From: Ignavibacteria bacterium | Lineage (GTDB): Bacteria > Bacteroidota > Ignavibacteria > Kapaibacteriales > UBA961 | Assembly (NCBI GenBank): GCA_016873735.1 | Contig: VGWD01000004.1 | Span: 1 to 64,000 of the forward strand | Direction: 5' to 3' | DNA: 64,000 nucleotides | Part shown: one piece after another, positions 1 through 64,000 of the stretch | Layout: the number at the start of each line of letters is the position of its first letter | Position numbering within the stretch: position 1 is the stretch's first letter | Program-made: the position numbers and the translations under genes | Notes under the pieces: model-generated | The model's database searches: none | Seen by the model: only the letters and a program-made list of their open reading frames with translations | What the model was told of the DNA's origin: nothing

Positions 1-240
1 AATGAAACGATATGTGGTTTGAGCACCTTTTGGTTCTATGTTGGCAATTGAACGGAATATGTCTCCGGTTGAAGTACGTTCCAATTCATAGGTGCGTACT
101 CCCTTCTCGATGCTCGGACGCCATTCAATCGTAATGACCTTTCCGTCTGATTTGGCGGTCATGTGATCGAATGAGATTTCGGCGGCAATGATATTCATTG
201 TTGCCAGAATCATGAATGATATGTATTTCACGAATTGCAT
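1..240 (-). CDS. Secreted protein, N-terminal part only (runs off the left edge); FN3-like start
   Basis: Manual minus-strand translation MQFVKYISFMILATMNIIAAEISFDHMTAKSDGKVITIEWRPSIEKGVRTYELERTSTGDIFRSIANIEPKG...; signal peptide, then a pattern typical of FN3-like segments of Bacteroidota surface proteins. No stop before the edge. Confidence 0.65.
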   Translation of the reverse strand, partial: MQFVKYISFMILATMNIIAAEISFDHMTAKSDGKVITIEWRPSIEKGVRTYELERTSTGDIFRSIANIEPKGAQTTYRFI

Positions 241-298
241 GACACAAACATAGGTTTTGAAATTGTGAATGACAAGTAAAAAAGCGAGAACTTTGGCT

Positions 299-1048
299 TT
301 ATTCCATGCCCCTGATGGCATCCCATCGTTTCTCTACAGAAGTTTTTCCCTTTATGACTGTGCGATACCCTTGCACGCGATGATGCATGATTTCATCACG
401 AACCTCATCCATCAAATCGGTCAATCTCCTTGATATGTGCTCTGTGATATCTTGTTTTTTGGAAAATGACACGCTTGAAAGCAATTCCGGTTCACCAATG
501 GAAACCCAGGCCTCCGGTTGCTGCTCTTTGAGAAAATCATAGCGGATGGACACTGGAACGCACCATGCCTCTCCAAGCATCTCCACTAGATTGCCAATAC
601 CGGAATATGCATGTATGGGTCGCATTTCCTGATGAATCAATTCACCCTGAGGGAACATCCACAATACTTTACTGGTATTGCGAAGCAAATTCACCGCATG
701 ATGTAGTGATTGCACCGCCGAGCGAGGATTGCTGCGATGAACAGAAAACATTCCGATCTTCGCGAAGAAGCGATATTTCTTCAATTGTTTTTCTTCCATC
801 ATTCCATAAGACTCCACACCAAGATGTGCATTCGTCAAAGCAATGGCAAGACCGGCATCCCACCAACCGCCATGAGAACAATACACTATCAGTGGAATTG
901 GATGATCCGAAGGTGTTCTGTCGGTTTTCCACGGCTTCAAATGCGATTCTCCCTTCACGCGACATGCATAAAATGTTTTTCTTAATGATCGAGTGAAATA
1001 CCACCCGAGCAATCTGCGCCATAAAGGAGAATGTTTGGCTTCAATCAT
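299..1048 (-). CDS. Lysophospholipid acyltransferase (PlsC-like) family protein
   Basis: 249 aa; acyltransferase-like HGGWWD and FPQGE motifs with surrounding pattern. Confidence 0.75.
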   Translation of the reverse strand: MIEAKHSPLWRRLLGWYFTRSLRKTFYACRVKGESHLKPWKTDRTPSDHPIPLIVYCSHGGWWDAGLAIALTNAHLGVESYGMMEEKQLKKYRFFAKIGMFSVHRSNPRSAVQSLHHAVNLLRNTSKVLWMFPQGELIHQEMRPIHAYSGIGNLVEMLGEAWCVPVSIRYDFLKEQQPEAWVSIGEPELLSSVSFSKKQDITEHISRRLTDLMDEVRDEIMHHRVQGYRTVIKGKTSVEKRWDAIRGME

Positions 1049-1129
1049 GAAGTGATAACCATGAGTCTGATTCGTTTATTTCTTGCTAATTTATCGCAAT
1101 CGCATGAATAAACATCATATCCAATAGAC

Positions 1130-1651
1130 ATGTTCCATCGGAAATACGCATATTCTTTTCTATTGATGATGCTTGCAGCAATGATGATTGCTTCATGCAC
1201 GAACCCTTTTGCACCCAAACTTTCCGATACGCCTCTCGGCGAAAATGTGTTCGCCGATCAAAAAACGGTGGACGGAATATTTCAAAATTTTCGAAGTGCA
1301 TATCTGTATAAAGATACATTGGCATATGGAAGATTACTCGATCAGCAATTCATCTTCATTTATCGAAATTATGAAACCGGGGTCGACGGTACTTGGGGAA
1401 GAGATCAGGAAATGTTCACCACATCCGGATTGTTCAATGCCGCACAAAATCTTGATTTGATTTGGAATGATATCGTGGTGTCCACGGGAGATAGTACAAG
1501 TCTCGACATCGCTAGAGGATTCAATCTCACAATCACATTCAATCCGCAAGATATAGTGAGAGTTCAAGGGAGAGTGAATTTGCAATTGAAAAGACCAACT
1601 ACAAATGACAATTGGAAAATCGTTCGATGGAGAGATGAATCAAATTATTGA
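1130..1651 (+). CDS. Lipoprotein, possibly NTF2-like fold
   Basis: 173 aa; signal peptide with lipobox (MIASC); downstream pattern resembles SnoaL/NTF2-like proteins. Confidence 0.65.
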   Translation: MFHRKYAYSFLLMMLAAMMIASCTNPFAPKLSDTPLGENVFADQKTVDGIFQNFRSAYLYKDTLAYGRLLDQQFIFIYRNYETGVDGTWGRDQEMFTTSGLFNAAQNLDLIWNDIVVSTGDSTSLDIARGFNLTITFNPQDIVRVQGRVNLQLKRPTTNDNWKIVRWRDESNY

Positions 1652-2382
1652 TTCTTGGTTTTGATTTTTCCGAATAGCCACATCACTTGTAATTTCCATA
1701 CGAGAAACACTGCTTCATAGACAATGCTTTTGTTCATTTTGGAAACACCCGATCTTCGATCAACAAAAATGATTGGAATCTCCTTGATGCGTGCCCCTGC
1801 TTTCCACAATCTATAGTTCATCTCAATCTGAAATGCATAGCCATTCGAATGAATGTTATTGAGGTCTATCTTGGCGAGCATTGATGATCGAAAACATTTG
1901 AATCCACCGGTCGCATCTTTTACTGGCATCCCCGTGATGATGCGCGTATACAGATTTGCACCATAACTCAATATCAATCGACGCAGTGGCCAGTTCACCA
2001 CATTCACACCATTGGAATATCGCGAGCCTATCACCAAATCATTCTGTTCTATTTCTTTCAAGAATCTTGGAATGTCTTGTGGATCATGCGAAAAGTCAGC
2101 ATCCATTTCCATAATTGCATCATATCCAATCGATAATGCTTTTGCAAAACCTTCGCAATATGCAGTACCCAAACCCATTTTTCCGGGACGCTTCAATAAA
2201 TGGATGCGAGTATCTGTTTTCATGCGTTCTTCTACGCGATCACTCGTGCCATCCGGAGAATTGTCATCAACTATCATCACATGAACATCAGCGGCATTCA
2301 AAACAGCCGTGAGGATATTGTCGATATTATCTAGTTCATTATATGTGGGTATGATGATGATCGCTTTCATGAAGGTTTCCAT
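1645..2382 (-). CDS. Polyprenol monophosphomannose synthase (DPM1-like, GT2)
   Basis: IIIIPTYNELDNI, VDDNSPDGT, EMDADFSHDP, RRLILSYGANLYTR, DATGGFKCFR: canonical DPM1-type GT2 motifs. Confidence 0.9.
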   Translation of the reverse strand: METFMKAIIIIPTYNELDNIDNILTAVLNAADVHVMIVDDNSPDGTSDRVEERMKTDTRIHLLKRPGKMGLGTAYCEGFAKALSIGYDAIMEMDADFSHDPQDIPRFLKEIEQNDLVIGSRYSNGVNVVNWPLRRLILSYGANLYTRIITGMPVKDATGGFKCFRSSMLAKIDLNNIHSNGYAFQIEMNYRLWKAGARIKEIPIIFVDRRSGVSKMNKSIVYEAVFLVWKLQVMWLFGKIKTKNQ

Positions 2383-3866
2383 TATGCCTGACCATGCCCT
2401 TTAAACACACGAATCACTGTGCGAATGATGATTTCGATGTCGAGTTGTAGTGACATGTTTTCAATATAGTAAAAATCATGTTTGAGGCGATGAGTGATTT
2501 CTTCTATCGACTCTTGATAATTTCGATAATGTATTTGATTCCAGCCGGTAAGTCCGGGTCTTATCACCAAACGTCTTGTATAATAAGGTAATTCTTTTTT
2601 GAACTTGTCAACAAAGAAAGGCATCTCGGGTCTTGGACCAACCAAACTCATCTCGCCTTTCAATACATTCCAAAATTGCGGCATTTCATCAAGATGAGAT
2701 TTACGTAAAAATCTCCCGATTCGCGTGACACGCGGATCATTGACAACAGCCCATTTTTGTCCGCCCGCTTCAGCATCCATCACCATTGATCTGAATTTAT
2801 ACATGGTGAATACTTTGCCATTCTTTCCAACTCTTCGTTGTTTGAAAATCATGGGTCCTTTTGAATCAAGCCGAACAAGCAATGCCGTGATGAGCAAAAA
2901 TGGAAATCCTATAATCAAAACGCATGCACTCAAAGCTATGTCGATGGCTCTTTTGATGAATCGCTCCCAAGTTTTCATGAGCTCCGGATTGATGTCAATA
3001 AGCGGCATACCATGAATGGCTTGCAATCGTGCCTGACCGGTGAACAATTCATAGAGATCCGGTTGGATTTTGACTCCGATGCCAAGCACACGACATTCCA
3101 TCACAAGGTCGATCATCCAACGATGATCCAATGCATCCATCATAACCACCAAGTCTGCAGGCCTTTCCTTGATCACGATTTCTTTGATATCCTTCACATC
3201 ACCAAGTATGGGAATATTTTCTGCATCTCCATGTGCAATTGCCTTCCATCTCTCGAAGTCTTTGTTATCTCTGAACACTATGCCTTGTACGGTATATCCC
3301 CATGATGGATTTTCATTCATGATGGTGTACATTTCGAGCATTGCATCCGGCGCACCCATAAAGATCGTTGAAACTTTGATGATTCCTTTTCTTCGAAGAA
3401 ATCGTTGCAACATTCTACCAAGAACTCTTATGAGAACGACAAGGATAACAAGAATGACCGCATAGAGAACAATCTTCAAGCGAAATCCACGGAAATTCGC
3501 ACTCGTGAACAATATTGCCAGGAAAATCAAGATACTTCCAAATGCAACGGCCCTGATAACGGTGAACATTTCAGTGAATGGCGAACGCACAAACCAATTG
3601 CGATAGAGTCCTGAAAGCCAAAACAACATCATCCAATACAATACCAATAATGGCATCACGCTTAGGATCAATGTTTGCATTGTTGTTGCATCAGACAAAG
3701 GCAATGTTGTTGTGTATAAACCCGTCACGAATCCCAATAAGAGAAATACCGGCAATGCTGATGCAATTGCGATGATGTCTCCACCAATCTGGAAAATTCC
3801 CGGCGTTGACTTTGCGGCAAAATCCCGAATGCGTTTATACTGTGATATGGTATTGTCTGATTTCAT
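2382..3866 (-). CDS. Exopolysaccharide biosynthesis polyprenyl glycosylphosphotransferase (WcaJ-like)
   Basis: N-terminal TM helices; C-terminal KRAIDIALS...GPMIFKQRRVGKNGKVFTMYKFRSM...RKSHLDEMPQFWNVLKGEMSLVGPRPEMP, the bacterial sugar transferase signature. Confidence 0.93.
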   Translation of the reverse strand: MKSDNTISQYKRIRDFAAKSTPGIFQIGGDIIAIASALPVFLLLGFVTGLYTTTLPLSDATTMQTLILSVMPLLVLYWMMLFWLSGLYRNWFVRSPFTEMFTVIRAVAFGSILIFLAILFTSANFRGFRLKIVLYAVILVILVVLIRVLGRMLQRFLRRKGIIKVSTIFMGAPDAMLEMYTIMNENPSWGYTVQGIVFRDNKDFERWKAIAHGDAENIPILGDVKDIKEIVIKERPADLVVMMDALDHRWMIDLVMECRVLGIGVKIQPDLYELFTGQARLQAIHGMPLIDINPELMKTWERFIKRAIDIALSACVLIIGFPFLLITALLVRLDSKGPMIFKQRRVGKNGKVFTMYKFRSMVMDAEAGGQKWAVVNDPRVTRIGRFLRKSHLDEMPQFWNVLKGEMSLVGPRPEMPFFVDKFKKELPYYTRRLVIRPGLTGWNQIHYRNYQESIEEITHRLKHDFYYIENMSLQLDIEIIIRTVIRVFKGHGQA

Positions 3867-3872
3867 GTATGT

Positions 3873-5030
3873 TCAGGCTCGCTCCCAAGTGGATGAAGCA
3901 TTGCTACGTAATACATGTATCCATGCACCGAGCAAACTCATCTGAAGGCGTACAAAAATACATGCTTGACGAATAATGATGATTCGCAGTCCCAAAAATC
4001 CGGGGATCGACAATAGAATCACACCAAACAAACAATGAAATATGATCATGCCAATGATTGATCCTTCATGCCATGCAAGAAAGGATGTGCAAATCGCCAA
4101 TAGATAGAATATTGGCATGAGCCAACGCAACATTTTTCGTGACCAAAGAAATAATGCTATGAGTCCGTATTTCGGAGAAAGCAATGCATCTGCTTCTCCA
4201 ACAGTTGCCATGCCACAAGCGGCAAAGCGTTTTGCTTGTTTGAACTCCATGCCCGGTGGCGAAGTTCGAATCTCATATGCACAAGCATGTGGATCAGCAA
4301 GCACTCTCTTATGTTCCAAAAGTACATGCAGAACCGGCATATAATCATCGCATACTTGTTCATTCGGCAAAGGTCTGCGATAGATTCTTCTCACTGCATA
4401 AAAATGACCCAAACTTGTTACGGTGGAAGACAAAGCGGATTCCATCGAGCGCGTCTGAAATTCCAATGATCGATATACTGAATGCTCAGCAGCATGATTA
4501 TCCTCTGAATCATGTTTCGGTACATCAATGGATGTTCCGATAACCGCACCGATATTTGGATCGGTGAATCGTGAACACATTGAATACAATGCTTCGGATT
4601 GCAGTCTAACATCTGCATCGAGATGCACGATCACATCTGAGTTTGAATGCGAAACGAGATATTCATTCACGACATTTTTACCCCGACGTTCAAGCGCATG
4701 AATATGCAGATTGGGATATTGTTGTTGCAATCGTTCAACGATCTTCACAGTATCATCCGTTGATCCATCACTACCAACATGCACCTCACAGCGAGGATAG
4801 CGCTGAGCATAAATGGTATGAATAGCATCTTCAATATATTCCGACTCATTATATGCAGCTATGAGTACTGCAATTGAAGGCAAAGCATCTTCATTGATAT
4901 TCGGGATGTCAAGTGAGTGCAAGGCATGCTTCTTGAAGATCATTAATAACTTCAACAGTTTAGGATAGACTGCATAAGGGTAGATCATCAGAAAGAGAAG
5001 GAGTAGCGTGCAAGCAAGAAGTATAAACAT
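3873..5030 (-). CDS. Glycosyltransferase family 2, membrane-associated
   Basis: AVLIAAYNESEYIEDAI, GSDGSTDDT, VHLDADVRL; C-terminal TM helices. Confidence 0.88.
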   Translation of the reverse strand: MFILLACTLLLLFLMIYPYAVYPKLLKLLMIFKKHALHSLDIPNINEDALPSIAVLIAAYNESEYIEDAIHTIYAQRYPRCEVHVGSDGSTDDTVKIVERLQQQYPNLHIHALERRGKNVVNEYLVSHSNSDVIVHLDADVRLQSEALYSMCSRFTDPNIGAVIGTSIDVPKHDSEDNHAAEHSVYRSLEFQTRSMESALSSTVTSLGHFYAVRRIYRRPLPNEQVCDDYMPVLHVLLEHKRVLADPHACAYEIRTSPPGMEFKQAKRFAACGMATVGEADALLSPKYGLIALFLWSRKMLRWLMPIFYLLAICTSFLAWHEGSIIGMIIFHCLFGVILLSIPGFLGLRIIIIRQACIFVRLQMSLLGAWIHVLRSNASSTWERA

Positions 5031-5039
5031 GTGCTTGCC

Positions 5040-6749
5040 TCAAAAATCTTCAAATCGCAGTGAAGCCTGCAAATAATGCGTGAGATTTCCGGCTTGTGAA
5101 CGAAGCGCATAGAGCCCTTGTACATGTAGTCCACGCACGATTTCATAACCCCCCATGATTTGTGCACGAAATGCTTCTTCCAATATACCACCAAGAAAAG
5201 GAGCCGATTCAGAATCAAATGGACGTTTTGCTTGCAAAGCATTTGCACCATGATTCACGAGTATGGTATCTCTACCATTGATGCTTGCAGTTTCATTTGC
5301 TCCATGTCTTTGATATGCAATCAGCAATCGAATCGGATAGCGATGTCCGTGAAATATGGATGCCCCGCATGATATCTCATCTGAATTTGGTCTTAAAGAA
5401 CTGGTGATGAGCGAGCCATCACTCGTCATGGAATTTTGCACATTGAAATGTGAATATGTATATGGTTGCACCCTTGCATATTCAATGGAAAGATTCATTG
5501 CCGGGAATACATACATCGTACCAAATGAGAATGCACTTTTATTTGACCAATAGTCCGTTCCAATTTTGGAGAAAATCAAATCATCGAGAAGATATGCTCC
5601 TTTCAAAATCAGATTCTTCATTGGTCTGATTGTAACATCGCATCCCATCGCGCTATTATCTCGATCTCGCAATGAATGTTCAACTGATTTCAAGAATGAC
5701 AGTGGATTCAGATATGCCAAATCGAATGTCCTGTTTTGATATATGACACTTTCCCAAACGGAGATTTCGCCCCATGATGGACGGAAAGCCGCTCGATGCA
5801 TCACCAATGTTTTTGCAGGCATGAACTTGTCGGAACCCGTGGAATTTATCTGTCCCGGAAGAATAATTTGTCCGGAAGGATCCTGAGGTAATGAAAGTAA
5901 CGATGCATGAGTATATCGATATTCAAATGTTTTGGTTCTGGCACCAATCATCAATGCATCAAGCGGAGGAGCATTTCTTCCAAGAAATTGATGATGATTG
6001 AATCCGGACCCAAGTGATCTGGACTCACGACCAATGCTTGCATAAAACCAATCATTGTCATAACGAATATGTGATTCTGTAAAATCAAAGTCGCTTTTGT
6101 ATACTGCAAACTTTATATTCTGCCTTAGTCGCGGATCATCCAATGCAAGTGAACGATCTCCGGAAAGCAATGCACCATTTGTCATTTGCAAGAAGAAACC
6201 CACATTCCCACGCAATGTACCATGCAAGCGTAAGCCCGCCTGACCTGTCAGCATCGATGTGGAAGAATCATTCGTCCTTTGTGCGCTTTCCAAGGAAAGC
6301 AGTGGGCTCGCAAAGAATGTCACAAGTGAATCTTTTTGTAAATACAATGCTTTTTCACGATCTGTGAATAGTCCATCAAACAATAATTGCAGCGAATCAT
6401 TCATCGGCATTGAACTCTCGAATAATGTTGTATTGATTCGCTTTTCTGGTAATAATTCTCGTTCAAAATGAGACAAGACATCTCTTTCATATGCGCTTAA
6501 TTCAGTTTCGGAAACACGAATCATTCTCAACGCAGTTTGTACTTCGCCTCTTTGCAATGGCAGTGCTGAAAGAGAATAGTGCGGTAGCAATCCTTTTGCT
6601 TCGCAATGCTCAAGAAAATGATAGACAGGATGAATGATCGGAAGATGTTCCACTTGTGCTTGCACCATACCATTCATGGCAAAAAAGATCATGAGACATA
6701 TCATGATCTTTTTCTTCACATATGAGCTATGTGCTTTGCAATCTTTCAT
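5040..6749 (-). CDS. Capsule assembly Wzi-like outer-membrane protein
   Basis: Signal peptide; HPVYHFLEHCEAKGLLPHYSLSALPLQRGEV N-terminus; beta-rich remainder; sits in the EPS operon. Track ORF starts at 6767; ATG at 6749 forms TAATG with the upstream stop. Confidence 0.65.
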   Translation of the reverse strand: MKDCKAHSSYVKKKIMICLMIFFAMNGMVQAQVEHLPIIHPVYHFLEHCEAKGLLPHYSLSALPLQRGEVQTALRMIRVSETELSAYERDVLSHFERELLPEKRINTTLFESSMPMNDSLQLLFDGLFTDREKALYLQKDSLVTFFASPLLSLESAQRTNDSSTSMLTGQAGLRLHGTLRGNVGFFLQMTNGALLSGDRSLALDDPRLRQNIKFAVYKSDFDFTESHIRYDNDWFYASIGRESRSLGSGFNHHQFLGRNAPPLDALMIGARTKTFEYRYTHASLLSLPQDPSGQIILPGQINSTGSDKFMPAKTLVMHRAAFRPSWGEISVWESVIYQNRTFDLAYLNPLSFLKSVEHSLRDRDNSAMGCDVTIRPMKNLILKGAYLLDDLIFSKIGTDYWSNKSAFSFGTMYVFPAMNLSIEYARVQPYTYSHFNVQNSMTSDGSLITSSLRPNSDEISCGASIFHGHRYPIRLLIAYQRHGANETASINGRDTILVNHGANALQAKRPFDSESAPFLGGILEEAFRAQIMGGYEIVRGLHVQGLYALRSQAGNLTHYLQASLRFEDF

Positions 6750-8515
6750 TATCGAAGGAATGCCCAATAAACCACATTCAGAATGCCAACCAAACCACCG
6801 ATTGCAGTGATGAGGAATGTATAATATTGATATTCATATCCGGGTGGACGATAGGTTGGTGGCGGACAGTAAATTTCATCTCCGGATTCTACCACCACGT
6901 TTTTTTCATTGCCTTTGATCCATACATGTGAGCGACCTTTGATGATGCGCGTCAAATCTTTTTCGGCTCCGCTTGCATAACCACCTGCTCTTTCGATATA
7001 CCATTGCATGTTTTTACCGGGCTCGAATGTAACATAACCGGGATTATTCACTTGTCCATACACATAGACGCGCTTTGGATTTTCAGGTATCACGATGATG
7101 TCACCGGATTCAAGATGAACATTATCATCTTCAGATCCATTGAATGCTTTTTGTATGTCACAAGCCACGGTTGGTTGACGAAACATGGTATGCATCAGAT
7201 ATCGCGTAGTGTCTTCCGCTGTGAGATCCGTGTATTGCATTCCCATGATTGCACGATAATGCGGCTCATTCGATGCCGGGGCTTGTTGTTCCTTTCTTAC
7301 GATATATGCCAAAGGTAAATATGCTTTATCGGTGAATCCACCGGCTTGTTCAACGATGTCTTTCAACTTTGTTTGACCTTGCACCATCGTATATGCACCA
7401 GGTTTTTGTACTGATCCTGTAATCTCCACAACACCTGTTGTAGCGCCTTTCACGGCATATTGTTGTTTTTGTACCACAATCACGGCACCGGGCATCAGTT
7501 CGGGATCATCACTGAATTGTCCATTATCATTCATTGACAAAGTGGTGAGTGCATCACCTTGTTTCAATTGAATATTCGATGGATCCGCATCATCAGTAAT
7601 GCCATAGGCAAGCTTAAGAAGCATCGATGCTCTATCTCCTTTTTTGAATGCAATACTTATTGGTCTGATCACGGCACCGGCAATTGCAATGGCTGAAGTC
7701 AAACCTTGATCAAATGGTACAAATATCTGATCACCCTCGCGGAGGGTTGGATCATCTGTGGCGGTTGACATTGCAAGTGCTTTTTCGAGATCGGCATTTG
7801 ATGAAGTACCATCGGTATGAAGCACTGTGATATTGCGTGCAACGAAAGAGGGTAATTCTTCATTGCCTGTTAATGTTCCACCGCGCATCGCTGAACGATG
7901 AGCTTCGATCACTGTTAACTCTTTTGCACTTTCCATTGCGGCTTGGTTTGTTCCGCCATTCGGTTGTGATGGCGATTTTGGTGGTTGATTTGCAAGACGT
8001 ATCACGGTTGAAACACGCATCGAAGCCGGTATTGCATAGGTACCGGGATAGCGTACATTTCCGCGGATGCTCACATAGAGAGATCTGCATTTTCTGAGCA
8101 TCACGGTAACTGTTGCATTTGGATTGCGTTGCTTCATCATATCGATGATCAATGTTTTGGCTTTTGCGAGTGTGGCATTCTTGAGTGACAATTCACCGAT
8201 GCGTGGTACGAGTACGGCATTTTCAGGAGAGACTGATACATATTGCTCTGTAGCATTTCCAGAGAGTGTCTGTATGGACAATACATCGCCGGGTCCGATA
8301 CGATAATGATCTGCATCAACGATATTGTCTGAAGGCAATAATTCTGCTTTCAGAAAGTCGGCACCGGGCGGTGTTGATGTCTGCATCAGCTTCGTCATGT
8401 CGAAATCACTTGATGAACCCATCAATTGTGCTTCGACCGATATGCCTATCATCAATGTACACACACAGAAAAGTGCCGTGCATATTGATCTGATCAATGT
8501 GATTGAATGATTCAT
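6749..8515 (-). CDS. Polysaccharide export protein with SLBB domains (Wza-like)
   Basis: DADHYRIGPGDVLSIQTLSG; SLBB-type segments (GSVQKPGAYTMVQGQTKLKDIVEQAGGF; VNNPGYVTFEPGKNMQWYIERAGGY); C-terminal TM helix. Start 8515 gives an ATGA overlap with wecB. Confidence 0.9.
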   Translation of the reverse strand: MNHSITLIRSICTALFCVCTLMIGISVEAQLMGSSSDFDMTKLMQTSTPPGADFLKAELLPSDNIVDADHYRIGPGDVLSIQTLSGNATEQYVSVSPENAVLVPRIGELSLKNATLAKAKTLIIDMMKQRNPNATVTVMLRKCRSLYVSIRGNVRYPGTYAIPASMRVSTVIRLANQPPKSPSQPNGGTNQAAMESAKELTVIEAHRSAMRGGTLTGNEELPSFVARNITVLHTDGTSSNADLEKALAMSTATDDPTLREGDQIFVPFDQGLTSAIAIAGAVIRPISIAFKKGDRASMLLKLAYGITDDADPSNIQLKQGDALTTLSMNDNGQFSDDPELMPGAVIVVQKQQYAVKGATTGVVEITGSVQKPGAYTMVQGQTKLKDIVEQAGGFTDKAYLPLAYIVRKEQQAPASNEPHYRAIMGMQYTDLTAEDTTRYLMHTMFRQPTVACDIQKAFNGSEDDNVHLESGDIIVIPENPKRVYVYGQVNNPGYVTFEPGKNMQWYIERAGGYASGAEKDLTRIIKGRSHVWIKGNEKNVVVESGDEIYCPPPTYRPPGYEYQYYTFLITAIGGLVGILNVVYWAFLR

Positions 8516-9630
8516 TGTGCCTTTATGCATTGTGTCACAAGTATTTCTGCTATACGTTCTGCTGCTTTTCCATCCCACAATGGTGGAATGGATCCTTGCT
8601 TTCTTGGCAAATGCACTATATCATGCAATGCTTTGGAAATTGCTTGTGGATTGGGCTGAATAAGAATATTGGTTCCCAATTCCACGGTGACGGGTCTCTC
8701 GGTGGTTGTTCTTGCAGTGATGCAAGGAGTACCAAGAACTGTTGTCTCTTCTTGTATCCCACCGGAATCTGTAAGTACGAAATCCGCATCTTTCATGAGT
8801 GCGAGAAAATCAATATATCCTTTGGGATGCGTGATGATGAGTTGTTTACCTTGTCTGATGATGTTGGCAAAACCATATTCACGAATGTTTGAACTCGTGC
8901 GAGGATGCATCGGAAAAACGATTGCTCTGTCTGATGATATTTCAGCAAGTATTTCAAGCAGGGATTTCAATTGTTCGGGTTCATCCACATTGGATGGACG
9001 ATGCATGGTAACAAGACCATATTGCTTTGGCTGAATGTCAAGTTCTTGAAGAATTGTTGATTCATTGGCCTTTGGCAAGGCAAAATGCAATGAATCTATC
9101 ATCGTATTGCCAACGAAAAATATGTTCTTCTCTGGAAATCCCGATTCTTTCAGAATGGTATTTCCTGATTCTTCAGTCGTAAACCAATAATCACAAATTG
9201 CATCCGTGGCAATGCGATTGATCTCCTCCGGCATGGAGCGATCATAACTTCTCAAACCTGCTTCAACATGTACGGTTTTTATGCCGAGTTTCACAGCAAC
9301 CAATGCGCATGCGATCGTGGAATTCACATCTCCGACGACAATCACGAGATCCGGTTTGAGATCAAGACAAGTTTGCTCGAATGCAATCATCACTTTTGCT
9401 GTTTGCTCTGCATGCGATCCACTGCCGATGCCGAGAAAAACGGTTGGCTTTGGCATTTCGAGATCTTGAAAAAAGGCATCGCTCATCGCGGTATCATAAT
9501 GCTGACCCGTGTGAACGATATGATGTTCAAATTCGGGAGCATATCGAGCGAATGCTCGATGAATCGGAGCGACCTTCATGAAATTGGGTCTAGCGCCAAC
9601 TACGGATACTATGCGATACGTTTTACTCAA
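8512..9630 (-). CDS. wecB: UDP-N-acetylglucosamine 2-epimerase (non-hydrolysing)
   Basis: VVGARPNFMKVAPIHRAF, VHTGQHYD, HVEAGLRSYDRSMPEEINR, TDSGGIQEE. Confidence 0.95.
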   Translation of the reverse strand: MSKTYRIVSVVGARPNFMKVAPIHRAFARYAPEFEHHIVHTGQHYDTAMSDAFFQDLEMPKPTVFLGIGSGSHAEQTAKVMIAFEQTCLDLKPDLVIVVGDVNSTIACALVAVKLGIKTVHVEAGLRSYDRSMPEEINRIATDAICDYWFTTEESGNTILKESGFPEKNIFFVGNTMIDSLHFALPKANESTILQELDIQPKQYGLVTMHRPSNVDEPEQLKSLLEILAEISSDRAIVFPMHPRTSSNIREYGFANIIRQGKQLIITHPKGYIDFLALMKDADFVLTDSGGIQEETTVLGTPCITARTTTERPVTVELGTNILIQPNPQAISKALHDIVHLPRKQGSIPPLWDGKAAERIAEILVTQCIKAQ

Positions 9631-10985
9631 GTGCCGCTTCCCAAGAGCACGACATTCTTTTTGGATCCACGAATGTTCTTGGTTGCATTGCGAGTATCAA
9701 TCACCACTTTTGCATTCTTGACAATCATGGAATAATCAAAGCATGTATGGTCTGTTGTGATCACAACGATATCATACTTTTTCAGCATTGCAGGAGTAAT
9801 ATTGCCTTGTGATTTCATCATTGTTCCATGCACATCCACTGAAGGGATAAATGGATCATGATATGTCACATTCTTGAAACCATCTTGCATGAGCAATTCC
9901 ATTATTTTCAATGTGGGTGAATGACGCAAGTCATCGACATCTTTTTTGAATGCCATTCCGAGCATGAGCACCTTTGCTTTTGCGAGCGTGATTGGTTGTT
10001 TTGCAACTTCACGTTCAATCATGCTGCGCACATAAAATGGCATCGATTCATTCACTTCAGCGGCGAGTGTGATGAAATTCGTTTCGAAATCATATTCGCG
10101 TGCCATCCATGAGAGATAATATGGATCAATCAAAATGCAATGTCCGCCAATTCCCGGTCCCGGAAAAAATGGCATGAATCCAAATGGCTTGGTTGCCGCT
10201 GCTTCCACCACTTCCCAAATATTCACACCAATGCGATCGCATAATTGTGCGAGTTCATTCACAAGGGCGATATTGACGCTGCGGAAAATATTCTCAAGCA
10301 ATTTTTCCATCTCTGCAACTGATGGAGAAGAAACTGGGATCACTTTACTTACGATGATGCCATGTGCCTCACATGCAAGTGTGGTACAGGTGTTTGTGAC
10401 ACCGCCTGCAACAATGGGAGTATTGCCGGTATTCCATGTTTGATTCCCGGGGTCGATTCGTTCAGGAGAAAATGCAAGAAAATAATCTTTGCCAAGTTTG
10501 AGTCCTTTTTTCTCAAAAATCGGTTGTACATATTTTGTTGTCGTACCGGGAAATGTGGTGCTCTTCAATATGACAAGCTGACCTTTCCGCAAAGTTGCTG
10601 CAACTGCTTCTGCCGAATGAATGATATAAGAAATATCAGGATCTTTGTTCGGCGTAAATGGTGTTGGAACGCATATGTATATCACATCGCATTCGGTGAG
10701 TTTTTTGAAATCGGTGGTTGCTTCTAGAGTTTTCCCTTTGATTACGGAAGCAACGAGTGATGAATCAATGTCCATGATATAATTTCCACCTTTTTGCAAA
10801 GTGCGAATTTTATGTTCATCGATATCAAAGCCGATGGTTCGTACGCCAAGATGTGCATATTCAACGGCGATTGGAAGTCCCACATAACCGAGTCCGATCA
10901 CACCAACAGTGATGGTATGATTCTGTATGGATGCAAGCAAAGCATCTGCAGTTTGTGTACCGGCGGATTTTTTCTTGATAGCCAT
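9627..10985 (-). CDS. Nucleotide sugar dehydrogenase (WbpA-like UDP-HexNAc 6-dehydrogenase)
   Basis: VGVIGLGYVGLPIAVEYA, CVPTPFTPNKDPD, STTFPGTT, FSPERIDPGN, ATKPFGFMPFFPGPGIGGHCILIDPYYLSW; closest in memory to WbpA. Confidence 0.92.
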   Translation of the reverse strand: MAIKKKSAGTQTADALLASIQNHTITVGVIGLGYVGLPIAVEYAHLGVRTIGFDIDEHKIRTLQKGGNYIMDIDSSLVASVIKGKTLEATTDFKKLTECDVIYICVPTPFTPNKDPDISYIIHSAEAVAATLRKGQLVILKSTTFPGTTTKYVQPIFEKKGLKLGKDYFLAFSPERIDPGNQTWNTGNTPIVAGGVTNTCTTLACEAHGIIVSKVIPVSSPSVAEMEKLLENIFRSVNIALVNELAQLCDRIGVNIWEVVEAAATKPFGFMPFFPGPGIGGHCILIDPYYLSWMAREYDFETNFITLAAEVNESMPFYVRSMIEREVAKQPITLAKAKVLMLGMAFKKDVDDLRHSPTLKIMELLMQDGFKNVTYHDPFIPSVDVHGTMMKSQGNITPAMLKKYDIVVITTDHTCFDYSMIVKNAKVVIDTRNATKNIRGSKKNVVLLGSGT

Positions 10986-10988
10986 AAT

Positions 10989-12035
10989 TTATCGTTCTCT
11001 GTGATATTGCTGTGAATAATAGTCTCGGTATTGTCCTGACCCAATATGTTCGCACCATTCAGGATGTTCAAGATACCACTCAATGGTGGATTGTAAACCT
11101 TGTTCAAATGGAATGCGGGGATTCCATCCCAATTCTTTTTTTGCTTTGGATGCATCGATTGCATACCGTCTGTCATGCCCGGGACGATCCTTGACAAATT
11201 GAATAAGATCTTCGGATTTGCCGAGTATGGACAAAATGGACTTCACGATATGCAAATTGTTACATTCATTTTCTGATCCGATATTATAGACTTCGCCGGG
11301 AATTCCATATTCATAAGCACGATGAATTGCATCGCAATGATCATTCACATGAATCCAATCTCGCACATTGAGTCCATCGCCATAGATAGGCAATGCTTTT
11401 GCTTCCATTGCATTGAGAATCATGAGTGGAATCAGTTTTTCCGGAAATTGTCTCGGACCATAATTATTTGAACATCGCGTGATCACAGCAGGTACATCAT
11501 GCGTATGATGAAATGCTCGGACAAACATGTCCGCGGATGCCTTTGATGCAGAATACGGCGAATTTGGTGCTATAGGTGTCTGTTCAGTGAATAATTCATT
11601 GGAATTCAGATCCAATGAACCATATACTTCATCAGTGGAAACTTGTACATATTTTTTGAGTTTGAGATTTCTGGCAATGGTCAAGAGTGAAACTGTTCCG
11701 CCGATGTTTGTATCTAAGAAAGGTGAAGCATCATGGATGGATCTATCCACATGTGATTCAGCTGCAATATTAATTATTCCCTCGACTGCATATTGCTCAC
11801 AAAGACTATGCATCAATTCAGTATTTTGAATCTCGGCATGAACAAAGACATGTCTGTCATCCTGCTCCACAGATTGCAGATTTTCAAGATTTCCGGCATA
11901 AGTCAATGCATCAACATTGATGATGCGAAGATTGGATTGTGAAGCAAGCATTTGCATGACAAATGAGCTTCCGATAAACCCTGCTCCTCCGGAAATGAGG
12001 ATTGTTTTGTGGCCATTTGCGGACATGAAAGCCAT
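10989..12035 (-). CDS. rfbB: dTDP-glucose 4,6-dehydratase
   Basis: GGAGFIGSSFV, AAESHVDRSIHDASPF, STDEVYGSL, YSASKASADMFVRAFHHTHDVPAVITRCSNNYGPRQFPEKLIPLM. Confidence 0.95.
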   Translation of the reverse strand: MAFMSANGHKTILISGGAGFIGSSFVMQMLASQSNLRIINVDALTYAGNLENLQSVEQDDRHVFVHAEIQNTELMHSLCEQYAVEGIINIAAESHVDRSIHDASPFLDTNIGGTVSLLTIARNLKLKKYVQVSTDEVYGSLDLNSNELFTEQTPIAPNSPYSASKASADMFVRAFHHTHDVPAVITRCSNNYGPRQFPEKLIPLMILNAMEAKALPIYGDGLNVRDWIHVNDHCDAIHRAYEYGIPGEVYNIGSENECNNLHIVKSILSILGKSEDLIQFVKDRPGHDRRYAIDASKAKKELGWNPRIPFEQGLQSTIEWYLEHPEWCEHIGSGQYRDYYSQQYHRER

Positions 12036-12208
12036 AGTGTACTGTACAATGGTTCAAAAATACGGAATGACGACTCCGTTACCAATAGATTATGCTGTAC
12101 TTTCAAGGATTTGAGCCATAATTCATATTGAATTACAGGAACCTGAACATCTTTTGTTCATGTTATAAGATGAATCCTTTATTCTCCCATTCAATCTCTT
12201 AACAGAAT

Positions 12209-13678
12209 ATGAATATTATTGTCATCGGAAGTGGTTTTGGCGGTCTCAGCGCAGCGATACGACTGCAAGCACAGGGTCATCAAGTAACGATTGTCGATAA
12301 ACTCGACAAACCGGGCGGTAGAGCTTATGTATTTGAGCGAGACGGATACAAGTTTGATGCGGGTCCGACGATTATCACTGCTCCTTGGTTGATTCATGAA
12401 TTGTTTGAAGTTGCAGGCAAGAAAACCGAAGAATATGTAAACATCGTCAAAATCGATCCTTTTTATAATGTACGATTCGAAGATGGAACCATTTTCCGTT
12501 ACAATGGAGACAAAGAATCCATTCTGAGACAGATTGAAGATTTGAATCCTGAAGATGTGAAGGGGTATCATCGATTCATTAAAGACGCCGAAAAGATTTT
12601 CAAAGCCGGTTTTGATTTGATCGACAAACCATTCACCACAATTGGTTCTATGTTGAAAGTATTGCCTGATTTGATTATGTTACGTTCCGAGCGCTCTGTT
12701 GCCGGCATGGTGAATCAATATATCAAAGATTACAGATTGCGACAGGTGTTCAGCTTTCATCCTTTGCTTGTTGGTGGAAATCCTTTTCAAACTACATCCA
12801 TTTATGCTTTGATACATATTCTCGAGCAAAGATGGGGTGTTTGGTTCGCAATGGGCGGAACGGGTGCATTGGTGCAAGGTCTTGTGAATGTCTTTAAAGA
12901 CATAGGCGGAAAGATTCAGCTTGGTACTGAAATCAAAGAAATTTTGATTGATGATACAACGAAGCGTGCAATTGGTGTGCAGACTGTTTCAGGAGAGATT
13001 CTCAAGGCAGACATAGTCGTGAGCAATGCGGATGTCGGGAATATGTACATGAAGATGATTCCCGCAAAATATCGCAAGAAAAACACGGATAATCGCATGA
13101 AGAATCTTAATTATTCCATGAGTTTATTTGTGATGTATTTCGGGACAACGAAGAAATATGAAGATCTTGCACATCATGAAATCATCATGGGTCCGAGATA
13201 TAAAGAACTTGTCACGGATATTTTCAAGAAAAAGCATTTGGCAGATGATTTCTCATTGTATTTGCATCGTCCATCCGCGACTGATCCATCGCTTGCTCCT
13301 GAAGGTCATGATTGCTGGTATGTGTTATCACCTGTTCCACATCTTGCATCCGGAACTGATTGGTCCGTGAAAGGTCCTGAATATCGTGATCGCATCGTGA
13401 AATATCTTGAAGAGCGCTATATGCCTGATTTATCCAAGCATATCACCAGTGAGCATTATGTCACTCCCACTTATTTCCGCGACACACTCAATTCTCATCT
13501 TGGAAATGCTTTCGGCGTAGAACCAATTCTCACGCAATCCGCATGGTTCCGACCTCATAATCTCTCGGAAGATATCTCAAATCTCTATGTGGTTGGAGCA
13601 GGGACTCATCCCGGCGCTGGATTGCCAGGAGTTATGAGTAGCGGAAAAATCGTCGCTGAAATGATCAGTACCACATGA
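12209..13678 (+). CDS. crtI: Phytoene desaturase (CrtI-type)
   Basis: GSGFGGLSAAIRLQAQGHQVTIVDKLDKPGGRAYVFERDGYKFDAGPTIITAPWL; C-terminal NLYVVGAGTHPGAGLPGVMSSGKIVAEMI. Confidence 0.92.
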   Translation: MNIIVIGSGFGGLSAAIRLQAQGHQVTIVDKLDKPGGRAYVFERDGYKFDAGPTIITAPWLIHELFEVAGKKTEEYVNIVKIDPFYNVRFEDGTIFRYNGDKESILRQIEDLNPEDVKGYHRFIKDAEKIFKAGFDLIDKPFTTIGSMLKVLPDLIMLRSERSVAGMVNQYIKDYRLRQVFSFHPLLVGGNPFQTTSIYALIHILEQRWGVWFAMGGTGALVQGLVNVFKDIGGKIQLGTEIKEILIDDTTKRAIGVQTVSGEILKADIVVSNADVGNMYMKMIPAKYRKKNTDNRMKNLNYSMSLFVMYFGTTKKYEDLAHHEIIMGPRYKELVTDIFKKKHLADDFSLYLHRPSATDPSLAPEGHDCWYVLSPVPHLASGTDWSVKGPEYRDRIVKYLEERYMPDLSKHITSEHYVTPTYFRDTLNSHLGNAFGVEPILTQSAWFRPHNLSEDISNLYVVGAGTHPGAGLPGVMSSGKIVAEMISTT

Positions 13679-13743
13679 GAATATACATATACTTTTTCCC
13701 TTATATCGATGATGGAAATGATTGGCATGAACAGGAATAATAT

Positions 13744-13893
13744 TTAATTTTTGCCCACCTGCAACAGTCTATCTGTTTCTGCTATCCCAAGAATCAAACC
13801 TCCGGCCAATATTGAAATGCATAAAAGGAGAGCGATTCTCATCCGACGAACACTCTTCTCAAGCGACATCAAGCGTTGTTGCATGTGATCCAT
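13744..13893 (-). CDS. Small single-pass membrane protein (49 aa)
   Basis: Manual translation MDHMQQRLMSLEKSVRRMRIALLLCISILAGGLILGIAETDRLLQVGKN*; ATG overlaps the scpB stop (TGATG). Too short for the ORF track. Confidence 0.5.
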   Translation of the reverse strand: MDHMQQRLMSLEKSVRRMRIALLLCISILAGGLILGIAETDRLLQVGKN

Positions 13894-14666
13894 CACATTT
13901 GCTCCTCTGTATCAATGGACTGTTCGGGATTCATGTCTTTGGTTTCAATAATTATTTCTTCATCGACAGGCTCTTGTGCTTCTGAAGAATCTTCTGATGC
14001 CTCCGGTAATGAGGGCATATCATCTTCTATGACCGCTGAGCCAAGCTCTGCAGCGAGATTTTGTGGTTGCATTGCAATCAATTCGTCGATTTCTTTCATT
14101 CTGGGTAAATCATCCAAAGCAGCCAAACCAAATATGCGAAGGAATTCTGCTGTGGTGCCATATAATAAAGGTCTGCCGGCTGTTTCTGCGCGACCAATGA
14201 TGGTGACCAATCCTCGGTCCAAGAGAGAATTCATAATTTCTCCGGAATTCACCCCGCGGATCGACTCTATGTCCGGCTTACTGACAGGTTGTTTATATGC
14301 CACAATTGACAATGTTTCCAATGCCGCTTGTGAGAGACGTTTACGAGATTTTGCTTTGAGGAGTTTTTGAACATAGACACCGAATTGTGAACGAGTCACA
14401 AAATGATAGCCACCTGCCACCTTCACAATGGAATAAGGTCTTGCGCATGCAGCAAGATCATCATTGATTTGATCGATGGCAATCTTGATTGCATCCGGTC
14501 TTGCATATTCCTGAAATTCAGACTCCGCTAGCAATTCATTGATGGTCTTCTCACTCATTGGTTCTTCTGATGCAAAAATCAATGCTTCCAATACCGGAAG
14601 AAATGCATCGGGAATTGATATGTCTTGTTCACTCATGGTCTTCGTTACATATAAATGGGAAAGCAC
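13893..14666 (-). CDS. scpB: Segregation and condensation protein B
   Basis: LEALIFASEEPMSEKTINELL, LSQAALETLSIVAYKQPVSKPDIESIRGVNS, GLVTIIGRAETAGRPLLYGTTAEFLRIFGL. Confidence 0.93.
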   Translation of the reverse strand: MLSHLYVTKTMSEQDISIPDAFLPVLEALIFASEEPMSEKTINELLAESEFQEYARPDAIKIAIDQINDDLAACARPYSIVKVAGGYHFVTRSQFGVYVQKLLKAKSRKRLSQAALETLSIVAYKQPVSKPDIESIRGVNSGEIMNSLLDRGLVTIIGRAETAGRPLLYGTTAEFLRIFGLAALDDLPRMKEIDELIAMQPQNLAAELGSAVIEDDMPSLPEASEDSSEAQEPVDEEIIIETKDMNPEQSIDTEEQM

Positions 14667-14718
14667 CCGTATACAAAACTACGGTTTTCTTTGATTCTGC
14701 ATCGAGTGAGATATGCAC

Positions 14719-14752
14719 AAAAAAAGGTATCGGAACTGAATCCGATACCTTT
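14719..14752 (-). terminator. Rho-independent terminator downstream of dnaK
   Basis: Perfect stem GGTATCGGA / TCCGATACC (14726-14734 / 14741-14749); on the minus strand followed by a T-run. Confidence 0.85.
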
Positions 14753-14769
14753 CTTTGAGTTTTTGAAGA

Positions 14770-16671
14770 TTATTTACCGTCATTTTTGTCATCGACGATA
14801 GTATAATCGGCTTCTTCTACATTTCCTGTATCACCTGAAGCATCTTGTGCACCGGCTGTAGAACCTGCGGCATCTGCTTGCTCATACATTTTTGTGGAAG
14901 TTTCACTCCACAATTGATTGAGGGCATCCATGGCTGGACGAATATCGCCGGTATTGTTCTTGATTGCATCTGCAAGACGTTCTTTGGCGGATTCAATGTT
15001 TGTTTTTGCATCAGCGGGGATTTTGTCTCCAAGTTCCGCCAATTGCTTATCTGTGGAATACACAAGATTGTCTGCCTGATTGCGCAATTCAATTTCTTCC
15101 TTGCGTTTTTTATCTTCAGTTGCATGCTCTTGTGCTTCGCGCTTCATCTTTTCGATTTCATCTTTTTCCAAACCACTTGATGAAGTGATGCGAATATTCT
15201 GTTCCTTGTTTGTTGCTTTGTCTTTTGCAGACACATGAAGAATTCCATTTGCATCAATGTCGAATATCACTTCGATTTGTGGAACGCCGCGTGGTGCGGG
15301 TGGAATTCCATCAAGATGGAAACGACCAAGCGAACGATTGTCACGAGCCATTGGACGCTCACCTTGGAGAATGTGTATTTCAACAGAAGTCTGACTATCA
15401 GTTGCTGTTGAATATGTTTCTGATTTCTTGGTTGGAATTGTTGTGTTCGCAGGAATCATCGGAGTCAAAACACCACCCATTGTTTCAATGCCGAGCGTAA
15501 GCGGAGTAACGTCGAGCAACAGAACATCTGTCACATCACCCGCAAGCACTCCACCTTGTATCGCTGCACCGATTGCAACAACTTCATCCGGATTTACTCC
15601 CTTGGAAGGATCTTTTCCAAAGAATGATTTTACGAGTTCTTGAATTTTGGGAATGCGTGTTGAACCACCAACCAAAATCACTTCATCGATTTGTGAAGGT
15701 GTGATCTTCGCATCTTTGATTGCTTGTTCGCAAGGACGCAATGTCGCATCAAATAAATCTGAACACAATGATTCAAATTTTGCACGTGTGATCGTAAGAT
15801 TCAAGTGCTTTGCACCGTCTGCTGTTGCAGTGATGAATGGCAAATTGATTTCTGTTTGCAACATTTGTGACAATTCGATCTTTGCTTTTTCGGCTGCTTC
15901 ACGCAAGCGTTGCAAAGCCATTGGATCATTGCGCAAATCAATGTTTTCTTGTTTCTTGAATTCATCTGCAAGGAAATCGATAATGCGCAAGTCGAAATTA
16001 TCACCGCCAAGATGTGTATCACCATTTGTTGATTTTACTTGGAATACACCATCACCCAATTCGAGAATCGAAATGTCGAATGTACCACCACCCAAGTCAT
16101 ACACAGCAACGGTGATGTTTTGGTCTTTTTTGTCCAAACCAAATGCAAGTGCTGCAGCGGTTGGTTCATTGATGATACGCTTCACATTCAGCCCGGCAAT
16201 TTCACCGGCATCTTTTGTTGCTTGTCTTTGTGCATCATTAAAATATGCAGGAACGGTGATGACGGCATCAGTAACTTTTTGTCCCAAATAATCTTCCGCC
16301 GTTTGCTTCATCTTTTGCAAGATCATTGCGGAAACTTCCGGTGGAGAATACAAGCGACCGTCAATGTCAACTTGCGCTGTATTATTATCTCCACCTTTTA
16401 CCGTATATGGAACAAGCTTGGTTTCTTCACCTACTTCATCCATTCTACGACCCATGAATCGCTTCACGGAATAGACTGTGTTTCTTGGATTGGTGACCGC
16501 TTGTCTTTTTGCTTGTTGACCAACCAGACGCTCACCACTTTTTGTGAATCCCACAACGGATGGCGTTGTGCGAGTTCCTTCGCTGTTTGCAATCACAACG
16601 GGTTGTCCGTTTTCCATTACAGACACACAGGAGTTTGTGGTTCCTAAGTCAATACCGATAGTTTTACCCAT
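14770..16671 (-). CDS. dnaK: Molecular chaperone DnaK (Hsp70)
   Basis: [78 protein letters not shown]. Confidence 0.99.
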
Positions 16672-16732
16672 CTTACATTACCTCTGAAAAATACTATGAA
16701 TAATATATGTTATTCCGGTTGGAATCAATTCA

Positions 16733-17170
16733 TCAAGCAATCTTAACCTCAATGCTTTTTGGTTGTTCTTGTTCAATCTTTGGCAATGTCACAGACAATA
16801 CACCATTATTGAATTCCGCTTGAATTCCTTGTATGTCAATCAAATCAGTCAGTTTGAATGAACGAGTGAATGAACCAAAGCGACGCTCCGTGCGAAGAAA
16901 TGCTTGCGTATCAATTGTTTGATGTTGTTTTTTCTCACCACTGAATGTCAATACGCGATGTTCATCAATGGAAATTTTCACATCCTCTTTACTAACGCCG
17001 GGAATCTCGATAAGTAGCGTGATGGCTTTCTCTTCATGTGCAATATCAACCTTCGGTGAAAAATCACTAATATCAGAGTTGATATCGCAGTTGATGTCAT
17101 TCATTGTGTCGAGCATGCGACGCGTTAACGTATCCAATCCACGGAATGGTTCAAATCTGAGCATAGTCAT
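16733..17170 (-). CDS. Small heat shock protein, Hsp20/alpha-crystallin family
   Basis: ISDFSPKVDIAHEEKAITLLIEIPGVSKEDVKISIDEHRVLTFSGEK...FSFKLTD-like core...NNGVLSVTLPK. Start moved from 17236 to 17170 (MTMLRFEPFRGL), preceded by AAAGGA. Confidence 0.93.
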   Translation of the reverse strand: MTMLRFEPFRGLDTLTRRMLDTMNDINCDINSDISDFSPKVDIAHEEKAITLLIEIPGVSKEDVKISIDEHRVLTFSGEKKQHQTIDTQAFLRTERRFGSFTRSFKLTDLIDIQGIQAEFNNGVLSVTLPKIEQEQPKSIEVKIA

Positions 17171-17342
17171 AATCTTGTCCTTTCTATTAAACTGTAAATG
17201 TGAGAGTGAATCCCATAAGGGAATAAACCTGCGCAAGGTCGAAAATACTTGCTACGAATAACGTGCCAATTGATTTTTTTGGCGTTTTTCAGTATAAATC
17301 GCTGTAATTTTGTCAAAAAAGCAGTCAATATTACAATTTACT

Positions 17343-17382
17343 TTGTCAGTTTGTCATGCTGCTTGTCATTTTGTCATTGCTG
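17343..17382. repeat. Two-copy 20-bp imperfect tandem repeat with four TTGTCA hexamers; candidate operator
   Basis: TTGTCAGTTTGTCATGCTGC / TTGTCATTTTGTCATTGCTG in the divergent hsp20/ispF intergenic region; a fifth TTGTCA at 17310. Confidence 0.5.
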
Positions 17383-17451
17383 AGGTGTGGTTTGACGGCA
17401 CAAGCTGTGATTTCATTTTTTTAAATTGCACTTTAACATTAGGAATTCGAT

Positions 17452-17931
17452 ATGATTGGCATTGGATATGATGTTCATCGTTTGGCGGAGGGTGAATCCC
17501 TTGTACTTGGAGGTGTGACTATTGGTTCTCCTTTGGGGTCGATTGCTCATAGCGATGGAGATGTTGTTTTGCATGCTTTATGCGATGCTCTTCTTGGAGC
17601 AGCCGGGCTTGGTGATATCGGAGAGCATTTCCCTGATACAGATCCTCGCTGGAAAAATGCACCAAGCAGAATGTTTGTTGAACATGCCATTCACTTGCTT
17701 GCCGAGAATGGATATGTACTGGTGAACATTGACATCACGTTGATTTTGGAAGCTCCGAAAATCAAACCGTATAAAGAAGCAATGCGAGCTGAGATTGCAT
17801 CAATGACAGGTTTACAAATCCAAAGAGTATCCGTGAAGGCAACAACGAATGAATCGATTGGTTTTGCAGGACGCAAGGAAGGGGTTGCGGCATTATGTGC
17901 ATGCATGATCAAACATGGAGATGATGCATGA
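17452..17931 (+). CDS. ispF: 2-C-methyl-D-erythritol 2,4-cyclodiphosphate synthase
   Basis: IGIGYDVHRLAEGESLVLGGV, AHSDGDVVLHALCDALLGAAGLGDIGEHFPDTDPRWK. Confidence 0.97.
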   Translation: MIGIGYDVHRLAEGESLVLGGVTIGSPLGSIAHSDGDVVLHALCDALLGAAGLGDIGEHFPDTDPRWKNAPSRMFVEHAIHLLAENGYVLVNIDITLILEAPKIKPYKEAMRAEIASMTGLQIQRVSVKATTNESIGFAGRKEGVAALCACMIKHGDDA

Positions 17932-18890
17932 AGATTTCAGTGATTGGCATTGGGCATCTAGGCATGATCCATGCAAAACTTTTAAAGCAAAGAGATGAAA
18001 TTGATGTGAGCATTTGTGATCCGAATGCAGATCGAGCAGTATATGTGTCAGAAGAATTACATGTTCCGATTCATGCTACGATTGATTCGGCAATTGCTCA
18101 TAGTGATGCAGTCATCATAGCAGCATCAACCATTGCTCATTTTGAAATTGCGCAGAGTGCGATTCGTGCAGGAAAACATTGTTTCATCGAAAAGCCAATC
18201 ACTTCAACATATCGAGAAGCTGTAGAGTTGATAAACCTTGCGGAAAATAACAATGTGATTGTTCAGGTGGGTCATGTAGAGCGTTTCAATCCTGCATTAT
18301 TGGCATTGCACTCATATTCTATAGAGCCATTGTTTATCGAAGCACATCGTTTGGCTCAATTCAAACCCAGAGCAACCGATGTCAGTGTGATACATGATTT
18401 GATGATTCATGACATAGACATCATTCTATGGATGGTGAAATCTCCAGTCAAGCATATTGATGCAAATTCAGTTTCCGTCCTGACAGAAACAGCAGACATT
18501 GCAAATACACGCATTACCTTTGAAAATGGCTGCGTTGCAAATATCACGGCATCACGTATATCGGCGCAGCCAATGCGCAAAATGCGTGTATTCCAAAAGA
18601 ATGGATATATGTCAATAGATTTCGCAAAACCTTCCGTGGATGTCTATAGACTTGCTGAAAAAGATGAAGTATCCAATACTGCCATCCCGGCAATGATGCT
18701 CGGCGAAATCGATGCAGGCAATCATAGCAAAGCCATTGTGTTTGAACAACCCACCATACCATCAATCAATGCCATTATCGAAGAACATGCAGCATTCATT
18801 AGCTCAATTGCTCATGGTGATCCAATCGCAGTAACCGCACATGAGGCGATGGAGGCATTGCGCATTGCGGAAGTCATTGCTAATCAATAG
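17928..18890 (+). CDS. Gfo/Idh/MocA family oxidoreductase
   Basis: ISVIGIGHLGMIHAKLL; AGKHCFIEKPITSTYREAVELI; VQVGHVERFNPA; DLMIHDIDIILWM. Confidence 0.92.
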   Translation: MKISVIGIGHLGMIHAKLLKQRDEIDVSICDPNADRAVYVSEELHVPIHATIDSAIAHSDAVIIAASTIAHFEIAQSAIRAGKHCFIEKPITSTYREAVELINLAENNNVIVQVGHVERFNPALLALHSYSIEPLFIEAHRLAQFKPRATDVSVIHDLMIHDIDIILWMVKSPVKHIDANSVSVLTETADIANTRITFENGCVANITASRISAQPMRKMRVFQKNGYMSIDFAKPSVDVYRLAEKDEVSNTAIPAMMLGEIDAGNHSKAIVFEQPTIPSINAIIEEHAAFISSIAHGDPIAVTAHEAMEALRIAEVIANQ

Positions 18891-18921
18891 TGCACATTCT
18901 TCTTTTCATGGAGATACATAC

Positions 18922-19731
18922 ATGAAGATTGCCATCGTTCAGTCATTTCCAATTTATGCTGATAGTCAACGCAATGTGACCACCATCTGCAAGATGATTG
19001 AATCCATCCAAGCAGATCTTATTGTCTTCCCTGAACTTGCCACAAGTGGATATTTTTTTACTGATAAGAATAGTCTCTCACCTCATGCATTGACTTGGAA
19101 TGAGTCCCCTGAATTATCGACATTTCAAGAACTGTCAACACAGAAAGATGCAGATATCATTATAGGGTTTCCTGAAAAGGAAGGAAATGTCATGTACAAT
19201 GCAGCGGGAATATTCATGCCGAATAAGCATGATTCAAAAGTCTATAGAAAGACTCACTTGTTTTATAAAGAACATGAAGTGTTTGAAGAAGGGAATTCAG
19301 GATTCTTTTGTGTACATGATTCGAAAAGGGATTGTACCATCGGCATCATGATTTGCTATGATTGGCGTTTTCCCGAAGCTGCAAGAACGCTGGCTTTGCA
19401 AGGTGCGGATCTTATAGTGTGCCCATCGAATCTTGTGACAACTCTCTCAGGTAAAGTGTTTCCGGCGCGCGCCATTGAAAACAAAGTATATGTGGCAGTG
19501 GCAAATCGTATTGGAGAAGAAAGTTTGGGTGATGAATCACTTTTATTCAGAGGAGAATCAGCCATTTATGATTATGCCGGTGAACGACTGGCTCAAGCAT
19601 CTTTCGGTAATGAAGAAATCATTTATGCTGAAATTGATCCGAAATCAACACGAAACAAATCATTTAATTCTGTGAATGATATTTTCAAAGATAGACGATC
19701 ATCATTCTACCGATGGAATGAAAAATGTTGA
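18922..19731 (+). CDS. Carbon-nitrogen hydrolase (nitrilase superfamily)
   Basis: VFPELATSGY (Glu), YRKTHLF (Lys), GIMICYDWRFPEAART (Cys). Start moved from 18841 to MKIAIVQ at 18922. Confidence 0.92.
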   Translation: MKIAIVQSFPIYADSQRNVTTICKMIESIQADLIVFPELATSGYFFTDKNSLSPHALTWNESPELSTFQELSTQKDADIIIGFPEKEGNVMYNAAGIFMPNKHDSKVYRKTHLFYKEHEVFEEGNSGFFCVHDSKRDCTIGIMICYDWRFPEAARTLALQGADLIVCPSNLVTTLSGKVFPARAIENKVYVAVANRIGEESLGDESLLFRGESAIYDYAGERLAQASFGNEEIIYAEIDPKSTRNKSFNSVNDIFKDRRSSFYRWNEKC

Positions 19732-19766
19732 ATGAATAATGATGAATGAAATAGAAGAATGGAAAA

Positions 19767-20900
19767 TTGAAAATCTATACTTGTATGAATGAACGGAGTG
19801 GGCTTCATTGTTATGATCTTACAAGTTTCATCATCAATATGAACCATCATACTTTTAAAGAAATGAATCAAGTGATGCAATCAATTCCAAGAGTACTTGT
19901 TGCAGGAGGCAATCCCGGGAGATGGTCTGCTGATGAGAGAGCATATGAATCTCATTATGTCAATGGTGTTGAAGCATGGGTATTTGCATTGAATGGAACT
20001 TATGTACCTGAGAAAGAACTCACTGCAAGCATGATTGCAGAATACGATCTTGTGATGTTGAATTTAAATGCAATCAAAGAGCCACAGAGACTGGTCAAGA
20101 TTCGTTCTTTGGTGGAGAATAGACCGGCGTATGTTCATTGGATGACATTGCTCGAGGGGGATATGCAATGGTATTTGAAACCACTTCCTCACCTGAAAGA
20201 AATTTTTAATGCAAGTACATTCGTCAATTGCATCAATGCTCATGCCGAAGCATTCATTCAGTCTCTTACCTCTGCACCAGTTCATACACTTGGAATTCCA
20301 TATCCCGCAGAAGGAATTCGGAATTTTTCTACACCATTCAGTAAAAGAGATGAATGCGTATTGATATGTCCCTTCCTGCGTATGCGACAAAATGAATATG
20401 CTGTTGCCAAACAGTTGAATCTTCCCATTCGTGGTTTTGAACGAAGACTCTCATTGAAACTGTCAAAACTATTTAGCAATTATCGTACATTCGGAAGTAT
20501 GTTTCAAAGAGAGGTCAATAAGGATTATGTCCAATCAATCATGAATGATCCCGGAATTGACATTCACTATGAAATGCGTCTTGACCTTTATTATGCATTG
20601 GCAGGATCTGCTCGTCTTTGGCTGAATCTGGATGATCGTTATACTTGGGGACGTTATGTATTGGATGCAGCCGCTCTTGGTGTGCCAACCATCAGCACGG
20701 TGAATACAGGGCATGCTCCAAAACTATTCCCCGGTCTTACGGTTAGCTCTCCATTTGCCATTGATGAAGCAATTGAGTTGTCTCGCCGAGTGATTGAAGA
20801 TCAACAATTTGCTCAAACAGTATGCGACATAGCATGGGAACGATTGCAAGAATATACACCTGAAAACATGAAACAACGCTTATGGGATATTCTCAAGTGA
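19767..20900 (+). CDS. Glycosyltransferase-like protein (probable GT-B)
   Basis: 377 aa; late segment RLWLNLDDRYTWGRYVLDAAALGVPTISTVNTGHAPKLFPGLTV resembles a GT-B donor-site region. Track start is TTG; the true start may be MNQVMQSIPRVLVAGG. Confidence 0.45.
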   Translation: MKIYTCMNERSGLHCYDLTSFIINMNHHTFKEMNQVMQSIPRVLVAGGNPGRWSADERAYESHYVNGVEAWVFALNGTYVPEKELTASMIAEYDLVMLNLNAIKEPQRLVKIRSLVENRPAYVHWMTLLEGDMQWYLKPLPHLKEIFNASTFVNCINAHAEAFIQSLTSAPVHTLGIPYPAEGIRNFSTPFSKRDECVLICPFLRMRQNEYAVAKQLNLPIRGFERRLSLKLSKLFSNYRTFGSMFQREVNKDYVQSIMNDPGIDIHYEMRLDLYYALAGSARLWLNLDDRYTWGRYVLDAAALGVPTISTVNTGHAPKLFPGLTVSSPFAIDEAIELSRRVIEDQQFAQTVCDIAWERLQEYTPENMKQRLWDILK

Positions 20901-21697
20901 TGAAAGAACCGATGATACATGTCATTTTCCGCGCATGCGATGTGGTGAATGCAGTCAATGCAAATCCCAGACCCTTTGACCTCGACAAAACTACTTTGGT
21001 TAAGATCAGTTTTCAAAGTCTATTGGATTCACTGCAACATATTCCTCACACCATTCAAGTACTTGGAGATAAACTCAGTCCCGGATTGCGTTCTTTTTTT
21101 CTTTCAAAGAATATTGAATTGATAGAAGGTGATTTTGGCAATGATGAATCTATACGGCAATCGCTTTTATTGGGAGCACGATATGGAGATGATGACTGGG
21201 TATATTTTTGCGAGGATGACTATGTGCATGTCCCACATGCGATGACTTATCTCTACAATTTTTTGAAAGATCCTTCTTCATTCATGGATCATGCACAACG
21301 ATTATATACATGGAGTTCTTTCATCAATCTCAAGAATAAAGAACTCGTGATTCATCCAACGGATTATCCTGACAGATATAGCGGAAAATATCGTCGCTTT
21401 TCTTTGATTCTTCATAGTGATGATTGTCATTGGAGACAAATCACGGATACGACATTCACTTTCCTCATTCAAGGCAAAACACTCAAACAACGCTTGCCTT
21501 TTTTACTTCGATGCGCTAAAGGTGCAAATGATCGATTGCTCAGCAGAAAACTCTATGGAAGATTCAATTTTTTCGGAAAAGTCCTCGCTCTTTCACCCAT
21601 CCCGGGATTGGCAACGCATATGCATCGGGATACCATGACTCCGCTTGTGGATTGGAAATCCATTGTTGAGGAATTGAAGAATCAAATATCCTCATAA
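20900..21697 (+). CDS. GT-A-like glycosyltransferase
   Basis: GDDDWVYFCEDDYVHVPHAMTYLYNFL resembles a GT-A acidic motif. ATG at 20900 overlaps the upstream stop (TGATG). Confidence 0.45.
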   Translation: MKEPMIHVIFRACDVVNAVNANPRPFDLDKTTLVKISFQSLLDSLQHIPHTIQVLGDKLSPGLRSFFLSKNIELIEGDFGNDESIRQSLLLGARYGDDDWVYFCEDDYVHVPHAMTYLYNFLKDPSSFMDHAQRLYTWSSFINLKNKELVIHPTDYPDRYSGKYRRFSLILHSDDCHWRQITDTTFTFLIQGKTLKQRLPFLLRCAKGANDRLLSRKLYGRFNFFGKVLALSPIPGLATHMHRDTMTPLVDWKSIVEELKNQISS

Positions 21698-21732
21698 TTG
21701 ATTGATGAAGTCAATCGTATAGTCAGCCGATA

Positions 21733-24700
21733 TTATTTCAGCAATGCTTCCACTGCCGCACGAATCTGTTTATCAATACCATTTGCAAAATCTTCGGGGA
21801 GATTCATCACTTTGATATCCGGTTCTAGCTGATTATTCTCAAGATATTTTCCATCATTCCCGATTGTTCCTACTTGTGGAATACCGAAATACAATGTTGG
21901 GTCGATTTGTGTTTCCCACCATACTGCCGTAGCAGTTCCCGGAACAGGCATGCCGATGAGCGGACCAATATTCAATTGCTTATAAGTCCATGGGAAGAAA
22001 TGCGCATCGGAATAATTGCTTTCATTCATCAAGACAACCGATGATCTTTGCCATTTGTTTTGCGGCTCGGAGCCAATCAATTGTCCTCTCGGAACGAGTT
22101 TCACATATTGCTTTCCTGAAAGCAATGTTGCAAGGTCATCATGCAACCACCCTCCGCCATTGAATCGTGTGTCAATGATGATACCAACTTTATCCGCATG
22201 TCTGCCGAGGACTTCCGAATATGCATCACGGAAACTTTCACTGTTCATTCCGCGCACATGAACATATCCTACTTTTCCTTTTGACAATGAATCAACCATT
22301 AAACGACAATTCAATACCCATCTACGATAGAGTAATTCCTCTTGTGCACCAAATGAAATGGGTTTTATCACTTCATCAAATCGTTTGTTTTTCTTGACAT
22401 CAAGTATTGAGATCAATAGTTGTTTATCGGATTTACGATTCAAGAGGATGTCCAGATTTGAAAGCGTGACAGATATACCATCAATCTTTTCAATGATCAT
22501 CCCCGCTTGAAATATCTTTTTGGGATGGTCAAGCGGAGATTTTTCAATGATTTCGAGAATTTTGATTCCCGGTCCTGCATATGATTCATCCCAGAATGCA
22601 CCCAAGACAGCAGTTTGATCTCGTATCTCATCTGAATATTGCGCTCGATATCCGCTCCCGGTATGCGATGCATTCAATTCGCCCAATAATTCGCTGAGCA
22701 TTTCTGCAAAGTCATAATTATTGTCGATTGAAGAAAGGAATGGTTCATATGCTTTTCTGTAGAAATTCCAATCCACACCATGAAGATCTGTCACATAGAA
22801 TTTTTCTCTTACTTGCCTCCAGGCATGATCGAATATATATGCTCTTTCGGCGGGTGCATTCAATTCCATTTCGGCTTTAAATGCAATTGCTTTTTGTGTT
22901 CCATTACTTGTATCGACCCTTGTGATTTTTCCATCTGATATCACATACAAATATCTTCCATCCGGACTTTGCTCAAGAGCTCCGGAACCCGCTCCCAGTT
23001 TTGCAAGAAGTTTTGTTTCTTTGTCACGAAATTTCTGCACCCAAATATCATATCCCTTTTCGAATCGAGACAAATAGTATAAACGCTCACCATCAGGTGA
23101 CAATACATAATCAGCCAAGTTGGAAGAATGTATCGTGAATCTTACGGTCCTTTCCTCCAATCGATCAAAATCTATGGTTATGGGGTCGGATATCTGAATG
23201 CTTACATTTCCTTTCTTTCTTTCCTTTTCCAATGAATCTTTTTTACGTTGTTCATCAAAACTCAATTCTTCGTCTTTCTCACGCATTTTCAATAATTCAA
23301 ATTCATCTTTGCTGAGTTTGAATCGTTCAAATGCTTCTTGTGTGAGAAATGCTCCATAGACATCCGACTCGGCTCCCCATGAACCATGACTTCTGAATCC
23401 TGCTTTGTCACTGGAATAAATAAGCAGTTTTCCATTCTTTGCCCATTTGGGTTGATTATCGCTATAGCCACTTTGTGTGATGTTTTGTATGGGTCCTTTG
23501 CCTTGGGCATCTATGATGCCTACTTCATCAACCCAGCGATCTTTATCTATGATTGACACCAATAGCCATTTTCCATCGGGAGACCATTCATACCATTGAT
23601 CTCCATCAGAATAGGAATAATTGTATGTACTGTCCACAATGAGTCGGATAGCATTCGAAGTAAGGTTCTTTACTTTAAGCGTTACTCGATTCTCCAAGTA
23701 TGCAACTTCTTTTCCATCGGGTGAATATCGCGGCTGAAATTCATCTTTGGCTGTTTCTACGATGGCTTGTTCTTCAAGTACAGTTGAACGATAGAAAAAT
23801 GGTTCTGCTTTCCTTGTCAGGCTTGATTGATAGACATTCCACGAACCATTTCTTTCACCTGCATACAGTATAGATTTTCCATCGGGTGAAAAACTGACAG
23901 AGCGTTCTTGTCCCGGTGTATTGGTGATGCGTTTTGTAACTTCATGATCGACCGATGTCACATATATCTCACCACGAATAATGAATGCAATCTCTTTCCC
24001 ACTCGGTGATAAAGCCATTTCCGTGGCTCCCTGATTCAACACTTTGAATGCTATGTCATTTCTCCGTGAATCATTCAGAATGTCAATACGTACTTCCTTT
24101 GGTACGGCATTCGCATCTTTTGTATCAAGCGTATAGATGCCACCATGATAATTGAAACACAATAGACCTTGTTTGTCTATCGAAAGAAATCGGATTGGAT
24201 GTTTTGTGAATGATGTGATTTGTTTGATTGCTTGCGGATTATTGATTGGGAAAGACCATACATTGAATGATCCTGACCTTTCTGATAGTATATAACATGT
24301 TTTACCATCGCTTGACAAGACCGGTTCACGATCTTCTGCCGGATGTTCAATGAGTCGTGTATGGGTTTTAGTTTGTATTTGTACCATCCAAATATCTCTT
24401 GCGATAGAAGAAGTATGATGCTTCCTCCAATAATTTTCTCCACCTCTTTTGTCTTGATAGATGAGAAATGCGCCATTTGGATCAGTTGCAATTTCTTCGG
24501 CAGATGTGGTGAGAATCTGTGTTCTGGATCCGTCTTTCACGGAAATTGCATACAGTTCTCCCATTCCGCCGGAGGGGAATTGACTATTCTTGGGTGAATC
24601 CTGAATATGCGTTGAGACATAGATTGAAGAACCATCATGTGAAAATGTAGATGGCATTTCATTTGTTGAATGGAATGTCAATCGACTTGGAGTACCTCCG

Positions 24701-24987
24701 GCTGCAGGCATGAGAAAAATATCCATGTTTCCATGACGATCAGAAGCAAATGCAATGGAATTTCCGTCCGGTGACCATACGGGGGCCACATCATATGCAT
24801 CATTGGATGTAAGGCGCTCTGCCTTACCACCTTTGGTTGATACTTTCCAGATATCCCCCTGAAATGCAAAAGCAATGCCAGAGCCATCAGGTGAAATCGC
24901 AGGATATCTCATCCATAATGATTGTTGTGAATGTGATGGTGAATACGTTGTGAACAGTATTGCAAGTAAGGTTGTGATATATTTCAT
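21733..24987 (-). CDS. Tricorn protease homolog (beta-propeller + PDZ + S41 peptidase)
   Basis: 1084 aa; signal peptide; repeated SPDGKSI-type blades; GELNASHTGSGY; PDZ-like GPGIKILEIIEKSPLDHPKKIFQAGMIIEKIDG; DTRFNGGGWLHDDLATLL; NESNYSDAHFFPW. Confidence 0.93.
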   Translation of the reverse strand: MKYITTLLAILFTTYSPSHSQQSLWMRYPAISPDGSGIAFAFQGDIWKVSTKGGKAERLTSNDAYDVAPVWSPDGNSIAFASDRHGNMDIFLMPAAGGTPSRLTFHSTNEMPSTFSHDGSSIYVSTHIQDSPKNSQFPSGGMGELYAISVKDGSRTQILTTSAEEIATDPNGAFLIYQDKRGGENYWRKHHTSSIARDIWMVQIQTKTHTRLIEHPAEDREPVLSSDGKTCYILSERSGSFNVWSFPINNPQAIKQITSFTKHPIRFLSIDKQGLLCFNYHGGIYTLDTKDANAVPKEVRIDILNDSRRNDIAFKVLNQGATEMALSPSGKEIAFIIRGEIYVTSVDHEVTKRITNTPGQERSVSFSPDGKSILYAGERNGSWNVYQSSLTRKAEPFFYRSTVLEEQAIVETAKDEFQPRYSPDGKEVAYLENRVTLKVKNLTSNAIRLIVDSTYNYSYSDGDQWYEWSPDGKWLLVSIIDKDRWVDEVGIIDAQGKGPIQNITQSGYSDNQPKWAKNGKLLIYSSDKAGFRSHGSWGAESDVYGAFLTQEAFERFKLSKDEFELLKMREKDEELSFDEQRKKDSLEKERKKGNVSIQISDPITIDFDRLEERTVRFTIHSSNLADYVLSPDGERLYYLSRFEKGYDIWVQKFRDKETKLLAKLGAGSGALEQSPDGRYLYVISDGKITRVDTSNGTQKAIAFKAEMELNAPAERAYIFDHAWRQVREKFYVTDLHGVDWNFYRKAYEPFLSSIDNNYDFAEMLSELLGELNASHTGSGYRAQYSDEIRDQTAVLGAFWDESYAGPGIKILEIIEKSPLDHPKKIFQAGMIIEKIDGISVTLSNLDILLNRKSDKQLLISILDVKKNKRFDEVIKPISFGAQEELLYRRWVLNCRLMVDSLSKGKVGYVHVRGMNSESFRDAYSEVLGRHADKVGIIIDTRFNGGGWLHDDLATLLSGKQYVKLVPRGQLIGSEPQNKWQRSSVVLMNESNYSDAHFFPWTYKQLNIGPLIGMPVPGTATAVWWETQIDPTLYFGIPQVGTIGNDGKYLENNQLEPDIKVMNLPEDFANGIDKQIRAAVEALLK

Positions 24988-25033
24988 GATATTCTCGAAT
25001 GATGATAGTGCAATTTACGAAGAAGTAATCCTT

Positions 25034-26284
25034 TCAAGAATTCAATCTTTTCAACATTTTCAGTACATGTGATCGTTTGATTGTGGGAACCGCTTCTGCA
25101 AGATACATATACTCTTTCAATCTATTGAAGACTTGAATCGAGATGCGAATCCAGATTTTTCCGGCGAAGGGAATCACCGGTATTTCAATCTTGTATTCAT
25201 TCCACAGAATATCATGCAAAGCTTCTGCATAGAGAATATCATCATCTCCGTCATATTGCAGATGTTTCGGTGCTTCAATGGAGGCAAGAGATCCTATCAT
25301 GGAATCGGGTGATGGAACATTTGTTTTCCAAGATTCCGCAATCATGTTTCTCATTGCTATTACTTTTGCATGAAATGCCATCATGAGATATTCAGAATCC
25401 ATGGCAGCATGAAATTTTAATCCCAATGGTGATGCGATATAAGCACTGTGATCTTTCGTACCCGTCCAGTCAAATTCATTGACATATCCCTGTTTATATC
25501 CATGAGAGATGACAGTTGGATGTATCATGCGTTGATGTTTGGGATGTGTCCAAAGTATTGCACAACCCTTTGGTGCATAGAGCCATTTATGGCAATTACC
25601 GGTATACCAATCGGCTCCCAGCTCATTTAGGTTCAGTGAAATCATACCCGGGGCATGAGCTCCATCAACAAGTACGGGTATCTTCCTTTTTTTACATTCA
25701 GCAATGATTTCTTTGATGGGAAAAATAATACCTGTGGGAGAAGTGATATGATCTATGACCAGTAATCGTGTTTTCTTATTGAGTTTTCGAATAACCGCAT
25801 CAATGCATTCTTGTTCATCATTGATTGGGAAAGGTATATGTGCTTCAATCAATGTAGCACCGGAAATGCTCATGGCATGCTGCAATGTGGTTCTTACAGC
25901 ACCATAGACATGATTCGTAGTGAGTATCTGATCACCTTTTTTCCAAGAATGCATCAAGGATTGAATTACTGCATTCATGCCTGTTGTGGCATTATCGACA
26001 AATACCAGGTCTTTGGCATCGGCACCGATAAAAGGAGCGATTGCATTGAGGGAATCCCTGAGAAGAACAGGCAATTGTTTTACCACGAAGTTCACTGGTT
26101 GTTGTTCCATCCTTTCACGAATGGCATTCTGGAATGCCAGAATCACTTTGGGAGTGGCACCAAATGAGCCATTGTTCAAAAAGGTGATTGATTTGTCAAT
26201 GAAGAATAAGTCTCTTATCTCTTTTGACCCAAATGCAGGATGTTTAAGATCTTTTGGGATTTTCGGAGCAGGAATTGGTTTCAT
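25034..26284 (-). CDS. Aminotransferase class V (isopenicillin-N epimerase-like)
   Basis: FLNNGSFGATPKVIL; LLVIDHITSPTGIIFPI; VDGAHAPGMISLNLNELGADWYTGNCHKWLYAPKG. Confidence 0.9.
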   Translation of the reverse strand: MKPIPAPKIPKDLKHPAFGSKEIRDLFFIDKSITFLNNGSFGATPKVILAFQNAIRERMEQQPVNFVVKQLPVLLRDSLNAIAPFIGADAKDLVFVDNATTGMNAVIQSLMHSWKKGDQILTTNHVYGAVRTTLQHAMSISGATLIEAHIPFPINDEQECIDAVIRKLNKKTRLLVIDHITSPTGIIFPIKEIIAECKKRKIPVLVDGAHAPGMISLNLNELGADWYTGNCHKWLYAPKGCAILWTHPKHQRMIHPTVISHGYKQGYVNEFDWTGTKDHSAYIASPLGLKFHAAMDSEYLMMAFHAKVIAMRNMIAESWKTNVPSPDSMIGSLASIEAPKHLQYDGDDDILYAEALHDILWNEYKIEIPVIPFAGKIWIRISIQVFNRLKEYMYLAEAVPTIKRSHVLKMLKRLNS

Positions 26285-26401
26285 GAATCAGTCATATTTG
26301 TGTTGTGCAATGTACCATGGTTTGCTTGGTTTCTTGGTATATTTGTATCGAAGAATTGTCAGGCAAAACTACGATTTACTCACCGTTTGAATTGACATCC
26401 A

Positions 26402-27157
26402 ATGAATTTTCTTGAAATAGAAGAACAAGGTGGTATAACCACCGTACGATTGAACAGACCTGAAAAGCGGAATGCACTTAGTCCGGCTTTACTTTCGGAA
26501 ATTCATGCTACTTTTTCGAGTCTTGGAGCCAGAAAAGACATCTCCGTCATTATTCTTGAAGGAGCAGGGAAAGCGTTTTGCGCAGGAGCCGACCTTGAAT
26601 ATCTGGAACATATGTCCGGATTTTCGATTCAGGAAAATCATCAGGACTCACTACATCTTAAAACCGCATTTCATGCCGTATATACATGTCCGAAACCCGT
26701 TATTGCCAAAGTGCATGGTCCTGCAATAGCAGGTGGATGTGGTTTGGCAACTGTTTGTGATTTCATCATTGCCGGAGAATCAGCCATCTTTGGATATTCA
26801 GAGGTAAAGATTGGTTTCATACCAGCCATTGTCATGGTATATCTCTTGAGAAAAATAGGCGATACCAAAGCCAGAAGATTATTATTATCGGCCGAGAACA
26901 TTTCAGCCATCGAAGCCGAGCGCATCGGATTGATCACGCAATGTGTGCCTGATGGTGAATTGAATAATGCAGTACAGACATTGGCAGAAACATTACTAAA
27001 GAATAGTTCTTCTTCAATGGCTTTGACAAAAGACATGCTTGCAAATCTTCATGGAATGTCATTGGAAGCCGGTTTGAATTATGCAGCATCCATGAATGCG
27101 TTCACACGCATGACTGATGATTGCAAACATGGAATACAATCCTTTCTCAATAAATAA
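26402..27157 (+). CDS. Enoyl-CoA hydratase/isomerase family, methylglutaconyl-CoA hydratase-like
   Basis: VRLNRPEKRNALS; FCAGADLEYL; GPAIAGGCGLATVCDFIIAGESAIFGYSEVKIGFIPAIV. Confidence 0.9.
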   Translation: MNFLEIEEQGGITTVRLNRPEKRNALSPALLSEIHATFSSLGARKDISVIILEGAGKAFCAGADLEYLEHMSGFSIQENHQDSLHLKTAFHAVYTCPKPVIAKVHGPAIAGGCGLATVCDFIIAGESAIFGYSEVKIGFIPAIVMVYLLRKIGDTKARRLLLSAENISAIEAERIGLITQCVPDGELNNAVQTLAETLLKNSSSSMALTKDMLANLHGMSLEAGLNYAASMNAFTRMTDDCKHGIQSFLNK

Positions 27158-27169
27158 TGCGAGGAATCA

Positions 27170-27946
27170 ATGCAACGTATCCTGATTGCAGTACTGACCA
27201 TATTCACCCTATCAATGGTCAATGCACAAGAAACAACGATATTGCTCAAAGGAATCATTACAGATCGCGTCACGGGTAAACCTGTGGGTGTGAGTTATGA
27301 GATCACTGATGCCCAAGGCATGAAAGTGGCAGATGCAAAATCGAATGGAAAAACGGGTGAATATTCTTCTGCCATCAAACCCGGCGCTGACTATACAATG
27401 TTTTTCTATGGATTTGACATTCTTAAATCTACAAAGACAATCAGCGTACCACCTGCTTCGAAGTATGAAGAGGTTGCGATGGATTTCACTGTTGACAAAT
27501 TGGCCAAAGGTATGGAATTAATTGCAGTGGAAGGATTTGATGCTGGTGGTGTAAAGGTCAATACGCTCGGTGACAAAGTAATGGCAGAAACAATAGCGAT
27601 TCTTAAAGGAAATCGCAATCTTCATGTGAATATTACTTTGCTTCCCGATATGGCTCCACCACGTTATGAAACGATAGCTCCGCCAAAGCAAGGCAAGAAG
27701 AAAAAGAAAGAGAATAAGCCAGCCATACCACCTCAACAGAAATTATTAAATCCCACTGAGAGAGTTTCGTTGAATGTAGAATTGCAAAAACAAAGAATGG
27801 ATGCAATTCTTGCATCATTTCCTGATGCAGCGGCGCAGATGAAGCGTGTACATTTCATTCTTGACAAATCTTCGGATCCCTCACAGGATGCAAAAAGAAA
27901 TACCATGATTGTCAATGTTGGAGATGTGAAGAGTTTGTTTGATTAA
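27170..27946 (+). CDS. Secreted protein with carboxypeptidase-regulatory-like N-terminal segment
   Basis: Signal peptide; LLKGIITDRVTGKPVGVSYEITDAQG; C-terminal part weakly OmpA-like. Confidence 0.55.
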   Translation: MQRILIAVLTIFTLSMVNAQETTILLKGIITDRVTGKPVGVSYEITDAQGMKVADAKSNGKTGEYSSAIKPGADYTMFFYGFDILKSTKTISVPPASKYEEVAMDFTVDKLAKGMELIAVEGFDAGGVKVNTLGDKVMAETIAILKGNRNLHVNITLLPDMAPPRYETIAPPKQGKKKKKENKPAIPPQQKLLNPTERVSLNVELQKQRMDAILASFPDAAAQMKRVHFILDKSSDPSQDAKRNTMIVNVGDVKSLFD

Positions 27947-28287
27947 ATCAGATATTCATATTCCTTCGGAATATCTATCTCCATCATCAACATGGCGGAG
28001 GCAATTGTTTTTCCTTGAGCATCTAGTTTCAATGAAACGGTTCCTCCGCCACCCAATGTATTGTTGAGTACAAAGTTTACCGCCCATAGATTCGGTAATT
28101 CATATCGCTCAACATTTCCCAAAGTCAAGCCGGTAAAATATTCCTTCACTCTCTCGGTGGTCAATACATCGCGAATGATGGGGTACCACTCCTCTTTGAA
28201 TGCAATCACTCCACAATTTGCGGCATCACCTTTATCGCCACTGCGAGCATGAGCTATTGAAGACAATGTTATTTTCATATAATTCAC
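27943..28287 (-). CDS. Stand-alone AtuA C-terminal-like domain protein
   Basis: 114 aa; AHARSGDKGDAANCGVIAF and NNTLGGGGTVSLKLDAQGKTIASAMLMMEI match the AtuA C-terminal domain pattern. Confidence 0.75.
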   Translation of the reverse strand: MNYMKITLSSIAHARSGDKGDAANCGVIAFKEEWYPIIRDVLTTERVKEYFTGLTLGNVERYELPNLWAVNFVLNNTLGGGGTVSLKLDAQGKTIASAMLMMEIDIPKEYEYLI

Positions 28288-28709
28288 CGTTCGATGTTAA
28301 ATACTGTTGCGATAATCATCCTATTGGGTGCATGATGTCTAAATTCACACATATGAATCCCTTGCCAAGTACCCAATGCCATTTTTCCATTATGAATCGG
28401 AATTCGTACATCACAACCAATGATGGATGATAGAGCATGAGATGTCATGTCATCATCTCCCTCAGCTGTATGTCTGTATAAATCACGATGCATGGGAACA
28501 ATCCTGTCAAGGATGTCCATCATGTCGAGTGATACATCTGGATCTGCATCTTCATTGATTGTGATAGCTGCACTAGTATGGCACAAAAACAAATGAAGCA
28601 TCCCAATCTTGACATCTCGCAGCATTTCATCAAGTTCATGATGAACCAATGACGTTATGCTGTGAATTCCTCTGGGCTTTGCCGATATGATGAGGGTCTT
28701 CTGCATCAT
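28284..28709 (-). CDS. YjbQ/UPF0047 family protein
   Basis: LHLFLCHTSAAITINEDADPDV; HRDLYRHTAEGDDDMTSHALSSIIG; ALGTWQGIHMCEFR. Confidence 0.93.
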   Translation of the reverse strand: MMQKTLIISAKPRGIHSITSLVHHELDEMLRDVKIGMLHLFLCHTSAAITINEDADPDVSLDMMDILDRIVPMHRDLYRHTAEGDDDMTSHALSSIIGCDVRIPIHNGKMALGTWQGIHMCEFRHHAPNRMIIATVFNIER

Positions 28710-29479
28710 GTCAAAGTTAATTTCAACCCATCATAAGCAAGAAAACAATGATCGGGTAATGTTTTCTCGCATTCTTCATGTTTCACTTGATGAGCGATAT
28801 GCGTAAAGTATGTCTTCTTTGCATTGATCATTGATGCCACTTCGCATGCTTCTTCAATCGTGAAGTGAGTCGGATGTTTATGATATCGTAAAGCATCAAG
28901 AATCAATATGTCCAGATCTTCCAATTTCGCGATCGAATCAAGCGGCACATGATTGGTGTCTGTGCAATATGCAATCTTTCCAAATCGATATCCATTCACT
29001 CTAATATTGCCATGCTTCAACGGTATGGGCTGAACTTCGATGTCTCCGATGACAAATGGTTCATCATCAATGATGGTGAATGAAGCTCCCGGTACGCCAC
29101 CACCCAATTGTTCGATATCTCCAAATGCATAGGGAAATGTTTTCCGTATGCTATCGAATGTTTGTTGTAAAGCAAAACATTGTAATGGATGATCATCATT
29201 GAAGAATGTATAAGGTCTAGTATCATCAAAACCACTGATATGATCATAATGATGATGGGTGTATACAATTGCATCGATGTTCATTACCGAGTGGGTCAGC
29301 ATTTGCTGCCTGAAATCCGCCGATGTATCAACAACTATTGTTGTAGTTTCTGATCGAACCAATAAGGATGTTCTTAATCGTTTGTCTCTTGGATCTTCGG
29401 ACAAGCATGTGGTGCATGTACATGCAACGCTTGGCACTCCCGTTGAAGTACCGGTTCCGAGAATCGTGACTTCAAGCAT
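28706..29479 (-). CDS. MBL-fold metallo-hydrolase (PhnP-like)
   Basis: LGTGTSTGVPSVACTCTTCLSEDPRDKRLRTSLLV; YTHHHYDHISGFDD; YCTDTNHVP; TYFTHIAHQVKHEE. Confidence 0.92.
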   Translation of the reverse strand: MLEVTILGTGTSTGVPSVACTCTTCLSEDPRDKRLRTSLLVRSETTTIVVDTSADFRQQMLTHSVMNIDAIVYTHHHYDHISGFDDTRPYTFFNDDHPLQCFALQQTFDSIRKTFPYAFGDIEQLGGGVPGASFTIIDDEPFVIGDIEVQPIPLKHGNIRVNGYRFGKIAYCTDTNHVPLDSIAKLEDLDILILDALRYHKHPTHFTIEEACEVASMINAKKTYFTHIAHQVKHEECEKTLPDHCFLAYDGLKLTLT

Positions 29480-30378
29480 TAGACATGTCGTTCAGCATGA
29501 TAGGAACTACGCACAAGCGGACCCGACTCCACAATCTTGAAGCCTTTGCTTAAGCCAATTTCACGCAGGGAATCGAACTCACTTGGATGGACAAAGCGGT
29601 CGACCGGTAAATGATTTTTTGTGGGTTGTAAATATTGTCCCAATGTGAGAATATCAACTTCTACCCCGCGCAAGTCATCCATCACCGTGATTATTTCTTC
29701 CATGGTTTCGCCCAGACCGAGCATGATGCCTGTTTTTGTACGCAATCCTTGTGATTTACATTCTTTCAGAACCGCCAAAGTCCAAGGATATTTTCCTTGG
29801 GGACGTACCTTGCGGTATAGTCTGGGTACTGTTTCGGTATTGTGATTGAGAATATCAGGCCTTGCATCAATGACTTTCTGCAAATTTTCCATCTTCCCTT
29901 TGAAATCGGGAATCAACACTTCGATACTCACACCGGGATTCATTTCTCTTGAGCGACGTATGGTTTCCGCCCAGATGTCAGCACCACCATCAGGTCTCTC
30001 ATCGCGATTGACAGATGTAATGACGGCATGCTTAAGATTCATGTGTTGAATTGCTTCGGCAACATGCAATGGCTCATGTATATCGACTTCCATGGGTCTA
30101 CCTGTTTTTACCGCGCAGAATCCGCATGAACGAGTACATGTGTCACCAAGTATCATGAATGTGGCAGTGCCCGCATTCCAGCATTCCGCAATATTCGGAC
30201 AGCGTGCTTCTTCACATACTGTATGCAATGCCTTTGATCGCATCATGGTTTTGAGTTGTGCATATGTTTCGCCACCCGGAGCTTTTACCTTAAGCCATTC
30301 AGGGCGACGATTGGTCGGTAATTCCGTAGGTAAAACCGGTAATTCCAAAATGCCTGTTGTATGTGTTTCGATTGCCAT
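29479..30378 (-). CDS. lipA: Lipoyl synthase
   Basis: [71 protein letters not shown]. Confidence 0.97.
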
Positions 30379-30431
30379 GATTTTTTCTAGTATTGAATTA
30401 CAAATCTACCAAATTGCAATTGAGGATGCAC

Positions 30432-32627
30432 TCAATTCATTGCATTAAAAGGCTGATAATATCCTGAGTCCATTAACTTGAATGTTTGGGGATATTCTTT
30501 TTCATATGTGGTATTTGGAGATGTACCTGCCGCCACAAACACTGTTCTTGCAGACATTATATGCAGTTCTCCTTTTCTTTCTTCACCGGTATGCTCAAAT
30601 TTCACCGATTCTATTGCTCCATAAGAATCTAGAATGCATTCAATCGGTGATAATTCTTCTATGATTGTGATACCTTCTTCTAATGCTTCATTGACTTCTT
30701 CATGATTCAATTTATAAGCAGGCGATTGATTCAGCTTTTTACGATAAATCAATGTTACGCCACCCCATTCTTTGAGATAGGGAAGGAAATTGGGTACTTC
30801 TCCTTTCATGCTCGACATTGTTCGTACTTCATGAATGATGTTTCCATGCTCGAAGAAACACTGCGCCGTAATGCGTTCTTCTTCATCATACATTTCGGTA
30901 AAGTAAGATGGGTATTCTTCCAACATGGTCTTAGCATGCAGGTAGAACTTCTCGACCTGAATCGGATAATATGCAAGTGTTTCTGTTGCGGTATCGATGG
31001 CAGTGAGTCCGCCACCGATAACGATGGCCGGTAATGACACTTGTAGATTTGCCATCGAGTCCATTCTTGCCGCGCCTGTCAATTGCAAAGCCATGAGAAA
31101 ATCCGAAGCTTTTCTAAGTCCTCTACTCAAATTGTTTTTCATGCGAATCAATGTTGGTTTACCTGCACCTGTTGCCAAGGCAATATGAGTAAATCCAAGT
31201 TTCCATGCATCTTCAATCGTCAAAGTACCGCCAAAGCGAACTCCATCAAGGATCTTGAAATTTTCTCTTCGTTCAAGAAGCAATTGCAGAACGGTCAGGA
31301 AGTTTTTATCCCATCGTGAAGTGATGCCATATTCGCTCACACCGCCGAATCCTGATATGATTCGATCATCCAATTCCTTTTCAATTGTTGCTTTGAAGGA
31401 CGGCAGCGGATCATCTTTTTTCAAACCATAGATATCGAGTGCTGACTCAATTTTTAATCCTTCTACTGCAACAACTGCAAAACCTTCATTCAATAAATAA
31501 TGCGACAAGGTATAACCTGCAGGACCCAAACCAATAACCAATACCTTATTTCCATTATAGGGAAGAGCATATGGTCTTTTCACATTCAATGGATTCCACT
31601 GCATGAGTAAGGCATATAATTCCATTCCATCATTAAGAGAAAGAATATCGGACAAAACCGAGGTTTCAATTTTGGGAATATTGACCGGTTCTTGTTTTTG
31701 AAAAATGCAACCTTTCATGCAATCATTGCAAATTCGATGTCCTGTACCTGCGCACATGGGATTATCAAGCATCACCATTGCCAAAGCGGCTATTGGATAA
31801 CCTTCTCTGCGGAGAAGATGCATTTCAGAAATCTTTTCATCAAGCGGACAACCCTTTGTCTCAACTCCAAGTGGATTTTTCTTTATGCTTCCATCTTTTT
31901 CATGAATGCCTTTGGAACATGAATCTTTTTCACGTTCATGACATATCATGCAATAGTCAACTTGTTTGGTAATTTCTCTTCTAGTACCACGACGATCCGT
32001 CAAGGCAAAGCCATCACGCTTTCTATGATGATGTGCCTCATAGGACACCACCCCATCATTCTCATGTACAATAGCATGTTCAAGATGATCAAAGTCTAAT
32101 TTCTTACCTACAAACTCACTTATCCAATCAGTGATGAGATTGTTTTCTCTCAAAGATAAATACAATAACTCAGCTTGATCGAGCATATCTTTTGCCGAAT
32201 CACCTTGTTCAGATAGTTTCACGACGATATTGGAAAAGTCGAGCTCTCGATCACCTGAAGATTTGATGTTCAATGAATCAAGCAGGGATATAAACACTGC
32301 TTCAGTATCGTTTATTGCATCATCGCCAAGAAGGATTCCCCTTCTTCTGATTAGTGCTTTTTTTGTGAAGTCTGCTTTTGCTTGAATCACAATGTTTTCA
32401 GCAACAAGTGCCTCCTTGATAGCAGAAAGCCCTTTATCATCGGAGATGAATGCACTGATATATAATTCAAAGACGATTGCCGTATCTATCAATGCTTGTG
32501 AGAGTGGTTTTCCGGTTAAAGCCCCCTTTTGTAATTCAACATATGTGGGCCATATTTCCGGAAATTGTTCCTGCATGAAGCTCAGAAATGCTTTGTGATG
32601 ATGTGCTGAGCTGAGTGTATCCTTCAT
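30432..32627 (-). CDS. Large FAD/NAD(P)-dependent oxidoreductase, GltD-like, with Cys-rich N-terminal half
   Basis: 731 aa; Cys motifs CMICHEREKDSC...GCPLDE...MCAGTGHRICNDCMKGCIF; VLVIGLGPAGYTLSHYLLNEGFAVVAVEG; AIVIGGGLTAIDTATE. Confidence 0.75.
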   Translation of the reverse strand: MKDTLSSAHHHKAFLSFMQEQFPEIWPTYVELQKGALTGKPLSQALIDTAIVFELYISAFISDDKGLSAIKEALVAENIVIQAKADFTKKALIRRRGILLGDDAINDTEAVFISLLDSLNIKSSGDRELDFSNIVVKLSEQGDSAKDMLDQAELLYLSLRENNLITDWISEFVGKKLDFDHLEHAIVHENDGVVSYEAHHHRKRDGFALTDRRGTRREITKQVDYCMICHEREKDSCSKGIHEKDGSIKKNPLGVETKGCPLDEKISEMHLLRREGYPIAALAMVMLDNPMCAGTGHRICNDCMKGCIFQKQEPVNIPKIETSVLSDILSLNDGMELYALLMQWNPLNVKRPYALPYNGNKVLVIGLGPAGYTLSHYLLNEGFAVVAVEGLKIESALDIYGLKKDDPLPSFKATIEKELDDRIISGFGGVSEYGITSRWDKNFLTVLQLLLERRENFKILDGVRFGGTLTIEDAWKLGFTHIALATGAGKPTLIRMKNNLSRGLRKASDFLMALQLTGAARMDSMANLQVSLPAIVIGGGLTAIDTATETLAYYPIQVEKFYLHAKTMLEEYPSYFTEMYDEEERITAQCFFEHGNIIHEVRTMSSMKGEVPNFLPYLKEWGGVTLIYRKKLNQSPAYKLNHEEVNEALEEGITIIEELSPIECILDSYGAIESVKFEHTGEERKGELHIMSARTVFVAAGTSPNTTYEKEYPQTFKLMDSGYYQPFNAMN

Positions 32628-33346
32628 TATCTACTTTGTATTCTTGATTGAATTGATGAACCTGTACGAATAAAATACAGACCATTTGGTGATGAATCCA
32701 GAATCTGATTCACTTCATGATTAGTCATATGTTGTGCTATCATCACCCCTTTCGCATTATAGATATCCGAAAAGGTCTCTTGAGCTATAATATCTTCTTG
32801 AATCGAGGATGTGCCTTGAGAGCGATAAACCAATACATAGAAGTCTTCGATGGTGATTTGGCCAACGCCAAATGAATTGGGCAAAATTGTATGAGCTTTT
32901 TTCTCATCGCACCTAATTCTGAGTGATGCACCACCACGATCGGTTAACACCACTGAGTCTGTTCCCGTTCCCAATGGATATTCCCATGAAAACTTCATCC
33001 ACTTCTTATCTGCTTTCCATGGAGATACTTGAATCCAAAAGGTATCTGCTTTTTGCAATGGTTCTGTATTTCTGATATCGCGATATGAAAACATGTCAAC
33101 TTGGCTCGAGAATGAACCATCCTTGTTCATGTCCAGAACCGCAACGGCATGCGCACCAGTAATCGGGTGCAGAGGTGGAATTTCCTTTTCCCCTAGTGCT
33201 GCATCAATTCCATCTGTCGCACCTTTCACAAATCCGATGATCACACTTGGTTTATCATTGGATGTATTGTCTTCATATGTCAAACTAAACACTTGCGCTT
33301 GTACCATTGCCGGAAATGTGATGAGTAATAAAATCAATGATTTCAT
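32627..33346 (-). CDS. Secreted protein with possible T9SS-like C-terminus
   Basis: Signal peptide; C-terminal SDIYNAKGVMIAQHMTNHEVNQILDSSPNGLYFIRTGSSIQSRIQSR resembles a T9SS tail. Confidence 0.5.
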   Translation of the reverse strand: MKSLILLLITFPAMVQAQVFSLTYEDNTSNDKPSVIIGFVKGATDGIDAALGEKEIPPLHPITGAHAVAVLDMNKDGSFSSQVDMFSYRDIRNTEPLQKADTFWIQVSPWKADKKWMKFSWEYPLGTGTDSVVLTDRGGASLRIRCDEKKAHTILPNSFGVGQITIEDFYVLVYRSQGTSSIQEDIIAQETFSDIYNAKGVMIAQHMTNHEVNQILDSSPNGLYFIRTGSSIQSRIQSR

Positions 33347-33367
33347 GATTTTTCCTCCTGATAGAAA

Positions 33368-33402
33368 TATAGGGTAACAGAGACGGACTCTGTTACCCTA
33401 TA
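33368..33402. terminator. 15-bp perfect hairpin between two co-directional genes; terminator or RNA-stability element
   Basis: TATAGGGTAACAGAG-ACGGA-CTCTGTTACCCTATA; no long T-run on either side. Confidence 0.6.
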
Positions 33403-33423
33403 GGATTTCGACAATGATGATGA

Positions 33424-36400
33424 TTATCTATTTACAATGATTCTCTTTGTGGTTACTGTACCATTGACATTTACAGTCATGGTATATGTACCTGCAGCAA
33501 GTTCATCTGTATTGATAGCCATTGTATTACCATTGAATGTTGCAGACTTTACAGTTGAACCGAACATGTCAACAAGCGCAACATGTACTGTACCTGTAAC
33601 TGCTGTACGAACATTGATCAATGAAGAAGCAGGATTTGGATAAACATCAACTGATGTATTATCATCTTGTTGCTTAGCAAGTCTGATGATCGTTGAATTG
33701 TTTACAACCAAATTCTGAGTTGCACCGATTGATCCAAGAACAGCACCTGTTCTAGCATCGAATGCTGTATATGTACCATTCAAACCTTCTGATGTCAATG
33801 TCATTGGGAATGTTACTCCCTGAACACGAATTGTCATGTCATTGCTGTTTGTTGCATAAGCATTATTGCTAAAGCGTACATCAAACATGTCTGGAGCGAT
33901 GACAGGTGGCAATTCAAAACGTGAAGGATTGACTGTGCCATTTTCAGAAACGCGAAGTGTATTGCTTCTTCCATCAATGTCAGAGACTGTGATTGAAGCA
34001 AGATTCAGATCGCCTGTTGGATTTGCAACTACTTTTGGTAATCCGGATCCTTTTACGCGATAGAAACCTTCGCCATAAACTTTGACCCAGTATCCCATTC
34101 CTGGTACTACTTCAGAAGTAGCATAGTAACCACGATCTGTTGTATAACCGTACACTTGATCTTTAAGAGCTTCAACTGCACCTGTTGACAATTCATAGGA
34201 GATGTCATTTACATTTGCGCGTGTTGAAGGTGAACCAACTGTGTTCCAACCATTGAAGAGATAAACTCTTTCTGTTTTTTCGCTGAATTCAGGTACTCTT
34301 GAACCAATTTGTGTTTGATCGAGATTATCACCAAACTTCACAAAGTAACCAACACCTGGTTGAAGTACTTGCTTTTGCTGATAAGAACCACTTGCAAATG
34401 TATATGGCTCAGTGATTGAGTTCGGGAATACTGCTTTCCAATTTGGATCGGATGGACGCAAAGGCAATGACAAGAAGTTCCAGCCTTTCTTCACAACGGG
34501 ATAAGATGCTGATTGTGGCAAGCGATATTCAATCAAGAATGACTTGATACGTGCATCACGAATTGTGAATGAGCGACCATAATCTCCATCCGGAGTAGCT
34601 TCTCGCATGTTCACAGTGAAGATACCACCATTCAATGTATCACGGAGATACAAGTCCGCACCTTCCGGGAAGTCGCGAATATCCCAGTTGATAACAACAG
34701 GATAATTGTTTGCGCCATTTGCATTGAAGCGGCAGAGATATACAAGTGTAGTATCTGATGTGAAATCACGAATGTCACGAGAACGTGAATCTCTTCTGTA
34801 GTTCTGACCACTGAATGCATCCATTTGGATATCACCAAGACCATTAGGAGCTACTTCGAAACCATTTGCATCTTTAACCCAAGGTGTATACCAGCGTGCA
34901 TAGAATCCTGTAGGAGCATTCAATCCATCATATGCATATTCACCAAACAATGAATCAGGAGCATCAGATGCTCTGTGACCGGAACCAAATACAAGATTGG
35001 TTGAATCACCATTGCCATTGTTAGCTGTGCTTGAGTTACTTACTGTAATCTTGATACCTGGATCCAAACCAAATTCTGGTGTCTTTGGATTATTGTAGCT
35101 TCCTGGTTCAACAGGATTGCGAAGGTGAATGAATGTCACACGCAATTTGACCGGAGAAACTTTTGCAGAAGCTGAAGTTACTGTGATATATCCGGTATAG
35201 ATACCAGCATATTCAGCATCTCCACCTCTCAATTCACCTGTTCTTACATAGATTCTGAAACGCATTGGATCTTGAGCAGGCACGATTTGATTACGAGCAT
35301 CTTTCAAGTTTGGAGGAACAGGACCATTGATACCATTATCAATGAAGTCAATATCTCCATCACGTGTGATGCTTCGGATACCAGGAGGAATAAATCCAGG
35401 TGCCACTGCTTGGAAAGATAACCAAGGTGAGTCCGAACGAAGGTTGATACCTGTGAGACGACTTCTTGTCGTTGAGTTCCAGAGAATGATATCTCTGAAT
35501 GCATCTGTTCCATCGGTTGATGAGTCAATGATAATTGGCTTTGTCATCTCCCACAATGAACCGTCTGCTGCACTCACATCTTGACGTACTTGATCTTGAC
35601 CGTTTCCTTGGAAATCGCGGAAAGAGATTTGAGGAACAGCTCCGATATTAATCCAAACCATACCTGGACGGCTTGGATATTCAGGAAGAAGATCTGGCGT
35701 CATGCTGATACCACCTAGACCGATAGAATCGCGCTTGTCTTTGCGATATGTTTTATTTCTATATGGATTATCAGCGGCACTTTCAGATACCAATGGGAAT
35801 GGATTTGTAACGCCTACGCGTAAATCATTATAGGTCAAAGAGTCATTGGAGATGTACAATGCTGACTTATCTGCACCATTATAAATTGTAGGCTGATTTG
35901 TCAATTGTGATTGTGACAATGTCACTTTCATGCGAAGGTACATCAACACTTCATAACTTCCATCAGGATTAGTTACAGGCAGTGGTTTTGTTGAGCGGCC
36001 GGTGATATACATTCTGCGGCCATATTTTGTTTCGGCACTCAATGCACCACGGAAATAGATACCGTAGCGAGTTTCGTCTGAAACATCATCAAATTCCAAT
36101 TCGAAACCTTTTGCAAGTGCATTGGTATCGGATCTTTTTGGACCTGTGAATTGTGCTCCAACTGCTTCAAAAACACGACCATCATACATTACTGAAAATG
36201 TGAATGAATAGATCGGTCCGCCGCTGAAACGCTTATCAACAACATTTTCAGAATCATACCAAAGATTCTTCATAAATACTGGGATTAAGACCTCGCGAAC
36301 GCGATCATCAGCATATCCCAACCAAATTCTACCGTCAGAGTACAAGTTACCATTGTAATTGTTTTCTCTGCCTGTGAGACTCAGCACAGGAATATCAGCC

Positions 36401-36513
36401 TTTTGCAATGACGCTTGACTAAATAGGTTCACTGAACCCATCAATGCAATGCACAAGGACAGAAAAAGAAGAGCCGAACTACGTCTCTTACCTCTTGTCG
36501 CGGAAGTTTGCAT
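33424..36513 (-). CDS. T9SS type-A sorting-domain surface protein (about 1029 aa)
   Basis: C-terminus VDVYPNPASSLINVRTAVTGTVHVALVDMFGSTVKSATFNGNTMAINTDELAAGTYTMTVNVNGTVTTKRIIVNR. Start 36513 chosen by GGAG upstream (track 36537). Confidence 0.85.
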   Translation of the reverse strand: MQTSATRGKRRSSALLFLSLCIALMGSVNLFSQASLQKADIPVLSLTGRENNYNGNLYSDGRIWLGYADDRVREVLIPVFMKNLWYDSENVVDKRFSGGPIYSFTFSVMYDGRVFEAVGAQFTGPKRSDTNALAKGFELEFDDVSDETRYGIYFRGALSAETKYGRRMYITGRSTKPLPVTNPDGSYEVLMYLRMKVTLSQSQLTNQPTIYNGADKSALYISNDSLTYNDLRVGVTNPFPLVSESAADNPYRNKTYRKDKRDSIGLGGISMTPDLLPEYPSRPGMVWINIGAVPQISFRDFQGNGQDQVRQDVSAADGSLWEMTKPIIIDSSTDGTDAFRDIILWNSTTRSRLTGINLRSDSPWLSFQAVAPGFIPPGIRSITRDGDIDFIDNGINGPVPPNLKDARNQIVPAQDPMRFRIYVRTGELRGGDAEYAGIYTGYITVTSASAKVSPVKLRVTFIHLRNPVEPGSYNNPKTPEFGLDPGIKITVSNSSTANNGNGDSTNLVFGSGHRASDAPDSLFGEYAYDGLNAPTGFYARWYTPWVKDANGFEVAPNGLGDIQMDAFSGQNYRRDSRSRDIRDFTSDTTLVYLCRFNANGANNYPVVINWDIRDFPEGADLYLRDTLNGGIFTVNMREATPDGDYGRSFTIRDARIKSFLIEYRLPQSASYPVVKKGWNFLSLPLRPSDPNWKAVFPNSITEPYTFASGSYQQKQVLQPGVGYFVKFGDNLDQTQIGSRVPEFSEKTERVYLFNGWNTVGSPSTRANVNDISYELSTGAVEALKDQVYGYTTDRGYYATSEVVPGMGYWVKVYGEGFYRVKGSGLPKVVANPTGDLNLASITVSDIDGRSNTLRVSENGTVNPSRFELPPVIAPDMFDVRFSNNAYATNSNDMTIRVQGVTFPMTLTSEGLNGTYTAFDARTGAVLGSIGATQNLVVNNSTIIRLAKQQDDNTSVDVYPNPASSLINVRTAVTGTVHVALVDMFGSTVKSATFNGNTMAINTDELAAGTYTMTVNVNGTVTTKRIIVNR

Positions 36514-36554
36514 GTGTAACTCCGTTAGATGATACATTAAAAATTATTATTTAT

Positions 36555-37673
36555 TTATTTACTTTCTATGTATTGAATATAATCGTTACCAAGCTTGAAG
36601 GCCTTTCTTCTGATAGCCTTCGTTGATCCATCAGTCGGGCAATCCGATTCGATGAATCGACCAAGAATATCATAGTAATCCGTGCATCGTTCTTCCTTCT
36701 CTATCTCTTCGTTGACACTTGAAACTGTATCCGGTTTTGATCTTCGAAAGAGTTTGAATATGGTCTCAGATCCTTCTTTGATTCGAACACAATCACATGC
36801 TGTGGTTTTGGTTGAAAACTCAATCTTGCGTTCAGTTTCTTGAGTTGTGGTTTTCGCTTTACCTTCGATAGTCATTGCAAGATATCCTGCAATGCCTCTT
36901 TTCTGCTTTGTAAGTACAATCGTTGTTCCACGAATGGATGCTTGAACATCTCTGACACTGTCGATCATTATTTTTTCGATGAGTAATGAATCACCGGCCA
37001 AACAATCAATCAATATTGTGTCATTAGCTGTTGCTTTTCCACAAAACACTTCACTTTTGAATGAAAATGTTGTTTGTGTATCAAGGTGGTTTACTGAATC
37101 TCTTAGTTCAGAAGGACTCGTAATTTGAATTATTGTATTCACGGTATCATATACTCTATTGAATATCTTTACCGATGAATCCACCTTTACAAATCTTGGT
37201 CCAATCCCAAATTCAAAACCCGGATCAAAAAATTCAATCTTGCAGACTGTTGAATCGGGACAGGTGGAATTAATCCATTCACCTCTTAAGGCAACTAAAG
37301 CACCATTACCAACCAAATTACCCCCTTTGAAATTTAAGTATCCAAATACCTTTGCCAATCCTATGGTATCCATACCAAAGAAAAAATTGTTCTGTGGTAT
37401 CTGGCTACTTATTGTGCCGAGTCTTAAACCTGCAGTGATTCTTACTTTCTTATCATCAAAACGAATGTATAAGTCATAAGCCTGCAGACTGTCGATGCTT
37501 TCCAGCTTGGTATCAATTGTCAAAGTAAATTCATTTGTGTTTGCACCCAGACAATAATCACTTTCATGTCTGCTATTCAAATCAAATGAAACTGTTCTTG
37601 AAATTTGACCCCACATTGCTGTGTTGCTCACCATTAATGTGAGCAACACAGCAATATGTGAGATATATTTCAT
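36555..37673 (-). CDS. Secreted protein with cohesin-like segment
   Basis: 372 aa; signal peptide; NEFTLTIDTKLESIDSLQAYDLYIRFDDKKVRITAG...GLAKVFGYLNFKGGNLVGNGALVALRGEW resembles a cohesin/CBM2-like layout. Confidence 0.5.
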   Translation of the reverse strand: MKYISHIAVLLTLMVSNTAMWGQISRTVSFDLNSRHESDYCLGANTNEFTLTIDTKLESIDSLQAYDLYIRFDDKKVRITAGLRLGTISSQIPQNNFFFGMDTIGLAKVFGYLNFKGGNLVGNGALVALRGEWINSTCPDSTVCKIEFFDPGFEFGIGPRFVKVDSSVKIFNRVYDTVNTIIQITSPSELRDSVNHLDTQTTFSFKSEVFCGKATANDTILIDCLAGDSLLIEKIMIDSVRDVQASIRGTTIVLTKQKRGIAGYLAMTIEGKAKTTTQETERKIEFSTKTTACDCVRIKEGSETIFKLFRRSKPDTVSSVNEEIEKEERCTDYYDILGRFIESDCPTDGSTKAIRRKAFKLGNDYIQYIESK

Positions 37674-37682
37674 GCAAATGTA

Positions 37683-40406
37683 TTATCGCTTGATAATGAC
37701 ACTGTTTGCTGCCTTCACACCATGCTTCATCGTAATTGTGTAGACACCTGCAGGCTTGCCTGCAAATGCATTCAATGTCAATGTCTCTTGATTGAGTGAG
37801 AATGTACCAATCACACGACCATTTACATCAGATACTGACAATACTCCGCCTTTGAATTCTGCAGGTACTGATACTGTTACTTCTTGATCGAATGGATTTG
37901 GATATGTGGCAATAGCACCGGTTACACCGTTCTGTTGCTCAATATTCTCTTTACCAAGTACAACATCATTTACAATTACTTTCTCTGCTACAAGTTCATC
38001 ATCTGAATCAATCTTGATAAATGCAATTGGTTCATTGATGTTCAATACTTGTGGAGCAGCAAAGTGAACTGTCTTTGAGTCATTGATGATCAAGTCATTG
38101 GTATTATTAGCACCAACTTCTGATGACATCACTTTGCCATTGAATGTAATAGAGAAAGCGAGTGCTTTGTTTGACTTTGCTGTTGCATATACAGGGACAA
38201 TCTTGCCACCATCATTTGTTGCAACAGGTGCACCAAATGCGATAGGTGATGAAGGCTTACCTGCAATAACTTTACCATATGATGGTATTGTGTCCCACAA
38301 CCAAGGAAGTGAAGGAACTCTACCGGCATTATAGTGAAGAATCAAAGCAGCATCCAATGCTGTTGCTTCATAATAAATCAGACGAAGTGGACCTGCATCC
38401 GGAGGCAATGTTGTCAATGTTTCTGTAGAATCCCAAAGAATGCGGATACCGAATGTATCCATATCGATCGGACGCTTCCATGTTGTAACATCGGTCAAGT
38501 TGTCCCATGAACGTGAACTATAATAGTAGCGACCATTATGGTTTACGTCTGCATGATATGCATTTCCGTATTGAAGTGTGTCTTCTCTTAGAGAATCTGG
38601 CAAGCTACCATCATTTACCAACCAACGCATAACCAAGCGAGCATCATTAACTGTCACAAAACGATTTTGTGGCATGCCTGCATGCTTACGTGTACGGAGC
38701 TGTGTCAAATCAGCATCACCATCACCCCATGTAGGAACTACAAAGCGAGGAATGCCACGGAAGAGAATACGACGACCTTCTGATGAACCGGTTCCACCAC
38801 TTGGGCGCCAGCCATCTGTCAATACTGTAGAAGTACGTGATGTTTGTGGTGCATTGTATGTCAAACCGTTTAAGTAGTCAGAAGAAACTGCAGGATTCAT
38901 GGTACCAAGATTACCTTTGACACCAACTGAAGCACCTTTTACATTTACTTCAACTGCAGTTGTTTTTGTATTATTACCAACATCACCATATGCAAATTCA
39001 ATAGCACCTGCATAGTTGTTTGGATAACGCTCATCAACACCTTCATAGAAGATTGCCTGGAAGTTTGCCACAGAGTTAGGCAATGTTCTGTCCATAACAT
39101 TCAAATTCTTCCATTGAACTACCAAACGACGGTTTGGATATGAACCAACCACTACATATGAGATTTCAGAATTCATGTAGAATCCGTTTGCAGATGGTAT
39201 TGTAGGTTCATTTCCAAAACGATAGATGTGATTACCCCAGAATGGAGCAATTACATTGAATGGATATGAAGAGCTGTTTAAGAACAAACCTTGTGGATTG
39301 TCATTAACGATGTGAGAGAAAATTTGTGGGTTGGAGAATGTTGTATAACCATTCACGCAAATCCACATATTGCTTTGTCTTTCACCACCGAATGTAAAGT
39401 TAAAGTTGAACCTGTCCATGTCGATTGTGTAATATCCATCATCTCTGTCAGATCCAATAAGGAAACGTGAGAAGAAGTCATTCGGATTGATCGGAATTGA
39501 ACGCTGATAAGCTTCAAAACGAATTGTCTTCAAGGATGTACCTGATACAGGCCATGCTGTGCTCAAATCTTTTGAAGTTGAAGCTGTTGTTTGGTCTGAC
39601 CATGACAAACCATTTACCCAACGAGCTTTTTCATCATCATTGATACCTACCGCTGCACCAACCGCGTCTGTTGCCAAACCGGTAAATGCACCATATGCAA
39701 ATTCAAAATCTGCATGCTTATTGTAGTTTGCAAGATTGAAAGTAACATCACCGGGTACATTTCTTTCATAGAATGTAACCTGGAAACTTCCTACTCTTCT
39801 TGCATCATTCCCGTCATTCTTTACATTGACATTCAAATTTTTCCATTGAATTGTCAATCTTCTCTTTGGAGCAGAACCCCAAACTTTCCATGTTACTTCT
39901 GATGGAGTAAATCCTACATCAGAAGCAGTTCTTACAATGTGATTACCCCAATATGGAGCAATAACCATTGTATTGTTATCGCCTTTGAACAATTCAGATG
40001 GAACATTAGATACACCTGCAATGCTATTCAAAGCAACATATCCATTTGTAGTAACTTGAATGCTGTTGATTGTATTACCAGCATAGCTAATATCAAAAGG
40101 AACTTCATTATTTGGATTGCCGGAACCAACAGACAGTGAATAATCACCCTCATCATTTGTTCCATTGAAAACTATGGCATTACCACCTGTAACTTCCTGA
40201 TATGGAAGATCCACGCGATAAGGAGCCAAATAATATGTGCTCAAAGAGTTTGGAGCAATACCGTAATCGATATACAGCTTACCTGAAACTACTTGAGGAG
40301 CATCAAATTCATCGAAAATTCGTTGAGCTGTTGCATACTGAGATGCGGAAGCAAGCAGTAGCGGCGCAGCAAGCAACGATATACATTTTTTTATAAAATT
40401 TCTCAT
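37683..40406 (-). CDS. T9SS surface protein with duplicated ~200-aa module, dockerin-like and cohesin-like segments
   Basis: Two copies of TTNGYVAL/VNGYTTF...IAPYWGNH/IAPFWGNH...RRLTIQWKNLNV/RRLVVQWKNLNV...FEFAYG/IEFAYG; T9SS-type C-terminus (ATYPNPFDQEVTVSVP...AGVYTITMKHGVKAANSVIIKR). Start 40406 (track 40460). Confidence 0.8.
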   Translation of the reverse strand: MRNFIKKCISLLAAPLLLASASQYATAQRIFDEFDAPQVVSGKLYIDYGIAPNSLSTYYLAPYRVDLPYQEVTGGNAIVFNGTNDEGDYSLSVGSGNPNNEVPFDISYAGNTINSIQVTTNGYVALNSIAGVSNVPSELFKGDNNTMVIAPYWGNHIVRTASDVGFTPSEVTWKVWGSAPKRRLTIQWKNLNVNVKNDGNDARRVGSFQVTFYERNVPGDVTFNLANYNKHADFEFAYGAFTGLATDAVGAAVGINDDEKARWVNGLSWSDQTTASTSKDLSTAWPVSGTSLKTIRFEAYQRSIPINPNDFFSRFLIGSDRDDGYYTIDMDRFNFNFTFGGERQSNMWICVNGYTTFSNPQIFSHIVNDNPQGLFLNSSSYPFNVIAPFWGNHIYRFGNEPTIPSANGFYMNSEISYVVVGSYPNRRLVVQWKNLNVMDRTLPNSVANFQAIFYEGVDERYPNNYAGAIEFAYGDVGNNTKTTAVEVNVKGASVGVKGNLGTMNPAVSSDYLNGLTYNAPQTSRTSTVLTDGWRPSGGTGSSEGRRILFRGIPRFVVPTWGDGDADLTQLRTRKHAGMPQNRFVTVNDARLVMRWLVNDGSLPDSLREDTLQYGNAYHADVNHNGRYYYSSRSWDNLTDVTTWKRPIDMDTFGIRILWDSTETLTTLPPDAGPLRLIYYEATALDAALILHYNAGRVPSLPWLWDTIPSYGKVIAGKPSSPIAFGAPVATNDGGKIVPVYATAKSNKALAFSITFNGKVMSSEVGANNTNDLIINDSKTVHFAAPQVLNINEPIAFIKIDSDDELVAEKVIVNDVVLGKENIEQQNGVTGAIATYPNPFDQEVTVSVPAEFKGGVLSVSDVNGRVIGTFSLNQETLTLNAFAGKPAGVYTITMKHGVKAANSVIIKR

Positions 40407-40434
40407 TGTTGTCTCCATTATTGTACTCAGGATC

Positions 40435-40453
40435 GGCCCCCTCTCGGGAGGCC
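40435..40453 (-). other. GC-rich hairpin in the 5' leader of the 37683..40406 gene
   Basis: GGCCTCCCGAGAGGGGGCC on the minus strand; 7-bp stem (one G-T wobble) 29 nt upstream of the ATG, in an AT-rich intergenic region. Confidence 0.5.
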
Positions 40454-40469
40454 TACCCAAGTATTAAAC

Positions 40470-43400
40470 TTATCTTGCTACTACTACATTTCTGATGACT
40501 ACATCATTTCCAATTGTCAACTTAACAGTATAGACGCCGGGGGCAACAGGTGAACCATTGCTGTATCTTGTATTCCAAGAAACATTGGATGTTCCAACAC
40601 CGAGGTCTGCATTGAATGTGTTGACAATATTTCCGAGAAGGTCAAACACTTGAACAGATACATTCTCTCTTGAAGAGGTGATTGCAAAGTTCACTGTTTC
40701 ATTTGCCGGATTTGGATTTGCTTCTGATACCAAAGACTGACCCATCACTGAAGTTGGTTGATCTTCATTTACATTACTTGCATGATCATAAAGAATCACG
40801 AAAGAATTGATGAAGTCAGGCTTGATTGTAATCTTGAAGTCATCGCCTGTTGCTTCTGCATCGATCAAGGCGTTTTTCTTACCTGTACCGGTTGCCATGT
40901 CATACTGGAAGTAGTCGAATGAACCACCATCCATAATTCTCCATGAACCACCGCTTGGATTGCGTCTTGAATCAGTGCGTGAAGGAACAGTAGACATCTT
41001 CCATGTCAAGGTAATCGGTGTTGCCGGAGATGTGTTTCCGAGCTCCGCACCTGACTGGAAGCGTGCTTTATACATTGTAGTTGACTTATCACCACTTACC
41101 GCTGTCGGGAAGATATTGCGATGAATACCATTTGTTTTGATGATCGTCCAGCGAGCATCGAAAACATCCGTTGGTGGGAATGGAGGAAGTTCAAATTCAC
41201 AATAATTTGCATCAAGTTTGCCTGCATCTGGTTCTTTTTCACCGGTTGTAGCATTTCTTGCTGTACCGAATGAAAGATCCTGATATGCACCTGCATTGTT
41301 TTGAACACGAATTATTGTCACAAAATCAGTTACATCAGAAACATTCACTTTGAATGTGTAGTAAGTTTGATCTGTGCCATCATCTGCTTTGATACGGATA
41401 GTTACTTTACCATCTGTGATCAAGTTTGAAGGTATGTTCAAAGGACCATTTGACTTGATTGTAATCTTATTGTTAAGCGCTGCTGCTGAATCAGGTTTTG
41501 AACCATTGATAACTGATGGCTCAAGTGTCAAATTGCCGATCGGAGGATCGATTGAAACTGTAATTGATTCTTTTGCTTCACTTGGAGTCTCACGAAGCAA
41601 ATCAATATCACCAACCATGATCGAATCTTCATAAGATTCACCATTCGCGATGCAACGAATTGCAGGGGATGTAATGGTTCTTGGTTTATGATTTGTTTCT
41701 TCTACTTCAAGATTGATAACGCGAAGGTCTGTCAATCCACCTGCATCGGTGATGAGAACTGTTACCTTCTCTGCACCTGCTCCGATCCGTGGAGCATCTT
41801 TAACGCCGGGTGTACCATAGAGAAGACCGCTCTTAGGATTGATCTTCAACCATTTTGGTGTTGTTTTGACATTTGTTAGATCCCATACACCTGCTTCCGC
41901 AAAACATGGATCCTTAGGAACTGATGGTCTTGCTTCATCTGTATAAATCAGTTCGAATGTTTGTGTCTGACCGAAGTTAGGATCAAAGTATTCGATTCTC
42001 TTTGTGAAGTCCAACAATGCAGGATTGTAATCCAAATCTTCTTTCGCTTTTGGCAGACTTGTTGTTCTGATTTCCGGCGAAACATTGATAAAGATACGCT
42101 TAGTCAAATATGACACACCGCTATGGCCATCATTTACAACGATTGTGATTGTAGTGTCTGTATTCAATCCACCGTTTACTCTTGCTACAGCATCTTTTGG
42201 TGTGAGCATTGTAATTGCTTGAGCTCTTTGAACTCTTGCATTTAAATGACCCAATGTCGTAAAGTCAAAACCAAATGAACTTGGTTGACCTGTTGCTGTA
42301 AACAAATATGAATCTGCCATCCAGGATGGTTTGGTTTGTGACAATTCATCTGTCGCTAAATCATCGCTTGGACGAATTGCTTTTGATTCAAATGAGTATG
42401 ATGTGCGACCGTAACGGAAGTCCCAGCCTTCTGCAATAGATGCTAGATCTTCTGCTTCGTCATCTGTTTCAAAGTCAACGAAGAATCTCAATGAGTCTGT
42501 TACGTTTGCTACGAATAAGTTTTGGCTAGCACCTGCTGCAGCACATGTAGCACTTGTAAGCAATGTTGGTTTGAATACCGGAGCACTGTCAATCACATGG
42601 ATTGAGAAGCGATAGGTAATTCTTGTTGCATTGCCAAAGTCTACTGTATCCTGATTTGCAAAACGTGCATTTTCAGAATCATATGATTGTGCATGATAAT
42701 ATGATGGGTACAAGTATATGAACTTGGATACTACATTCTTTGTGAATGCTGCTTCTAGTTCTGCACCTGACAATGATGTTCCCATCAATGCATTCTTTGC
42801 TGCATCGGTAAGATTCAATGCTCTGATTGCATCTGTACCTCTGAAGTTAGGTGCCCAGTTTTGTGCTGTAACTTGTACATATTCACCACCTGGTACCACA
42901 TATGGATTCGATGGCTTACCGAACAATGCGATACGGCCTGTTGCACCATAATATGGATGTGTATTTGCAAGTTCATTTGTCCATACAGTATCTGCTTTCA
43001 ACCAACGGCGAATACCTGTAAGTTTTGTATTTGGATCTGTATCAGGTGTAAATGTTCCATTTCCATTTAGGAATAATGGTGTCCATGTGTACTCGAGTTG
43101 TGTGAAGATATTATTATCTATATTTCTCAAGTTCATTGCCCAACGTGGATCATACATCTTGTTTGAGTCAATAGCTGTGATAACAAAGATTGTATCACGA
43201 CCGATTTTTTGACCTGCTGTAGATGCACGGTTATAGCTTATATCTTCATTAACAAAAACTTTGTCTTTGAACGATGTGAAGAACAATGGATTAACATTTG
43301 GATTAGCAACGCTTACTGCACTTCCTGTCCAAACCGGACCTGGAACTGAACCGTTGATGCGGAATGAGATACCTTTGTTGATAGCTTCATTCACTCCTTC

Positions 43401-46400
43401 TCTCCAAAGAACTGAACGTGAAACAACACGAATATAGTCGCCTGGGCGGACAGGCAATGAGTTGTAGTTTTCACCAGCATAATATGTTACTGCACCGTTT
43501 GGAATGGAAGCAGGCAATGATGCGCGGTTGACATACGTTACTCTGTCTCCACCATAATTATGTGTTCTGTCATCATCAAGTTGCATTTCCCATCTTCTGC
43601 TTCCAAGAGCTGCACTGTCTTCTGAAACAGGATTGTCAGCAATGAAAGGAAGAAGTGAATTTGTTCCACCATAGTTTACCAAACCTTCATAGAAGCGGCG
43701 AACGCGTGATGTTGTACCTGTTCTTTCTGCTGAGTCAGCAACAAAATCAACACGACCACGGAGATATTCACGAGGATATGCACCGTCATTGTCTGTTGTT
43801 TGTTCATCTGTCATCTGCTTCATGTTGACACGTACATAATCACCGGTAGAGTCATTGATAACAAAGAATACTGATTCATTCAATACCAATGGATCATCGT
43901 TATTTGTGTTGATGTCTTCACCATTATACTGAGCTCTCGACTCAAGGAACAATGGATATCCAATTGGATGTGTGAATTCGCCTGTTCTGTGATCGATTGC
44001 AAATTCACCTTGAAGCTTGCGCAATTCTTTCCAAAGAAGATTCACACCACCATTTTCATAATTGGCAGAATCTGTCGCAAATGGATCGCGAAGCATTCTA
44101 CGAACTACTTTTCCTGATGATTGAGTAGCACTCAAAGGATATGATCTGAGTTTTGGAGGAATACCAACTGCAAAGTCTTCAATTGGTGATCTTCTACGAA
44201 CTGAATAATCTGCTGTCTTGATGTCTGTCCCTTTATCGAACATGTCATATACCATACCTGACATCAACAATGTATCAGGTATGTCAGTGGCTTTGATTGG
44301 CTTATAATTATAATCCAATCCTGGTCGACCTTGTGAGTTTGTCGCATTGTAAACGAAAGGACCTTGCTGGGTTGACTGTTCATCTGTATATGATGCTCTA
44401 TTTATAAAGCGAAGATGCGTATTACCATTTCCGCGTACAAAGAATGTTTCTTGTATCGCACCATTTGCAAAGCCTGGCTGAGCAGTTGGAAGGATTGTTG
44501 AAACATTTGCTTCAGTGCGGCCCCAGTAATTACCACGGAGTGTATCAACTCCACCATTACCGGTACCATAACCACCTGCCAATACACCTTTTGTATTTGG
44601 TGCATCAGGAAGACGAATCAAGAAACGTGCATCATTGCTATGAATAGCATTACCTGCTTCATGATAGCTTCTGAAAGGAATTGGACCAACGATTTCACCA
44701 TAAAGAACTGCACCTGCGAGATCGCTTGATGCTAGATTCTTCCCAGATACAAGTGGACCTTCAATAAGATTTTGCGATCTTCCAATCTTAGAATGAGCAA
44801 CGTTTCCTGTGATTAATGAGTGTTTGAAAACAAGTGCCAGTGCATAGTTGTCAGAGTAAACGGCCGCACCGGTAAATGCTTGATTGTTCTGAATACGAAC
44901 GCGGTTGAACAAGATGGTATCTTTTCTGAAGAATCTATCTTTTACAACACTGTCGAGGATATAAATCGCACCACCAAGACCAATACCGTTTTCACGAAGT
45001 CCAGAAGGTGAAGGATTTGTGACATAACCTGGATGATAGCGCTTGACATCAATTATGTTTTCGCCGATTTGCGATGTACCTGAACCCATCAAACGTTCAT
45101 CAGGATTGATATCTGCATTATTATTAATGAATCTTGTCAACATACGTACATCTGCAGGTACTGCAGCAACTTTTTTGTTGTTGAACATTGAATCATTTGA
45201 AACAAATGTTCCAATTTTGATTGTTCCATCTGCTTCAACTGTAAAGTTATCAGCATCTGAAATAAACATGCGGTCAGATGATGTCAATGGATTGATCATT
45301 GCAATCGCTCCACCTGAACCATTGATAACACTATTGTTTTCGAACAATGTACCTTTAACAAGGTTGAGATCAGCATTCAATGAATATAGAGCTCCACCGC
45401 CACGTACAAACTTCTTTTCTTCTACTGTAGGGTTGATGCCGATCGCACCTACACTATTATTGCGGAAATCACTACGTACGATTCTTACAACTCTCTGCCA
45501 TGCCGGAACAGGTGGCTCAATGCTTGGCAAATGAATTGCAATCGCTCCACCGGAGAATCCTGCGGTGTTTCTGAGATAGTTGATGCTGAATCCTGGTCCA
45601 TATGATTGTGCCAAAGGCAAGTCATTAATGAAACCACCGGCGCCATATGAAGTCATGTTACGCTTTGTATAAATTGCACCACCATGAGCGATAGCTTTAT
45701 TGTCTTCGAAATCAATTCTACGACCATAATCTCTGATTCTAGGGAATCTTGAGTCAGAACCACCAACGATTGGTGAAGGACGTGGATCGGTATTACCATC
45801 AACATAGATAGCTCCACCTGAACTCGCTCTATTGTTCTTGAATTTTGTTCCCTGAACTGAGCTACCGCGGATCTGCAAACGACCATAAGTATTCTCATGG
45901 AAGATAGCTCCACCCAATGCATAATCTGCATTGTTTTTTGGAGACAAGAATGGTGTTTCCGCTGAGTTGTTTTCAAACTCACCATTGATGACCATTGATG
46001 TAAATGCACCAATGTACAATCCACCACCACGAGCACCGCGTGAACTTAATCTATCTTGAAGATTCAAAACTTTGTTGTTAACGAACTTTACATAGTCTTT
46101 CTCACCAAAACGGATTTTATCATTCAAAGGATTTAGTGTATTGATACGAATTGAGTCGTTTACACCAAGACCAATTTCGAGTCTTCTGTATTCATCATCA
46201 AAACGTCCACCAATATACATAGCGCCACCCCATGCCTGGTTTTTCCAGTCTGTGGGTTGTCCATCTGTTGAATCTACTTTTACTCTTTTGACTGTATTAT
46301 CGGCAAGAATTTGACGTCCACCAACTGTCACTGTATCTACATAAGCAACAAGTGTGCGGTTATTGTCAAATGTTAAACGACGAATACGGCCAAGATAAAC

Positions 46401-47588
46401 CGCGATACGTGGATCGTCTACTGATTGACGACGTGCATCATTTCTTGAAACCAATGGCTCACTTGAAGGAGCGCCATCTGTGTCAAGCATGTCCAAAACA
46501 ACAATGCTGTCATTCTCACGAACAACAGATCCATCAGCATTTGTGATGTTAGGATTTTTGTCTGATTGATAGAATGTCAAACCCAAACCTGCTGTATCCG
46601 GATATGTACCTCTTCCATAAGGTGCCTGCACCATTTGAAGAGCTCCTCCACGGAAACGAGCCATATTGTTTAGGAATCTACAGTCAACCAACCATGTACG
46701 AACGGAGAATGATGTCAATGCACCACCAGATCCATTTGTCCACTTGAGTGTTTCTTTGTTCAAGACGATTGTGGAGTTTTTCAAAGCACCGGACAAACCG
46801 AGTGTATCATAGTAGAAACGATTGTCTACTGTGGTATCCTTACGGAAATCTTTGAAAGCCACATTTCTAAAATATGCTGCACGAGCGCCCGGCAATACAA
46901 TGATATGTCCCCATTCACGAGAATAATCATTCACAGCTTGACCGCGGAAAACGATCTCTGACCGTGTGATGTTAGGTGAGTTTCCGCCTTTTCTCTTCCA
47001 AGGTTGGAAGCGAACGACATCATCGTTCTCGAACAAGCGTGATGCCATGAACATGATGGCGCGCTCTGGAGAGATAACGCGACCACCTGCAATTGCTCCC
47101 CTTTCCGGAGTATCATTGGTATTGCTCAAATTCGAAACCCCGGTTACATTACCAGATGCATTCTCATTTAGTGTCACGTTAAAAATCACATTGCGCTTAC
47201 CATCCGCAATGCTCAACTCTGGTTTTGTGCCGATTGAAACAACACTATTACCCGTGTAATATGGGCTGTCGTTAAAATCAACACCTACCGCTGGAGCCAC
47301 AGGGTTGTATGTGGCCGACATATCACCGTCGGCAATGATACGGCCACCGACAGAGTCGATCATCCTTCCATTGTCCAAAAACACAACTTCAGTTCCCGGC
47401 TCAATAAGCAGTGTACCGGCAATCATAAGAGTACCGTTGATCTGATAAATAGAGTCCTTCAAGAAGATGCGCACATCATTCGGCGCAATTCTTCCGGAAA
47501 CTTGTACGCGCGGCTTTTGCGCATAACTGGTGCCAGCCATAAGCAATAAAGCGAATAGCATGGTACCCAGACGAAGCAAACGTCGCAT
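40470..47588 (-). CDS. Giant T9SS type-A surface protein (about 2372 aa) with Pmp-like beta-helix repeats and Ig-like modules
   Basis: Recurrent GGA(I/L) and FxxN-type motifs (GGAIYVDG, FEDNKAIAHGGAIYTK, GGGALYSLN, FENNSVINGSGGAIAM); Ig-like WLKINPKSGLLYGTPG; T9SS CTD. Start 47588 after GGAGG (track 47648). Confidence 0.88.
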   Translation of the reverse strand: MRRLLRLGTMLFALLLMAGTSYAQKPRVQVSGRIAPNDVRIFLKDSIYQINGTLMIAGTLLIEPGTEVVFLDNGRMIDSVGGRIIADGDMSATYNPVAPAVGVDFNDSPYYTGNSVVSIGTKPELSIADGKRNVIFNVTLNENASGNVTGVSNLSNTNDTPERGAIAGGRVISPERAIMFMASRLFENDDVVRFQPWKRKGGNSPNITRSEIVFRGQAVNDYSREWGHIIVLPGARAAYFRNVAFKDFRKDTTVDNRFYYDTLGLSGALKNSTIVLNKETLKWTNGSGGALTSFSVRTWLVDCRFLNNMARFRGGALQMVQAPYGRGTYPDTAGLGLTFYQSDKNPNITNADGSVVRENDSIVVLDMLDTDGAPSSEPLVSRNDARRQSVDDPRIAVYLGRIRRLTFDNNRTLVAYVDTVTVGGRQILADNTVKRVKVDSTDGQPTDWKNQAWGGAMYIGGRFDDEYRRLEIGLGVNDSIRINTLNPLNDKIRFGEKDYVKFVNNKVLNLQDRLSSRGARGGGLYIGAFTSMVINGEFENNSAETPFLSPKNNADYALGGAIFHENTYGRLQIRGSSVQGTKFKNNRASSGGAIYVDGNTDPRPSPIVGGSDSRFPRIRDYGRRIDFEDNKAIAHGGAIYTKRNMTSYGAGGFINDLPLAQSYGPGFSINYLRNTAGFSGGAIAIHLPSIEPPVPAWQRVVRIVRSDFRNNSVGAIGINPTVEEKKFVRGGGALYSLNADLNLVKGTLFENNSVINGSGGAIAMINPLTSSDRMFISDADNFTVEADGTIKIGTFVSNDSMFNNKKVAAVPADVRMLTRFINNNADINPDERLMGSGTSQIGENIIDVKRYHPGYVTNPSPSGLRENGIGLGGAIYILDSVVKDRFFRKDTILFNRVRIQNNQAFTGAAVYSDNYALALVFKHSLITGNVAHSKIGRSQNLIEGPLVSGKNLASSDLAGAVLYGEIVGPIPFRSYHEAGNAIHSNDARFLIRLPDAPNTKGVLAGGYGTGNGGVDTLRGNYWGRTEANVSTILPTAQPGFANGAIQETFFVRGNGNTHLRFINRASYTDEQSTQQGPFVYNATNSQGRPGLDYNYKPIKATDIPDTLLMSGMVYDMFDKGTDIKTADYSVRRRSPIEDFAVGIPPKLRSYPLSATQSSGKVVRRMLRDPFATDSANYENGGVNLLWKELRKLQGEFAIDHRTGEFTHPIGYPLFLESRAQYNGEDINTNNDDPLVLNESVFFVINDSTGDYVRVNMKQMTDEQTTDNDGAYPREYLRGRVDFVADSAERTGTTSRVRRFYEGLVNYGGTNSLLPFIADNPVSEDSAALGSRRWEMQLDDDRTHNYGGDRVTYVNRASLPASIPNGAVTYYAGENYNSLPVRPGDYIRVVSRSVLWREGVNEAINKGISFRINGSVPGPVWTGSAVSVANPNVNPLFFTSFKDKVFVNEDISYNRASTAGQKIGRDTIFVITAIDSNKMYDPRWAMNLRNIDNNIFTQLEYTWTPLFLNGNGTFTPDTDPNTKLTGIRRWLKADTVWTNELANTHPYYGATGRIALFGKPSNPYVVPGGEYVQVTAQNWAPNFRGTDAIRALNLTDAAKNALMGTSLSGAELEAAFTKNVVSKFIYLYPSYYHAQSYDSENARFANQDTVDFGNATRITYRFSIHVIDSAPVFKPTLLTSATCAAAGASQNLFVANVTDSLRFFVDFETDDEAEDLASIAEGWDFRYGRTSYSFESKAIRPSDDLATDELSQTKPSWMADSYLFTATGQPSSFGFDFTTLGHLNARVQRAQAITMLTPKDAVARVNGGLNTDTTITIVVNDGHSGVSYLTKRIFINVSPEIRTTSLPKAKEDLDYNPALLDFTKRIEYFDPNFGQTQTFELIYTDEARPSVPKDPCFAEAGVWDLTNVKTTPKWLKINPKSGLLYGTPGVKDAPRIGAGAEKVTVLITDAGGLTDLRVINLEVEETNHKPRTITSPAIRCIANGESYEDSIMVGDIDLLRETPSEAKESITVSIDPPIGNLTLEPSVINGSKPDSAAALNNKITIKSNGPLNIPSNLITDGKVTIRIKADDGTDQTYYTFKVNVSDVTDFVTIIRVQNNAGAYQDLSFGTARNATTGEKEPDAGKLDANYCEFELPPFPPTDVFDARWTIIKTNGIHRNIFPTAVSGDKSTTMYKARFQSGAELGNTSPATPITLTWKMSTVPSRTDSRRNPSGGSWRIMDGGSFDYFQYDMATGTGKKNALIDAEATGDDFKITIKPDFINSFVILYDHASNVNEDQPTSVMGQSLVSEANPNPANETVNFAITSSRENVSVQVFDLLGNIVNTFNADLGVGTSNVSWNTRYSNGSPVAPGVYTVKLTIGNDVVIRNVVVAR

Positions 47589-47687
47589 AATACCTCCGTT
47601 TGTTAAATAATACTTTAAAACTGTATTGTATTTGTCATTTTTTGTCATAATTCAATCGTATAGACACTAATATCAGGTTAATTTAAA

Positions 47688-48413
47688 TCAATTTTCGTGC
47701 CAACCAAGGCGGGCCAAGCCCATTTTTGCCTCATTGGTATAATCAGAGCCGGAATTCTTTGCAACAAGACCCTTCATGACTGTTATTGCTTTTTCTTTTG
47801 CAGTGCCCGAACCACCGGCCGATGCCTTCTCATAGTTCAAAGCCGCGAACAATGCATAACGCTCATATAATGGACTATCTTTTGCACCTGCAGCAGCTTC
47901 ATATAATGTAGCTGCTTCTTCATAATTCTTCATTTCTTCATTGCATGCTGCCAATCCTGCCTTTCCACCTGCGCTGACAGTTTGATCGTCGCTTCCGGCC
48001 GCAGATTCAAAATATGGCATTGCTTCGGAATATTTGCCAATATTCAAAAGTGAAGTGCCTGCATACAAAGCAGAGAATGCACCTGCAGGCGTACCACCAT
48101 ATTCACTCACGATTGCCTTCAATCCTATGACCTTTCCACCACGAATTGAACGAGCAGGATCGCCATCCAGAGCTTTTTGGAATTGACCAGTCTCATAATA
48201 CGATGATATTCTAGACAGTGCAGTCATGGCTTCTTCATTCGTTGTTTCCTGCATTCCGGAATAAAAATAATATCCGAAACCTATCGCAAGAATACCCACC
48301 AACACATATCCAAACATCTTAAGCTTGGCAATCAATGCATCTTGCTCAGGAATTTCTTCTCTCACATTCCAACCATTTTCGGTTGTTTCGATTGTTGATT
48401 CAATTTCTGACAT
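47688..48413 (-). CDS. Membrane-anchored TPR protein
   Basis: Single TM segment (MFGYVLVGILAIGFGYYFY) followed by TPR-like helical repeats (NIGKYSEAMPYFESAAG; EEMKNYEEAATLYEAAAG). Confidence 0.8.
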   Translation of the reverse strand: MSEIESTIETTENGWNVREEIPEQDALIAKLKMFGYVLVGILAIGFGYYFYSGMQETTNEEAMTALSRISSYYETGQFQKALDGDPARSIRGGKVIGLKAIVSEYGGTPAGAFSALYAGTSLLNIGKYSEAMPYFESAAGSDDQTVSAGGKAGLAACNEEMKNYEEAATLYEAAAGAKDSPLYERYALFAALNYEKASAGGSGTAKEKAITVMKGLVAKNSGSDYTNEAKMGLARLGWHEN

Positions 48414-48448
48414 AATATCGTAAAGCTTTTGAATTCATATTGTTACTG

Positions 48449-48522
48449 CGCGCCCGAAGGGAGTCGAACCCCTAACCTTTGGAACCGGAATCCAATGCTC
48501 TATCCGGTTGAGCTACGAGCGC
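48449..48522 (-). tRNA. tRNA-Arg, anticodon CCG
   Basis: Cloverleaf GCGCTCG-TA-GCTC..GAGC-A-TTGGA-TTCCGGT-TCCAA-..-GGTTCGACTCC-..-CGGGCGC; CCA not encoded. Confidence 0.95.
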
Positions 48523-48714
48523 AACATACTAAACAGACTCCTAGTAGTCGGGCAAATATATGTTTTTTGGTGGATAATACAACGAAATTTAATGCAGCAA
48601 GTTTTGAGTTGTGATTTCACCCTGAAAAAAATGTTGATTGTGGAAAAAAGTGTCAGATTTATTTCACAGTGTGAGATACCTTTCCCTATTCCTTCATCAC
48701 ATCTTCTTTAGACG

Positions 48715-48747
48715 AAAAAAGCCCGACCCAATTAAAAGACAGGCTTT
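48715..48747 (-). terminator. Rho-independent terminator downstream of the E1 dehydrogenase gene
   Basis: Stem AAAGCCTG / CGGGCTTT (U-G wobble) then T-run on the minus strand. Confidence 0.7.
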
Positions 48748-48764
48748 ACTATATGGCTTTTTCT

Positions 48765-50990
48765 TTAATAATTCGCGGTTTTTACAATTTCGTTTTTGAT
48801 ATCGGCAAGATTTAACAGAATTGCCGCTTCAAGTGATTTGGCAAAGCCGACCGGAACATCCTTGCTTGCCACTCTGCCTACCGGTGCATCAAGAATTGAG
48901 AAAAGCTCTGAAGTGATGCTTGCCGAAATTTCTCCTCCGATTCCACCTGACAAATAATGCTCATGCGCAATGACAACCCTATTTGTCTTTCGCACAGATT
49001 GAAATACGGTAGTTCTATCCCATGGTTTGAGTGATCGTAAATCAATCACTTCACATGAGATACCTTGCTCGGCAAATAATTCATCAGCCGCTTTCATTGC
49101 CATGTGAATTGTATTGCCATAAGATATTAATGTTACATCGGTGCCTTGACGACGAATTCTTGCTTTACCGAATGGCACGATGAAATCATCTCCGGGAAGT
49201 GATGTTGAGCTTGGTCTGTAATTGTAAAGAAACTTCGGCTCAAGAAACATTGTCACACCACGTGATCGGATGGAATTACGCATGAGTCCAATCGCATCGT
49301 CTGCGAATGCGGGGCAAACAACTCTGATTCCGGGTATCGCTGCCAAGAGTGCATCAAGATTTTGAGAATGATATAATCCGCCTTGAATATATCCACCACT
49401 GGCTAGACGAATCGTGATATTGGGAGAGAATTGTCCGCGATTTCTCCAATAGTCATGAGAACATTCAATCAATTGCTCCATTGCAGGCCAAAAATAATCA
49501 GCGAATTCAGCGCCTTCGACAACCACGCGAATATCATCGCGATATCTCGAGAATCCATTTGCAGTTCCTACGATATAATCTTCGGCAATCGGAGCATTGA
49601 AAATTCGATCATTTCCGAATTCATCCAACATGCCTTTGGGAACATTGAAAATTCCTTGCTTATTCACCGAAGCAACATCTTGACCCCACAAATAGGTATG
49701 TGGATTTTTTTGGAACTCCTGCTTCATCGCAATATTGATTCCTTCACGGAATGTATACTGCTGAGCATCAGGATCATTAACAAAATTATATTCCGAACGA
49801 TCGTCATAACCTACTGCATCTTCCGGCATCAGATAATCAAGATAACTCGAGCCAGATGGATCGGGCGCTATTTCGGCTATGTCTGCGGCTGCAAAAATCG
49901 CCTGCTTGTTTTCTTCTTCGATGGCAAGCAATTCCTTCTCTGTTGCTAGCTTCTTTGCTAGTATCGCATTCCTGAAAGCAGGAAGTGGATCTCTTTCTTT
50001 CATTTCCTGAATTTCTTCCGGTGTGCGATACAATTCATGATTATCGGAATTGGAATGAGAACCTATGCGGTCGCAATCTGCATGTAGAAATACAGGACCC
50101 GCACCGGACAATGCATAATCACGTGCCTCCTTCAATGCACGATACGAATCAAACACATCGCGTCCATCACAATTGATGATCTTCAAGTGTTTGAATCCTG
50201 TGAAATTGTCAGAAACGACAAGGTTTGCTGTTTGCTCATGCAATGGAACCGATATTCCGAACTTATTATTCTGAATGACAAATATCACCGGTAATTTTTC
50301 ACGTGATGCACCATTCACAGCTTCATAGAAGTACCCTTCGGAACAGGCGGAATCACCTCCGGAATAATACACCACTTCATCGCCTTTGAATTTCTTCACT
50401 GCTCTTGCCAATCCCGCTGCATGCAATGAATGATTGCCTGTACATGATGAAACATTTTGTATGCCGATTGATGGTTTTGCGAAGTGATTGCTCATGTGAC
50501 GTCCACCACCTGCAACATCACCATCCTTGCTCAAGCCATTCAAAATGATTTCTTCAATCGTGATCCCACCGGAAAGGGAAGTCATCAAATCACGGTAATA
50601 AGGAAAGAGGTAATCTTTGTTCTGACGGAAGATTTGTCCGAGAGCTATTTGTATGCCGTCATGTCCGGCACATGGAGCATGATATGACCAACCTTTTGCC
50701 ATCTTCAAATACAAAGCAGCTTTCTCATCCAAGCGTCTACCAAGATGTTGCAATTTGTACCAAGACATGATGGTTTTCTTGTCGAACCCTTTCATGTCAA
50801 ATGTGCTGAACTGACCTTTCTTAACAGATGATTTTTTTGCTATGGGTTTGGCTATTGTCTTTTTCACAATAGCTTTTTTCTTCGAAGTAGGTGATGATTG
50901 CGTTTTTTTCGAAGCGACAGTTTTCGCTTGAACTTTTTTCGTGCTCGAGGTTTTCGACTTCATCTTGGATTTGGTGGCAGTCTTGGCCAT
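48765..50990 (-). CDS. Fused alpha/beta E1 component of a 2-oxo acid dehydrogenase (TPP-dependent), with Lys-rich N-terminal extension
   Basis: HAPCAGHDGIQIALG; VVYYSGGDSACSEGYFYEAVNGASREKLPVIFVIQNNKFGISVP; beta part NDPDAQQYTFREGINIAMKQEFQKNPHTYLWGQDV; HEHYLSGGIGGEI. Confidence 0.93.
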   Translation of the reverse strand: MAKTATKSKMKSKTSSTKKVQAKTVASKKTQSSPTSKKKAIVKKTIAKPIAKKSSVKKGQFSTFDMKGFDKKTIMSWYKLQHLGRRLDEKAALYLKMAKGWSYHAPCAGHDGIQIALGQIFRQNKDYLFPYYRDLMTSLSGGITIEEIILNGLSKDGDVAGGGRHMSNHFAKPSIGIQNVSSCTGNHSLHAAGLARAVKKFKGDEVVYYSGGDSACSEGYFYEAVNGASREKLPVIFVIQNNKFGISVPLHEQTANLVVSDNFTGFKHLKIINCDGRDVFDSYRALKEARDYALSGAGPVFLHADCDRIGSHSNSDNHELYRTPEEIQEMKERDPLPAFRNAILAKKLATEKELLAIEEENKQAIFAAADIAEIAPDPSGSSYLDYLMPEDAVGYDDRSEYNFVNDPDAQQYTFREGINIAMKQEFQKNPHTYLWGQDVASVNKQGIFNVPKGMLDEFGNDRIFNAPIAEDYIVGTANGFSRYRDDIRVVVEGAEFADYFWPAMEQLIECSHDYWRNRGQFSPNITIRLASGGYIQGGLYHSQNLDALLAAIPGIRVVCPAFADDAIGLMRNSIRSRGVTMFLEPKFLYNYRPSSTSLPGDDFIVPFGKARIRRQGTDVTLISYGNTIHMAMKAADELFAEQGISCEVIDLRSLKPWDRTTVFQSVRKTNRVVIAHEHYLSGGIGGEISASITSELFSILDAPVGRVASKDVPVGFAKSLEAAILLNLADIKNEIVKTANY

Positions 50991-51031
50991 ACTATTTTCT
51001 ATCCTGTATTTGAATTCTACATATTGTTCAA

Positions 51032-51949
51032 TCAGACATAAGTCAACCAGCCATGTTCATCTTTTCCATCTTGTATGATGGCATAAAATGCCTGCTGTAT
51101 GTGCTTAGTCACGGGGCCAACTATTCCATCATTCACCGAAATTCTATCAACAGAACGAACCGGTGTGATCTCAACCGCAGTTCCCGTAAAGAAAATTTCA
51201 TCCGCGGTGTATAACACTGCTCGAGGAACAGTTGTTTCTCGTACTTCATATCCAAGGTCTTTAGCAATGGTAATTGCAGTATGTCTGGTGATTCCTTCCA
51301 AGATGGATGATGACATCGGCGGTGTGTAAATCACGCCATCATTCACAAAGAAAATATTTTCACCACTGCCTTCTCCAACATTTCCATTTATATCCAATCC
51401 GATGCCTTCGGAATAACCATTCATGATTGCTTCCATGCGAATCAATTGCGAACTCAAATAATTGCCGGATGCTTTGGACACCGCAGGCAATGTATTGTTA
51501 TGCAATCGCTGCCAGGAAGAAACACAAACATCAACACCATTGTCTATTGCCTCTTTTCCGAGATATACACCCCATTCCCAACAAGCAATTGACACATCAA
51601 TTGGACAGTTAAGGGGATATACTCCGAGATTTTCATAACCGCGATAAGCGATTGGACGTATATAGCAAGATTCCAAACCATTTTTGCGAACAAGTTCTTT
51701 TGTTGCTTCGCACATTTGATCAATGGTATATGGCATCTCACCACGATACAATTTCACGGATTGCTGAAGTCTTTTCAAGTGCTCACGCAATCTGAAAATT
51801 CCTGTGCCATTGGGTGTTTTATAGGCACGAATTCCTTCGAACCAACCCGAGCCATAATGCACGACATGTGACAATACATGAATGGTAGCTTTGTCCCAAT
51901 CAACAAATTCGCCATTCATCCATATATAAGGGGTTTTAGGAAGTGCCAT
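51032..51949 (-). CDS. ilvE: Branched-chain amino acid aminotransferase
   Basis: IWMNGEFVDWDKATIHVLSHVVHYGSGWFEGIRAYKTPNGTGIFRLREHLKRL; GSGENIFFVNDGVIYTPPMSSSILEGITRHTAI. Start 51949 (track 51985). Confidence 0.95.
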   Translation of the reverse strand: MALPKTPYIWMNGEFVDWDKATIHVLSHVVHYGSGWFEGIRAYKTPNGTGIFRLREHLKRLQQSVKLYRGEMPYTIDQMCEATKELVRKNGLESCYIRPIAYRGYENLGVYPLNCPIDVSIACWEWGVYLGKEAIDNGVDVCVSSWQRLHNNTLPAVSKASGNYLSSQLIRMEAIMNGYSEGIGLDINGNVGEGSGENIFFVNDGVIYTPPMSSSILEGITRHTAITIAKDLGYEVRETTVPRAVLYTADEIFFTGTAVEITPVRSVDRISVNDGIVGPVTKHIQQAFYAIIQDGKDEHGWLTYV

Positions 51950-51956
51950 GTGTATC

Positions 51957-53429
51957 TCACTGTAAATGTTGTGTGAGCAATTCATTCACCAATCTGGGAT
52001 TTGCTTTGCCACCGGAAGCTTTCATCACTTTACTAATGAAATATCCCATCAAATTATTCTTGCCTGAACGGTACTTTTCAATATTTTCTTCTTCACCTTC
52101 AAGTGCGGAAAGTACAATTCGCTCAACCTCTTCGCGGTCAGAGATCTGCATCAATCCTTTTTGCGATACATATTCATTTGGAGAAATTCCGGTTGAAACA
52201 TATTCCGCAAACACTTCCTTCGCAATCTTGCTGCTGATTTTCTCATCGGCAAACAAATCAACTATTTCTGCAATGGCCTTCGGCTGAATCATCTCTGCTT
52301 GTGTAATGCCCACTTTGCGATCAGACAAAATCTTGAGAATCTCAGTCAAAACCCAATTGCTTACAAATTTATAACGCTCTTTACTCTGAACTGACAATAG
52401 GGAACATGTATATTCAAAAAATAATGCTAAATCCTTATCCTCAGTCAAAATTCCCGAATCATAACCGGGAATTCCATAGTGTTGTTGCAAACGTAATTTC
52501 ATGGCAAGAGGCAATTCCGGCAATTGATCCTTTTGATGGGCAATCATCGTTTCTTCTATGCGAACATATCCCAGGTCCGGCTCCTGAAAATAACGATAAT
52601 CATGGGCTTGTTCCTTTGATCGCATTTCTTTGGTACACTGTTCAGAAGCTTCCCACTGCATGGTTACCTGTCGAACCTCGCCACCGGATTCAATCAAGGC
52701 AATATGGCGCTCAATTTCATAGGATATGGCTTTTTCAACATTTCTAAAACTGTTGAGGTTTTTTATCTCCGTCTTGGTTCCCAAAACGGAATTTCCCTTC
52801 AAACGAACCGATACATTCGCATCACATCGCAATGAGCCTTCTTCAAGATTTCCATCGCAAATGCCAAGATATCTCACCAGTTGCCTCATCGTCACCATAT
52901 ATCGATATGCCTCTGCCGCTGATCGCATATCCGGCTCACTGACAATTTCCAAGAGTGGCATTCCTGCACGATTAAAGTCGACCAATGTGTCTATGTCTAT
53001 GTCATGCAACGACTTACCGGCATCTTCTTCCAAATGTATCCTCGTGATGCCTATCTGCTTCATGGAACCTTCTTCAATTTCTATGGTTACATTGCCTTGA
53101 TAGCAAATCGGATCATTGAATTGTGTTATTTGATATCCTTTCGAAAGATCAGGATAGAAATAGTTTTTACGAGCAAAAGCTGATATCGGTCTAATGGAAC
53201 ATTGTGTTGCAAGTCCAAGCAAAACAGCCATTTCCACATGTTTTGTGTTCAGCACGGGTAATGTTCCGGGATGCCCAAGACATATGGGGCATACCGTGGC
53301 ATTGGGAATATCGCTATATCCGGCTTTACAAGAACAAAATGCCTTCCTATTTGTCAATAACTGTGCATGCAATTCCAACCCGATGACCGGCTCATATTTT
53401 GCAAGTATTTCAGGAGATATGTCGGGCAT
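51957..53429 (-). CDS. gatB: Asp-tRNA(Asn)/Glu-tRNA(Gln) amidotransferase subunit B
   Basis: EPVIGLELHAQLLTNRKAFCSC; PNATVCPICLGHPGTLPVLN; RKNYFYPDLSKGYQITQFNDPIC; EGSLRCDANVSVR. Start 53429 (track 53471). Confidence 0.97.
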   Translation of the reverse strand: MPDISPEILAKYEPVIGLELHAQLLTNRKAFCSCKAGYSDIPNATVCPICLGHPGTLPVLNTKHVEMAVLLGLATQCSIRPISAFARKNYFYPDLSKGYQITQFNDPICYQGNVTIEIEEGSMKQIGITRIHLEEDAGKSLHDIDIDTLVDFNRAGMPLLEIVSEPDMRSAAEAYRYMVTMRQLVRYLGICDGNLEEGSLRCDANVSVRLKGNSVLGTKTEIKNLNSFRNVEKAISYEIERHIALIESGGEVRQVTMQWEASEQCTKEMRSKEQAHDYRYFQEPDLGYVRIEETMIAHQKDQLPELPLAMKLRLQQHYGIPGYDSGILTEDKDLALFFEYTCSLLSVQSKERYKFVSNWVLTEILKILSDRKVGITQAEMIQPKAIAEIVDLFADEKISSKIAKEVFAEYVSTGISPNEYVSQKGLMQISDREEVERIVLSALEGEEENIEKYRSGKNNLMGYFISKVMKASGGKANPRLVNELLTQHLQ

Positions 53430-53583
53430 GCAAAAAATTGGCAAAGAAATGGTGAAATGAAAATCAAGCATCTGTGAAAAGACGCATGGAAATTACCGCA
53501 AAATTAGTTTTTTTTACGCATATTTGCGCCCTCACTGCGCAATCTTGTCTATTTACCACTAACAAAATAAAAGTAGAAGCCCT

Positions 53584-53823
53584 ATGTTTTGGACACCTGA
53601 ACTTGCATATACGCTCGAAGACGCTCCGTGGCCTGCAACCAAAGATGAATTGATCGACTATGCAGAAAGAACCGGGGCACCATCCCAAGTATTGGAAAAC
53701 CTCTATGAATTGGATGATAATGATGAATTGCATGAAGGCATAGAGGATCTCTGGCCGGAATTCGAGAACAATAATGATACATTGTTCTTTGATGATGAAG
53801 ATGAAGACAGTTATTATGACTGA
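53584..53823 (+). CDS. Small acidic DUF2795-like protein
   Basis: 79 aa; MFWTPELAYTLEDAPWPATKDELIDYAERTGAPSQVLENLYELDDNDELHEGIEDLWPEF. Confidence 0.8.
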   Translation: MFWTPELAYTLEDAPWPATKDELIDYAERTGAPSQVLENLYELDDNDELHEGIEDLWPEFENNNDTLFFDDEDEDSYYD

Positions 53824-53881
53824 TCTGATTATCCAGAACTTTATGCTACTCACATTTCATGGGTGAACCACAGAGAACTTT

Positions 53882-56065
53882 ATGCAGAAGATTTTTTCAA
53901 CAATACGATTCATTCTATTCTTCTGCTGTCTTATTGCACTCTGTCAAACATTGTCAAAAGGCGCGGAAACGCGCCGTTTTGCTTTAAAGACCATTCGCAT
54001 CTATGGGAATGCACACCTCTCCTCACAGCAAATTCTGAATGCTTTGAACATCACATTGCCAACTGAATTGGAATTGAATCACAATTTGGATTGGAATGAT
54101 GTGTTCACACCCGAATTATACAAACGATATTATCCGGAAAGTAAATCGGGTAAGATGCGTGTGGCATTGGACTCTGTAACATTGATGAACAGAGTGGAGG
54201 TGCTGGAGAATTTGTATCAAAGGAAAGGGTATTTCGATGCGGATATACAATTGATGATTGATATCGATACAATGGGGCTTGGCATACTTGATGTGATATG
54301 CAGGGAAGGAAAGCATTATTCTTTGACGGATTTACTAATCACAGACACAACTCTTTCCAAAACGATTCCATGGAATATGATACAAGACGACTTTCAAAGT
54401 CGGCTTCCTCGGTTTTATGATGAAGACAGTTTAAATGCAATGCTCAACTATTCATTCCAAAAATTGCTCGAGAGAGGATATGCATTTTTGGAATATCGGA
54501 TTGAGCAGATTTTGATTGACACCGTCGAAAAAAAAGCCGTGTCTGTCATTCGCATGATGAATCCTGAACGATTTAAAATCAATGATATCACATTTGAACA
54601 TGTCTCTTCCGGTGGAAGTATATTGCAAAATGATCTTCTCAAACGTTTGCTGTTCATAAAACCCCAAGATTGGCTATCTCCACAGGCAGTGAATCGTTCA
54701 AAGAATCAATTGATTGGCTTATCGTTTTTTTCTGAGGTATCAGAAAGCAAAAAGAGGATCATCACGAATACAGACACATTGGCAAATGTCTCCTATATCT
54801 TGAAATATAAAAAGCCCGAGGAAGTGGTATTCTCCGTTTTTTTGAACCGCACAACGATGGATAACTTCCTTAACATGGGTTTAGAAGCTTCATATTCAGA
54901 CTTGCTTGTTTCAGAAACGGGAAATTCATTTTCCATTTTCTCTCGTTTGCTCGCTCAGGACATTTCTAATACTGTGTTCTCCACCCAAAGGGGTTTGGAA
55001 TTCGAGTATTCAATCGGTACGAATTTCAATCAACCATTCGCATTTTTTCTTGGTGAGCAAAGAGTGCCATTGACATATTCAGCACAAATATCACTAAGAA
55101 ATCTTCCCACCGGATTGAAATTGCTCACACCTCTTTTGCGTGTTTCAAACTTCAATACTTTTCCGGAATGGACTCTTTTTTCGAATCTCAATTTTGATGC
55201 AACATTGGACTTTACGCGATTAATCAATTTTACTCTGGATGAAACAGATCCCAATGATCCATTATATCGCCTGATTGCTCCATATATATCTCTCACGGAT
55301 TATTATAAGGACTCACCGTTTAGCCCTGCATCATTCACATTGGGCATGACATTGACCGGAGACAGAAGAAATTCAGTCATTACACCTTCAAGCGGATATT
55401 TCTTGACACTTCCCCAAATTGAGTATTCACCTGATGTGGGCTATTCACATTTTCTACGCGTGTTTTCTCAATTTCATACATTCTCTTCTTTGAAGAGAAA
55501 TATTGTGTTTGCAACAAAATTGAAAATCGGTCATATCATCAATTGGGGATTTTCGGATCAAGACAAATCAACGCCTCCATTCGAAAAGCATTTCTTTGCA
55601 GGCGGAGCCAATTCAGTTAGAGCATGGCCTTCACGTGGATTGAAAGATGCACAATCTTCGATTGATGATTCATTGGCAAGTAGAATCACCGAACTTTCAG
55701 CTATCATAGGGTCAGCAAGTTTGGTTGAGGGTTCAATTGAATTGCGCTATTCATTTCCAAAGCCCAAAGGCATCGCTGAATTCTGGGCTGATAAAATAGC
55801 ACGTTCCGGATTGGTTCTGTTTTTTGATTGGGGTAATTCATTCAATCGATTGACGCCAACAACATATAATCTTGCAACTGTCGGTAGAGTTTTGAATCCT
55901 GCCAATTGGGGATATGGATATGGAATAGGTTTTCGATTCGACACACCCGCGGGACCATTCCGATTGGATATGGCATTTCCATTCTATGATCCGAATTCCG
56001 CAACATATCGTGCTCCTCAATTTTCGACTGCACAATATCATATCGGATTGGGTCATGCATTTTAA
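53882..56065 (+). CDS. BamA/TamA family outer-membrane protein
   Basis: POTRA-like N-terminus; surface-antigen barrel with KHFFAGGANSVRAWPSRGLKDA and C-terminal GFRFDTPAGPFRLDMAFPFYDP...YHIGLGHAF. Confidence 0.88.
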   Translation: MQKIFSTIRFILFFCCLIALCQTLSKGAETRRFALKTIRIYGNAHLSSQQILNALNITLPTELELNHNLDWNDVFTPELYKRYYPESKSGKMRVALDSVTLMNRVEVLENLYQRKGYFDADIQLMIDIDTMGLGILDVICREGKHYSLTDLLITDTTLSKTIPWNMIQDDFQSRLPRFYDEDSLNAMLNYSFQKLLERGYAFLEYRIEQILIDTVEKKAVSVIRMMNPERFKINDITFEHVSSGGSILQNDLLKRLLFIKPQDWLSPQAVNRSKNQLIGLSFFSEVSESKKRIITNTDTLANVSYILKYKKPEEVVFSVFLNRTTMDNFLNMGLEASYSDLLVSETGNSFSIFSRLLAQDISNTVFSTQRGLEFEYSIGTNFNQPFAFFLGEQRVPLTYSAQISLRNLPTGLKLLTPLLRVSNFNTFPEWTLFSNLNFDATLDFTRLINFTLDETDPNDPLYRLIAPYISLTDYYKDSPFSPASFTLGMTLTGDRRNSVITPSSGYFLTLPQIEYSPDVGYSHFLRVFSQFHTFSSLKRNIVFATKLKIGHIINWGFSDQDKSTPPFEKHFFAGGANSVRAWPSRGLKDAQSSIDDSLASRITELSAIIGSASLVEGSIELRYSFPKPKGIAEFWADKIARSGLVLFFDWGNSFNRLTPTTYNLATVGRVLNPANWGYGYGIGFRFDTPAGPFRLDMAFPFYDPNSATYRAPQFSTAQYHIGLGHAF

Positions 56066-57407
56066 TTCAGACACAACAATCTGCTCACTTATTACTCCTC
56101 CGGGATTGAGCGGCATTGCGATGATCCGCTTGTCCGGTCCACAAGCATTTTCAATCATTGACAAACATCTTCATACATCTATTTCAGAAAAAGAATCCCA
56201 CACGATATCTTATGCGGTGTTTCAAGACCATGAATCACCTATAGACACTGTCACCATATTCAAATATGTCGGACCTCATTCCTATACTGGACAAGACACA
56301 ATTGAGATCGGATGTCATGGTGGATATATCGTTCCAAAGCGAATCATAGAATTATTGATTTCATCCGGAGCAATTCTTGCCGAACCGGGTGAATTTACAT
56401 TGCGAGCATTCTTGAATGGCAAGCTTGATTTAACGCAAGCGGAAGCCGTTAATGATATTATACATTTGCAATCACCTGCGGCTTTGGAGTGCGCATCAAA
56501 ACAATTGATTGGTTCTTTTTCAAAAGAATTGTCAGCATTGCGCGATGCAACGGAACGTTTATTCAAGTATTTGATTCTCGATTTCGATTTTTCACAGGAA
56601 GATATTGAACTTGTACCCAAAGAACGATTGATTTCCGAATTGCAAGCTTTGTCATCAACAGCAAAGAGATTCATCGAAAGTTTTGAGACGGCTAAAACAT
56701 TGCGTAGCGGACATCAAGTATTATTGCTGGGTTATCCAAATGCAGGTAAGTCTAGTTTATTCAATGCGGTGCTGGGATATGCACGTTCCATCGTCAGCGA
56801 TGTTCCGGGTACCACACGAGATTTCGTCGAGGGCTCGATGATCATCGATGGAATACATTTCACATTGATTGATACTGCAGGAATACATGAACATACCTCT
56901 GATGCCATAGAGATTGAAGGCATCGCATATTCACTTTCTCTGATCAAGAGAGCAACCATCATTCTTATCATCAATGATATCACTTGTGGTTTAAATCATT
57001 CACAATCTTTGATGGATCTCGTAATCAAAGAACATCCGAAAGCTCAAAGAATATTGGTGCATAACAAATGCGACATTCATGATATAGGCATTCCTGAAAG
57101 TGATGCATTATTCATATCTGCAAAACAATCTCATGGTTTGGAAACCATTGTTGATGCTCTATCAACAACCGCGAAACAAACAGATACGCATATTGCATTC
57201 TTGCTGAATGATAGGCAAGCGCATCTTTTGCAGGAATATATACATGCCATTGAACAAGCATTGCAATTGACTCAACAGGGTATGTCAACCGATGTATTGG
57301 CCATAGAATTGCGCTCGGCACTCGACACGGTGGGTTTGATACTTGGCACGATTTACACAGAAGACTTATTAAACGATGTATTTGCGAGTTTCTGTATTGG
57401 GAAATAA
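56055..57407 (+). CDS. mnmE: tRNA uridine-5-carboxymethylaminomethyl(34) synthesis GTPase
   Basis: DTTICSLITPPGLSGIAMIRLSGPQAF; GYPNAGKSSLFNAVLGYARSIVSDVPGTTRDFVEG; DTAGIHEH; C-terminal FASFCIGK. Start 56055 overlaps the upstream gene (track 55986). Confidence 0.97.
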   Translation: MHFNSDTTICSLITPPGLSGIAMIRLSGPQAFSIIDKHLHTSISEKESHTISYAVFQDHESPIDTVTIFKYVGPHSYTGQDTIEIGCHGGYIVPKRIIELLISSGAILAEPGEFTLRAFLNGKLDLTQAEAVNDIIHLQSPAALECASKQLIGSFSKELSALRDATERLFKYLILDFDFSQEDIELVPKERLISELQALSSTAKRFIESFETAKTLRSGHQVLLLGYPNAGKSSLFNAVLGYARSIVSDVPGTTRDFVEGSMIIDGIHFTLIDTAGIHEHTSDAIEIEGIAYSLSLIKRATIILIINDITCGLNHSQSLMDLVIKEHPKAQRILVHNKCDIHDIGIPESDALFISAKQSHGLETIVDALSTTAKQTDTHIAFLLNDRQAHLLQEYIHAIEQALQLTQQGMSTDVLAIELRSALDTVGLILGTIYTEDLLNDVFASFCIGK

Positions 57408-57418
57408 TTACAATCAAT

Positions 57419-57445
57419 AAAAAAGCCTGAACGCTCTGTCCAGGC
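57419..57445 (-). terminator. Rho-independent terminator downstream of 57470..57874
   Basis: GCCTG...CAGGC stem followed by TTTTTT on the minus strand. Confidence 0.7.
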
Positions 57446-57469
57446 ATGTTCTATAGTTAATAGTCATAA

Positions 57470-57874
57470 TCAGAAACAGGGCGTGCTTCTCCATGGATAA
57501 TCATAGTTTGTAAGTTCGTGGTCAATGGTATAGGTAAACTTCTTTCCATCCTTCTTTCTTGTATAATATACATATACCCAATTCCCATCAAACTCCAGTT
57601 CATATGTTCCATTGTGAGCTCCTTTGTAGAGCTCATGATACACATCTGTATGTGCTCTTCCTTTCGAATATTTCGTTTTTATAAACTTTAGAGGTATGTA
57701 CTCAGTCTTTCCTTTGTATAATAAATGACTAGCTCTACCCTCTTCAGGAAAATACACACTGAATCCATTATTAGGATTTTTATCATTCAAAAAGCACATG
57801 AAATATGGATCGGCATTCATTGCCGTGATTTGAAGTAATACCAAGCATAAACTAATAAACAATACATTCTTCAT
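57470..57874 (-). CDS. Small secreted protein of unknown function
   Basis: 134 aa; signal peptide MKNVLFISLCLVLLQITAMNA; own terminator. Confidence 0.6.
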   Translation of the reverse strand: MKNVLFISLCLVLLQITAMNADPYFMCFLNDKNPNNGFSVYFPEEGRASHLLYKGKTEYIPLKFIKTKYSKGRAHTDVYHELYKGAHNGTYELEFDGNWVYVYYTRKKDGKKFTYTIDHELTNYDYPWRSTPCF

Positions 57875-58043
57875 TGTTGATCCTATTTGGTGTTGATTGC
57901 AAAATGTTAACGAAAGGAAAATACTATGTGTGTTCCCGTCGATGACTCAATTCCATCGCAGCCAAATATATGGAAACTATTGAGTTATTATAAGGTCAAA
58001 TCCACTTGGATGCTTAATGTCATACTACATAATATGCCTCTAT

Positions 58044-58283
58044 TCACCCCTGATATCCATTAGCAATGCCTATACTTTCGGCCTCACAAATCTTTTCAAA
58101 ATCTTTTGTCCTTCCTGCTTTGATTGGTTTGATTTGCGGAGTTTCTATAATTGCTCTGTTTTTACCCTTGTATCGGACAACTGAATAATGGGTATTGGAT
58201 AATCTTTCCCCAAAGTGAATCCATACATAGCTTCTTCCATTGGTATTGAGTGATAGAAAGTAACTTTTTTTGTTGCACCAAAA
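58044..58283 (-). pseudogene. Apparent C-terminal remnant of a protein-coding gene
   Basis: 79-codon open frame with no in-frame ATG, bounded upstream by TAA: FWCNKKSYFLSLNTNGRSYVWIHFGERLSNTHYSVVRYKGKNRAIIETPQIKPIKAGRTKDFEKICEAESIGIANGYQG*. Confidence 0.4.
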
Positions 58284-58318
58284 TTAAAAACGCCCTCACT
58301 TTAAAAGAGAGGGCGTTT
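58281..58318 (-). terminator. Rho-independent terminator downstream of 58341..59894
   Basis: AAACGCCCTC...GAGGGCGTTT stem, then TTTTTAATTTT on the minus strand. Confidence 0.88.
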
Positions 58319-58340
58319 ATGTTTCATGTCGCAATAAGTA

Positions 58341-59894
58341 TTAACGTATGATGAGTTTATGTACGCTTAATACTCCGGATTGATCAATTGATTTAACTGT
58401 GTACAATCCTGCCGGCAAATTGGAAAGTGTAATTGTCTGCTCTTGTGACTCGATAACTTTTTGACCACTGACAGCAAAGATTTCTACGTTCTTTACTGGA
58501 TCACTGAAGTTTAATGTGCCACCATGTTGTATCGGATTAGGATAGAGCGCAACACTTGATGTATTTTCATTGATTCCTGTTGTTGTACCGGAAAAATAGA
58601 TGTTGTCAACAAATGCGATACCTGATCCAAAAGGTGTTGATGTAAAGATCAATTGACTCAAATCCTTCAAACTCTTCAATCCTGCATCTGTAAAATCCTT
58701 TAATGGAATTGCGATGCTGTTCCATTGATTTGCAATAAGATTAGCGTTAATATTGGCTTCTGAATCACCATTTGCTCCACCAAATCCGTCACCCATAAAG
58801 CTTACAAGCTTCACATTAAACACCGTGATATTTGGGGACCATACATCCATATGCATGGTTGTCATGGCGGATGCATCAACTGGTTTTTTTACTGTTTCTA
58901 TGCCATTAAAGCCAAGATTAGTGTATTTCAATGTAGCATTGCCTTTGATGGTAGTAGCTTCAAATGTTGCTTGGCTCCAATCTGTTCTCCATGTATCCAC
59001 TTCAACATTTGTATATGCATCACTGTACATTGAAAGTACAGTAGTTGCTGTTGGAGTTGGAGCAGGATTTTCAGGAGATGCATAGAAATAAGAAATTGTA
59101 TATGTAGCAGTTGTTGTTCCATTACCTGCTGTTACCAATACAGTAGCATCGCCGGGAACTGCTGTTGCTTGTGTTATTTTAGTAATAGTTGCATTGGCAT
59201 CATTCGTTGTTGCAAGCGTGATTTGAGGTACAGCTCCTCCGCCTGGAACACCATAAGAATATTTTAATGCACTTGGCGCAAATCCAGGAATTTGATTTCC
59301 ATCTACTTTTAACTCTTTCAGTGTGGCATCTTCACCGGAAGCTGCCGGCTTTTTCCAGAAATAGATATTATCTAGATAAATGTCTGAAGGAGATACACCT
59401 GCCTGACCATCAAACTTCAATTGAATAACTGATTTCCATGACATTCCTGTAAAAGCAGATTTTGGCAAATCAACACTGCTCCATTCTCCGGCTTTCAACA
59501 TAACATCAACCAATACTTCGCCAGGTCCATTACCGCTATTGTCGATTGGTGTGAATTTTAAAACTGTGGCATTGTTTGTCCAAACATCAATATGTACAAA
59601 CTCCATTTCTGATGCATTCTGAGCATTCCCTTCAAATCCTGTTCCTTGATAATTGAAATTGGTATATGCCATTGCCACATCACCCGTACCGGGATCATAA
59701 GCAGGATTTACAGCTCCAGATTGACCCCAATTGGGATTAAAATTTACGCCGGTTATACCTGCATATGCACCACCATAAATTGAGATGACATCTGCAGCAT
59801 TTCTGGTTGGAGGGGTTGGCGGGCTGTTTTTTGGCTGGGCATTAAGACAAACAATATTCAAAAACAAGCTGATAAGAAGTACGGTATGTTTCAT
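58341..59894 (-). CDS. T9SS-exported glycan-binding-like protein (two jelly-roll-like modules, cadherin-like linker)
   Basis: Two related modules (VISIYGGAYAGITGVNFNPNWGQ...IYLDNIYFWK; VLSMYSDAYTNVEVDTWRTDWSQ...AFVDNIYFSG); T9SS CTD VALYPNPIQHGGTLNFSDPVKNVEIFAVSGQKVIESQEQTITLSNLPAGLYTVK. Start 59894 (track 59930). Confidence 0.8.
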   Translation of the reverse strand: MKHTVLLISLFLNIVCLNAQPKNSPPTPPTRNAADVISIYGGAYAGITGVNFNPNWGQSGAVNPAYDPGTGDVAMAYTNFNYQGTGFEGNAQNASEMEFVHIDVWTNNATVLKFTPIDNSGNGPGEVLVDVMLKAGEWSSVDLPKSAFTGMSWKSVIQLKFDGQAGVSPSDIYLDNIYFWKKPAASGEDATLKELKVDGNQIPGFAPSALKYSYGVPGGGAVPQITLATTNDANATITKITQATAVPGDATVLVTAGNGTTTATYTISYFYASPENPAPTPTATTVLSMYSDAYTNVEVDTWRTDWSQATFEATTIKGNATLKYTNLGFNGIETVKKPVDASAMTTMHMDVWSPNITVFNVKLVSFMGDGFGGANGDSEANINANLIANQWNSIAIPLKDFTDAGLKSLKDLSQLIFTSTPFGSGIAFVDNIYFSGTTTGINENTSSVALYPNPIQHGGTLNFSDPVKNVEIFAVSGQKVIESQEQTITLSNLPAGLYTVKSIDQSGVLSVHKLIIR

Positions 59895-59987
59895 AATGAT
59901 AATTTGAATGAGTGAAAAAACACAGAACAATAATATTTACAAATATAGATATATCTACATATATAGAGATATTCCGTTAATATTTTG

Positions 59988-61418
59988 TTAAAGCTCACCT
60001 CGCCTTTTTACGAGTTCTGCTTTTATATTGCGGGCTTTTTCTTCATTCAAATCATAATTCCACATAACGATTATCGCTAATCCTGCAGTCAAAGACGGGA
60101 TAATGATGTCTGCTAACCGTAAATTGACAATTGTTTCAGGGGTTTGGATAGCAGCTCCGCCTTCAAATCCTATTACTTTCAACACCAAACCACCCAATAC
60201 CAAAGCCAAACCTTGACCTAGTTTTACCATCCACCAATAAATTGCCCCGAATGTGCCCTCTTTTCTGGGCATACCATTATGTAATTCATCTAGGTCGCAG
60301 ACATCAGCTGTCATAGACATCATCAGGGTGAACAGTCCTCCAAGACCAAAGGAGAGAAATGGTATAGGTAAGAACATCAGCCATAGATTATCAGGATTGA
60401 ATCCCCACCATTTGAGAACATATCCAATAATAGATATTCCAGTCGAAAGTATAAATGCTGTTCGTTTTCCCCATTTATGGGACATCCACGTAATGATAGG
60501 TATAATCAAAAAGGCCGTTGCCATTGCCCCAATAGTTGAAAACCAAGCAGGCCAATTGCCCGCATTTTCAAAACTTCCATTGAATAAATAATAGACGATG
60601 ATGAAGAAGCTAAATGAAGCAACCATTTGAAATCCATTAAACACAAGAAAGGTTGCCATGCATAATTTCACGAATGGAACATTCTTAAAAATCAATTTCA
60701 TATTGGTCCACAACCCTTTCATGTTTCGTATGAGATTCCGTAGGGTAATGGTATCACGATTCGTTATGGCATCTTGATTTATTTCGCGACAGAATATTGC
60801 AGGTATAATACCAAGAATCAAGCAAGATAGACCAACCCAAATCGACAGATTTCTGACAGCAATAGCCTGATTTGAATATAGATCCGGATCAGCAATCATC
60901 ACCCAGAGCCAAGGCACTATCATCCAAGCAAGTTGGCTAATTGTTTGAGAGAAACCCATGAGTCTTGTTCGCTCTTTATAATCGGAAGTCATCTCATATC
61001 CCAATCCAATCAAAGGTGTAGAATAGATTGTGTTACCTGTTAAAAAGAGCAAAGAGAAAACCATGAAGTACCAAAAGTTATAGGATTGGGAATTATCTGC
61101 ATATAACTGCCATAAACAGGCAAACAATAACCCGCTTGTGATTGCTCCGATAAAGATATATGGTCGCCTTCTTCCCCATCTTGAGGTTGTATTATCTGAG
61201 ATATATCCCATGATGGGATCTGTTATAGCATCATATATTCTGGGTATACCACCTAAAAGCCCTGCCAAAAATGGATCCATTCCAAAAGTGGTCATTAAGA
61301 AAAAGGAAAAGACACCCAAGGCGCCGGGAAACAAATTGTTGACCAAATGTCCGGAACCAAATGCTGCCTTTTGAATGATTGGGATACGAGTCAATTTTTG
61401 TACTTCTGTCATGATCAC
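59988..61418 (-). CDS. GPH-family sugar:cation symporter (MFS)
   Basis: 12-TM-like; GGIPRIYDAITDPIMGYISDNTTSRWGRRRPYIFIGAI is the GPH signature. Confidence 0.9.
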   Translation of the reverse strand: MIMTEVQKLTRIPIIQKAAFGSGHLVNNLFPGALGVFSFFLMTTFGMDPFLAGLLGGIPRIYDAITDPIMGYISDNTTSRWGRRRPYIFIGAITSGLLFACLWQLYADNSQSYNFWYFMVFSLLFLTGNTIYSTPLIGLGYEMTSDYKERTRLMGFSQTISQLAWMIVPWLWVMIADPDLYSNQAIAVRNLSIWVGLSCLILGIIPAIFCREINQDAITNRDTITLRNLIRNMKGLWTNMKLIFKNVPFVKLCMATFLVFNGFQMVASFSFFIIVYYLFNGSFENAGNWPAWFSTIGAMATAFLIIPIITWMSHKWGKRTAFILSTGISIIGYVLKWWGFNPDNLWLMFLPIPFLSFGLGGLFTLMMSMTADVCDLDELHNGMPRKEGTFGAIYWWMVKLGQGLALVLGGLVLKVIGFEGGAAIQTPETIVNLRLADIIIPSLTAGLAIIVMWNYDLNEEKARNIKAELVKRRGEL

Positions 61419-61420
61419 TC

Positions 61421-62941
61421 TTAAGGATGGGTAAAGAGAATTGTTTGTAAGGCTTGTTTGCTGATATCCACATATACAGTTGTAGAATTCACTGACACTT
61501 GGAGCGAATGTTCCGAATTCGATGGATTGAATGCAATCACTACAATGGATCCATCAGGATTTTCTGCAGCCACAACCATGATATCTTTATTGGAGCAAGT
61601 ATTTTTAATGATATAAGAACCGGGTCTTATATACTTGCTAAAATGCGACATGATATAATACAGTGGGGTAAAATATACCTCATCTTTTTTTGTATCAACA
61701 ATCACCGGCGCGATACACCAATTCTTGAACCAATTTGGTCCGCCATGCGTATCAAGAACCATATTCCAATCTATCCAGCCATGCACATTGTTTTGCAAAC
61801 AACCAATGATATCTCGAGCATATCTATATGCAGGTACATATTTTGGATGCAGATGCTTTTGATCTGCCGGCGCCCAATCCCAACCCCAATCTGTTGCTTC
61901 TTCTCTCCAATACCAAGCATCATCATTCCAATGTGGAACTTCGGCATCAATACATGCCTCTGTTTGTATCAGATATTTAGTGGGTGCTTTTGCAATTGCA
62001 TACTGCAATTCTTCCGGAAAATACTCAACCGTGCTTTCATACCAATGAATAGCGGTACCAGCAAAGTATTTGGATGATGAAGCATTTTTGTACATCACAT
62101 CCACCCAGTCTTTGAGTCCTGCTCTATTCTGATCATATCCTAGAATATTGACATGACCTAATCCTTCAGCTTCCAGTGTAGGGCCAAGTTGATATTGAAC
62201 AAAGTCAGTCATTTCCTGAGGAGTGAATAGCATGCTTTCCCAATTATTTCCATTACCATGTGGTTCATTGATGACAGTTATTCCCCAAATAGGAATTCCA
62301 TTTTCTTCACATGCTTTGATATACTTTGCATAATACAATGCCCATGTGCTTTTGTATTGATCTAACAGCTTTCCTCCAACCCAATCATTATTATCTTTCA
62401 TCCAAGGTGGGGCAGTCCAAGGAGAGGAAATCAATCTAAAACCATCGGAAGATATCTTTTGAGCGGATTTTATCATTGGAAATACATCATCAATATCCTT
62501 TTTCAATGAAAAATGTTCAAGTAAAGTATCATTTGGTACCATTGCATATGCATAATGTCCAAGCGAGAAGTCACATGAATTGATATGCGTTCTTGTGAGT
62601 GAATATCTAGCACCTTCATCTGAAAAGTATGCTCTCATTATTCTTTCTCTTTGCGTTTCACTCATTGATTTCAACAATGAAGCAGATGCTTCCGTGAATG
62701 ATCCACCAAAACCAAGAATGTTTTGAAATCTCTTCTGTGGGTTAATGCTGATTGAAACATCGTGAGATTTCTGAGATGATTGTGCAATATTTCTCAATGC
62801 ATTGCCGGATGCAGATGTTTCAAAAATGTGCACAATGTATTTTGAATTTGTATTTGCACACATTGACATTGAAATAGGGTAAATAAAGTAGATAATTACA
62901 AGAGGGACAATTCTACACAGAGATATAATTGGAGCTTTCAT
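61421..62941 (-). CDS. Glycoside hydrolase family 30
   Basis: QNILGFGGSFTEASASLL; SPWTAPPWMKDNN; GITVINEPHG (acid/base); YLIQTEACID (nucleophile); signal peptide. Confidence 0.93.
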   Translation of the reverse strand: MKAPIISLCRIVPLVIIYFIYPISMSMCANTNSKYIVHIFETSASGNALRNIAQSSQKSHDVSISINPQKRFQNILGFGGSFTEASASLLKSMSETQRERIMRAYFSDEGARYSLTRTHINSCDFSLGHYAYAMVPNDTLLEHFSLKKDIDDVFPMIKSAQKISSDGFRLISSPWTAPPWMKDNNDWVGGKLLDQYKSTWALYYAKYIKACEENGIPIWGITVINEPHGNGNNWESMLFTPQEMTDFVQYQLGPTLEAEGLGHVNILGYDQNRAGLKDWVDVMYKNASSSKYFAGTAIHWYESTVEYFPEELQYAIAKAPTKYLIQTEACIDAEVPHWNDDAWYWREEATDWGWDWAPADQKHLHPKYVPAYRYARDIIGCLQNNVHGWIDWNMVLDTHGGPNWFKNWCIAPVIVDTKKDEVYFTPLYYIMSHFSKYIRPGSYIIKNTCSNKDIMVVAAENPDGSIVVIAFNPSNSEHSLQVSVNSTTVYVDISKQALQTILFTHP

Positions 62942-64000
62942 TCACTTATACCCGATGAATCTATTGTCACATGTACTAGCCTGATCTGACCATCTCTGGA
63001 AAAAATGCTCTTGCTTTGAGTAATGTTCAAAAACATATGTTTTGATACTTCAATCGAATCATCGTACATGACAATCTTGACTTCATTTCTTTTACCAAAC
63101 GAATATATAATTGGAGTTTGACAAATGGTGAAGAATAGGGAACCGGATGAAATCTGTACTCTTCTTTGTACACCATGAACATCCGTACACATGATATCTT
63201 GATCTGAATTGACAACATCATTCTCAGTAATCATGCTTGGTACAAAATGTATAGATCCATTTGAATAGTATACTCCCAATTCTCTCATCCTGCAAATCAC
63301 ATCTTCTTTCACTTGCCCTGTCATACCTGGTTGTTGCGCGCCTTTTCCTAATGGTGTATGAGAATATGGATCAGTCGGAAATGCTCCATAATTCAATGGA
63401 GACTTATGAACACCGATGCCTTCACATATTTGAACATAATGATGTCGAAGTCTATAAATGACTTCTCTGTTCGCATTATCAGCAATTGCTGCTGCATGAA
63501 TTTCTTGTACAGCATATCTCAACTTAGAAACCATATGCCAATAAATCGAACCTATTCCTTCATAAGCAAAGAATGCTCCGGATCTCCCAGTAAATTGTTT
63601 GTGATGAAACACAGATTCATACAATTCTATAAGATACATTTCTTCGGATCGTAAAAGCTGATGATACTGTTCCTCAAGGGCATACAAAGCTATTTGAAAC
63701 TCTCGCACATTTGTCAATTCACCTGCAAAATGATATTCTCCATGTTTATCTTTTTGGATAATATCATCATTACCATTCACGAGTAATCTGAGCAATAAAG
63801 GTGAAGATTCAACTTTTTCTTTAGGGACACTATTCTTTTCTAAAAATTTCGGAAGTGTTTTTATCGGATATAGCATATAGCTCTGTTGATCTTCTCTGTA
63901 TAATGTTCCATCTCTTAATGCGTCCAATACCTGCAAAGCTTCTTCGGGTGATATAACACCCGAACTCAATACTGCCACTTGTCCTTCAAGCATTTCCGGT
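62938..64000 (-). CDS. C-terminal part of a larger conserved protein (continues past the right edge)
   Basis: Open to the edge; ATG at 63993 preceded by in-frame sense codons (..P-E-M-L-E-G-Q). Motif YGAFPTDPYSHTPLGKGAQQPGMTGQVKEDVICRMRELGV; start overlaps the GH30 gene end (ATGA). Confidence 0.7.
   Translation of the reverse strand, partial: PEMLEGQVAVLSSGVISPEEALQVLDALRDGTLYREDQQSYMLYPIKTLPKFLEKNSVPKEKVESSPLLLRLLVNGNDDIIQKDKHGEYHFAGELTNVREFQIALYALEEQYHQLLRSEEMYLIELYESVFHHKQFTGRSGAFFAYEGIGSIYWHMVSKLRYAVQEIHAAAIADNANREVIYRLRHHYVQICEGIGVHKSPLNYGAFPTDPYSHTPLGKGAQQPGMTGQVKEDVICRMRELGVYYSNGSIHFVPSMITENDVVNSDQDIMCTDVHGVQRRVQISSGSLFFTICQTPIIYSFGKRNEVKIVMYDDSIEVSKHMFLNITQSKSIFSRDGQIRLVHVTIDSSGISE

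Follow-up and report, generated by a model that had tools for sequence, protein, structure and literature searches.

A conserved gene block of predicted T9SS cargo in Kapabacteria encodes a dockerin with interrupted calcium loops and candidate cohesin partners

Cohesin–dockerin pairs are best known for holding cellulosomes together. A preliminary description of a minus-strand block in a Kapabacteria genome had noted cohesin-like and dockerin-like stretches in consecutive genes for large secreted proteins, with no glycosidase among them, and had proposed that these proteins bind each other. We analysed the block within a window of 64,000 nucleotides (the whole stretch of DNA examined). The genome, of 2.26 Mb and 99.9% complete, belongs to Kapabacteria, an uncultured lineage, and its close relatives by DNA bear names such as Candidatus Kapaibacterium, Ignavibacteria bacterium and Chlorobiota OPB56. 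The open reading frames and Pfam/NCBIfam searches bore out the four genes, their order and three T9SS C-terminal sorting domains (CTDs; in P2, P4 and P5). The proposed block limits hold for these four genes, but the conserved unit is slightly wider and also includes P1 and a TPR gene. The gene order on the minus strand is TPR (241 aa), P5 (2392 aa), P4 (925 aa), P3 (372 aa), P2 (1037 aa) and P1 (239 aa), with intergenic gaps of 9–77 nt to the first possible start codons (9 nt between P4 and P3, 17 nt between P3 and P2). The genes and their sorting domains are as follows.

47688..48413, minus strand: TPR protein, first gene of the block, 241 aa, YfgM-like with an N-terminal membrane anchor (Pfam TPR_21, 2.9e-6); syntenic in almost all loci uncut by contig ends
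40470..47648, minus strand: P5, giant secreted protein of 2392 aa, likely ATG at 47588; Pmp-type repeats of a right-handed beta-helix (Chlam_PMP, 2.5e-10), an Ig-like part (He_PIG) and a T9SS CTD
40479..40715, minus strand: CTD of P5 (Por_Secre_tail, 2.5e-7)
37683..40460, minus strand: P4, 925 aa, likely ATG at 40406; beta-sandwich domain(s), dockerin, weakly cohesin-like domain and T9SS CTD
37686..37913, minus strand: CTD of P4 (Pfam and TIGR04183)
36555..37673, minus strand: P3, 372 aa; N-terminal cohesin, second beta domain and degenerate C-terminal sorting domain
33424..36537, minus strand: P2, 1037 aa from the first ATG or 1029 aa from the second; probably cohesin-like N-terminal domain, several beta domains and T9SS CTD
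33433..33645, minus strand: CTD of P2 (6.9e-12)
32627..33346, minus strand: P1, last gene of the block, secreted protein of 239 aa with a weak T9SS CTD (TIGR04183, 1.5e-4, slightly under the cut-off); syntenic

By homology, P2, P4 and P5 are T9SS cargo. Each carries a Por_Secre_tail CTD in a genome that has a T9SS, the combination that characterises type A cargo, and the window genome holds about 70 CTD matches together with the T9SS sortase PorU. The P4 domain scores under the Pfam cut-off (3.8e-5) and passes TIGR04183 (24.9 bits, cut-off 23). No passing CTD was found for P3 in the window genome, yet PF18962 matches 19 of 40 P3 orthologues; the sorting domain of P3 has decayed in the genus of the window. 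Signal peptides were called by eye. As had been described, there is no glycosidase in the block, and no Pfam or NCBIfam enzyme family was detected among the scanned proteins P1 to P5. Within the window genome, no PF00404 dockerin other than that of P4 passes. Membership of a cellulosome was considered and rejected, given the lack of enzymes, of a multi-cohesin scaffoldin and of any such second dockerin.

The dockerin-like segment of P4 comprises the following parts.

38289..38732, minus strand: P4 dockerin, residues 577–724, with two calcium-loop/helix repeats, both loops interrupted (PF00404 after excision; PDB dockerins, E 2e-8)
38646..38690, minus strand: insertion of 15 aa in calcium loop 1 (TQLRTRKHAGMPQNR), from the alignment
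38352..38513, minus strand: insertion of 54 aa in calcium loop 2, partly a beta-hairpin in the prediction

Each insertion opens its calcium loop between positions 6 and 8, and the length of the second varies, from 54 aa in the window to 36 aa in an orthologue (L098) and about 13 aa in a related family (f18). The intact P4 protein has no PF00404 match, and Pfam/NCBIfam and PDB profile searches of the intact segment returned no dockerin, because of the loop insertions; PF00404 appeared in 1 of 41 intact P4 members, at E 0.056. Once the insertions were excised, PF00404 reached its cut-off in all six orthologues tried (4.3e-6 for the window, 2.9e-10 for the best, and 1e-4 for the weakest, exactly at the cut-off of 22.9 bits), scores that contain some tuning since the excision sites were picked to restore a 12-residue loop, while the helices, the spacing and the LP end were not picked. 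In control runs, excision of the loop 2 insertion alone sufficed, misplaced cuts scored nothing, and shuffling of the helices brought the score down to 17–18 bits, under the cut-off. A profile built from 21 excised sequences placed solved PDB dockerins first, from E 2e-8 downwards. Structure prediction was less informative: AF2 modelled the intact segment with low confidence (pLDDT 64), and dockerins made up 4 of the 18 Foldseek matches of the model, none at a significant E-value, with a Ruminococcus flavefaciens dockerin (5m2s_B) on top at E 0.65 and TMt 0.52.

The dockerin consensus reads WGDGDxDxS...QNRFVTVNDARxIxRSxATxxPLDSxRxRxAYHGDVNHNGRYY...ANEYDAALIxxYxAxRxPxLPW, in which loop 1 is D-G-D-x-D ... 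D and loop 2 is D-V-N-H-N-G ... D. In the 41 sequences the W is invariant, as are D3 and D12 in loop 1, D1, G6 and D12 in loop 2, and the final LPW; N3 of loop 2 is kept in more than 90% of them, and D1 of loop 1 is missing in family f4. P4 thus shows what defines a type I dockerin, namely two loop–helix repeats with calcium ligands at positions 1, 3, 5 and 12. On this sequence evidence, the segment is a true dockerin homologue with interrupted loops and conserved calcium ligands, as the preliminary description had suspected; neither of the two outcomes that it had named as contrary, unrelated folds or missing calcium loops, was obtained. The insertions might alter calcium binding. A further copy of the interrupted dockerin, with 41% identity across the stretch that matched, was seen in another genome of the same genus (G119; L146, 1–5344), near the C-terminus of an ORF of about 1780 aa.

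Three beta domains of the same operon had been read as cohesin-like.

37164..37592, minus strand: cohesin domain of P3, residues 28–170 (hhalign; AF2/Foldseek)
35752..36384, minus strand: probable cohesin-like domain at the N-terminus of P2, residues 52–262 (PF00963 under the cut-off; PDB profile; hhalign)
37926..38258, minus strand: beta domain before the CTD of P4, residues 735–845, at most weakly cohesin-like

Profile comparison and a predicted fold like the nine-strand jelly-roll of cohesins identify the P3 N-terminus as a true cohesin homologue, in agreement with its initial assignment. The P3 profile aligned with cohesins that flank canonical dockerins within the order at an hhalign probability of 95.7% (E 9.6e-9). 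Two of these lineage cohesins score above the PF00963 cut-off on their own (4e-10 and 1e-8). In Pfam, P3 of the window has no PF00963 match and 5 of 40 orthologues have a weak one; the protein at the P3 position in a related order (L144) exceeds the cut-off, with two matching stretches (2.3e-12). The AF2 model of P3 has a pLDDT of 83 overall and mostly of 91–97 in the first domain, and Foldseek matched it to cohesins 1g1k (E 3.8e-7, target-normalised TM 0.76) and 5lxv (0.66). Among the 50 matches listed, which include many beta-sandwich proteins, single-domain cohesins are the best by target-normalised TM; Ig adhesins and integrins ranked higher because they span two domains.

The cohesin-like start ascribed to the 1029-aa protein (P2) is probable. 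PF00963 is the sole recurrent Pfam family there, seen in 11 of 40 members, always under the cut-off (best 0.011), the top PDB profile match is a cohesin at E 0.33, and hhalign comparison gave P 0.0003. Aligned directly with the P3 cohesin, the domain gave a weak hhalign match (P 0.001) in which the shared strand motif alone was aligned. For P4, the preliminary description had claimed a cohesin-like stretch in addition to the dockerin; while the dockerin stood, the cohesin assignment came out weak, with Pfam cohesin in none of 41 members and hhalign P values of 0.42 against one cohesin set and, at best, 0.0011 against another, composed of lineage cohesins.

Further cohesins and dockerins occur elsewhere in the lineage. 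The arrangement cohesin–dockerin–cohesin–CTD is seen in further T9SS proteins of the order (L225, L227 and L231 in family f8; L229, L230 and L232 in other genera), whose dockerins are canonical or mildly interrupted, and many genomes in the order contain ORFs of about 2000–2200 aa with a canonical dockerin (L226, L228). PF00404 exceeds its cut-off in 73 of 122 genomes; the genus of the window has none besides P4. In the window genome, four more PF00963 domains adjoin T9SS CTD matches (L011, L012, L013 and L014, on contigs C38, C1, C12 and C13).

Synteny across relatives, a check proposed with the preliminary description, was found to extend well beyond the genus. The order TPR-P5-P4-P3-P2-P1 on one strand was present at 40 loci of nine families and at three loci of related orders, as well as in nearly all named loci, contig-end cuts aside; it is kept in nearly all Kapabacteriales families, with one exception, and in two related families. 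When the proteins were used as queries, most genomes of the order yielded orthologues of P2 and P4. The P5 core is likewise conserved: 80 sampled genomes of the order have it, as do families f16 and f18, which belong to the same class. The P4-type dockerin occurs in 97 of 122 genomes (87 of 101 good ones) and is nearly always single. The exceptional family, f8, has neither the dockerin nor the P5 core in any sampled genome, though PorU is present, and searches with the proteins found no P2 or P4 orthologues in it. All these counts refer to sampled genomes, mostly drafts, so absences are soft. Conservation on this scale suggests that these secreted proteins may serve a core function.

Within the block, conservation is uneven. 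Mean pairwise identity across the order is 60% for the dockerin core, the highest of the domains measured, and 14–49% for the others: 45–49% for P5 outside its CTD, 36% for the P2 N-terminus, 28% for the beta domain after the P4 dockerin, 27% for the P3 cohesin and 14% for the second domain of P3. Over dozens of genomes, key residues are kept far above chance in the dockerin-like stretch and in the cohesin-like stretches of P3 and the P2 N-terminus. Between the window and a second species (L083), P3 has diverged far more than its neighbours, with 54% identity against 83–85%. Domain content varies as well: P4 of family f1 has its N-terminal beta-sandwich twice, and the P4 proteins of other families are shorter (about 620–740 aa), with matches that span the second copy only.

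We put roughly even weight on the block being a conserved surface-assembly operon in which the P4 dockerin docks into one or more cohesins of the same operon. P5, P4, P3, P2 and perhaps P1 would reach the cell surface via the T9SS, as their CTDs and PorU suggest by homology. There, the calcium-dependent dockerin of P4 would plug into the P3 cohesin, the P2 N-terminal domain or both, and this docking would tie the T9SS-anchored proteins, including the beta-helix giant P5, into one non-enzymatic complex, layer or adhesive coat. The loop insertions would decorate the dockerin and could set its partner specificity. The high identity of the dockerin core fits an interface under constraint. As to the partner, P3 would fit better by its stronger cohesin homology and as the adjacent gene, and the P2 N-terminus by conservation alone; that P3, the clearest cohesin, evolves fastest in the block is not what one would expect if it were the partner of so conserved a dockerin. 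Mirror-tree partial correlations with the dockerin, 0.13 and 0.15 for the P2 N-terminus and P3, singled out neither.

By partial distance correlation, the dockerin is most strongly linked to the beta-sandwich of P4 itself (0.31), which bears on a different arrangement: the dockerin may pair within P4, with the preceding beta-sandwich or the following beta domain, to form a rigid module, and the operon proteins would then not be joined by cohesin–dockerin contacts. Proteins of the lineage that carry a cohesin and a dockerin in one T9SS chain recur, and they allow such intramolecular pairing. The following beta domain is an awkward partner, being far less conserved than the dockerin core and showing no Pfam cohesin signal, and we consider pairing within P4 unlikely. 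Nor do we much favour a second reading, in which the two folds are generic calcium-stabilised or Ig-like adhesin blocks and any partner would come from a gene elsewhere or would be a glycan or a foreign surface. At least four other PF00963 domains in the window genome, several of them adjoining T9SS CTDs, the resemblance of the P3 model to Ig-like adhesins and integrins, and the Pmp-type beta-helix repeats of P5 would suit it, but the block as a whole is strictly co-conserved and the dockerin keeps both its calcium loops and its LPW end, and we consider this reading unlikely too. That the block is instead an accessory of the T9SS apparatus, an attachment or surface maturation complex, is disfavoured and seems very improbable, since, for all the order-wide conservation together with a periplasmic TPR protein, the block proteins bear cargo CTDs and family f8 has PorU while its sampled genomes lack the dockerin and P5 core and yielded no P2 or P4 orthologues.

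We regard the block as a new, non-enzymatic T9SS variant of the cohesin–dockerin systems, probably with a role in surface assembly. Like the type I pairs of the cellulosomes of Clostridium thermocellum and Ruminococcus flavefaciens, it combines a homologous dockerin (two EF-type loop–helix repeats, LP end) with the cohesin fold, and it would be expected to be extracellular and to assemble in a calcium-dependent manner. Unlike in cellulosomes, no catalytic module, multi-cohesin scaffoldin or CBM was found in the block, which has one conserved dockerin per genome, calcium loops split by insertions, and export by the T9SS. Peer and colleagues reportedly described non-cellulosomal cohesin and dockerin proteins in Archaea and Bacteria in 2009; the Kapabacteria modules likewise lie outside cellulosomes, but both kinds occur in one operon that is conserved at the level of the order and beyond.

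Two other systems that involve the T9SS are comparable. In Ca. Stygibacter (Cloacimonadota), a cellulosome-like T9SS scaffoldin has been proposed (PMC8542988); there too, cohesin and dockerin proteins occur in a Gram-negative lineage, and the scaffoldin is attached by a conserved C-terminal domain; its dockerins reside on hydrolases and its scaffoldin has tandem cohesins and CBMs (PMC8542988), whereas the Kapabacteria block has no enzymes and is a fixed operon. The S-layer of Tannerella forsythia is a T9SS-dependent surface layer built from CTD proteins; it consists of other proteins, and the abstract of the source mentions no cohesin–dockerin modules (PMC4175972). That the Kapabacteria proteins build a lineage-wide, S-layer-like or adhesive non-enzymatic lattice, unlike cellulosomes and held together by the interrupted-loop dockerin and the operon cohesins, is a tentative proposal that we regard as possible but somewhat doubtful.

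Among the papers covered by our literature search, none linked Kapabacteria with dockerins. Pfam-based surveys miss dockerins of the P4 type because of their interrupted loops. The interrupted dockerin provides a defined test object, with one dockerin and two or three candidate cohesins. If the proposed docking is true, cohesin–dockerin pairs would also serve as structural glue at the cell surface, and the block would open a first approach to the Kapabacteria cell surface.
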